From: Clostridiales bacterium
GTDB lineage: Bacteria; Bacillota; Clostridia; Peptostreptococcales; Acidaminobacteraceae
NCBI GenBank assembly: GCA_021107455.1
Contig: JAIOSU010000161.1
Span: 1 to 43,247, forward strand
Reading direction: 5' to 3'
DNA length: 43,247 nucleotides
The notes under the pieces are model-generated. The model saw only the letters and a program-made list of their open reading frames with translations. It had not been told where the DNA came from and made no database searches. Position numbers and translations under genes: made by a program. Shown here in pieces: positions 1 to 43,247 of this stretch. Within the stretch, counting starts at the first letter, position 1. Every line of letters begins with the position of its first letter.

Positions 1-336
1 CTTGGATTCTGTCAGTATTATATTGCTGAGGACACACTCTATTTCATGTATTGTGGAATCAATTATGAACTGCTGAAAACCTATGACACATATTTGAATA
101 TGCTTTTTGTCATCATCAGAAGGGGAATTGAGGCAGGGGTCAAGACAATCGATCTCGGTCAAACTACCGAGACCATCAAGCAAAAGCTGGGAGGCAAATT
201 GAAGCCACTATATATATGTCATTATCACAAGAATCCGTTGGTCAGAAGTCTCATGAAAAAAGCCATGCCAGTTCTGGGTTACACAGCACCGACTGTACAA
301 TATCACGTTTTTAAAAATGAAGGGGACCCATCATGA
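1..336 (+). CDS. GNAT/FemAB-like (Acetyltransf_6 type) acyltransferase, C-terminal fragment truncated by window edge
   Basis: Frame 1 is open from base 1 to TGA at 334-336; '...GIEAGVKTIDLGQTTETIKQKLGGKLKPLYICHYHKNPLVR' resembles the C-terminus of FemAB/BioF2-like GNAT proteins; ATGA overlap with next gene. Confidence 0.6.
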   Translation, partial: LGFCQYYIAEDTLYFMYCGINYELLKTYDTYLNMLFVIIRRGIEAGVKTIDLGQTTETIKQKLGGKLKPLYICHYHKNPLVRSLMKKAMPVLGYTAPTVQYHVFKNEGDPS

Positions 337-929
337 GTATTTGGAATCTGTATGAAAAGACCTATGAAGGACTTTGGGTCCAGCATATATCGCTTAGACC
401 GACAAGAAAAGCGGTCATCAGGGCGATCTCCAGACTGCATTTGCCAGAGAACACACTTCTGGATATGAGCTGTGGTACGGGTCAACTGCTTGATGATCTG
501 AAAAACGAATTGCCTGAACTTAAATGTATGGGTGTGGAGCCGTCATTAATGAGACGCACTGCTGTCTCCAAAGGTCATATGGTTATAGAAAGCGATGTGG
601 AAAGTTTCAAGTCCTCAGAAAAATTTGGATGTATCGTGTGTACTCACGCATTTCCATATTTCTCGGATCAGATTGATGCCGTTTCCAGATTTTCAGAGCA
701 TACGCATCCAGGCGGGTACTTGATCATCGCTCATGCCGAGACCAAAACCATTTATGATGGCTTGATGTTGATGTTTGTGAAACTGACCACTTCAAAAGCG
801 AAGTATCCGGCTCCTTCAAAGATGATTGAGCTTTTGGAACCTTATTATAAAATATGTGAAGTTGTAAAAATCAATGCTTGGTACGTTCCGAGCATCACGA
901 TGTATGTCGCACGAAAAGGTGAGTTATGA
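333..929 (+). CDS. class I SAM-dependent methyltransferase
   Basis: Motif I-like 'LLDMSCGTGQLLDDL'; ATGA overlaps at both ends. Confidence 0.8.
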   Translation: MSIWNLYEKTYEGLWVQHISLRPTRKAVIRAISRLHLPENTLLDMSCGTGQLLDDLKNELPELKCMGVEPSLMRRTAVSKGHMVIESDVESFKSSEKFGCIVCTHAFPYFSDQIDAVSRFSEHTHPGGYLIIAHAETKTIYDGLMLMFVKLTTSKAKYPAPSKMIELLEPYYKICEVVKINAWYVPSITMYVARKGEL

Positions 930-2254
930 AAATTGTCTTATTGCGCCCAAAACCGGATTCAGAGACCATTGGACTTCAGCATGTCATGATTTGTGAGCCG
1001 CTTGAACTTGAGTATGTAGGGGCAGTTCTTGAAAAAGATCATCAAGTGGTACTCTATGATATGATTCTTGAAAAAAAGAGCATTGAAGAAATCATTGCTA
1101 TTGAAACGCCGGACATGGTGTGCATGACCGGTTACATTTCACATGTGAATATCCTGATGGATTACAGCAGTAGGATCAAGCAAATCAATGATAGAATCCT
1201 TACTGTGGTAGGGGGCGTACATGCTGAGGTCATTCCGGAGGATTTTGAGAAAGGTTCGTTTGACTACATTATTTCTGCCAAGCCACTGGATCATATCGTA
1301 TCCATAGCAAATGGCACCACATTCCCGCGGATCATCAATGCAGATAAATCGAGAACATTTGAGTACCCTCATCCCGCAAGACATCTAGTCGACCGTTACA
1401 GGAAAGACTACTATTACATGTTTCACAATCCGTGCAGTCTGATCAAGACTTCTTTTGGCTGTCCCTACAATTGCTCATTTTGCTTTTGTAAGGCCATAAC
1501 GGACGGAAAATATTTCACAAGGCGTATAGAAGATGTCGTTGAGGAGCTAAAAACGATTGATGATGAGGAAATCTATATTGTAGATGACGATTTCCTTTAT
1601 GATGAAAAGCGTTTGACAGAATTTTGTGATGAGGTTGAAGCGCATGACATCCACAAGAGATACCTGGTATACGGAAGAGCGGATTTTGTCGCCAAGCATC
1701 CGGAAATGATGAAAAGACTTAAAGCCATTGGTCTTCGCGCAGTGATTGTCGGGCTGGAATCTTATTCCAATAAAGACCTGGACAGTTACAACAAGAGCAG
1801 CCAAATCGGTGTGAGCATCGCTTGCATAAATATGCTTAACGCACTGGATATCGAATGTTATGGGACCTTTATCATTGGGCTGGACTGGAAAACTTCGGAT
1901 TTCAAGTCGCTTAGACGCTTCATTGTTCAGACTGGAATCCAGTTTGTAAATCTTCAGCCTTTGACGCCAATGCCGGGAACCAGACTTTATGAAAGTACCA
2001 GGAAAGACTGGATTGTAGGAGCGGATGATTTCGCAAAATGGGATATGGCCCATTTGGTGCTTCATCCTGAGCATCTATCCATCAGGCGGTATTATTTTGA
2101 AATCGTCAAACTGTATTATCAAGTGACACTCAGACCGTTGGTGGTTCGAAGGGCGCTCGGAAAATACCCTCTCAAAGAGAACATCAAATTGACCATTGGC
2201 GCGAACAAAGTGATGTGGCAATATATCAAAAGAATAATCAAGGGGCAACCATGA
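926..2254 (+). CDS. B12-binding domain radical SAM protein (1 of 4)
   Basis: N-terminal B12-binding-like Rossmann region (VVGGVHAEVIPE), CxxxCxxC 'CPYNCSFC', TIM-barrel features 'PMPGTRLYE'. Confidence 0.88.
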   Translation: MKIVLLRPKPDSETIGLQHVMICEPLELEYVGAVLEKDHQVVLYDMILEKKSIEEIIAIETPDMVCMTGYISHVNILMDYSSRIKQINDRILTVVGGVHAEVIPEDFEKGSFDYIISAKPLDHIVSIANGTTFPRIINADKSRTFEYPHPARHLVDRYRKDYYYMFHNPCSLIKTSFGCPYNCSFCFCKAITDGKYFTRRIEDVVEELKTIDDEEIYIVDDDFLYDEKRLTEFCDEVEAHDIHKRYLVYGRADFVAKHPEMMKRLKAIGLRAVIVGLESYSNKDLDSYNKSSQIGVSIACINMLNALDIECYGTFIIGLDWKTSDFKSLRRFIVQTGIQFVNLQPLTPMPGTRLYESTRKDWIVGADDFAKWDMAHLVLHPEHLSIRRYYFEIVKLYYQVTLRPLVVRRALGKYPLKENIKLTIGANKVMWQYIKRIIKGQP

Positions 2255-3570
2255 AGAAGAAAATCCTATTGATCCAACCTTCCCCATATGCACCAGATGG
2301 GAATGTGATCAAGAAAAAACGACTGAATTTTGTTGGACTCTCACTACCGCTCATTGCGGCATTGACTCCAGACAACTATGAAATGGAACTCATATATGAG
2401 ACCATAGAAGAAATACCATGGCATACGGAAGCGGAAATAGTTGGCATCTCCTCCATGGGACACGGTGTACACAGAACCATCGACATAGCAAGAGGCTTTA
2501 AGGCTCTTGGTAAGACCGTAGTCCTTGGTGGCTACATGGTCAGCCTTTTGCCTGAGGAGGGACTTAAATACGCAGATGCCGTATTTGTGGGCGATGTGGA
2601 GACCTCGTGGGGGATCTTTCTGAGTGACTATGAAACCGGATTGATCAAACCCGTTTATGACATGCCCCTTAAAAACTATTCTCCTCCACTTCCTCGATAT
2701 GAACTGATTGCAAATAAGAAAATTGGGAGTTTCCTACCTGTACAAGCCGGTAGAGGTTGCGTGAACCATTGTTCTTTTTGCTCGGTGGCATGCCTATATC
2801 AAGGGCGCTATTTAAAGAGACCTGTTGATGAGGTCATGAGAGATATAAAAGAAGTCAGGAGACTGGGGTACAAACAGTTTTTACTGCTTGATGACAATAT
2901 TTTCTCAGACCGAGTCTATACGAAAGCACTATGCGAGGCGAATAAACCCCTCAAGATGAAGTGGATGACGCAATGCACTGTGACCATAGGAGACGATGTG
3001 GAGCTGCTCAGGCTTATAAAGGACAGCGGGTGCATCGCACTCTCTTTTGGTCTTGAAAGCATCACACAGAGCAGTCTGGATGGCATGGACAAGCCTTGGG
3101 CGAAAGTCAGCGAATATGAAAGATTGATTGGGGTGGTCAGAGATGAGGGCATTCAGGTTTCCACAGAGATGGTGGTCGGAGCAGATGGTGACACACTCGA
3201 ATCCATTAAAAATACAGCCAAATTCATCAATGACCTTAAGATCGCAGTTCCACGTTTTTATATTTTGACACCAATCCCTGGAACACTTTTTTTTCATCAG
3301 ATGAGTGATGAGAATCGAATCTATAATAAGGACATCTATTCATATAACGGTGCTGAAGCTGTTCACATCCCCAAAAACATGTCACCGCAGGAACTAACGG
3401 ATGCATACTGGGCGCTTTATAAGGAGGTTTTCAGTTATAAGAACATCATAAAGCGGACGGTTTTTCAAAAGGGATTTTTCGTGAATCCACTTTTGTCAGT
3501 TTTTTATCTGTACATCAATCTTTATTATAGGTATCAGATCAATAGGGGAATCACCCCGAATATAATATAA
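2251..3570 (+). CDS. B12-binding domain radical SAM protein (2 of 4)
   Basis: ATG at 2251 overlaps the previous TGA (ATGA); 'CVNHCSFC' radical SAM motif; 'LTPIPGTLFF'. Confidence 0.88.
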   Translation: MKKKILLIQPSPYAPDGNVIKKKRLNFVGLSLPLIAALTPDNYEMELIYETIEEIPWHTEAEIVGISSMGHGVHRTIDIARGFKALGKTVVLGGYMVSLLPEEGLKYADAVFVGDVETSWGIFLSDYETGLIKPVYDMPLKNYSPPLPRYELIANKKIGSFLPVQAGRGCVNHCSFCSVACLYQGRYLKRPVDEVMRDIKEVRRLGYKQFLLLDDNIFSDRVYTKALCEANKPLKMKWMTQCTVTIGDDVELLRLIKDSGCIALSFGLESITQSSLDGMDKPWAKVSEYERLIGVVRDEGIQVSTEMVVGADGDTLESIKNTAKFINDLKIAVPRFYILTPIPGTLFFHQMSDENRIYNKDIYSYNGAEAVHIPKNMSPQELTDAYWALYKEVFSYKNIIKRTVFQKGFFVNPLLSVFYLYINLYYRYQINRGITPNII

Positions 3571-3583
3571 ATGAGGAGCGGAC

Positions 3584-4957
3584 ATGAAAATTCTTTTAGT
3601 CAGACCTTGGGTGAATAAGAACATCACAACTGTAAAGAATTACTTGTTTGGAGAACCCATGGGTCTCGAATGCTTTTCTGCGCTTTTAAAAGAGAATGGC
3701 GTGGAGGTGTTACTTGTGGATTTCATGGTGGAGACAAAAGCCGCTATTGAAACTTATCTGGAAAGTTTCAGACCGGATGCGGTCGGCATCACATCACAAT
3801 GTACTGATGTCGAGAACGTCAAAGAGATTGCAAAAGCAGTGAAACTTTATAGTCTGGCAACCCCGGTTCTGGTCGGTGGAGTTCAAGCATCCTGTTTCCC
3901 AAATGCGTTTTTTGTACCTGAAGTGGATTATGTCTTCAAGTCAACCACACGCCAAAACGTAAAAGAAGTTTTAGATGAACTTAAAGGCGGTTCAAATATC
4001 GAGCAAATCGAAGGTATATATAAAAAATCACTAGATTATATCAATGAAGGTGAATTTTGCTACAACGAATATGTCGTTCCCGATCGCAGCAGCACTGAAA
4101 AATACCGTAAATCCTACAAATATGTTGGATATCAACCCTGTGCCATAGTTCAAACCTCCTATGGATGTAGAAACAGATGCACATTTTGTATACGCTGGAA
4201 AATTGAGGGTGGGGAGCTTAGAGAAGTGCCAATCGAAGAAATTGTCGATCAGATTGCCGCTCTAAGTGAGCCTTATGTGATGATTTGTGACAATGATTTT
4301 CTGATCAATGCATCAAGACTTTTATCCTTTTGTGACTTGCTTGAAGCCAAAGGTGTCAGAAAGGAATTCATTTGCTATGGTAGTGTGAACAGCATTCTGG
4401 AAAAACCGGAACTGATGTCCAGACTGAGGAGTAATGGTCTGGTGGCAGTCATCGTGGGTTATGAAGCCTTCGAGGACAAGCAATTGTCGATTTACAACAA
4501 GGCATCTACCATAGATGACAATGAGAAGGCGACGAAGGTTCTCAAAGCAAATGGCATCGCATGTTGGGGGTCGTTCATCTTACACCCGGACTGGACCAAG
4601 AAAGATTTCAAAAAACTATTGGATTATCTGGATTTTCTGAAACCTGAACTCGCCACTTTTTCTCCTCTGGTTCCACATCCCATGACGCCACTGTATGAAA
4701 CGTATAAGGACCGCCTGCTTTATGATGCGGATGACTATGACAAATGGAATTTTGGAGACGTGCTAATTCGTCCATCCAAGATGAGTCTCAAGGCTTACTA
4801 CTGGGAAGTACTTAAGCTCAGTCTCAAAATCAATGGAAATTTATATAGTGTAAAGTATACTTTAAAAGCATTTCCCATAGCAAACACCTTGAAAATGATT
4901 ACAGGATTCAATACTTTGTTTGCCATCTACATTAAAAACATGCTGACGAGGCGATAA
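3584..4957 (+). CDS. B12-binding domain radical SAM protein (3 of 4)
   Basis: 'CRNRCTFC' motif; 'VGGVQASCFPNAF' B12-binding-like region; RBS gaggagcgg. Confidence 0.88.
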   Translation: MKILLVRPWVNKNITTVKNYLFGEPMGLECFSALLKENGVEVLLVDFMVETKAAIETYLESFRPDAVGITSQCTDVENVKEIAKAVKLYSLATPVLVGGVQASCFPNAFFVPEVDYVFKSTTRQNVKEVLDELKGGSNIEQIEGIYKKSLDYINEGEFCYNEYVVPDRSSTEKYRKSYKYVGYQPCAIVQTSYGCRNRCTFCIRWKIEGGELREVPIEEIVDQIAALSEPYVMICDNDFLINASRLLSFCDLLEAKGVRKEFICYGSVNSILEKPELMSRLRSNGLVAVIVGYEAFEDKQLSIYNKASTIDDNEKATKVLKANGIACWGSFILHPDWTKKDFKKLLDYLDFLKPELATFSPLVPHPMTPLYETYKDRLLYDADDYDKWNFGDVLIRPSKMSLKAYYWEVLKLSLKINGNLYSVKYTLKAFPIANTLKMITGFNTLFAIYIKNMLTRR

Positions 4958-4958
4958 G

Positions 4959-6257
4959 ATGAAAGTACTTTTAGTGAGACCTGAAATCCCCAATCTATTC
5001 AAATATGCGAATTTGATCACTAGTGAACCCCTTGAGCTGGAGTACCTTTATACAGAAATCATAGCCATTGGACATACTGCGATGATTTTTGATGGTGTAT
5101 TTGAAAAAAAGGAATATTCAAAAGTTCTAGAAGAATTTGGTCCCGATTTGGTTGCCATCACGGGGTACATCACTCAAGAGAATCTGATGAAAACCTATGC
5201 GATCGAGGCCAAAAGACACAATCCACACGTTTTGACTATGATGGGTGGTGTTCATGTACAGCTCAATCCCGACAGGTTCAAAGTGACTGGAGTCGATTAT
5301 ATTTTCCGAAGTGAATCCATGAAGTCTTTTAGTGAATTTATGGATGCAATTGCATGTGGAAAAACTACTTTTGAACCTATTAATGGGTTGATGCATAAAG
5401 ATAGGGATGATTGGATAGAAAATGCTCTATTACCATCGGAAATCAATGAATTACGGATTCCTGACCGTTCACATTTTTATGCCCATATGGAATGGTACAA
5501 TTATTTGGATCTAGGCTCTGTGGCAACTATAAAAACTTCATTCTCATGTCCTCACAACTGTAACTTTTGTTACTGTACAAATCTTGGTGGTGGGGTTTAT
5601 AATGCAAGAAATCTAGACCTTGTGATAGAGGAGCTAGAGGGACTTAAAACCGACAATATATTGATTGTGGATGATGATTTTCTCGCAGATATAAGTCGAA
5701 CTCAGCAGTTCGTGAGAAGGGTCAAAAAATCCGGACTGAAAAAAAACTATATCTGCTATGCCAGAGCGGATGCTGTCGCTGAAAATCTTGAGTTGATCAA
5801 AGATATGGCAGAGATAGGCTTCAAATATTTCATTGTGGGGCTTGAAGCCATAACGGATGTGGACCTTAAAAGTTATGACAAAATGACAACCGAGAACATC
5901 AACCGCAGATGCATAGAGAATATACACGCTGCAAGCGCCGAGGTTATTGCGCTTATGATGATTTCAAATAGAGCAGTTAGAGATGATTTCAAAGATCTGT
6001 ACAAATGGGCAAAAAAAAATAAACTCATTTATACGACTGTGTCCATTTTCACACCAATACCGGGAACTCCTCTTTATGAAATCCATAAAGAGGAGATCAC
6101 CAGCAAGAAGATTGAGCACTGGGATTTTCTGCATTTGGTACTGAAGCCGAAAAACATGAACAAGTTTCAGTTCTATTTTCATTTTGTACTATTATCTTAT
6201 AAGCTCTATAGACTAGGTAAACAATCCGGTGGTTTCCAGTTTACAAGAAAAATATAA
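4959..6257 (+). CDS. B12-binding domain radical SAM protein (4 of 4)
   Basis: 'CPHNCNFC' motif; 'MGGVHVQLNPDRF'; 'FTPIPGTPLYE'; starts immediately after previous stop. Confidence 0.88.
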   Translation: MKVLLVRPEIPNLFKYANLITSEPLELEYLYTEIIAIGHTAMIFDGVFEKKEYSKVLEEFGPDLVAITGYITQENLMKTYAIEAKRHNPHVLTMMGGVHVQLNPDRFKVTGVDYIFRSESMKSFSEFMDAIACGKTTFEPINGLMHKDRDDWIENALLPSEINELRIPDRSHFYAHMEWYNYLDLGSVATIKTSFSCPHNCNFCYCTNLGGGVYNARNLDLVIEELEGLKTDNILIVDDDFLADISRTQQFVRRVKKSGLKKNYICYARADAVAENLELIKDMAEIGFKYFIVGLEAITDVDLKSYDKMTTENINRRCIENIHAASAEVIALMMISNRAVRDDFKDLYKWAKKNKLIYTTVSIFTPIPGTPLYEIHKEEITSKKIEHWDFLHLVLKPKNMNKFQFYFHFVLLSYKLYRLGKQSGGFQFTRKI

Positions 6258-6303
6258 AAAGTGATCCGATTATCTAGATTTCTAGAGTTTCTGATCACTT
6301 TTA
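6256..6303. terminator. bidirectional intrinsic terminator between convergent genes
   Basis: AAAAGTGATC ... GATCACTTTT inverted repeat with flanking A/T tracts. Confidence 0.7.
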
Positions 6304-6311
6304 TTATTTTA

Positions 6312-7856
6312 CTATATTTTGCTAGATCGTTCCTTGAGTTCATAGAGGTCGATTCTACGATTCTTAAGAAGTGTGACTGTTCCGGAATGCCTTGAACGTT
6401 TGAGCAATTCGAGGTCGACATCCCCAACGATTACTGTTTCGATGTTCGGTGTACATTCCGCCATGATCCCATCTCTTGGAAATGAAAAATCTGAAGGTGT
6501 GAAAATTGCAGACTGAGCATATTGGATATCCATGTTCTCAACATGGGTCAGATTGCCGACAGTGCCTGCAATAACCGTATACACCTGATTCTCAACAGCT
6601 CTCGCCTGAGCACAGTATCTAACTCGCATATACCCTTGACGCTCATCCGTACAAAATGGAGTAAATATGATGTTTGCGCCTTTTTCAGTAACGATTCTGG
6701 CAAGTTCAGGGAATTCAATATCATAACAAATCAAAATTGATATTTTTCCACAATCCGTATCAAAGACTTTTATGGAATCGCCAGTAGTGATGCCCCACCA
6801 TTGCTGTTCATTTGGTGTGATATGAAGTTTGTACTGTTTGTCAATAGTGCCATCTCTTCGGAAAAGATAGGCGATGTTATAGATTTGTCCACCTTCTTCA
6901 ACGAAATGGGAACCCCCGATGATATTGACATTATATTTGACTGCGAAATCCGTAAAAATCTGAATGTATTGTTCAGTAAATGTAGTCAACATCTTTATGG
7001 ATTGTGACGGAGTATCCTGATCCATGAATGATAGCAACTGAGTTGTGAAGATTTCCGGAAACACCACAAAGTCGGATTTGTAGTTGGATGCGACATCCAC
7101 ATAATACTCGCATTGATGTGAAAACTCCTCAAAGGAGTCAATTTTTTTCATCATATATTGGATCACACAGATTCTTACAGGCATTGCCGTTTTAAAATGT
7201 TGCTTGCCTTTGGACTGATATTCAATGTTGTTCCATTCCATCAATGTTGCATATTGAAGGGAAGCTTTGTCATCAGGCATGTATTTTTTCATGACCCGTT
7301 TCAAAACGAATCCGCTTTTAAGCTGGAAGGAAAGGATTGGATCATAGATATTGAGTGCGGTAACTTCGCGGACATATTCCTTGGGACTCATTTTATCTGC
7401 ATAGTCCTTGTACCCTGGAATCCTACCACCGATGACTATACTCTTCAGGTTCAACTCTTGAACCAATTCTTTTCGTGCTTCATACAGTCTTCTACCGATT
7501 TTCATATTTCTGTAATCGGGATGAACCATGATTTCAATACCATAAAGGTTGTATCCGTCAGGATTGTGGTTTGTGATGTAGCCGTTATCTGTAATCTCAT
7601 CCCAAGAGTGTTGATCGTTATATTCATCAAAGTTGATGATTAAGCTGGAACTTGATCCAATAATCTCACCATCGTACTCCACACAAATCTGTCCTTCGGG
7701 AAAAATCGAATGATGGCTTTCAAGTTGTGAGAGTTTCCATAGCTCCATATTTTTGAAACATTTTTTTTGAAGTTCTATTATGGATTGAAAATCCTCTCTT
7801 CTTATCTGACGTATTATTATTTTCTTTTCAAATTTCGATAAATCAATGTTTCCCAT
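6312..7856 (-). CDS. bifunctional GNAT N-acetyltransferase / carbon-nitrogen hydrolase (nitrilase superfamily)
   Basis: N-terminal GNAT 'GIEIMVHPDYRNMKIGRRLYEARKEL'; C-terminal nitrilase with Glu ('FPEIF'), Lys ('YKLHITPNEQQWWG') and Cys ('ISILICYDIEFPE'); start at MGNIDLS supported by RBS AAAGGGG. Confidence 0.88.
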   Translation of the reverse strand: MGNIDLSKFEKKIIIRQIRREDFQSIIELQKKCFKNMELWKLSQLESHHSIFPEGQICVEYDGEIIGSSSSLIINFDEYNDQHSWDEITDNGYITNHNPDGYNLYGIEIMVHPDYRNMKIGRRLYEARKELVQELNLKSIVIGGRIPGYKDYADKMSPKEYVREVTALNIYDPILSFQLKSGFVLKRVMKKYMPDDKASLQYATLMEWNNIEYQSKGKQHFKTAMPVRICVIQYMMKKIDSFEEFSHQCEYYVDVASNYKSDFVVFPEIFTTQLLSFMDQDTPSQSIKMLTTFTEQYIQIFTDFAVKYNVNIIGGSHFVEEGGQIYNIAYLFRRDGTIDKQYKLHITPNEQQWWGITTGDSIKVFDTDCGKISILICYDIEFPELARIVTEKGANIIFTPFCTDERQGYMRVRYCAQARAVENQVYTVIAGTVGNLTHVENMDIQYAQSAIFTPSDFSFPRDGIMAECTPNIETVIVGDVDLELLKRSRHSGTVTLLKNRRIDLYELKERSSKI

Positions 7857-7985
7857 ATTAACCCCTTTCAAATAGTTCATATGAGCATGTTTACCCAATT
7901 TTTAGGCATAATACCCACTTGATTTAAGAGCGGACAAGAAGTATAATTGTTAAAATAAATTAATAAATCTAAAATAGGAGGCGTT

Positions 7986-10900
7986 ATGACCATAAGAAAA
8001 CAACTGGGGATAGAGTTCGGAAATATTGATCCGACCACAACAAGTGAAGATAGGATCAAATATATAAATTTCAAATTGGCATCTCTTGGCTTACCGATTT
8101 ATAAATCCAAAAATGTTGATAATGCATCCGGTTCTTATTTCATTGATCTCTTTGATGACATCATCAAGGACTATAAAGAAAAGACCAGAATGGTGGATAT
8201 TCATGAAGTCGGGATTAACAAAAGAATCAATCAGTTTTTTGAGAACTATTTCAGTGAACTCGATGACGTACCAAAAGTGGTTGAAGATTATTTCACACTG
8301 GATCATTATGGACTCGCAAGAGAAATGTCACTCCCCCCTGAGGGCAGTACCTTCTTCAATGAGTACATCAGTAGTTACAGGATTAAACAGGGGGTCCTGA
8401 ACAACCCAAAAAATGACAGGCGAACAACGAAAGGCTCTTTCCATATAGCTGAAGGAGGCCTTCCAATCCCATACGACAAAAAAGCTGTTCCCAAGGAGGT
8501 ATTTCTCAAATTATATAATGAAGCAATCAATCCGCCCGAATCTCTCAAAGTCCTCCCTTTTACATCAGAACAAAGTGAGCCTGCGAGAACTTTTGTCTCT
8601 TTGATGCTCAAGCCTATAGTGTCTCCGAAGGTGCCTGGAGTATTGGATGAAAAGACTATGGAGGTTCTCTTCATAGCGCCTGGAAGTCTCGTATCCAACC
8701 TGGATTTTGTCGAGTCTGTATTTGGGAATGCCGGTGATCCGAGTTATCACAGCAATGATGCCGGACTTGATCTGGACGGATGGTCTGGCCATACAGGATT
8801 CATATTACTCGCTCCTCATCTGAGTAAAATGAAAAAAATCGACCTAGGACTTCCACATTATGATATGGCAACGGAAAGACAGAGAAGAGATGGCATGTGT
8901 TATAAAGATGAGAGTGAACTTTATAATGAAGGCCAAGCGTTTAAATTGACGTGTCGTGACAAAAGTGGAGTTGCTGTGACTTTAATCGCTGATAATTACT
9001 TCGGTTATTCCAAAAAAGAAATCAAAACCCAAATCAGTTTTGCTGCCAATCTTCTGGGCAATGTCGAAGAAGAACACGCCGGTGGAACAATTGCATATCC
9101 TCAAAAAAATCTTGGTGAGAACTACACCGCCAAAGAGGACAAAAGTGTCTCCGGGTACACTTTTGATGCAGTCATTAAAGAATTTGGAGACATGATGGAT
9201 CTTCATGATGATTATTATGGAGTGGACAAAAACAACAAGCAAATCATATACCTCCCTGAGAATGTGGAGATCGATCTCCATAAGACTGAAATCAAATGGT
9301 ATTATCAGAGCCGCGAAATAACATTAAAACTATCTCCAGCAAATATATATATCCTTCCAAACGGTGAAAAGATCCATATGGAAAAACATCCTGCCGCACC
9401 TGCTTGGAAAATGGTCGGAACAGCTGCTGAAGGGACATTTTGTCATAAACCATGCACCGTGTCGGGAGGAGGAAAATCAGAGATATCCAAATCCATCAGC
9501 AATTCCATAATATATGGTACTTATTATGTTCATGATCTTGCTAAAGACCTTGATAATGTAGAGCGGATTTTCAATTATGATTACAGGAAGCGTTGGAGAG
9601 ACTTTCCAAACCGCGAGAGACCATCAAGGCCTATACTGTCAATAGATAGGACACTTGGATCAGTCATCAAACTGTTGTCCCCATCACCAGCTTATACTGA
9701 TGAGTTCAATGCGTACCTTGAGGCTATTCCAAACCACGTCAAAGCACTCGTATTCATGATAAAAAGGTTTTATCGTCAGTCGTGGGGCAATGACTGGAGG
9801 AAACACTTTACTGTAGATCATATCAATGGAAAACCTGGAAATGAGATCAACTTCAACAACAGGAGAATCAGACCGAGTTATTTGAGAGTCGGTTTTGAAA
9901 ATGACGATGCATGGCGAATTTTCAAACTCAGAATTGACTTCATGCCTAGTGAAAAGATCCAAATGGAAGATGATGTCACAGCTTCGGTTCTTATACCATC
10001 GAGACAATTGTCACATCTCAATCCACAATATACCAATGGCAGTTACAAGTTCTCCACCAATTGTGAGTATAGATTTTTCCAAAGACCGGATGAGGCTATC
10101 AACAAAGGGTACGACAAACAAGCGGAAAGAGATCTTTCCAGTAAAAATCTTTTCGCAACAAATTATCAACCGCTGACAAAGACTGATGTTAAAGCCATAC
10201 AGGATGATGTTATGGGGTACATTGATTATACTCAACCTGTGAGAACTCATATAGAAGAATTCCTCGCAGGGGATGACGAGTATTGCGTGGTTTCATCAGA
10301 ACCTAGAATCGTTGACGGCAAACCGAGCAAGAATCCAAGATATCTGGAACACCGATCGGATTACATCGATCCTCTCAAAACTTATGTTTCTCATATGGGA
10401 GTAAGACTTGCGAGGAAAATACCTTTGGATAAGCCCGTTTTGATGCCAGTGAATGCGATTCTTGCTGGAAGAAGAAATAATCCGCCTGGGATGGAAGGCG
10501 ACAAGAAAATATTGCCACTAAGTGTGTATAACCCAATTCATTATCAGGAATTGCCAGAGCTTTTCATGGATTTCATCAGCAGTTTGACTGGAAAGTCTCC
10601 TTCTACGACAGGTGCTGGTTCAGAAGGTGCACTCACAAAAGCCCCATTCAATATGTTGTTACCGATCCACGATGTCAATAACGCCCTGCTTTCCTATATA
10701 TTGGGTGACTATGCAGTTTTCACAACACCCGCAGGCCACATTGGCGCTGGTGTGAAAGTCGATCATGACATTTCAATTTTGGTGCCGGAAATCTGGTCTA
10801 GATTGTCTGAAGAGGAGCGTAGGCCAGAGAACTTGATCCAAGAAGGCGCATTTGAGAAAATAAAGGATTTCACATATGAAGGAATTCATGTCCCTGCCAG

Positions 10901-11456
10901 CAGACTCGGTTACAGGATGACGGAAGTGTTTTCCTACAAATATCTGGGTAAGATATTTGACGAACCTCAGACAGTTTTCAATGAAGATATTTTAAAACCT
11001 GAAACGCAAAGTATGGAAGCTTTTGTAGATGGTGTCATCAACATATCAAATGGACATAAGAAAGCGGCGCTGGACTACTTTGAGGATGGAAGCATTGATT
11101 ATGCCATACCGCCACTTAAAGCACTTTTGAACATCATGGCATATGGAGCATATGATGGACATTCCATTGAATCAAAAGAAGTCCGTGGACTTTTTGATAA
11201 AAATGTCGTGCTCTCCAGCGAGTGGTATGCGAAGAGACTAAGAAACAAGCAACTTATTGATATTGGACTGATTCAGAAGAAAATTCGAAATCTAGAGGAT
11301 TTTGTTGCTGACCCAATCAACAAATCTGTTATCAAAGAGTTTCATTATGATGAAAAACTCGTACAGGCTAGAGAATATTTAAAACATATCGAGTCCGATC
11401 AATACCTTGAATCTCTTGTTGGCACTATTGGGGCTGATGATGCCACACTGAACTAA
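7986..11456 (+). CDS. large 1156-aa protein, probable PPi-type phosphoenolpyruvate carboxykinase
   Basis: Length near 1150 aa, 'CTVSGGGKSEISKSI' P-loop-like segment and 'LDGWSGHTGFILLAPHL' match my recollection of the PPi-PEPCK family (Propionibacterium/Entamoeba type); RBS aggaggcgtt. Confidence 0.65.
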   Translation: MTIRKQLGIEFGNIDPTTTSEDRIKYINFKLASLGLPIYKSKNVDNASGSYFIDLFDDIIKDYKEKTRMVDIHEVGINKRINQFFENYFSELDDVPKVVEDYFTLDHYGLAREMSLPPEGSTFFNEYISSYRIKQGVLNNPKNDRRTTKGSFHIAEGGLPIPYDKKAVPKEVFLKLYNEAINPPESLKVLPFTSEQSEPARTFVSLMLKPIVSPKVPGVLDEKTMEVLFIAPGSLVSNLDFVESVFGNAGDPSYHSNDAGLDLDGWSGHTGFILLAPHLSKMKKIDLGLPHYDMATERQRRDGMCYKDESELYNEGQAFKLTCRDKSGVAVTLIADNYFGYSKKEIKTQISFAANLLGNVEEEHAGGTIAYPQKNLGENYTAKEDKSVSGYTFDAVIKEFGDMMDLHDDYYGVDKNNKQIIYLPENVEIDLHKTEIKWYYQSREITLKLSPANIYILPNGEKIHMEKHPAAPAWKMVGTAAEGTFCHKPCTVSGGGKSEISKSISNSIIYGTYYVHDLAKDLDNVERIFNYDYRKRWRDFPNRERPSRPILSIDRTLGSVIKLLSPSPAYTDEFNAYLEAIPNHVKALVFMIKRFYRQSWGNDWRKHFTVDHINGKPGNEINFNNRRIRPSYLRVGFENDDAWRIFKLRIDFMPSEKIQMEDDVTASVLIPSRQLSHLNPQYTNGSYKFSTNCEYRFFQRPDEAINKGYDKQAERDLSSKNLFATNYQPLTKTDVKAIQDDVMGYIDYTQPVRTHIEEFLAGDDEYCVVSSEPRIVDGKPSKNPRYLEHRSDYIDPLKTYVSHMGVRLARKIPLDKPVLMPVNAILAGRRNNPPGMEGDKKILPLSVYNPIHYQELPELFMDFISSLTGKSPSTTGAGSEGALTKAPFNMLLPIHDVNNALLSYILGDYAVFTTPAGHIGAGVKVDHDISILVPEIWSRLSEEERRPENLIQEGAFEKIKDFTYEGIHVPASRLGYRMTEVFSYKYLGKIFDEPQTVFNEDILKPETQSMEAFVDGVINISNGHKKAALDYFEDGSIDYAIPPLKALLNIMAYGAYDGHSIESKEVRGLFDKNVVLSSEWYAKRLRNKQLIDIGLIQKKIRNLEDFVADPINKSVIKEFHYDEKLVQAREYLKHIESDQYLESLVGTIGADDATLN

Positions 11457-11465
11457 AATCTAAAA

Positions 11466-11496
11466 ACAACTTCACTTGACGGTGAAGTTTTTTTTG
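11466..11496 (+). terminator. intrinsic terminator
   Basis: AACTTCAC TTGAC GGTGAAGTT followed by a T run. Confidence 0.85.
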
Positions 11497-11549
11497 GGGG
11501 GTATGATATACTTAAGACGTACGAGATTATGATTCAAAGGAGGTTCAAT

Positions 11550-12440
11550 TTGATAGTGGAAAAACTGAGTGAAGAGCGATTGGAAGAGTTCAAAGCTTAC
11601 CTCTATAAATATCGTTATGTACACGATGAGTCGTTTCTATATGACGAAGACATTGAAAAGTTTAAAATCAGCCGAGAAAATCCTACTGAACTACTCATCG
11701 AAGACAACAGAATCACCGGTGTGCTTTCGTTGATGTGCGGAGAGTATTATTTGGCAGGTAAAAAAGCCAGAACAAGAATATTTCACTGCGAGCGGACATC
11801 TCTTGAGTCGTACTAAACTCTGATGGAATCCGCATTGCCAGTGGACTATCCCATTGAGCGAATTGAAATGTTTATCCCGGAAAAGTTAGATCTAGTCCAG
11901 TACATATTGCATACCTTAGGATTTTCTAGTCAGAGAACCTCTTATGTAATGGTCCGAAAAGACAAACCTATGGTGAAAGCCAATTTCCCGGATGGTTTTC
12001 GCCTCAGACCTCTCAGAAAAAATATGGATGAAGGCGCATATGCAATGGTCAGGAATGAAGCATTTAAAAATTTGTCCGGTTCACAGACGCCAATTACAAT
12101 TAAAATGGTCATGGATCAGAATGAGGACAGTGTTCTCTTTAAAGAGGGAATGCAGATTTTATGGTATGGAGAAAATCCAGTTGGAGTCCTTAGAATGCTC
12201 AAAGAGTCAGAAGAATCCGGTGACTACAGTTTTGTGGCTCCAATAGCATTATTGCCTGAGTATCAAGGTAAGGGACTGGGTACTGAGCTTTTGAAAGCTG
12301 GTATTGAATTAGGACAAGACAATGGACTTTTAAATACAATGTTGGTGGTTAATGCCGAAAATGAACAAGCTCTTTCTTTGTATATGAAGAATGGGTTTGA
12401 AGTGGATTTGGCTGTAAATTGTTTGACACTGGAGGTGTAA
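11550..12440 (+). pseudogene. GNAT acetyltransferase interrupted by an in-frame TAA (11814-11816)
   Basis: TTG start with RBS AAAGGAGG; ORFs 11529-11816 and 11823-12440 are in the same frame, separated by one TAA; C-terminal GNAT motif 'ALLPEYQGKGLGTELLKAGIELG'. Confidence 0.65.
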
Positions 12441-12442
12441 GT

Positions 12443-13876
12443 ATGACTTTTGAAAAACTTTATGTAGGTGGAAAATGGATCCCTTCCGACTCGAAAGAAT
12501 GGATTGAAGTTGAAAATCCAGCAACAAGGGAGATAATTGGAAAGGTTCCGAGAGGAAATGCTGTAGATGTGGATCTTGCAGTCAAGGCGGCTTCACAAGC
12601 ATTTAAGGAATGGTCAGATACGACGGTTGAAGTGCGAATTGGCTATATGGAGAAGGTGCTGGACTACATGTTGTCTCAAAAGCAAGTTCTAATCGATCTT
12701 GAAACACAGGAGCTTGGAGCACCAATCAAATGGGCGGAAAGGGCGCATGTGAATGGTCCGATTGGAAGGCTTGAAAATTATATCCGTTTGATCAGAAACT
12801 TTGAATTTGTGACTGAGCTGAAACATGCCAAGGTCGTCAAAGAACCTATAGGAGTGGTGGGGTGCTTGACTCCATGGAACTATCCACTTGGACAGGTCAT
12901 GCAAAAAATCGTTCCTGCAATCCTTTGTGGAAATACAGTTGTTTTAAAACCTTCACAAGTTGCGCCTCTATCCTCTGGAGTACTAGCAAAGGCATTCGAA
13001 TATGCCGGTGTGCCCGGTGGTGTCTTCAATTTGGTGACAGGGCGAGCAGGTGAGGTGGGCAATGCACTTGCACTTCATGAGAAAGTAGATATGATTTCAT
13101 TTACCGGATCTACAAAAGGTGGAAAAGAAGTCGGAAAACTTGCGCTTGATGGAGTGAAGAAAATCGCCTTGGAGCTCGGTGGAAAATCAGCCAATGTGAT
13201 TTTAAAAGGTGCTGACTATGAAAAAGCTGTCAAAACTGGACTCAGTTCGTGTTTTGATAACACCGGACAGACCTGTGCGGCTTTGACACGAATGCTGGTA
13301 CCACAAGAGGAGCTCTCCAGAATTGAGGCGATGATCATAGAGTATTCCAAAACATTCATTGTGGGCGATCCGAAGCTTGAAACCACACATATTGGTCCTC
13401 TTGCCAGCTTGAAACAATATGAGAAAGTGAAAGGATATATTGAATTAGGAATCAAGGAGGGAGCACGGTTGATAGTCGGAGAAGTTCCAGGAGCAATAGA
13501 AACAGGGTATTTTGTCAATCCTTGTGTGTTCACTGATGTGAGAAATGATATGAGAATTGCACAAGAGGAAATATTTGGTCCTGTTATTTGTGTCATTCCA
13601 TATGATTCCATTGAAGAGGCTATTGAAATATCAAATGATACGGTTTATGGCCTTTCAGGTGCGGTATTTGGACCTAGTGATGACGCTAAGAGAGTCGCAA
13701 TGGCCATGAAGACGGGTTCAGTCTATATCAATGACGGAAAAAGGGATATTGATGCGCCTTTTGGCGGCTATAAGCCATCGGGAATTGGTAGAGAAGGTGG
13801 AACCTACGGTATTGATGAGTTTCTTGAAATTAAAGCAGTTTTTGATGAAGAAAGTAAAATCGTAGCAATTGACTAG
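12443..13876 (+). CDS. aldehyde dehydrogenase family protein
   Basis: 'LTPWNYPLGQ', 'FTGSTKGGKEV', 'LELGGKSANVIL', 'GQTCAALTR', 'EEIFGPVICVIPY'; RBS ggaggtgta. Confidence 0.95.
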   Translation: MTFEKLYVGGKWIPSDSKEWIEVENPATREIIGKVPRGNAVDVDLAVKAASQAFKEWSDTTVEVRIGYMEKVLDYMLSQKQVLIDLETQELGAPIKWAERAHVNGPIGRLENYIRLIRNFEFVTELKHAKVVKEPIGVVGCLTPWNYPLGQVMQKIVPAILCGNTVVLKPSQVAPLSSGVLAKAFEYAGVPGGVFNLVTGRAGEVGNALALHEKVDMISFTGSTKGGKEVGKLALDGVKKIALELGGKSANVILKGADYEKAVKTGLSSCFDNTGQTCAALTRMLVPQEELSRIEAMIIEYSKTFIVGDPKLETTHIGPLASLKQYEKVKGYIELGIKEGARLIVGEVPGAIETGYFVNPCVFTDVRNDMRIAQEEIFGPVICVIPYDSIEEAIEISNDTVYGLSGAVFGPSDDAKRVAMAMKTGSVYINDGKRDIDAPFGGYKPSGIGREGGTYGIDEFLEIKAVFDEESKIVAID

Positions 13877-13892
13877 TAAGAGGAGATAAGCG

Positions 13893-14843
13893 GTGATCGA
13901 CAACTTTTTATTCAGTTTAAGTAGCGCTTTGCCAATATTCTTCGTTATGATTATAGGCTATTACCTAAAACGAAGGGCAATCATCAATGAACAATTCGTT
14001 AAAGCTGCAAATATGTTGGTTTTTAACGTAGCATTACCAGTAAAGATATTCAGCGATGTTTATAGTACATCTTTTGAAGAGTATTTCGACATCCGTTTTG
14101 TGATGTTCATCATAATAGGCACTATTGTCAGCGTAATGATTTCATGGGTGACGGGAGCGCTGTTGATCAAGGATAGGAACAAACTTGGTGCCTTCATCCA
14201 AGGTTCTTTTAGAGGGAATTTCCTATATATCGGACTTTCCTTAATGGAAAATGTCACTGGATCCATTGGACTGAAGGCACCCCTTGTCATCGCACTGATT
14301 ATCCCACTTTATAATATTCTTGCGATTGTCGTGCTGTCATTTTTAGAGGTGGACAGACAGTCAAATGTCAATCTGAGAGGTATAGTCAAAAATATCGTAG
14401 GCAATCCGATGATCATTGCAGTTGTTTTAGGCATGGTCGTCTCACAATTCGGACTGAATTTGCCGCTCATCATGACCAGAACTATGAGCTATTTTGAAGT
14501 AGTTGCAACACCACTTGCCTTGATTGCAATTGGTGCATCATTCAAATTTGGAAATATGAAAGGCAACCTGAACACAGCACTACTCGCCAGCTCATTAAAA
14601 TTGATCTTATTGCCTGCACTTGCTGTCATATCCGCTATAGCATTGGGCTTTGGCAATGAGGACGTATTCTTGATTTATATTCTGTTTGGCGTCCCGACCG
14701 CCACAATCTCATATGTTGTTACGGTTGTCATGAAAGGGGATCATGACCTGGCATCCAATATTATAATGGTATCAACGCTTCTTTCAAATGTTTCTATGAC
14801 ATTATATGTCTTTATCTTCAAAACTATGGGATATTTGAACTAA
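13893..14843 (+). CDS. AEC family (auxin efflux carrier-like) transporter
   Basis: Hydrophobic ~10 TM protein, 'MLVFNVALPVKIFSDV', 'PLALIAIGASF'; GTG start with RBS. Confidence 0.85.
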   Translation: MIDNFLFSLSSALPIFFVMIIGYYLKRRAIINEQFVKAANMLVFNVALPVKIFSDVYSTSFEEYFDIRFVMFIIIGTIVSVMISWVTGALLIKDRNKLGAFIQGSFRGNFLYIGLSLMENVTGSIGLKAPLVIALIIPLYNILAIVVLSFLEVDRQSNVNLRGIVKNIVGNPMIIAVVLGMVVSQFGLNLPLIMTRTMSYFEVVATPLALIAIGASFKFGNMKGNLNTALLASSLKLILLPALAVISAIALGFGNEDVFLIYILFGVPTATISYVVTVVMKGDHDLASNIIMVSTLLSNVSMTLYVFIFKTMGYLN

Positions 14844-15063
14844 AAAGTTAAATTTGTTTTACGAAACTATGAACTTTAATTAAAATATTTTTTGTAACAT
14901 GTTGTAGCAATTTGTCGGAATATGTAGGATGAATGATATATCGTTAGTATACCGAATGTATTTGTAAGAGAACATGAATGACAAATGATGCAATTTGTTA
15001 TTTGAAATCTTGCAAAATAGGTAATTGGGGTATCTATATTAATGATTTAAACAGGAGGAAAGT

Positions 15064-16101
15064 ATGAAAAAAGCATTTTCGTTATTGATGGTATTGATTT
15101 TATCGTTCTCACTTTTGGCAGGTTGTGCCAAAGAACCTGAAGCAGTTGTAGAGACACCTGCTGAAACACCTGTTGCAGAAGAACCAGCTACTGAAGAACC
15201 TGCTCCAGTTGAAGAACCAGTTTCATTTGACAATTTATTTGTCAACATCGGAACAGGTGGTACTGCAGGTACTTACTTCCCACTTGGCGGAGCATTTGCA
15301 GAAATTTGGAACCAAAATATCGATGGCATCAACGCTACTGCACAAAGTACTGGCGCATCTGTTGCAAACATCAACCTTTTGATGGATAAAAAAGTAGAAG
15401 TTGTCATAGTACAAAATGATACAGCTCTCTATGCATATGTTGGCGAAAAAATGTTTGAAGGACAAACTTTTGAAGGCATCAGAGGCCTCGCTACATTATA
15501 CAGTGAACCACTTCAAATCGTTACAACTGATCCTAACATCAAAACAGTAGCAGACCTTAAAGGCAAAAGACTTGCTGTAGGCGCTATCGGTTCAGGTGTT
15601 GAAGCCAATGCTAGACAAATCATCGCAGCGGCTGGAATGGATTTTGAAACAGATATCGATGCTAAATTCTTATCATTTGCTGAAGCTTCAGCAGGTCTTA
15701 AAGACAAGCAAGTTGATGCGGCTTTCTTGACAGCTGGTATTCCAACAGCGGCAATCCAAGACTTATCAGCACAAAACGATGTGTATATAGTTGCAATCGA
15801 AGGCGATATCGCTAATACACTCAAAACAGACTACAAATTCTTTACTGATTACGTAATTCCAGCAAACACATACAAAGGTCAAACTGAAGATGTTCAAACA
15901 CTTACAGTTAAATCTATGCTTTGTGTTTCTACAGAAATGAGCGATGAACTTGCATACGAACTCACTAAGCAAATCTATCAGAATCTTGATCGTGTTGAAT
16001 TGGCTCACAACGTAGGTAAATTCATTACTCTTGAAACTGCACTTGAAGCTATGCCAGTTCCAGTACACCCAGGCGCTCAAAAGTTCTTTGACGAGCAATA
16101 G
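15064..16101 (+). CDS. TAXI family TRAP transporter solute-binding lipoprotein
   Basis: Lipobox 'LLAGC'; 'NIGTGGTAGTYFPLGGAFAEIWNQ' TAXI signature. Confidence 0.95.
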   Translation: MKKAFSLLMVLILSFSLLAGCAKEPEAVVETPAETPVAEEPATEEPAPVEEPVSFDNLFVNIGTGGTAGTYFPLGGAFAEIWNQNIDGINATAQSTGASVANINLLMDKKVEVVIVQNDTALYAYVGEKMFEGQTFEGIRGLATLYSEPLQIVTTDPNIKTVADLKGKRLAVGAIGSGVEANARQIIAAAGMDFETDIDAKFLSFAEASAGLKDKQVDAAFLTAGIPTAAIQDLSAQNDVYIVAIEGDIANTLKTDYKFFTDYVIPANTYKGQTEDVQTLTVKSMLCVSTEMSDELAYELTKQIYQNLDRVELAHNVGKFITLETALEAMPVPVHPGAQKFFDEQ

Positions 16102-16136
16102 AATTTAATGAATTAGAGATAGAGAGAAGGGAAGAT

Positions 16137-16640
16137 TTGTTTAGAAGAATTGTCATTGCGATACTTGGTCTTATGTTGCTTTTGTTGTTGGTTTTCACTG
16201 GACTTCAGGATAGAACCGTGCTTGTAATTGAAGAACAGTCTTCGGGGATTCAGCATGAGCTCTATCCCCTCGATGACCAATTTGTACTGAGCTATATTCA
16301 TTCGGTACTGCTGACACCAGTAGATGAACATTTTATCATAACGGAAGACAATGCTTTGATACTCCAAAAGACTGTTTATGAGTCTTTTGGAGTAGGACTT
16401 CCCTATGAACAGATCAGTGATGCGGATTTTGAAATAATTGATGGTAAGTTTATTTTATATTTAGAGCGGCAGTTTGAAAGCTTGAATATGATTATTTCAC
16501 CAATACTGAAACATAGTATTACTGTGAATGGTGAAATTTTTCAGTTCAATGATATGCTTGAAATTAAAGATCAATCAATCAAGATATATACAATAGATAG
16601 GAAAGTCTTTAAAATTGGCAACTATTCGGTTGTCTTATAG
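16137..16640 (+). CDS. DUF1850 domain-containing protein
   Basis: 'FVLSYIHSVLLTPVDEHFIIT' characteristic of DUF1850; lies between TAXI SBP and TRAP permease; TTG start. Confidence 0.8.
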   Translation: MFRRIVIAILGLMLLLLLVFTGLQDRTVLVIEEQSSGIQHELYPLDDQFVLSYIHSVLLTPVDEHFIITEDNALILQKTVYESFGVGLPYEQISDADFEIIDGKFILYLERQFESLNMIISPILKHSITVNGEIFQFNDMLEIKDQSIKIYTIDRKVFKIGNYSVVL

Positions 16641-16654
16641 GAAGGAACGGTGTC

Positions 16655-18613
16655 ATGTCTGACTTGAATTTAAAAAAACAAACAGATGTAGTGTCAGAAG
16701 GCTCCCCGGATGACCTGCTCAGAAAATATGACAAAGGTTCGGATTTTAGGGTTTTAAGTGGTTTGCAAGGAAAGTTGATCATCGGTCTTCTCGCTTTGTT
16801 TTCATTTTTTCAGCTTTATACAGGAATATTCGGAATAATGGATGCTATGCTTCAACGTTCGATTCACCTTGCGTTTGGTTTGACCTTGGTATATCTTTTA
16901 TATCCTTCTAGGAAAAAGTTTTCAAGATTCAAGCTCCATCCGCTGGATGTCGGTCTGGCGATACTGGCTGGATCAGTATGTCTTTATGTATACTTTAATT
17001 ATTCCGAGCTGGTATTTAGAGCGGGTAGAGTTACAACAACCGATATGATCGTGGGACTTATAGCTATATTTTTAGTGCTTGAAGCAGCGCGTAGAGTCAT
17101 TGGATGGCCAATGGTTATTATTGCGATAACATTTATTGGATATGCACTTTTAGGACCAAAAATTCCAGGACCATTAGCGCACAGAGGTGTGGCTATGGAT
17201 GACTTGGTACAACACTTATTCTACACTACTGAGGGAATCTTCGGTATTCCGATCGGTGTTTCATCTACATTCATATTCATGTTTCTTTTGTTCGGTGCTT
17301 TTCTCGGTAAAACCGGGATGGGTGAGTTTTTTATTGATATTTCAAATGCTATTGCTGGTTCCGCTCCAGGTGGACCTGCAAAAGTTGCAGTTATTTCCAG
17401 TGCGACGATGGGAACATTATCGGGAAGTTCGGTAGCCAATGTTGTCGGTACAGGAAGCTTTACAATTCCAATGATGAAAAAATTAGGATATAAACCAGAA
17501 TTTGCAGGAGCAGTTGAAGCTACTGCCTCAACAGGTGGCCAATTGATGCCACCTATCATGGGAGCCGCAGCGTTTCTGATGGCTGAATTCACAAATATTC
17601 CGTATGTCACTATAATTGCAGCAGCAGTAATTCCAGCTGCGTTATACTATTTTGGCGTATGGGCTGGTGTCCATTATGAAGCCAAAAAACAAGGACTTAA
17701 AGGAATGTCCAAAGAGGAATTGCCTAAAGCGGGAAAAGTCATTAAAGAGAGAGGGCATTTGATGCTCCCGATCATTATTGTCATTTACTTCCTTGTTTCT
17801 GGATACACTCCAATTAGAGCTGCTCTCGGTGCTATTGTTGCGGCGATTTTGGTTTCTGCAATCAAAAAAGAGACAAGGTTATCACTTAAGGATATTTTTG
17901 CAGGACTTGTCGAAGGTGCTAGAAGTGCTCTTACCGTTATTGCGGCTTGTGCGACTGCCGGTATCATAATCGGTGTGGTTACTCAAACAGGTCTTGGTCT
18001 TAAAATGGGCTCTTTACTTGTTAGTGTCGCTAATGGGAATCTGTTCTTGACACTTGTGTTCACGATGATCACTTCGCTGATTTTAGGTATTGGTGTTCCA
18101 ACTACTGCGAATTATGTTATAACAGCTACAATTGCGGCACCTGCATTATTGTTACTTGACGTCCCAATTCTAGCAGCTCACATGTTTGCGTTCTATTTTG
18201 GAATCATCGCAGATGTTACGCCACCTGTTGCACTTGCGGCAGTTGCGGCATCAGGGGTTGCCAAGTCAGAACCAATGCGCACGGGGATTCAAGCCTCGCG
18301 GCTTGCTATTGCGGCATTCATTATCCCGTATATCTTCGTCTACAGTCCGGAGTTATTGTTGATTGATGTAACCATAGGCCACTTGATCTTCATACTGGTT
18401 ACTGCAGTCATTGGAATCATTGCTGTGGCTTCAGGGTTGACAGGTTACTTCCAGACAGAGATGAATCCAATAGAGAGAATTTTCTTCATTGTTGGGGGTG
18501 TAATGCTGGTAACAACAAGCCCGATTTTCAATGCCATTGGTGCTGCTTTACTCGGAATCGCTATCTTTACACAGTTTAAAAAGAAAAAAGCGGCGGTTTT
18601 GGTACAAGCTTAA
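16655..18613 (+). CDS. TRAP transporter permease (fused DctQM type)
   Basis: 652-aa polytopic protein; 'GKTGMGEFFIDISNAIAGSAPGGPAKVAVISSATMGTLSGSSVANVVGTGSFTIPMMKKLGY'. Confidence 0.95.
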   Translation: MSDLNLKKQTDVVSEGSPDDLLRKYDKGSDFRVLSGLQGKLIIGLLALFSFFQLYTGIFGIMDAMLQRSIHLAFGLTLVYLLYPSRKKFSRFKLHPLDVGLAILAGSVCLYVYFNYSELVFRAGRVTTTDMIVGLIAIFLVLEAARRVIGWPMVIIAITFIGYALLGPKIPGPLAHRGVAMDDLVQHLFYTTEGIFGIPIGVSSTFIFMFLLFGAFLGKTGMGEFFIDISNAIAGSAPGGPAKVAVISSATMGTLSGSSVANVVGTGSFTIPMMKKLGYKPEFAGAVEATASTGGQLMPPIMGAAAFLMAEFTNIPYVTIIAAAVIPAALYYFGVWAGVHYEAKKQGLKGMSKEELPKAGKVIKERGHLMLPIIIVIYFLVSGYTPIRAALGAIVAAILVSAIKKETRLSLKDIFAGLVEGARSALTVIAACATAGIIIGVVTQTGLGLKMGSLLVSVANGNLFLTLVFTMITSLILGIGVPTTANYVITATIAAPALLLLDVPILAAHMFAFYFGIIADVTPPVALAAVAASGVAKSEPMRTGIQASRLAIAAFIIPYIFVYSPELLLIDVTIGHLIFILVTAVIGIIAVASGLTGYFQTEMNPIERIFFIVGGVMLVTTSPIFNAIGAALLGIAIFTQFKKKKAAVLVQA

Positions 18614-18658
18614 TTAGCCTTCTTAAAATTCAATAAATTTTGCATTTAATAATGCGCA

Positions 18659-18708
18659 AAAGCCAAATTGTATCTGTCCTTTCGGGAAGATCCAATTTGG
18701 CTTTTTTC
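18659..18708. terminator. intrinsic terminator
   Basis: AGCCAAATTG ... CAATTTGGCT stem followed by T-rich tract; A-rich on other side. Confidence 0.8.
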
Positions 18709-18731
18709 TTTTGGTAAGTTATAAATTGATT

Positions 18732-20066
18732 TTATAGTCCTTGCATGAGGAATGGCATCATTTGCATCATTTCACCGATTCCGTTAAGGATTTCAGTACG
18801 TTCAGCTTCTGGCAACTGCTGGGCATTGACTTCAAGATCGGTCATCAAAGAGTTGAAAGCTTTGCTTCCCAAGATATTGGAATATGCGTTGGTGATTAGA
18901 GTTTGGGCAATCTCGGAAGTCTTTTGGTCGTCTTCCATGAGCGATTTAATGTCTTCTGTGTTTTGGGTTTCAATGGAACTGATAACTACATCGCCATCGA
19001 AAGCGTTATAAGTATAGATTTGTTTCATGCGGATAAATGCTGAAAGCATATCGATTTCCATTGCTCTGATCAGATTGTTCGAATCTATCTTTATAAGCAG
19101 GTCATAGTTCATCGATATTCCCATGTCATCATATTCTGTGCCAATTGTACTATAGGAGTTGATCATCTCATCCAGCATTTTGTCGAACTCTTCATCGTAA
19201 CTGGCTTTCAAAGATGATTGCATGGATTTCGCTTCTGATTCGGTCATGGAGAGTTTCAGGTAGTCGCCTGATTCTACAAAAGTGTCAACGACTTTGTATA
19301 CACGGTCCTTAATTAGTGCTTGCATAGCTTCGTCATCCTTGAACATGACAATGAGTGTTTCCATTTTTTCGAATAAAACCTTCATGTCTACAGGTAAAAG
19401 ATATTGATCCACTTTGTGAGTGCTCACCTTACCGTCATATGTGGTTTCAAGTGTTCCATCCTCGAGTTTCGTCAATGACTCTTCGAGATACTCCATAAAA
19501 AAGTCTTCATACTGCTTGAAATTCTTCTCAGCTGATTTGTAGAGAGCATCATCATCTTCATAGATGATGGCCAAATATTGGTTGAAGTCCATTTGATCTG
19601 CTTCACTTTTCATATCATATGAGAACATGCGATCAAACAGTTGCTCTGAACCGAATGCTATGGTCCAAGGCTCAAAGATCATACTCATATTGAGCAAGGG
19701 ATCATTCTTATAATTCATAGAGATATCATAGTCCATGTATGTAGGAAATGTCGACTGGTCACGTGCATAGGTCATATCATAGACTATTCCAAAATTGGTC
19801 AGTATGGAATTCATGTAATTGGCCATTGCCGTAGGATCTTCTGAAAACTCAAATATAGCCAGTTCCTCAGCTGCAGCTTCATCGACAGACATGGTCATGG
19901 TAGCTGTAGCATTGGTTTTTTCAACTTCTCCGGTTTTCTTCATAGCATAAAGTACATGTGTGGCTGGATTCATTTCAGCTAACTTTCCGACGATAAAAGG
20001 TGTGGCGAAGGCTGCTCCCGCCGCAAGGATGATGACGATTATGGCTGCTATATAACTTTTTTTCAC
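18732..20066 (-). CDS. exported/membrane-anchored protein of unknown function
   Basis: N-terminal signal/anchor 'MKKSYIAAIIVIILAAGAAFATPFIVG', long acidic Met-rich extracytoplasmic region; GTG start with RBS aaggaga. Confidence 0.75.
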   Translation of the reverse strand: MKKSYIAAIIVIILAAGAAFATPFIVGKLAEMNPATHVLYAMKKTGEVEKTNATATMTMSVDEAAAEELAIFEFSEDPTAMANYMNSILTNFGIVYDMTYARDQSTFPTYMDYDISMNYKNDPLLNMSMIFEPWTIAFGSEQLFDRMFSYDMKSEADQMDFNQYLAIIYEDDDALYKSAEKNFKQYEDFFMEYLEESLTKLEDGTLETTYDGKVSTHKVDQYLLPVDMKVLFEKMETLIVMFKDDEAMQALIKDRVYKVVDTFVESGDYLKLSMTESEAKSMQSSLKASYDEEFDKMLDEMINSYSTIGTEYDDMGISMNYDLLIKIDSNNLIRAMEIDMLSAFIRMKQIYTYNAFDGDVVISSIETQNTEDIKSLMEDDQKTSEIAQTLITNAYSNILGSKAFNSLMTDLEVNAQQLPEAERTEILNGIGEMMQMMPFLMQGL

Positions 20067-20239
20067 GATAAGTTCTCCTTTTTGTTTTTATTTTATTCTA
20101 ACATTATTATAGCAATAAAAAAAACTTTAGTAAAATGTTACAAAAATGTCTTAAAGGATTGCAGTGACACCATTAAAACTATAGAATAATACCATGAGAC
20201 CCATAACAATTATTTTATATGTACAAGAGGAGGCGCAAT

Positions 20240-21892
20240 TTGAAAAGAAAAATTTCTATTTTGATGGTATTGGTTCTAGTACTTGGCTTAATGCCCGCAT
20301 ATGCTTCGGAATATGTGATTCAATCCGGTGATATGTTATGGAAAATTGCAAAGGACCATGGCATGGATTATGAAACTTTAGCCAAGGTCAATGGGATTGA
20401 GAACCCTAACCTGATTTTCGCAGGAGACAAACTCAATGTCAATTTGGTTAAAAAGATTGATTTGTTGACAACCAATGATTTCCACGGCAATTTAGTGGGT
20501 GGTTATGAATCAGGTGCGGCGAAACTAGCAGCATATATCGAGTATTATGCATCGATGAATGAAGAAGGCACAATCATTTTGGATGCCGGTGATTCGTTCC
20601 AAGGTACTCCGATGTCCAATTTACTTTACGGTGCACCAGTTGTAACATTTTTCAATGCGGCAGGATACACTGCAACAACTGTCGGTAATCATGAATTTGA
20701 CTGGGGAATTGAGACTGTTATAGAGACTATGGAAGAAAACGGAGCGAAATATCAACTGTTGACTTCCAATGTTTATAAAGATGGTGTTTTGGCGTCTTGG
20801 GCTACACCATACATGATCAAAGAAGTTGATGGGGTCAAAGTGGGAATTATCGGAATGTCCACTCCTGATACAGCAGTTACGGCACACAAGGATTTTGTTG
20901 GAGAATATACTTTTGAAGATCCGATTGAGATCGCAACAGCACTTGTCCCTGAACTTGAAGCGAAAGGTGCCGAGCTTGTAATCGTATTATCACATTTACC
21001 GGCTTATCAAGATTTTGATACCATGGAAATCACCGGTGAATTGGTTGATTTTGCAAATGGCGTTTCAGGTGTTGATGCTGTAATCGGTGGTCACTCACAT
21101 AATACTGTAAATGGCATGGTTGCAGGTATTCCTGTGGTTATGGCAAACAAAAATGGTCGTCAAATCGGCAACATCACTTTATACTATGACACAGTTAAAG
21201 ATGAAGTGGTAATCAGTGAGTCAAAGGCGATTGAAGTCAGAAAAGGTGAACTTGAAATAGAACCTATGGCTTCCATACAAGAAATGGTAGATGCGTACAA
21301 CGCTGAACTTGCACCTGTATTTGGTGAAATTGTTGGTGTTATGGCATCAGACCTCATAAGAGACTATAATACAACTTCTGCAGCGGGTAACTGGTTTGCA
21401 GACGTCTTAAGAGAAGGCAAGGGAGCGGATGTAGCATTTACAAATGCTGGTGGTATCCGAATCGATGTCATGGCTGGTGATGTGACAATGGAAAAAGTGT
21501 TTGAGATTATGCCATTTGACAATACTCCGGTCACTACTATCATGACTGGCAAGGATATCCTTGATGTACTCGAGCAAGGTGCGACGCTTTCCAAAGGTAT
21601 GATCCAAATTTCAGGACTTACATTCACATATGACTCATCAAAGCCAGAATACAGCAGAGTAGTTGAAGTTGTAATGGCTGATGGTACGATGCTTGATCTT
21701 GAAAAAGAATATTCGGTTGTAACGAATGATTTCTTGGCAGGTGGACAAGACAACTTTAAGACATTAGGCAATTTTGAATGGTCAAATCCTTATAGCGAAC
21801 CACTTTTAAGAAATCTTCTCGCTGATGATTTGAGAACTAAGGGAACTTATACACCAGATAACACATTGAGAGCTGTTGACATTGCAAAATAG
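20240..21892 (+). CDS. LysM-domain 5'-nucleotidase/UDP-sugar hydrolase-like metallophosphoesterase
   Basis: Signal peptide, LysM 'YVIQSGDMLWKIAKDHGMDYETLAKVNGI', metallophosphatase 'LLTTNDFHGN', 'GNHEFDWG', 'GGHSHN'; C-terminal 5'-nucleotidase 'NAGGIRIDVMAGDVT'; TTG start with RBS AGAGGAGG. Confidence 0.92.
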   Translation: MKRKISILMVLVLVLGLMPAYASEYVIQSGDMLWKIAKDHGMDYETLAKVNGIENPNLIFAGDKLNVNLVKKIDLLTTNDFHGNLVGGYESGAAKLAAYIEYYASMNEEGTIILDAGDSFQGTPMSNLLYGAPVVTFFNAAGYTATTVGNHEFDWGIETVIETMEENGAKYQLLTSNVYKDGVLASWATPYMIKEVDGVKVGIIGMSTPDTAVTAHKDFVGEYTFEDPIEIATALVPELEAKGAELVIVLSHLPAYQDFDTMEITGELVDFANGVSGVDAVIGGHSHNTVNGMVAGIPVVMANKNGRQIGNITLYYDTVKDEVVISESKAIEVRKGELEIEPMASIQEMVDAYNAELAPVFGEIVGVMASDLIRDYNTTSAAGNWFADVLREGKGADVAFTNAGGIRIDVMAGDVTMEKVFEIMPFDNTPVTTIMTGKDILDVLEQGATLSKGMIQISGLTFTYDSSKPEYSRVVEVVMADGTMLDLEKEYSVVTNDFLAGGQDNFKTLGNFEWSNPYSEPLLRNLLADDLRTKGTYTPDNTLRAVDIAK

Positions 21893-21905
21893 CAATCATA
21901 TTAAG

Positions 21906-21940
21906 ATAAGAGTATGCTGTAGAGCATGCTCTTATTTTTT
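21906..21940 (+). terminator. intrinsic terminator
   Basis: ATAAGAGTATGCT .. AGCATGCTCTTAT followed by TTTTTT. Confidence 0.8.
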
Positions 21941-22032
21941 ATAGCGTAATGGCGTCCATCTTCGGGTATTTATTGATACAGTTCAACTGGAATGCTATAA
22001 TTATTGGCAACAGGTGAATAACGGAGGTAGAG

Positions 22033-23820
22033 ATGGGACAGCAAATTATAGTTTTCACAGTCATAGCAATTGCAATGCTTCTGTTTATTGATGGTAGAAT
22101 CAGATATGATTTCGTTGCGCTTTTAGGATTGCTTGTATTGGTTATCACTGGTGTGATAATGCCAGAAGAAGCATTTTTAGGATTCAGTCATCCTGCTGTA
22201 ATCACAGTTGCTGCGATATTGGTGATCAGCAGTGCACTAGTAAAGACTGGTGCGATAGATTATTTAGTTATTTTACTCAATAGAGGTACCCAAAAAAAAT
22301 CTGTAAAGCTACTCAGTTTGATGCTTGTAACTGCAATTATTTCGGGATTTATGAACAATGTTGGTGCACTTGCGCTTATTATGCCAATTGCTATCACTGT
22401 AGCAAAAGATAGTAAATTACCACCTTCATTATTTTTGATGCCAATTGCCTTCGCATCGTTATTGGGTGGCATGATGACAGAAATCGGAACACCTCCCAAC
22501 TTGATTATTTCCATATATAGAACAGAGGCAGGTATGGAGCCATTCGCTTTTTTTGATTTTGCACCTGTCGGAATTGTGATGGTTATTATTGGAATCCTTT
22601 ATATGACTCTTATCGGATGGAGATTGATTCCTCATAGACGGACAAGCAAAAACGAAAAACTTTTTGATATTGATGAGTATTTGTCAGAAGTCTTGGTATC
22701 AAGCAACTGTAAAATGATAGGAAAAACATTACGAGATTTCTATACAGTTTATAAACTTGAAATCAACGTTATAGGGATTATTCGAAATGGACGGAAAATA
22801 ATTGCTCCACTCGCTAATGAACAACTTATTATTGGTGATATTCTTATTTTAAAGGCTCTTCCTACCGAGTTGGTTGAGTTGGTTGAAAAAACTGGTATGA
22901 CGCTCAAAGGCGCAAAACTGGATGAATTGGGTTCAGGTGAGGAATTTACGATAAAGGATTTAGCTTTGGTGGAAGTTGTACTTAGAGGGGATTCACCTTT
23001 GATAGGAAGAAATGCTGTGGAAACCCAGCTTAGAAATAGATTCAATATCAATCTGGTTGCAGTATCCAGAAAGGGAACATCTTCCATAAGAAGATTGAAG
23101 TCGTTTAGATTCAGATCGGGTGATATTTTGTTGATTCAAGTTCCAGAAAGTATGCTACAGGATACATTTTCAAAATTGAGATGTTTGCCTCTGGCAGAGC
23201 GTGGTGTTTCAATCAAAAACAACAAATCCAAGATGAAACAGTATCTTGCATTAGGAATTTTTATAACGTCAATAAGTTTGACCACATTCGGTGTTCTCCC
23301 TGTACAGATAGTATTTACATTATCAGCACTTTTGATGGTTTTATTTAAAATTATCAATGCAAGGGAGTTCTATGATGCGATAGAGTGGCCTACAATCATA
23401 ATGCTAGGTGCTTTCTTACCAGTGGGTGGAGCACTTCAAAGCAGTGGCAGTTCAGATACGATTGCGAATTTTCTGGTTCAGGTTTCTATGAATTTTTCAC
23501 CACTTTATACGATAGTTGTACTGATGACATTGACTATGTTGTTGACGAATCTAATCAACAATGCTGCAGCAGCTGTTTTGATGGCCCCGATAGCGCTAAG
23601 TTTAGCATCATTTATGGGAGTATCTTCGGATCCGCTTTTAATGAGTGTCTGTGTAGCATCTTCATCAGCATTTTTGACACCAATAGGTCACCAATCCAAT
23701 ATGCTTGTCATGGGACCAGGCGGATATCAGTTCAGAGATTATTGGAAGGTTGGTTTGCCTCTTTCAATATTGGTCATTATTATAGGAGCACCCTTGATTG
23801 TATTGGTATGGCCGTTTTAA
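22033..23820 (+). CDS. SLC13 family permease with two TrkA-C (RCK_C) domains
   Basis: Polytopic ends flanking soluble TrkA-C-like pair; 'GTPPNLIISIYRTEAG', 'NNAAAAVLMAPIA'. Confidence 0.9.
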   Translation: MGQQIIVFTVIAIAMLLFIDGRIRYDFVALLGLLVLVITGVIMPEEAFLGFSHPAVITVAAILVISSALVKTGAIDYLVILLNRGTQKKSVKLLSLMLVTAIISGFMNNVGALALIMPIAITVAKDSKLPPSLFLMPIAFASLLGGMMTEIGTPPNLIISIYRTEAGMEPFAFFDFAPVGIVMVIIGILYMTLIGWRLIPHRRTSKNEKLFDIDEYLSEVLVSSNCKMIGKTLRDFYTVYKLEINVIGIIRNGRKIIAPLANEQLIIGDILILKALPTELVELVEKTGMTLKGAKLDELGSGEEFTIKDLALVEVVLRGDSPLIGRNAVETQLRNRFNINLVAVSRKGTSSIRRLKSFRFRSGDILLIQVPESMLQDTFSKLRCLPLAERGVSIKNNKSKMKQYLALGIFITSISLTTFGVLPVQIVFTLSALLMVLFKIINAREFYDAIEWPTIIMLGAFLPVGGALQSSGSSDTIANFLVQVSMNFSPLYTIVVLMTLTMLLTNLINNAAAAVLMAPIALSLASFMGVSSDPLLMSVCVASSSAFLTPIGHQSNMLVMGPGGYQFRDYWKVGLPLSILVIIIGAPLIVLVWPF

Positions 23821-23847
23821 TCAAATTACTGTAAGGAGATATGAACG

Positions 23848-24900
23848 ATGAAGCAAATGCGTATCACAGATTACGGTTTTAAAATCGGAAGGTATCCAAA
23901 AGGAAAGTTGAATAAAATCACAGACGTCCACGGGGTCAAAGTAGGGCATTTTACTGTGGATACCAATCAAAATAAAACTGGTGTGACAGTCGTTATTCCG
24001 TGTGAAGACAATCCGTTTGTGACCAAACTCACAGCGGCCGCGCACGTGATCAATGGCTATGGGAAAAGTACAGGTCTAATGCAGATTGATGAGCTTGGAG
24101 TCATCGAAAGTCCCATTTTTTTAACCAATACTCTCAACATAGGACGAGTGCACGACGCTGCAGTTGAGCTTATGGTTAAACGATGTGCGAGAGATAACGT
24201 GGAATTAAAATCATATAATCCTATTGTGTGTGAATGTAATGACGCATATTTGAATGATATCGTTCATCGTGCAGTCGGTGAGGAAGAAGTGTTTTCAGCT
24301 TATGAAGCAAGTGTTGTCGACTTTGTTGAAGGGGATGTTGGAGCAGGAAAAGGGATGTCTTGCCATCAACTTAAAGGCGGTATCGGTTCTGCTTCAAGGC
24401 TTATGGATATTGAGGGTATAACCTATACTATTGGAGTGCTTGTACTTTCAAATCACGGGTCATTGGAAGATTTTATGATCTCAGGACAGCCTTTTGGTGC
24501 AAAGATCAAAGCAATTCAAGCTACTGAAAATGAAGTGGAGAAAGGCTCAATAATAATTGTTGTCGCGACGGATTTGCCAGTTTCAGACCGTCAACTCAAG
24601 CGTCTGATTAAGCGTGTGCCTATAGGTCTCGCCAAAACCGGTTCATATATGGGACACGGTAGTGGAGAGGTGGTAATTGGTTTTACAACTGCCAATCGCA
24701 TACCTGAAAAGGGCAATTATATGATCGACCTAATTCAAGATTCGAACCTGGACGGTCCGTTTCATGCACTTGCAGAGGCAGTTGAAGAAGCCGTTCTAAA
24801 TTCTATGATTTGCTCGGATAGAACTGAAGGTTTTAATGGCAATGTCAGAGAGAGTCTGAAGGCATATATTGAAGACTTGAGTGAACAGAAAGAGGGATGA
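23848..24900 (+). CDS. P1 family peptidase (DmpA-like)
   Basis: 'GKLNKITDVHGVKVGHFTV', 'VEGDVGAGKGMSCHQLKGGIGSASR', 'LVLSNHGSLEDFMISG'. Confidence 0.88.
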   Translation: MKQMRITDYGFKIGRYPKGKLNKITDVHGVKVGHFTVDTNQNKTGVTVVIPCEDNPFVTKLTAAAHVINGYGKSTGLMQIDELGVIESPIFLTNTLNIGRVHDAAVELMVKRCARDNVELKSYNPIVCECNDAYLNDIVHRAVGEEEVFSAYEASVVDFVEGDVGAGKGMSCHQLKGGIGSASRLMDIEGITYTIGVLVLSNHGSLEDFMISGQPFGAKIKAIQATENEVEKGSIIIVVATDLPVSDRQLKRLIKRVPIGLAKTGSYMGHGSGEVVIGFTTANRIPEKGNYMIDLIQDSNLDGPFHALAEAVEEAVLNSMICSDRTEGFNGNVRESLKAYIEDLSEQKEG

Positions 24901-24901
24901 G

Positions 24902-25522
24902 ATGCCAAAGTCTACATTTTTTAACATCAGCATTGATAAAAGAAATGAAATATATAATGCGGCATTAGAAGAGTTCTCGTCATATGGCTTTGCAGAGGCC
25001 AGTTTGAATAGGATATGCAAATCCAGTTCAATAGCAAAGGGGAGTTTCTACCAATATTTTAATGATAAGTTGGATTTATACACTTATTTGTTGGAATCTG
25101 CCACTCAGACTAAATTTCAATATTTCGAAGAAACGATGAAGGCACTTGAATCGTTGGATTTCATTAATCAAATCAAGAGTTTGTATCTTAGTGGCGTGAC
25201 TTTTTCAATGGAGAATCCAAGACTAGCTCAACTGTCGGAGAGGTTTGTTGAGGAAAAACCAGAACTGAGACAGCACATACTGGAAGAAAATGAATCAAAA
25301 GCATATATGTTTTATGAGTCACTAATTGAAAAGGCAAAGTCAGGTGGAAGTATTCGTAAATCTGTTAACACTAGAGCACTTGCTATGCTGATTCATTCGC
25401 TGAATAGATCGGTTGCAGAATATATGATGGAATTTCATAGCCTGTCGGATTATCAGGACAATAAGATTGCTCTTATCGAGTTTGTAGATGATCTTCTTGA
25501 GATATTAAAACATGGCGTTTGA
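24902..25522 (+). CDS. TetR/AcrR family transcriptional regulator
   Basis: N-terminal HTH 'KRNEIYNAALEEFSSYGFAEASLNRICKSSSIAKGSFYQYFNDKLDLYTYLLE'. Confidence 0.92.
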   Translation: MPKSTFFNISIDKRNEIYNAALEEFSSYGFAEASLNRICKSSSIAKGSFYQYFNDKLDLYTYLLESATQTKFQYFEETMKALESLDFINQIKSLYLSGVTFSMENPRLAQLSERFVEEKPELRQHILEENESKAYMFYESLIEKAKSGGSIRKSVNTRALAMLIHSLNRSVAEYMMEFHSLSDYQDNKIALIEFVDDLLEILKHGV

Positions 25523-25525
25523 ATT

Positions 25526-25563
25526 AAATTCATGAGTACAATAATGACTCATGAATTTTTTTG
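25526..25563 (+). terminator. intrinsic terminator after TetR gene
   Basis: AAATTCATGAGT ... ACTCATGAATTT then T run. Confidence 0.75.
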
Positions 25564-25592
25564 TTGACAATGTGACCGGCTGGTCGTATAAT
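25564..25592 (+). promoter_or_regulatory. sigma-A type promoter
   Basis: TTGACA (25564-25569), 17-bp spacer, TATAAT (25587-25592). Confidence 0.85.
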
Positions 25593-25619
25593 GAAAATAT
25601 AAAGCGACCACTTGGTCAC
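25572..25619. promoter_or_regulatory. twin TetR-family operator candidates
   Basis: GACC-GGCT-GGTC (25574-25585, inside -35/-10 spacer) and GACC-ACTT-GGTC (25606-25617, just downstream of predicted start). Confidence 0.75.
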
Positions 25620-25641
25620 AATTATTTCAATGGAGGAAATT

Positions 25642-26223
25642 ATGAGTAACGTTTATGAAAACAAAAAAAAGATTGATCTTTTAGTAGGCAGTATTTTTGG
25701 CATCGCAACAATTGTATTTATCATTTTGTTCTTTACAAATGATTCATTTTTCAAGTGGGCATTTGATCGTCATCACAATATTTTGAGTTGGTATATTAGG
25801 CCAGTATTCATTATTCCGATTGTGTTTTTCGCCTAAAAGCGAAGCTTGACTGGAGTTATGGTTTCAATCTTCAGTTTGTTTACCAGCATGTTTTGGTTTC
25901 CGGTTCCTGCGACTGTCAGTCCAGAGATTATTGAATTTTTGAGTTTTGAACAGGAGTATCTCAAAGGTTCATGGGATGCGTCCAAAATATTCATTCAATT
26001 ATCAGTACCCTTGTTCTTTATAGCGTTGATTTTCGCAGCTTGGCGACGCAGCTGGAAATATCCGTTGGTTGTCATGACAGCTGCAGCAGTACTAAAAATG
26101 CTATGGAGTGCTATCTTTGCTGGTGATTCGGGACTTTCAATCATTAAACCAGCTATTACGGGATTGGTTGTATGTATTGGTGTGGTGTATTATATTATGA
26201 GAAAGAAAAAGCGAAAAACATGA
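25642..26223 (+). pseudogene. small polytopic membrane protein interrupted by an in-frame TAA (25834-25836)
   Basis: RBS tggagg; ORFs 25612-25836 and 25846-26223 share the same frame and read as one TM protein '...PIVFFA*KRSLTGVMVSIFSLFTSMFWFPVP...'. Confidence 0.7.
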
Positions 26224-26253
26224 GGAGCGCTCTGCGCCCCTCATGTTTTTTTA
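26219..26253 (+). terminator. intrinsic terminator
   Basis: CATGAGGAGCGC TCT GCGCCCCTCATG (one mismatch) then TTTTTTT. Confidence 0.8.
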
Positions 26254-27204
26254 ATCAACAGTCAAATCGCCAATATTGACGCTGGCTTTTATTGAAATTT
26301 CACCGCCATTTCCGGAGGTGTTGAACATATAGACATCATTTTTAATCGTATAATCATCGATATTGATATCGACTTTAGAAGTAAATTCGTTTGATTCAGT
26401 TATAAGTTCGACTGGTGAGTTCTTAGGCAGTTTGAGATTGAGTTCACCTGTATTGGATGTAAGAACAGCATCAACGTTTTTTTCAAAATCACCAATGATT
26501 TGGTAGGTTAATTCGCCTACGTGCGATTCACCTTTAAGGGACAACTTTTCACCATATTCACCATCCAGTGTGACGCTGTTGGAACCTACATCAGTCAATG
26601 TCTTTAGAGTATGTAAAGCAGGAAAGTTTCCTTTCAATTCTAGTACCAGATCTCCAACGTTACTTGATAATTCAATCTCTCCCAGCTGGTCCTGATCATC
26701 TGAAATAATGATATCGAGAGCGCCAACATCGAGTCCAACTTCAATATTCTCGAAACTTAATTGTTCACCTTTGATGTTCAAATCGCCTACATTGAGATCT
26801 ACTCCAAGATCTGTGAGCAGTTTTTCTGGTATGAAAATTTCTGTTTGACTGTTTTGAGTTCCAATATTGATTTTTTTGTCCGGATCATTCTTGAATGTGA
26901 GTGTAATCGTTTTGCCACTGGTGTCTACGTCCATTTCCGCCAAAAGATCTTTTCTGTTTGCAATTTGCTTGTAAATAAGTTCGTTGCTGTCCGTTGAGCT
27001 GATTTTCACTCCGGAGACAGTGAGATCGATCTCGAGGACCAATTTGTCAAATTTGCCGAGATCTTCTTTGTATTCCACTTGTTCTTTCATATCAGGTGAT
27101 GCTTCTTCAAACAAATCCTTCTCACCAAAAATAAAATCATTTGTGCAGCCAGTGACGAGTAAGATAATCATCAGTCCGATGATCACTGTATAATATTTTT
27201 TCAT
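26251..27204 (-). CDS. lipoprotein with DUF4097-like beta-repeat region
   Basis: Lipobox 'LLVTGC'; repeated 'VGDLNIKG/VGALDI/VGDLVLEL/VGELTYQI/TGELNLKL'; start MKKYYT supported by RBS AGGAGG. Confidence 0.75.
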   Translation of the reverse strand: MKKYYTVIIGLMIILLVTGCTNDFIFGEKDLFEEASPDMKEQVEYKEDLGKFDKLVLEIDLTVSGVKISSTDSNELIYKQIANRKDLLAEMDVDTSGKTITLTFKNDPDKKINIGTQNSQTEIFIPEKLLTDLGVDLNVGDLNIKGEQLSFENIEVGLDVGALDIIISDDQDQLGEIELSSNVGDLVLELKGNFPALHTLKTLTDVGSNSVTLDGEYGEKLSLKGESHVGELTYQIIGDFEKNVDAVLTSNTGELNLKLPKNSPVELITESNEFTSKVDINIDDYTIKNDVYMFNTSGNGGEISIKASVNIGDLTVD

Positions 27205-27289
27205 AAGAGCCTCCTGTTTCTTCAATATGGATTAGTGTAACATCCTATTGTTAATATTGGATTAAAGCCTGTTTAATATTCAATTTCAG

Positions 27290-28477
27290 TCAGGTTGATG
27301 ATTTTATGGAAAGAAATCTGGTGTAAGTTTGATCGATTCCAATTGCACCAATTGGGGCTGTAATCATAATGGATAAAACCGCTACCGTCAGGATAGTGTT
27401 GCCTGACTCTACTCCCGCGGTCAATGGAATTGCTCCAATCGCCGCTTGAACGGTTGCTTTAGGGACATATGAAATAGCACAAAACAGTTTTTCTTTTAAG
27501 TTGAGATTTGTTTTTATGAGACTGAGGTATACGCCCACAATTCTAAGTAACAATGCTGACAAGATGAGTAAGACTGACATGAGTCCTGCACCAGCCAAAT
27601 AACTGATGTCAACTGCGGCACCGACCAGGACAAATAACATGAGTTCTGCACCGACCCAAATTTTAGAGAATTTCCCCATAATTCTTTTGGCCAGGATTGG
27701 ATATGTTTTTAGTATAGTCGCACCTAGTGCCATTACAGCCAATAGTCCGGACATTGGAAAATAGGGTTCCAAAAAAGTTTCAAGTGACACGAAGATGAAA
27801 GATGTACTGAGTATGATCAATACTTTAATGGTATCCCTGATGTGAAGTGATTTAAAAACACGAATAAGCACTAGACCTGTAACGATTCCCAATAGCATCC
27901 CTAAAAGTATTGAAACCGGTACAGACAGCAGTGTAGATGCTGAAAAATCATCTCCACCATACATTCCTAAAAATGCAGTAAAAAGGACGATGACATAGAT
28001 GTCATCCACTGAGGCACCCGCCATAATGAGTTGAGGAATATTCTTATCCTTACCATGACCACTTTCCATAAGGTGAATCATTCTAGGGACAATTATGGCA
28101 GGTGAGACTGCAGCTAAAACAGTACCCATGATTGCCGCTTCCAAATAGGAAACATTCAGGAAAATGGGAGCCAGTATTGTGACTGCCAGTATTTCAAGTG
28201 TAGCCGGAACAAAACACATCAAAATTGCGGGTCTTCCAACTTTTTTCAAATCATTGATGTCAATAGTGAGTCCGGCTCTCGTGAGAATGACGATAAGTGA
28301 AATCTCTCGAAGATCTGCTGAGATATTCAAAATATCATCTGAAATCAAGTCAAGTACGTAGGGTCCAAGAAAAATGCCTGTGAGAATCATACCTATCAGA
28401 CCTGGTATTTTGAGCCGATTAAAAATGCCACTTAAACTAAAACCGATGATTAAGATGAGTGCCAAACTAAATAACAT
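27290..28477 (-). CDS. cation:proton antiporter (CPA2/NhaP-KefB-like)
   Basis: Polytopic; 'IPGLIGMILTGIFLGPYVLDLI', 'LAAVSPAIIVPRM', 'MAGASVDDIYVIVLF'. Confidence 0.88.
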   Translation of the reverse strand: MLFSLALILIIGFSLSGIFNRLKIPGLIGMILTGIFLGPYVLDLISDDILNISADLREISLIVILTRAGLTIDINDLKKVGRPAILMCFVPATLEILAVTILAPIFLNVSYLEAAIMGTVLAAVSPAIIVPRMIHLMESGHGKDKNIPQLIMAGASVDDIYVIVLFTAFLGMYGGDDFSASTLLSVPVSILLGMLLGIVTGLVLIRVFKSLHIRDTIKVLIILSTSFIFVSLETFLEPYFPMSGLLAVMALGATILKTYPILAKRIMGKFSKIWVGAELMLFVLVGAAVDISYLAGAGLMSVLLILSALLLRIVGVYLSLIKTNLNLKEKLFCAISYVPKATVQAAIGAIPLTAGVESGNTILTVAVLSIMITAPIGAIGIDQTYTRFLSIKSST

Positions 28478-28570
28478 ATATGTATGCCTCCGGATTTGAT
28501 ATAATAAAATCGAACTAAGAATATCATATTAGATGACGAAATACAATATGCTCAGGACGGTGGAATATTT

Positions 28571-29782
28571 ATGGTGACATTTGTTTTATTGATAATTATC
28601 TATTTGGCATTTATCAGTCTTGGTCTTCCAGATGCGCTTCTAGGTGTGGCTTGGCCGATGATTCGCCAGGAATGGTTTATGAGGCTGGATGCCGCTGGAA
28701 TGATCTCTATAGTCGTTACAGTGGGAACAATCAGCAGCAGTCTGCTCAGTGGACGACTAATCAGACGTTTTGGTGAAGGGAAAATCACTTTTTTCAGTGG
28801 ATTAATGACCGGTACGGCATTGCTCGGTTTTGCATATGCTCCCTCTTATATTTGGTTTGTGTTTTTGGCACTTCCACTTGGATTTGGAGCAGGTTCCGTC
28901 GATACAGCACTCAATCACTATGTCGCGCTTCATTTCAAGGCGCATCATATGAATTGGCTACATTCCTTTTGGGGAGTGGGTGCAACCTCCGGTCCGATTT
29001 TGATGTCCATCATTCTTAAGCAGACCGGATCGTGGAGAAATGGGTATCAAAGTGTGGCCATGATTCAACTAGGACTGGCTGCAATTCTATTTCTCAGCTT
29101 GCCACTTTGGAGGAAGCATGCGGAAATGACGAACGCTCATGTTAGCGACCGTGGTGATCATGCAGAGAACGTCACAGGTCGCCCGCTTAAAATTTTTGAA
29201 GCGTTAAAAATCAAAGGTGTTCCTTATGCTTTATTGATATTTATGACATATTGCGCAGTAGAATTCTCGGTTGGATTATGGGGAAGCAGTTATCTGGTAC
29301 AGATCAAAGGCATTTCTCTTGAAATCGCTGCAAGATGGGTGGCGTTTTACTTCGGTGGTATAACGGTTGGACGGATATTGGCTGGATTCATTTCCTTCAA
29401 ATTATCCAATAAAAAAATGATTTTTCTCGGCGTGATGATAGCACTTTTAGGTGCGATAATTTTAGTCTTGGATTTAAGTAATTTGTCTGTAATGATGGCT
29501 TTTGTTATGTTGGGGATGGGATTTGCACCAATTTTCCCTGCGATGACTCACGATACTCCGATTCGGTTCGGTAGGATCAATGCACAGTCCATAATTGGAT
29601 TTCAAATGGCATCAGCATACATTGGAATAGCGGTATTTCCACCACTTTTGGGAGTCCTGATGGAAATGACCGGTATGATATTGTTTCCTTTTTTTGTTCT
29701 TCTTTGTATAGTGTTACTTTTGTTATTCACACATAAACTGAACAAAGGTGGGTTTCAAACCTCCAAAGAAAGAAGTGGATGA
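28571..29782 (+). CDS. MFS transporter
   Basis: 12-TM pattern, 'GLPDALLGVAWPMIR', 'SGRLIRRFGEGKITFFSGLMTG'. Confidence 0.9.
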   Translation: MVTFVLLIIIYLAFISLGLPDALLGVAWPMIRQEWFMRLDAAGMISIVVTVGTISSSLLSGRLIRRFGEGKITFFSGLMTGTALLGFAYAPSYIWFVFLALPLGFGAGSVDTALNHYVALHFKAHHMNWLHSFWGVGATSGPILMSIILKQTGSWRNGYQSVAMIQLGLAAILFLSLPLWRKHAEMTNAHVSDRGDHAENVTGRPLKIFEALKIKGVPYALLIFMTYCAVEFSVGLWGSSYLVQIKGISLEIAARWVAFYFGGITVGRILAGFISFKLSNKKMIFLGVMIALLGAIILVLDLSNLSVMMAFVMLGMGFAPIFPAMTHDTPIRFGRINAQSIIGFQMASAYIGIAVFPPLLGVLMEMTGMILFPFFVLLCIVLLLLFTHKLNKGGFQTSKERSG

Positions 29783-30300
29783 ATATGGGATTATATGAAA
29801 CACCTGATTATACTGTGATTTATAAAAAAGATGAATTTGAGGTTCGAGAGTATTCTGATTTCTACATTGTAGAATATCAAAATGAAAAAGACAAATATAG
29901 CGACAATGGTTTCGGAGCGTTGTTCAGTTATATCAGTCAAGATAATCAAGAAAATCAAAAAATCAAAATGACTATACCTGTTATAGAAGAAATCAAAACT
30001 GAAGGGCAGACCATGGCGTTTGTGGTACCGAGTGCGCACTGGGATAGTATTCCTAACCCCAACAATCCTTCACTGAAGATCAAGAAATTTGAAAAGGGAA
30101 CATTTGCAGTTATAAGATACAGTGGAACATCAGGAGAAGCGAAAGAAATCAAAATGATAGGACAATTGGAGTCTTGGATGGCTGCAAATGGATACCAAAA
30201 GGAATCCAATTTTATGCTGGCACTATACAATCCACCATTTGTACCACCAATGTTCAGGAGAAATGAAATTATGGTCAGGGTAACCATGGTTGGAAATTGA
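29779..30300 (+). CDS. SOUL family heme-binding protein
   Basis: 'ETPDYTVIYKKDEFEVREYSDFYIVE', 'IKMTIPVIEEI', 'NPPFVPPMFRRNEIMV'; ATGA overlap with MFS gene. Confidence 0.85.
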   Translation: MNMGLYETPDYTVIYKKDEFEVREYSDFYIVEYQNEKDKYSDNGFGALFSYISQDNQENQKIKMTIPVIEEIKTEGQTMAFVVPSAHWDSIPNPNNPSLKIKKFEKGTFAVIRYSGTSGEAKEIKMIGQLESWMAANGYQKESNFMLALYNPPFVPPMFRRNEIMVRVTMVGN

Positions 30301-30317
30301 AAATCTAAGTATCGCAT

Positions 30318-30357
30318 CAAAAAAAACGCCAAATCGTATCGATTTTGGCGTTTTTCT
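30318..30357. terminator. bidirectional intrinsic terminator
   Basis: AAAAAACGCCAAATCG tat CGATTTTGGCGTTTTT. Confidence 0.85.
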
Positions 30358-30360
30358 ATT

Positions 30361-30717
30361 TTACCTTGATCTGGTTTTCATAAGTACTCGCAAATGCCCG
30401 AAGATATCAAAAGCAACAATAATTACAACGACGGCAAGAGTAATGTTTAAACTGAGATCTAGAACGGTTGAAAGTGCGATACTTTCATCTTTAAGAACAC
30501 TATCTATTGCTGAAAAATTCCAAAACCCTGGAGTCATCATCAATTTTGCGAATATACCAACACCGATTATATCTATGGCAATAGCGATAATCCGTGTAAT
30601 GGATTGCCATTGTTTCTTTATAAGTAGATATAAGTTTAAAATGAGATTTGAAATAATAGCGAAGTTGATCCAGATGAGAAATGGTTTGAAAAGTTCCATG
30701 TTCAGCACAGGAATCAC
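30361..30717 (-). CDS. small membrane protein of unknown function
   Basis: Three hydrophobic segments; GTG start overlaps TGA stop of the upstream HAAS gene. Confidence 0.65.
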   Translation of the reverse strand: MIPVLNMELFKPFLIWINFAIISNLILNLYLLIKKQWQSITRIIAIAIDIIGVGIFAKLMMTPGFWNFSAIDSVLKDESIALSTVLDLSLNITLAVVVIIVAFDIFGHLRVLMKTRSR

Positions 30718-31322
30718 TTCGTTTTACGTAATGCAATGACTAGAGCAGGTGTGGCTTGATTGATAGCGACTAAAAAAAAGCAAATGAATATGGATTCCAA
30801 AATAATCTCCAAAAAGTTGATTTTTTGGTGAGCTTCAGGAGCATTTTCAATGACTTTGAAAGACCAAGCTCCGGTGATTTTTTCTTGTTCTCCAGGACTG
30901 TAGTGTTGAATTAATGCAAAGATCAAAGTGACTGTACCAACCGCTGAAAGTGAAGCCTGCCAAATACTTGCGATGATTTTTATTAAAAGTTGTATCCCAT
31001 CTTTTGATTCTGGAAGCGTAATTATATTCGCTATTGTAAGACCAATGGCGATACCAATCAGAGCAATCTTAAGCACCAGCCAATAGGTATCAATATAGGC
31101 TGGACCAATTAAACATCTGGGTCCTTCCATGTAAGCTTCAGCAACTTTTTTAGGGTGTCCCATTGAACGGATTGCTGTCTCGATTTCTGATTCAGAGTAC
31201 TTTTTTTGACCGAAGTTCTGTTCCAGATAATCATATAAATTAGATTCAATCTCTCTTAAAACCTCATCGCGCTGAGCAGGTGAAATATATTTTCCTATTG
31301 TATAAAGATAGTCATTAATCAT
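30714..31322 (-). CDS. HAAS-domain-like membrane protein
   Basis: 'MINDYLYTIGKYISPAQRDEVLREIESNLYDYLEQ...SESEIETAIRSMGHPKKVAEAYM' then TM helices; ATGA overlap with PadR gene. Confidence 0.8.
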   Translation of the reverse strand: MINDYLYTIGKYISPAQRDEVLREIESNLYDYLEQNFGQKKYSESEIETAIRSMGHPKKVAEAYMEGPRCLIGPAYIDTYWLVLKIALIGIAIGLTIANIITLPESKDGIQLLIKIIASIWQASLSAVGTVTLIFALIQHYSPGEQEKITGAWSFKVIENAPEAHQKINFLEIILESIFICFFLVAINQATPALVIALRKTK

Positions 31323-31660
31323 TTTACACCTCCGATTAACCCTGACATAGTCGCCTCGAGTGTCTGCCACTCTTCTATCAGTACTGCTCTGACATCCCGT
31401 CCAAGCTCACTGATCTTATAATATCTTCTGGGTCTATTTTCTTCAACTTGCCAAATGGAATCCAGTAATCCTTGTTTTTCAAGTCTCCGCATGAGTGGAT
31501 ATAATGTGTTTTGTTCTATAGGCATGCCCATTTCGGTCAAGGCTTGAATCAGTGAATAGCCATATTGTGCTTCGTCTGTTTGTGTCAACACAGCCAAAAC
31601 CAGAGTACCACGTTTCATTTCTTGTTGTACATTGAGAACGATTTTCTCGGTTTCACTCAT
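31319..31660 (-). CDS. PadR family transcriptional regulator
   Basis: 'MKRGTLVLAVLTQTDEAQYGYSLIQALTEMGMPIEQNTLYPLMRRLEKQGLLDS...RRYYKISELG'. Confidence 0.93.
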   Translation of the reverse strand: MSETEKIVLNVQQEMKRGTLVLAVLTQTDEAQYGYSLIQALTEMGMPIEQNTLYPLMRRLEKQGLLDSIWQVEENRPRRYYKISELGRDVRAVLIEEWQTLEATMSGLIGGVK

Positions 31661-31726
31661 TAAATCATCTCCTTTGATTACATTATAGTGTATGACGCAC
31701 AGTATTGTCAAGTTAAAATAATGCGC

Positions 31727-31755
31727 AAAAAAACCAGGTCGATAAACCTGGTCTC
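31727..31755 (-). terminator. intrinsic terminator for the DUF2202 gene
   Basis: ACCAGGT CGATAA ACCTGGT with T run on the minus strand. Confidence 0.8.
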
Positions 31756-31767
31756 TTACTAATTTGC

Positions 31768-32310
31768 TTATTTATTTCTTCCTCTGAAGCCTCTGACACC
31801 AGTATTGCGATTTGAAGCATTCTCAAATGCTTTAAGGTGATTTTCTGAAGCTGCTTTTAACCTTTCGAAAACAGTCTTGACGTCGTCGGGCAAATCTTCT
31901 TCAAGGAACAATTCATACATTTCAATGTTGGCGATTTCAGCTTCTATTCCGATTACATATGTTTCTGCCAAAGTAACGGGTAATACGACTTTTGTAGCGG
32001 CATCGTTGAATGGAATTTCAAAATCGTATGTTTCAAATAGTGGAATCAATAAATTGATGTGGGTTTCCTCTGATTTGATGATATTGCTGTAAGGACGTTG
32101 AGTGTCAAACTCCTTAATTATGGATTCATATTCAGCTTTGGCCAAATATTCATCCTGGATCGCATAGTTGAGCATTTCCTCAATAGTCAAATTCTCATCT
32201 ACTGCTGCCCCTGCTGCTCCGTAAGGTATACTGTCTGCCATGGATATACCAGTGGTTCCTATCAATGTGATCATAATTACAGCCATTAAAATTTGGGTTG
32301 CTTTTTTCAT
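31768..32310 (-). CDS. DUF2202 ferritin-like exported protein
   Basis: Signal peptide; 'LNYAIQDEYLAKAEYESIIKEFDTQRPYSNIIKSEETHINLL' Glu/His ferritin-like pattern; RBS AAGGAGA. Confidence 0.85.
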   Translation of the reverse strand: MKKATQILMAVIMITLIGTTGISMADSIPYGAAGAAVDENLTIEEMLNYAIQDEYLAKAEYESIIKEFDTQRPYSNIIKSEETHINLLIPLFETYDFEIPFNDAATKVVLPVTLAETYVIGIEAEIANIEMYELFLEEDLPDDVKTVFERLKAASENHLKAFENASNRNTGVRGFRGRNK

Positions 32311-32515
32311 AGTTTCCATCTCCTTTGAATAATTTGTTTAGTTATGTTATGTGCCTATATTAATCAATGAATGTGATGGATTAATGATGAAGATGTTATG
32401 AAATATGATAAATGTTGCCAAGTTTTTCTCTTGAGAGTCATAACCAAATAGTGTAGACTAAAATACGAAGGGTCACGAAATAATATTAATGAATGAAAAT
32501 GAATTGGAGGGCAGC

Positions 32516-33868
32516 ATGGATACTGAAAAGTTCAAAAATGCACTTTTAGTTGAGGGCTTTTGCGATTTGAGGGTACAAGATTTTTCTTTTACGAGCATCA
32601 AGGGGACAAAGCGAGAGCTGGACACAGTAGCGATCATCAGAAAAACCGGAGGTAATGTCAGGGTTCTAAGTGGTGGCGGCTTCGGCACATTCTGTTTTAC
32701 CGATCCGGATGACCTTAAGTTTGCTATTAATGAAGCAAAGATTGCCAGTGATTTGATTCCTGGAAAAAAGATTTTCACCAATTATGAAGTCAACGTAGAT
32801 CATGTGTCCGTTACTCCAGAAATGGACCCGAGGAAAGTAAGTATAGAAGACAAAAAAGCACTGATAAATAAGTATATAGATATTTTCATGAATTATGACG
32901 GCATTGCCAATTTGGAATCGGAGTATTATGAACAGTTCACGGATACACTTGTATTAAACAACAAAGGCACTGAAGTGAGACAGGAAGAACTCATTTGTGG
33001 GATCACTTTCAGAGTGACATCCCAAAAGGCGGATTTGACTCAAATCACACGACTGTCATTTGGAGGAAATTCAAATTATGCTGATTTACTGGATCACGAG
33101 GAAGAAGTTCATGCAAAAGCAAGACAAACCATTGAACTTCTTGATGCCGAGCCGGTTGTCGGTGGCAATTACGATGTGGTTCTAGATAGCGATGTAAGCG
33201 GACTTTTTATTCATGAGGCATTTGGTCATCTCAGCGAATCTGACAACCTTGTGGGCAATATTTCACTCGCTGAGACCATGAAACTTGGAGAAACCTTCGC
33301 TGTACCTGAATTCAATGTCATTGACGATCCGACACTGAGTGGTTATCCTGGAAGCTATTCTTATGATCATGAAGGCACTTTGGCAAAGAGAACCTATTTG
33401 ATCAAAGATGGAAGACTTAGTGGAAGATTACACTCAATTGAGAGTGCCAATCTTATGAACGAAACTCCGACTGGACATGCGCGGGCTAAAAATTTTGGAT
33501 TCACACCAATTGTCAGGATGGGCAACATTTATATCGATAAGGATAAACATAGTCTCGATGATATGATCAAATCAATTGATAAAGGACTTTACTTGTTCGG
33601 ATCAGCAGGTGGCCAAACCAGTGGTGACACTTTCACATTCGCCGTTCAAGGTGCCTATAAAATTGAAAATGGTGAAATCAAAGGCATGGTGCGTGATCTG
33701 GCACTTACAGGGCATCTTTTCACAACACTAAAAAACATTGAGATGATAGGTAACGAGATTGGATTTTCGAAAGCCGGAGGCTGCGGTAAAGGCGGACAAA
33801 TTCTGATTCAATCGGGTAAAGGCTCTGCGCCGATCAAAATCAAGAATATGGGTATAGGGGGGAAATGA
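32516..33868 (+). CDS. TldD/PmbA family metallopeptidase (TldD-like subunit)
   Basis: 'HEAFGHLSESD' HExxxH; 'KAGGCGKGGQ'; RBS ttggaggg. Confidence 0.92.
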   Translation: MDTEKFKNALLVEGFCDLRVQDFSFTSIKGTKRELDTVAIIRKTGGNVRVLSGGGFGTFCFTDPDDLKFAINEAKIASDLIPGKKIFTNYEVNVDHVSVTPEMDPRKVSIEDKKALINKYIDIFMNYDGIANLESEYYEQFTDTLVLNNKGTEVRQEELICGITFRVTSQKADLTQITRLSFGGNSNYADLLDHEEEVHAKARQTIELLDAEPVVGGNYDVVLDSDVSGLFIHEAFGHLSESDNLVGNISLAETMKLGETFAVPEFNVIDDPTLSGYPGSYSYDHEGTLAKRTYLIKDGRLSGRLHSIESANLMNETPTGHARAKNFGFTPIVRMGNIYIDKDKHSLDDMIKSIDKGLYLFGSAGGQTSGDTFTFAVQGAYKIENGEIKGMVRDLALTGHLFTTLKNIEMIGNEIGFSKAGGCGKGGQILIQSGKGSAPIKIKNMGIGGK

Positions 33869-33869
33869 C

Positions 33870-35186
33870 ATGAAGACATTACTTGAAAAAATTCTCAAGG
33901 TGTGTGATCACGCTGAAGTGTATTCAAGGATCATGTTTAGCACGTCTGTGTCAGTTCAGGCAGGAGAAATGCAAGGAATCGAGTCTGAAAAAAAGACGGA
34001 AGTTGCCATAAGAATCGTCAAAGGCGATAAAATGGGTGCGGCTGTTGCAACAAATCTTGATGATGAATCCATTATCGAACGCGCACTGATTTCACTTGAA
34101 AATCAAAAGTCGGAAGCAGTGGAATTTCCAAATGAAAGTGTTGAAAATGTGATCTGCTCATCAGATCAAGTGAAAAATATGAACACGCAGGAGTTGGTGA
34201 GACTCACTTTTGATGTATCGGACAGACTGAAAACTTTTGCTCCGGAAATCACTTCAGGAGTTGAATTTGTAAAAACCGTAAAGAATGTAAAAATGATCAA
34301 TAGTTCAGGTTTTGAAGGAGAATATGACTATACAAACATTGCTGCGCAGATTTATACACTTAATGAACAAGGGTTTTATAGCACTATTAAGGAATATTCA
34401 GGCAGTGATTTACCTGAGATTAAGGATGACCATCTATTGAACATGATTGAACTTCATAAACTGGGCAATCACATGGTAACCCTTGAAAATGAGAAAATGC
34501 CTGTTGTCTTTTCCGGTAATGTAATGGGTTCACTCATGTTGAGAGTACTTGGTGGAGTAAATGGTGGTAATGTATCAAAGAGTATATCCCCAGTTGGAGA
34601 CAAATTAGGACAAAAGCTTTTTTCTGAAAAAATCACAATCCGGGATGACGCGACAATGTCAATGGGTTGCAACTCATATGCATTTGATGATGAAGGAACA
34701 CCGGCACAAAATACAGTAATCTATGAAAATGGTGTTCTCAAGAATTTTTTAGTGAGCTCTGGACAGTCAAAAAAACTTGGCAGGAAGCCCACAGGGAATG
34801 CACAGAAAAGAACGCTTTTCTCAAAGGAAATCGAAGATTCACCCTCAGTTTTTGATACAAACATAATTATAGAAGGTCACTCAATTCCAGATCAGGAGAT
34901 CATTGGAGGAATAAAGAGAGGTCTTTTCATTACAGGAGTGATGGGAGCACATACGGGAAACATCAATCAAGGTGATTTTTCAATGAATATTTCTTCTGGT
35001 TTTTTGATCGAAAACGGAAAGATGATCGGTAAGGTAAAAGGCGCGATGATTGCCGGCAATATATATGATTTGTTCAAAAATGTGGAAGCCATTGGAACAG
35101 AAAAAGAAGTTATGAGGAGTATTTTCTATACAATGGGTTATTCTCCAATGGTACTTTTCAGCGAAGCGAATATAGTTGGTAGGTAA
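33870..35186 (+). CDS. TldD/PmbA family protein (PmbA/TldE-like subunit)
   Basis: 'SFGYDDEGTPAQ'-type segment 'YAFDDEGTPAQNTVIYENGVLKNFL', 'MGAHTGNINQGDFSMNISSGFLIENG'; lacks HExxxH. Confidence 0.9.
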   Translation: MKTLLEKILKVCDHAEVYSRIMFSTSVSVQAGEMQGIESEKKTEVAIRIVKGDKMGAAVATNLDDESIIERALISLENQKSEAVEFPNESVENVICSSDQVKNMNTQELVRLTFDVSDRLKTFAPEITSGVEFVKTVKNVKMINSSGFEGEYDYTNIAAQIYTLNEQGFYSTIKEYSGSDLPEIKDDHLLNMIELHKLGNHMVTLENEKMPVVFSGNVMGSLMLRVLGGVNGGNVSKSISPVGDKLGQKLFSEKITIRDDATMSMGCNSYAFDDEGTPAQNTVIYENGVLKNFLVSSGQSKKLGRKPTGNAQKRTLFSKEIEDSPSVFDTNIIIEGHSIPDQEIIGGIKRGLFITGVMGAHTGNINQGDFSMNISSGFLIENGKMIGKVKGAMIAGNIYDLFKNVEAIGTEKEVMRSIFYTMGYSPMVLFSEANIVGR

Positions 35187-35187
35187 A

Positions 35188-35632
35188 GACAATTTTCCGC
35201 GAAGCGGAAATATTGGGCGACGTGGTGTTTCAATGTTTTGTGAAACGAAACATTGGGCGTAGGTAATTTTTTGTGGAACAAAAAATCGCGTAGGTAAGTT
35301 TCCAAAGGAAACTTACTAGCGCTTCAGCTGACATTTCAATATGTCATTGAAGCGATACTATACTAGCTTTAAAACACAGGAGCCTAAGTGACTATGTTCC
35401 AAATAGTATAAAAAGGAAACTGTTTTGCGCCTCAGCTGACATTTCAAGATGTCCTGTTTGAGAATAGTTTAGTATAATAATCATTAAAAAACTGCTGCAA
35501 ATGAGCTTTTATAGTCTCTCATTTCCAGCAGTTTTTTTCGCTTCAACAACATCTCGAGATTTCAGCTGAGATGCTAGTAAGTTTCCTTTGGAAACTCACC
35601 TACGCACAATGTTTCGCTTCGCGAAACATTGT
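35188..35632. repeat. mosaic inverted-repeat element built of multiple hairpin modules, between convergent genes
   Basis: Tandem hairpins with GCGTAGGTAA linkers on the left; reverse-complement counterpart on the right (35288-35354 vs 35605-35539: 57/67 identical, ungapped). Confidence 0.85.
35486..35538. terminator. bidirectional intrinsic terminator in the centre of the repeat element
   Basis: AAAAAACTGCTG..AAATGAG...CTCATTT..CAGCAGTTTTTTT. Confidence 0.8.
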
Positions 35633-36741
35633 CAATCATAAACAATTTTTTCAATGGTCAGGTTATGAGTCTTCATCAAATCAATGTGACCTTCGGGAGA
35701 CTCATCAAGTTTGTTGTCCTTTATGATTCTGAGCACAGGTCTGAGTGGATGGGAATTATTGTTTTTAAGAACAATACCTTTTCGTCCATCTGAAAGTAGG
35801 ACGTGTGTGCCGGCAGGATAAGGCACTATGCATCTTGAAAAGATGTTTGACAGCTCAAAGTCAAAAAGTCTGCCTGCATTTCCCATGATGTATTCGATCA
35901 CTTCGTTGTGTAGGAACGCACTTCGGTGCTTTCTGTCTGAGGTCATAGCATCATAAACATCCGCCAGCATGACAATTTTTGCATGGGGATGAATGTCATT
36001 ATTTTTTAGTCCGCCTGGATAACCTGAACCGTCAATACGTTCGTGATGGTGAAGTACTATGGTGCGCACATGACTGTTCAGAGTTGTATTCCCAGTAAGA
36101 ATTTCATGGCCATGAACGGGGTGTTGCCTCATCTCTCGCCAGGCATCGTCCGTAAGAGGACCAGGGTGGTCATATAAATCTTTTGAAAAGTATTTGTACC
36201 CCACATTGATCAAGAGAGAGGCAATGGCAATATTTCGGATTTCTTTGATGTTGAGCCCTTTCTTGACTGCGAGCATGATCGATAACACCGCTGTATTGAC
36301 CGCATGTTCATATAGATAATCATTTTCTGATTTGATGTCCATGATTGAAATTTTGAGATCACTTGAATTAAGGATTTCGTCAATGAGAGATTCCGAAACG
36401 TGATCAATGACCTCGAGAAGTTCTTGACCTGAATTGCCATAAACTAGTTGCTGCTTCTGTTTGTTGATTTCTTCAGTGAATCGCTCCATACTATCCTTGA
36501 TATCGAAAACAGCTTTTTTACGGATTTCAGGATTTATGATATCTTTGACTTCCTCTTCTAAAATATCCTCTTCATCAGGATTTTTTACGTAAAGTGATTT
36601 GAATCCCAAAGCTTTGATCCTGGAAATGTTTTTGGAATTGAGGACGACGTTTTTTCTTAGCAATATTTGATTTTTGATATTGACTAAATTTTCAGCGAGC
36701 ATGGTATTGTCTTTTAAAAAATCAAGAGGTATAAAACGCAT
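35632..36741 (-). CDS. HD-GYP domain protein (putative c-di-GMP phosphodiesterase)
   Basis: 'HHHERIDGSGYPGGLKNNDIHPHAKIVMLADVYDAMTSDR' HD-GYP signature. Confidence 0.93.
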   Translation of the reverse strand: MRFIPLDFLKDNTMLAENLVNIKNQILLRKNVVLNSKNISRIKALGFKSLYVKNPDEEDILEEEVKDIINPEIRKKAVFDIKDSMERFTEEINKQKQQLVYGNSGQELLEVIDHVSESLIDEILNSSDLKISIMDIKSENDYLYEHAVNTAVLSIMLAVKKGLNIKEIRNIAIASLLINVGYKYFSKDLYDHPGPLTDDAWREMRQHPVHGHEILTGNTTLNSHVRTIVLHHHERIDGSGYPGGLKNNDIHPHAKIVMLADVYDAMTSDRKHRSAFLHNEVIEYIMGNAGRLFDFELSNIFSRCIVPYPAGTHVLLSDGRKGIVLKNNNSHPLRPVLRIIKDNKLDESPEGHIDLMKTHNLTIEKIVYD

Positions 36742-36852
36742 AAGTCCACTCCAATCGTTTTTCTTAATTTTAACACATATTTTAGGTGTAAATATAAAGG
36801 TTTTTTTTGATTTTTGTAGAACATTATAATAATTAGGAAAAGAGGTGCGGAT

Positions 36853-37296
36853 ATGCTAAATAATGAGATCAAGAAGAAACTTCGAACACTCAAACAACAA
36901 GAAATTGGAATCCGTACCAATTACGGTGACATAGAAGCGGGTGGAATTCGACTGATTTGGGATCAATACTTTTCGACAAAGTCAATTGACGACCAAACTG
37001 TGAAATACAGCTTGAAAAAACTGTCAGAAATGAATCACGATGACCGAAAAGAGGTTTTTGACGCTTTTTTTTGTTCGGTTTTCATCCAACATTATAAAGA
37101 AAATGGTATTCCGGTCACAGATATGTTTGATATGGGGCTTTTGTCGTATTTTGGATTGCCTGCAACAGCAACAATGGAAGATATAAAAAGTCGCTTCAGA
37201 CATCTGGCGAAAATCAACCACCCGGACAAGGGTGGCAACTCAGACGTTTTTATTGAGATTTTGGATGCATATGAACAACTGACTTCAAAATTCTAA
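36853..37296 (+). CDS. J-domain protein with C-terminal J domain
   Basis: 'YFGLPATATMEDIKSRFRHLAKINHPDKGGNSDVFIEILDAYEQL' with HPD. Confidence 0.85.
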   Translation: MLNNEIKKKLRTLKQQEIGIRTNYGDIEAGGIRLIWDQYFSTKSIDDQTVKYSLKKLSEMNHDDRKEVFDAFFCSVFIQHYKENGIPVTDMFDMGLLSYFGLPATATMEDIKSRFRHLAKINHPDKGGNSDVFIEILDAYEQLTSKF

Positions 37297-38048
37297 TCTT
37301 CAATAGCATGAATGATCATTCTGCCATTTTCAGTTTCATAACTGCACGTCGCAAGAGTCAACAGAGCTTTATCTTCATTGAAGATGAGGTTTTTTTTATG
37401 CATGGAATAAGAGGATAGAGTCTGCAAGTAATTTGCATAATCTTTATCTTCAAAATTTATCTCTAGTTTGTAATCATCAGCAGATACAATATATGCAGAA
37501 AATATGGTATAAGTTTTCTCACCGTAAAGGCCACTAATTATAATTTTGTCATGAGTGTTGAAATAGGTTTCTTCTTTATAATCGTGTAAGCGGCCGAACA
37601 TGGTTCCATTTTTCATATAATGTCCATAGATGACAGTATGCTGATCATTGAATTGACCGAGGTTTCTATAGTCCATGAAAATCGCTCCAGCATCACTGGT
37701 ATTTTTGTATATATCTTTATTGAGATAAAACTCGTTGTCTGTACCTCTGAGAACCGGATAATCCATGAGTGTTTCTGGTATTTCAATCCAACCTGTAAAA
37801 TCAGCGTTTATGTCGAGATACTCCAAGTTTTTATTGGGCTTATACTCGTATTTGTTATCAGTCTGTTCAACCGGAAGCTCTATTGGCACAGGCTGTTCCT
37901 TAAGCTCAGTCGATCTGCTGACTATGAGCTGAGTAACCTCATTTTCTGAATTCTTTCTCTGGATGAGTTTTGAACCACTAACGATAGCGGTTGTTATCAA
38001 TAGAATTATAGATATATTAATGATTATTTTTTTTTGTTTTTTTGTCAT
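37293..38048 (-). CDS. class B sortase
   Basis: 'DFTGWIEIPETLMDYPVLRG', 'TVIYGHYMKNGTMFGRLHDY', catalytic 'LLTLATCSYETENGRMIIHA'; start supported by RBS. Confidence 0.9.
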   Translation of the reverse strand: MTKKQKKIIINISIILLITTAIVSGSKLIQRKNSENEVTQLIVSRSTELKEQPVPIELPVEQTDNKYEYKPNKNLEYLDINADFTGWIEIPETLMDYPVLRGTDNEFYLNKDIYKNTSDAGAIFMDYRNLGQFNDQHTVIYGHYMKNGTMFGRLHDYKEETYFNTHDKIIISGLYGEKTYTIFSAYIVSADDYKLEINFEDKDYANYLQTLSSYSMHKKNLIFNEDKALLTLATCSYETENGRMIIHAIED

Positions 38049-38125
38049 AGTAATCACCTCTCAACTTATTTTATCACGAAAAGAAATAAAATTCAAATTT
38101 AATTGAAAATAATTATCATTTATTG

Positions 38126-38154
38126 TTGACAACAATCACGATGCGTGATATATT
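38126..38154 (+). promoter_or_regulatory. sigma-A type promoter with inverted repeats over -35 and spacer
   Basis: TTGACA (38126-38131), 17 bp, TATATT (38149-38154); palindromes TTGTTGACAACAA (38123-38135) and ATCACGATGCGTGAT (38135-38149). Confidence 0.7.
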
Positions 38155-38210
38155 ATGAATATCAAATAACTTAGTGTGATTAAAACATACAATTTTAAAG
38201 GAGGATTACC

Positions 38211-39248
38211 ATGAAAAAGATTTTAAGTATCGTGATGAGTTTGTTATTATTGATCAGCGTACCATCATTTTCAGCAGAAGGCGATATAGTGGACATAGCG
38301 GCAGGAAATTCGGATTTTAGTATTTTAGTAGCGGCACTTCAAAAAGCGGAACTTGTCGGAGCACTTCAAGGTGAAGGACCATTTACAGTATTTGCACCGA
38401 CAGATGCGGCTTTCGTCAAACTGCTTGGTGATTTGGGTATAGAAGCTGAGGATCTTCTGAATCATCCACAGCTTGGTGAAGTATTATTATATCACGTTGT
38501 ATCAGGTAAAGTAATGAGCACCGATTTATCAAATGGTCTCGAAGCAGCAACACTTAATGGTGAGGTCATCAAAGTAGATTTGACTGAAGGCGTTAAAATC
38601 AATTCCTCAAATGTTGTTACAGCAGATATTGAAGCGATAAACGGTGTGATTCATGTAATCGATGAAGTATTAGTTCCAAGTTCATTCGTTCTCAGTGCAC
38701 CAAGTGTTCCGGAAACTGTAGTTGATATAGCTCTTTCAAGTGAAGATTTCAGCATGCTGGTATCATTACTTCAAAAAGCGGATCTAGTAGGCGCATTACA
38801 AGGTGAAGGACCATTTACAGTGTTTGCACCGACAAACAAGGCATTCGAAGATTTGCTTTCAGCTCTAGGTATTTCAGCATCAGATCTTATGGCACAACCT
38901 GATCTAGCAAAAGTATTGCTTTATCATGTAGTGCCTGGAAATGTACTCAGCACTGATTTGAGTGATGGTCTTGAAGCTGCTACACTTAATGGTGAATCCG
39001 TTAAGTTTGACTTATCATCAGGTGTGAAAGTGAACACAAGTGGTGTTGTGGCTGCAGATATCGTAGCACAAAATGGTGTAGTACACGTTGTCGATTCAGT
39101 TTTGGTACCAAGTAATTTCGTTTATCAGGCAGTAGAAGCTGATGAAGAATTGCCACAAACTGGAACAATGGATTTGACCTCCATTTTTATATTCAGTATA
39201 ATAGGATTAGCAGCTGTTATGGTTGTCAAAAAAAGAGTGAAAGCATAA
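38211..39248 (+). CDS. two-domain fasciclin (FAS1) cell-surface protein with LPQTG sorting signal
   Basis: Two copies of 'LQKA(E/D)LVGALQGEGPFTVFAPT'; C-term 'ELPQTGTMDLTSIFIFSIIGLAAVMVVKKRVKA'; signal peptide. Confidence 0.93.
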   Translation: MKKILSIVMSLLLLISVPSFSAEGDIVDIAAGNSDFSILVAALQKAELVGALQGEGPFTVFAPTDAAFVKLLGDLGIEAEDLLNHPQLGEVLLYHVVSGKVMSTDLSNGLEAATLNGEVIKVDLTEGVKINSSNVVTADIEAINGVIHVIDEVLVPSSFVLSAPSVPETVVDIALSSEDFSMLVSLLQKADLVGALQGEGPFTVFAPTNKAFEDLLSALGISASDLMAQPDLAKVLLYHVVPGNVLSTDLSDGLEAATLNGESVKFDLSSGVKVNTSGVVAADIVAQNGVVHVVDSVLVPSNFVYQAVEADEELPQTGTMDLTSIFIFSIIGLAAVMVVKKRVKA

Positions 39249-39260
39249 GCAGGTGATAAC

Positions 39261-40130
39261 ATGAGTGATTTCGGCACACGTCTTAAGAATATTCGTAAAC
39301 TTAAAAAAATGACACAAAAAGAATTGGCGGAGATGTTGAATGTCACACAGTCCACTATAGCAAACTATGAAAGCAATCTGAGATTTCCAGGTGAAGCAAA
39401 CCTGAAAGAAATTTCAGATTTGCTTCACATCAGTACAGATTATCTACTCGGTATAGCAGAAGAAACCAAAACCGTTAAACCTTCAGGTGTGGTGAATCTG
39501 TTGAATTTAAAAGAGGATTTGTTGGAAGCATTGTTGAATGGCGATGAATCCATAGCGACTAAACTAGTCATAGAAGCCTATGTAAACGGCGCTGCAACAC
39601 ATGAAGTCATAGATCAGGTTTTCCATCCTATTATGATTGAGACAGGTCTTTTGTGGGAAACTGGAAAGCTAGACATCTCTGAGGAACATTTCATATCAGG
39701 AGTTGTTGAAAGATTGATATCACTTATTGGCGTTCAGTTGTCTGATGAAGATTCCCAAAAGTCCGTGATTTTGATTTCCCCAAGTGGAGAGGAACATGTC
39801 TTGGTTCTTAAGATGATCAAGGAAATATTTCTTGAAGAAGGATGGCGGGTATTCAACCTCGGTAAAAGCATCCCGGTCAGAAGTATCGCATTTTTGATTG
39901 AAAAGGAAAACATTGATTTGATTGCAATATCCATCACTGGAAAAAACAATCTCAATGGTGCCGAACACCTTATTTCAGCCATAAGAAATCTGGGATTTGA
40001 TAAGATCCCCAAAATTATGGTAGGTGGTCAAGCACTGGCTAGTGAAGTACATGCAAAATCATTTTTGGGCGCTGATTATTATGCGGATACTTTTTCTGAA
40101 CTGAGAAAAATCGCACTTGAACAATTTTAG
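39261..40130 (+). CDS. XRE-type HTH regulator with cobalamin-binding domains (CarH-like sensor region)
   Basis: N-term 'LKNIRKLKKMTQKELAEMLNVTQSTIANYE'; W-x9-EH motif (codons 39654-39689) and ExH 'GEEHVL', then B12-binding Rossmann 'LIAISITG...IMVGGQAL'. Confidence 0.88.
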   Translation: MSDFGTRLKNIRKLKKMTQKELAEMLNVTQSTIANYESNLRFPGEANLKEISDLLHISTDYLLGIAEETKTVKPSGVVNLLNLKEDLLEALLNGDESIATKLVIEAYVNGAATHEVIDQVFHPIMIETGLLWETGKLDISEEHFISGVVERLISLIGVQLSDEDSQKSVILISPSGEEHVLVLKMIKEIFLEEGWRVFNLGKSIPVRSIAFLIEKENIDLIAISITGKNNLNGAEHLISAIRNLGFDKIPKIMVGGQALASEVHAKSFLGADYYADTFSELRKIALEQF

Positions 40131-40135
40131 AGTTT

Positions 40136-40172
40136 AGCCATGCCAATTCAATGTTGGTATGGCTATTTTATT
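40136..40172 (+). terminator. intrinsic terminator-like hairpin
   Basis: TAGCCATGCCAA TTCAATG TTGGTATGGCTA then TTTTATTT. Confidence 0.65.
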
Positions 40173-40238
40173 TCCCTCAAAAATAGAGGATATTTGTGAC
40201 ATTTGAAGAATTAATCCATTATGAGGAGGTATGAAATT

Positions 40239-40601
40239 ATGAAATTTTGTTGGACTACATTAACAGTCAATGACATGGAAGCATCACTGAAATTTTATCA
40301 AGAAATCGTTGGATTACCACTGAATAGAAGATTTATAGGTGGACCGGGAGTGGAACTTGCTTTTTTGGGTGAAGGAGAAACTGAAGTGGAACTTATTTGC
40401 GACCCCAATCATCCTGCACCAGGAGAAATCAATGGGATATCATTAGGCTTCGTAGTGAAATCCGTTGAAGAAATGATGGCTTTTGTTGAATCGAAGAATA
40501 TTTTGATCGATAGTGGACCTTTCCAGCCCAATCCTCACATCAAGTTTTTCTATGTGAAAGATCCAAATGGATTGAGAATCCAATTTGTAGAAAACATGTA
40601 A
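40239..40601 (+). CDS. VOC/glyoxalase family protein
   Basis: 'TLTVNDMEASLKFYQEIVGLPLNRRF', 'FFYVKDPNGLRIQFVEN'; RBS aggaggt. Confidence 0.9.
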   Translation: MKFCWTTLTVNDMEASLKFYQEIVGLPLNRRFIGGPGVELAFLGEGETEVELICDPNHPAPGEINGISLGFVVKSVEEMMAFVESKNILIDSGPFQPNPHIKFFYVKDPNGLRIQFVENM

Positions 40602-40614
40602 GGAGGGGGTTGCT

Positions 40615-41145
40615 TTGAGAATTGCCGTTGTATACACATCTACTACAGGATTTACACAAAAATATGCAAAGTGGATAGCTGAAGATCTTGATGGCGATTG
40701 CCTTGCGCTGAAAGACATGAAAATAGAAGATTTTTATAAATACGATTTTTTTGTATACGGCGGTAGTCTTCACGCTGTTGGAATTAATGGACTCAAAGAG
40801 TTCAAAGAACGGATGGAAACCCTTGAAAATCCGAAATGGATCGTCTTTGCAGTGGGTGCCACACCAGTAAAGGATGACGTGGTTCCACTTTTGATGAGTG
40901 AAAATTTGACGAAGGAAGAACAAAAGAGAATCAAGTTGTTTTATTTTAGAGGTGGTTTTGATTATGATGCATTAAACTTTAAAGACAAAATGATGATGCT
41001 ATTGTTGAAATTAAAAATTAAGATGAAACCACAAAAAGATCGAACGCCCGATGAAAAGGGTATGATTAATGTATATGATCAAAGAACCGATTTCAGTCAA
41101 AAAAAATCTATCGATAGACTTGTAGCATACGTACGTTCATTATAG
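40615..41145 (+). CDS. flavodoxin-domain protein
   Basis: 'MRIAVVYTSTTGFTQKYAKWIAEDL' and 'YDFFVYGGSLHA'; TTG start with RBS aggaggggg. Confidence 0.85.
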   Translation: MRIAVVYTSTTGFTQKYAKWIAEDLDGDCLALKDMKIEDFYKYDFFVYGGSLHAVGINGLKEFKERMETLENPKWIVFAVGATPVKDDVVPLLMSENLTKEEQKRIKLFYFRGGFDYDALNFKDKMMMLLLKLKIKMKPQKDRTPDEKGMINVYDQRTDFSQKKSIDRLVAYVRSL

Positions 41146-41190
41146 ACAAATGCTCTTGAGTGAAACACCATTTATGGAGGGGAGAACACT

Positions 41191-42045
41191 ATGCCAAAAT
41201 TTGATGAAGCACAATTGTTGAACATACTTTGGACAGTGGGTATATCGTTCGGGATATATATACTCAAAAGCTTGCTTTTAAGATTTATTCATAAAAGAAT
41301 TCCAGACTCGGGTATTTATTTTCGTACAAAAAGAATCATAAATGCAATTGCATTTTTACTCTTTATTATTTTTGTTGCTCTAATCTGGTTTAAGAGTGGC
41401 GGCTCAGTGATTACTTACTTAGGGCTTTTCTCTGCTGGATTGGCACTCGCTATGAAAGATATTTTGATGAATATCGCTGGTTGGCTTTATATATTACTCA
41501 GACAACCATTTGTTGTGGGAGATCGTATCGAGATCGCGGGTATCAAAGGAGATGTAATAGATCAAAACATCTTTAAATTTAGAGTCATTGAAGTGGGTAA
41601 CTGGGTTCATGCTGAACAAAGCACTGGCCGAATCATCCATATTCCAAACTATAAAATATTTATGGACCCTTTAGCCAATTATACATTGGGTTTTGATTAC
41701 ATCTGGGATGAAATCAGAGTGGTTGTGACTTTTGAGTGCAATTGGCGGAAAGCAAAAGGAATCCTTGAGGAAATAGTGCATCGATATTCCGACGATTTGG
41801 CTGATGATGTTCAAAAAAAGATTTTTGAAACGTCCAGGAAATATCTGGTCTATTATAACAATCTCACACCAATAGTATATACCGATGTTACAGAGAGTGG
41901 TGTACAGCTTACAATGCGCTACATATGTGAACCCAAGATGAGAAGATTCAGCTCCGAGCGCATTTGGGAAGCTGTTTTGGATCGTTTTGGTGCTGAAGTG
42001 GACATTGATATTGCATACCCAACTATGAGAAGAGTTCAGATATAG
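41191..42045 (+). CDS. mechanosensitive ion channel (MscS) family protein
   Basis: 'SAGLALAMKDILMNIAGWLYILLRQPFVVGDRIEIAGIKGDVI'. Confidence 0.9.
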   Translation: MPKFDEAQLLNILWTVGISFGIYILKSLLLRFIHKRIPDSGIYFRTKRIINAIAFLLFIIFVALIWFKSGGSVITYLGLFSAGLALAMKDILMNIAGWLYILLRQPFVVGDRIEIAGIKGDVIDQNIFKFRVIEVGNWVHAEQSTGRIIHIPNYKIFMDPLANYTLGFDYIWDEIRVVVTFECNWRKAKGILEEIVHRYSDDLADDVQKKIFETSRKYLVYYNNLTPIVYTDVTESGVQLTMRYICEPKMRRFSSERIWEAVLDRFGAEVDIDIAYPTMRRVQI

Positions 42046-42062
42046 CATTCAAAGGAGCATTT

Positions 42063-43187
42063 ATGATTCAGATTAAGCGGGTACAATCCAAGAAAGAGTT
42101 AAAAACGTTTGTAGATTTTCCAAACCAACTTTATAAACATAATCCATATTATGTGCCTGAACTGGTTTTCGATGGCGTCAAAGTACTGGATCAATCCATC
42201 AATCCAGCTTACGAATTTTGTGATGCGGCGTATTTTTTAGCTGATCGTGACGGTAAGATAGTAGGTCGGATTGGAGTAATCATCAACAAGAAAAGTAATG
42301 ATAAATGGAATCAAAAATATGCAAGGTTTACGTGTTTTGATTTTATAGATGACCTCGAAGTGTCGCAGGCACTGATGGATGAAGCTTTCAAATGGGCTAT
42401 TTCTAGAGATATAGAAGCAATACATGGGCCACTCGGATTTACGGATTTGGATCATCAAGGCATGTTGGTTGAAGGTTTTGATGAGCTTGATATGTATATC
42501 ACCATTTACAATGCACCATATTATATGGAACATATGATTGCAATGGGGTTTGAAAAAGACGTGGACTGGATTGAATATCAGTTGGTCTTTGATCCGGTAA
42601 AGATTGAAAAACTGCACAAAATAGCAGCACGAATGAAGAGCCGTGGTGCTTTCAAGGTGATTGAATTCAAGGATAAAAAGGAAATTTTGCCATGGGCGGA
42701 ATCGGTTTTCAATCTATACAACACAGCGTATGCACCGCTTTACGGTATGACAGAACTGAATCAAAAGCAGATTGATCTTTACATCAAAACATTTTTCGGA
42801 TTTGTGAATCCGGATTTCATAAAAATTGTGGTCGACAAGGAAGGGGATTTGGCAGCATTTGCGATTGCAATGCCCTCGCTATCAAAGGCCATGCAAAAAT
42901 CTAGAGGAAGACTTTTCCCATTTGGATTCATTCACATACTGAAATCCATTAAAAAAAATGATGCCCTTGATCTTTATCTGATTGCGGTCAAACCAGAATA
43001 TCAAAATCTAGGCATCAATGGATTGCTACTGGACAGTATGATGAAAAATGTCATGGATTACGGGATTAAATCTGCAGAAACGGGTCCAATGCTTGAAACT
43101 AACAATAACATATTATCGCAATGGAAATTTTTCAATATCAGACAGCATAGAAGAAGGCGTGTCTGGAAAAAAAGTTTAGATGGATAA
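42063..43187 (+). CDS. GNAT-like acetyltransferase superfamily protein (~374 aa)
   Basis: 'FPNQLYKHNPYYVPELVFD', 'GRIGVIINKKSND', C-terminal 'LDLYLIAVKPEYQNLGINGLLLDSMM'. Confidence 0.75.
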   Translation: MIQIKRVQSKKELKTFVDFPNQLYKHNPYYVPELVFDGVKVLDQSINPAYEFCDAAYFLADRDGKIVGRIGVIINKKSNDKWNQKYARFTCFDFIDDLEVSQALMDEAFKWAISRDIEAIHGPLGFTDLDHQGMLVEGFDELDMYITIYNAPYYMEHMIAMGFEKDVDWIEYQLVFDPVKIEKLHKIAARMKSRGAFKVIEFKDKKEILPWAESVFNLYNTAYAPLYGMTELNQKQIDLYIKTFFGFVNPDFIKIVVDKEGDLAAFAIAMPSLSKAMQKSRGRLFPFGFIHILKSIKKNDALDLYLIAVKPEYQNLGINGLLLDSMMKNVMDYGIKSAETGPMLETNNNILSQWKFFNIRQHRRRRVWKKSLDG

Positions 43188-43247
43188 CTCGAAGCTGAGT
43201 TGTCCCAGACTGTAGACAAACGTCCAAATCCATCGTTACTGGATAAA

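Follow-up and report, generated by a model that had tools for sequence, protein, structure and literature searches.

BOX elements of the Firmicute Streptococcus pneumoniae are modular intergenic stem-loops that vary in module number and keep a fixed A-B-C order. GTAG-tagged REPs, described as short palindromes with GTAG at the stem foot that lie at convergent and tandem gene 3′ ends, are considered probable substrates of Y1 transposases (RAYTs); their tags supply stop codons, and some families are inserted within other palindromes (PMC3733652). In size, tag, placement, and stop-codon donation, this description also fits the hairpin-filled gap between a PmbA-like and an HD-GYP gene on contig JAIOSU010000161.1 of assembly GCA_021107455.1 (Clostridiales bacterium), whose 43,247 nucleotides we call the window. 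The first-pass annotation of the window had held that the gap resembles no standard REP, a statement that we do not uphold.

The flanking ORFs end at 35186 (PmbA-like, + strand) and 35632 (HD-GYP, − strand), and between them no ORF of at least 60 amino acids was found; the first pass had likewise noted no coding function. The repeats reported there were reproduced when recomputed: 35288-35354 and the reverse complement of 35539-35605 differ at 10 of 67 nt, and 35231-35266 and the reverse complement of 35596-35631 at 5 of 36 nt. A repeat finder returned the arm pairs as 68 nt (I1) and 40 nt (I3), both at 85%. The left-arm linker GCGTAGGTAA occurs in exact copies at 35257-35266 and 35288-35297, as does the zeta core TCAGCTGACATTTCAA at 35324-35339 and 35432-35447. 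The central terminator-like stem also stood (35486-35505 with 35518-35537, 95% complementary, with an A run 5′ and a T run 3′); a strict terminator consensus scan missed it because its loop is 12 nt. Fold energies of the gap reached z = −14.3 on the + strand and −15.0 on the − strand, and none of 100 shuffles did as well. We rejected an assembly artefact, since identity between the arms is only 85% and MAGs deposited separately also contain the family.

The gap is better read as nested hairpin modules common to dozens of loci than as one imperfect inverted repeat (Table 1). From the pmbA side, a beta hairpin encloses alphaT and a gamma hairpin, which in turn encloses delta, epsilon, and zeta; these are followed by an outer epsilon half with a second zeta, the terminator, and an opposing zeta-epsilon-alphaT arm, where a covariance model matched positions 35572-35635 with 59 bits. 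The nesting of alphaT in the beta loop recurs at three other loci (L039, L101, and L079), and the right half of epsilon alone gave 28 further regular-expression matches elsewhere.

Table 1. Modules and other features of the gap, in window coordinates
Feature	Position	Strand	Basis
TAGGTAA, linker-like motif closing pmbA and donating its stop codon (TAA; the G002 orthologue has TAG)	35180..35186	+	sequence, orthologue comparison
alpha hairpin CAATTTTCC..GGAAATATTG with GGCG	35190..35219	+	module scan
beta hairpin, 5′ half (ACGTGGTGTTT)	35220..35230	+	module scan
alphaT hairpin CAATGTTTTGTGAAACGAAACATTG, nested in the beta loop	35231..35255	+	repeat finder and module scan
linker GCGTAGGTAA	35257..35266	+	exact repeat
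delta hairpin AATTTTTTG..CAAAAAAT	35265..35286	+	module scan, 97% over 35262-35293
epsilon hairpin GCGTAGGTAAGTTTCC..GGAAACTTACTAGCG	35288..35321	+	genome-wide pattern, 0 mismatches
zeta hairpin, copy 1	35322..35351	+	exact repeat and module scan
gamma hairpin, 3′ half (GCGATACTATACTAGC)	35349..35368	+	module scan, 90%
beta hairpin, 3′ half (AAAACACAGGAGCC)	35369..35384	+	module scan, 81%
sigma spacer (CTAAGTGACTATGTTCC..), common to other loci	35384..35410	+	module scan, 78%
epsilon hairpin, 3′ half alone (outer, interrupted copy)	35413..35429	+	module scan
zeta hairpin, copy 2, orthologue of the sole zeta of G002	35430..35459	+	exact repeat and orthologue comparison
bidirectional intrinsic-terminator-like stem; single copy in the window, also in the G002 orthologue	35486..35537	.	
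zeta hairpin, opposing arm	35542..35571	-	module scan
epsilon hairpin, opposing arm	35572..35605	-	module scan and pattern, 2 mismatches
alphaT hairpin, opposing arm; reaches the HD-GYP stop codon; sole hairpin left in G001	35606..35632	-	

The anatomy of the modules was taken from ~80 loci. The alpha module is a CAATG/CATTG or CAATATT hairpin, beta is GTGTTTGC/GCAAACAC, gamma is GTATGGTT/AACTATAC, delta is AATTTTTTG/CAAAAAAT, epsilon is a 34-nt hairpin of AAGTTTCC/GGAAACTT, and zeta is a weaker CTCAGTTGACAT hairpin. Modules are mostly joined by GCGTAG, which stands at the 5′ foot of epsilon, gamma, delta, and most alpha modules; beta has GACG instead. The most uniform unit of the family is alpha-gamma, a 65-nt double hairpin with sharp ends and more than 40 copies, near-identical examples of which have different flanks. 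A pattern scan counted 37, 23, and 25 epsilon hairpins in three genomes.

The family is dispersed rather than single-copy. With the gap as query, BLAST returned 118 matches in ~40 clusters or sites of the window's own MAG (G000), 48 and 46 matches at E 1e-5 in two congeneric MAGs (G001 and G002), and one in a third (G003). G003 holds diverged copies, several of which directly follow the 3′ (CCA) ends of tRNAs within tRNA gene clusters (L097, L167, and L171). BLAST found the family in none of 27 other relatives outside the genus. When 395 genomes of the order were searched with a covariance model, 4 contained it, all from one genus, and in a phylum sample of 399 genomes it was found in none except its own. 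An exact core pattern run over 84,980 species genomes matched solely the MAGs Kmv40 and LH_M70, and plasmids, phages, and viral contigs gave no match to the family. In agreement with the earlier suspicion that the repeat family may be undescribed, no Rfam family scored above gathering in the region (the best E-values, 0.25 and 0.72, were both far below gathering), and a literature search found no description of it. The MAG that contains the window may be a mixture: its window contig shares 97% identity with G001, other contigs share 83-94% with G001 or G002, and L043 and L055 resemble alternative versions of a single locus.

The proposal that the repeats settle at gene 3′ ends was supported. 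At 64 sites with genes called on both sides, the flanking genes were convergent in 40 cases, tandem in 24, and divergent in none, compared to 35/90/40 for gaps in neighboring sequence (odds ratio 6.2, P 6e-9; the count takes in orthologous sites, and the sites are therefore not fully independent). The nearest gene end was a 3′ end at 57 of the 64. Most copies sit past a terminator. Directly 5′ of the epsilon GCGTAG there is nearly always a palindrome, either the local terminator with its terminal T run or delta, and the 50 nt upstream of epsilon have a median fold z of −4.6.

These hairpins bear what may be marks of the family's arrival. The 3′ half of the terminator, ~19-34 nt, is often repeated downstream; when each copy was compared with 34 loci, its own locus ranked first in 17 of 34 cases (mean match score 16.7 versus 8.1). 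Some of the repeated halves mark the distal border of the element, much as a target duplication would, and others begin a further tandem unit. Nesting is frequent as well: in ~19 interrupted epsilon hairpins, alpha or alpha-gamma begins right after the left foot GCGTAGKTA, and epsilon resumes at its 3′ arm. At L112 (440-640, G002:C75), an alpha-gamma unit interrupts a second 5S rRNA 3′ fragment, which has a terminator of its own, and takes the place of ~10 nt of a 5S stem. At L053, L114, and L086, the outer stem of orthologous array-side terminators has changed in its two arms in concert (AAAATAAGAGGCT to AAAACAAAAAAAC, with its complement).

Turnover between close relatives is fast. The orthologous gap measures 445 nt in the window, ~180 nt in G002, and ~34 nt between stop codons in G001. 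In G001, whose flank is 96.7% identical to the window, the gap is one hairpin; in G002, with a flank ~81% identical, it consists of a delta-epsilon-zeta run and the window's terminator. Because G002 and the window share this terminator and run, the most likely history is loss of the array in G001 and gain, in the window, of the nested insert and the right arm. At other orthologous sites, too, arrays vary in size and module order, and two sites are empty in G002, one a composite copy (L051 versus L109) and one where the terminator differs too (L057 versus L132). Gene 3′ ends, including stop codons, are rebuilt quickly by what is probably selfish DNA.

The explanation we favor, and consider reasonably probable, is that the gap is one site of a genus-specific, non-coding, GTAG-tagged REP/BIME-like palindrome family that is moved in trans and placed next to or into existing hairpins. 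New copies would land beside, or in the stem of, pre-existing hairpins: members of the family already in place, other REP palindromes, intrinsic terminators, and the hairpins that close tRNA and 5S genes at the 3′ end. If this happened again and again, with local tandem duplication and deletion, it could produce a nested mosaic, which in the window would take the form of two opposing arrays around a common bidirectional terminator. A role for the host is probably absent or weak: the repeats would be selfish DNA that is tolerated behind terminators and incidentally affects stop codons and the 3′ ends of transcripts.

A serious rival for the nesting and duplications, which we nevertheless judge unlikely as the whole account, does without a transposase: template-switching during replication, or hairpin cleavage and repair at palindromes, would copy near or distant hairpin sequence into stalled hairpins. 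Junctions at stem feet and loops, replacement of the 5′ stem arm, tandem duplication of terminator halves and of whole units, and the loss of the G001 array with one hairpin left would all fit such events. Unguided copying would not, however, be expected to yield 65-nt units so uniform, and with such constant ends, at many unlinked sites.

Movement in trans, as the favored explanation has it, calls for an enzyme, and the genus encodes RAYT genes. A RAYT-type Y1 gene at L076 (1481-2443, G000:C197; further coordinates, L213 1-60 and L103 1535-1673) is flanked by GGGGACAGGT inverted repeats, which constitute a second family (57, 54, 37, and 0 matches in G000 to G003) and fit the GGGGWSAS motif of RAYT-associated inverted repeats. 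Some GGGGACAGGT copies enclose a GTAG hairpin array to form composite elements, and several arrays lie between two such repeats, as at L109; the repeat surrounds a minority of arrays, and the window gap has no copy of it. Directly 5′ of the L076-type RAYT, G001 has half an epsilon hairpin, and G002 has an array at the corresponding place; neither arrangement was seen in G000. Presence of a Y1 gene failed as a predictor of the family: such a gene occurs in 15 of the 19 genomes examined from the taxonomic family and is equally common in relatives that lack the repeats. We infer that the hairpins move as single strands through a RAYT-type Y1/HUH transposase acting in trans, and go no further than this because the alpha-gamma unit was missing from every Y1 or reverse-transcriptase locus searched.

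Besides the lack of alpha-gamma at these loci, the even spread of Y1 genes, and the capacity of GTAG to pair with the 3′ foot, two points count against the favored explanation. The repeat that flanks the main RAYT is a different one, GGGGACAGGT, and duplication of half of the target is not a known outcome of IS200/IS605-type insertion. A further candidate, which we consider unlikely and hold only tentatively, is hairpin-targeting mobile DNA of a class of its own, in which small double hairpins would recognize existing hairpins, above all intrinsic terminators and RNA-gene 3′ ends, duplicate the 3′ half of the target or replace its 5′ arm, and nest into their own copies, all through a non-RAYT enzyme.

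The hairpins themselves are conserved by compensatory change. Within the foot tag, G33, T34, and G36 are invariant and A35 is kept in at least 90%; the TAG of the foot can pair with CTA of the 3′ foot, and both positions hardly vary. Among 75 distinct sequences, 98.5% of stem cells were paired and 22 of 28 stem pairs had changes on both sides. Double-changed cells numbered 206; shuffles gave 45 and slid controls no more than 32. Fitting the alignment to the structure tilts these counts in its favor, but the margin is large. Non-Watson-Crick cells comprised 114 G-T and 4 A-C, or 18 and 4 when three G-T-rich pairs were left out. Since G-T lies far above A-C, it is apparently the GTAG-bearing strand that folds, either as RNA or as single-stranded DNA.

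Strong hairpins, compensatory changes, one-strand G-T pairs, and 3′-end placement could also be the signature of a structured RNA, or of a regulatory element in the 3′ UTR, conserved for a host function such as termination or mRNA stability. We regard this as improbable, as array size and module order vary at orthologous sites, most copies lie past a terminator, Rfam has no match, and the family is confined to one genus. Still more doubtful is a classical MITE, derived by deletion from a DDE insertion sequence and bounded by terminal inverted repeats. The copies are dispersed, non-coding, palindromic, and near genes, but the sites read showed neither constant terminal inverted repeats nor a short target duplication of fixed length, and the modules combine freely; the single MITE-like fold-back element of the first-pass annotation becomes a mosaic of modules found separately elsewhere, with ends and lengths that vary between sites. 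Equally remote is spread by reverse transcription of element RNA at RNA 3′ ends: the sites fall where terminated transcripts and tRNAs have their 3′ ends, but no RVT_1 domain was found in the window's own MAG, which is only ~96% complete. DNA uptake sequences paired in terminators (PMC1852404) were also considered but seem unlikely, as the units here look too long and too modular.

Several described systems share features with the family. Mitochondrial double-hairpin elements and GC clusters likewise consist of small double hairpins that move and build up between genes, but they are organelle elements of unrelated sequence (PMC4478555). BOX elements (PMC3049150), likened here by module structure alone, are modular intergenic stem-loop repeats of variable module number; their module order is fixed, whereas the modules of the present family nest and reverse. 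The terminal inverted repeats of TIRYT/RAYT genes (GGGGWSAS; PMC3733652) have a counterpart at L076, where the GGGGACAGGT inverted repeats of the RAYT are themselves a repeat family, but most arrays of the present family, including that of the window, lack GGGGACAGGT.

The likeness is closest to GTAG REPs, BIMEs, and REPINs with their RAYTs (PMC3733652, PMC3116915). Both comprise palindromes of 20-40 nt in many copies with GTAG at one foot, lie downstream of genes in convergent and tandem but not divergent gaps, donate stop codons through their tags, form pairs and clusters in both orientations, and, in some REP families as here, lie within other palindromes. In described REPs the GTAG is unpaired, whereas here it can pair with CTA of the 3′ foot. 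Also unlike GTAG REPs, the present family nests with loss of the 5′ arm of the target, is accompanied by duplicated terminator halves, and, at the loci checked, has no RAYT with these hairpins as its own ends. The text of the GTAG REP survey (PMC3733652) names no Firmicutes or Clostridia, and the family extends GTAG-tagged palindromic repeats to a clostridial genus. Its landing tracks, beside and inside hairpins, with a copied terminator half and nested modules, are unusually clear, and the open question of how REPs spread is therefore testable by comparing close relatives. Our verdict is a mobile, REP-like palindromic family with unusual nesting at terminators, whose closest known kind is the GTAG-tagged REP/BIME.
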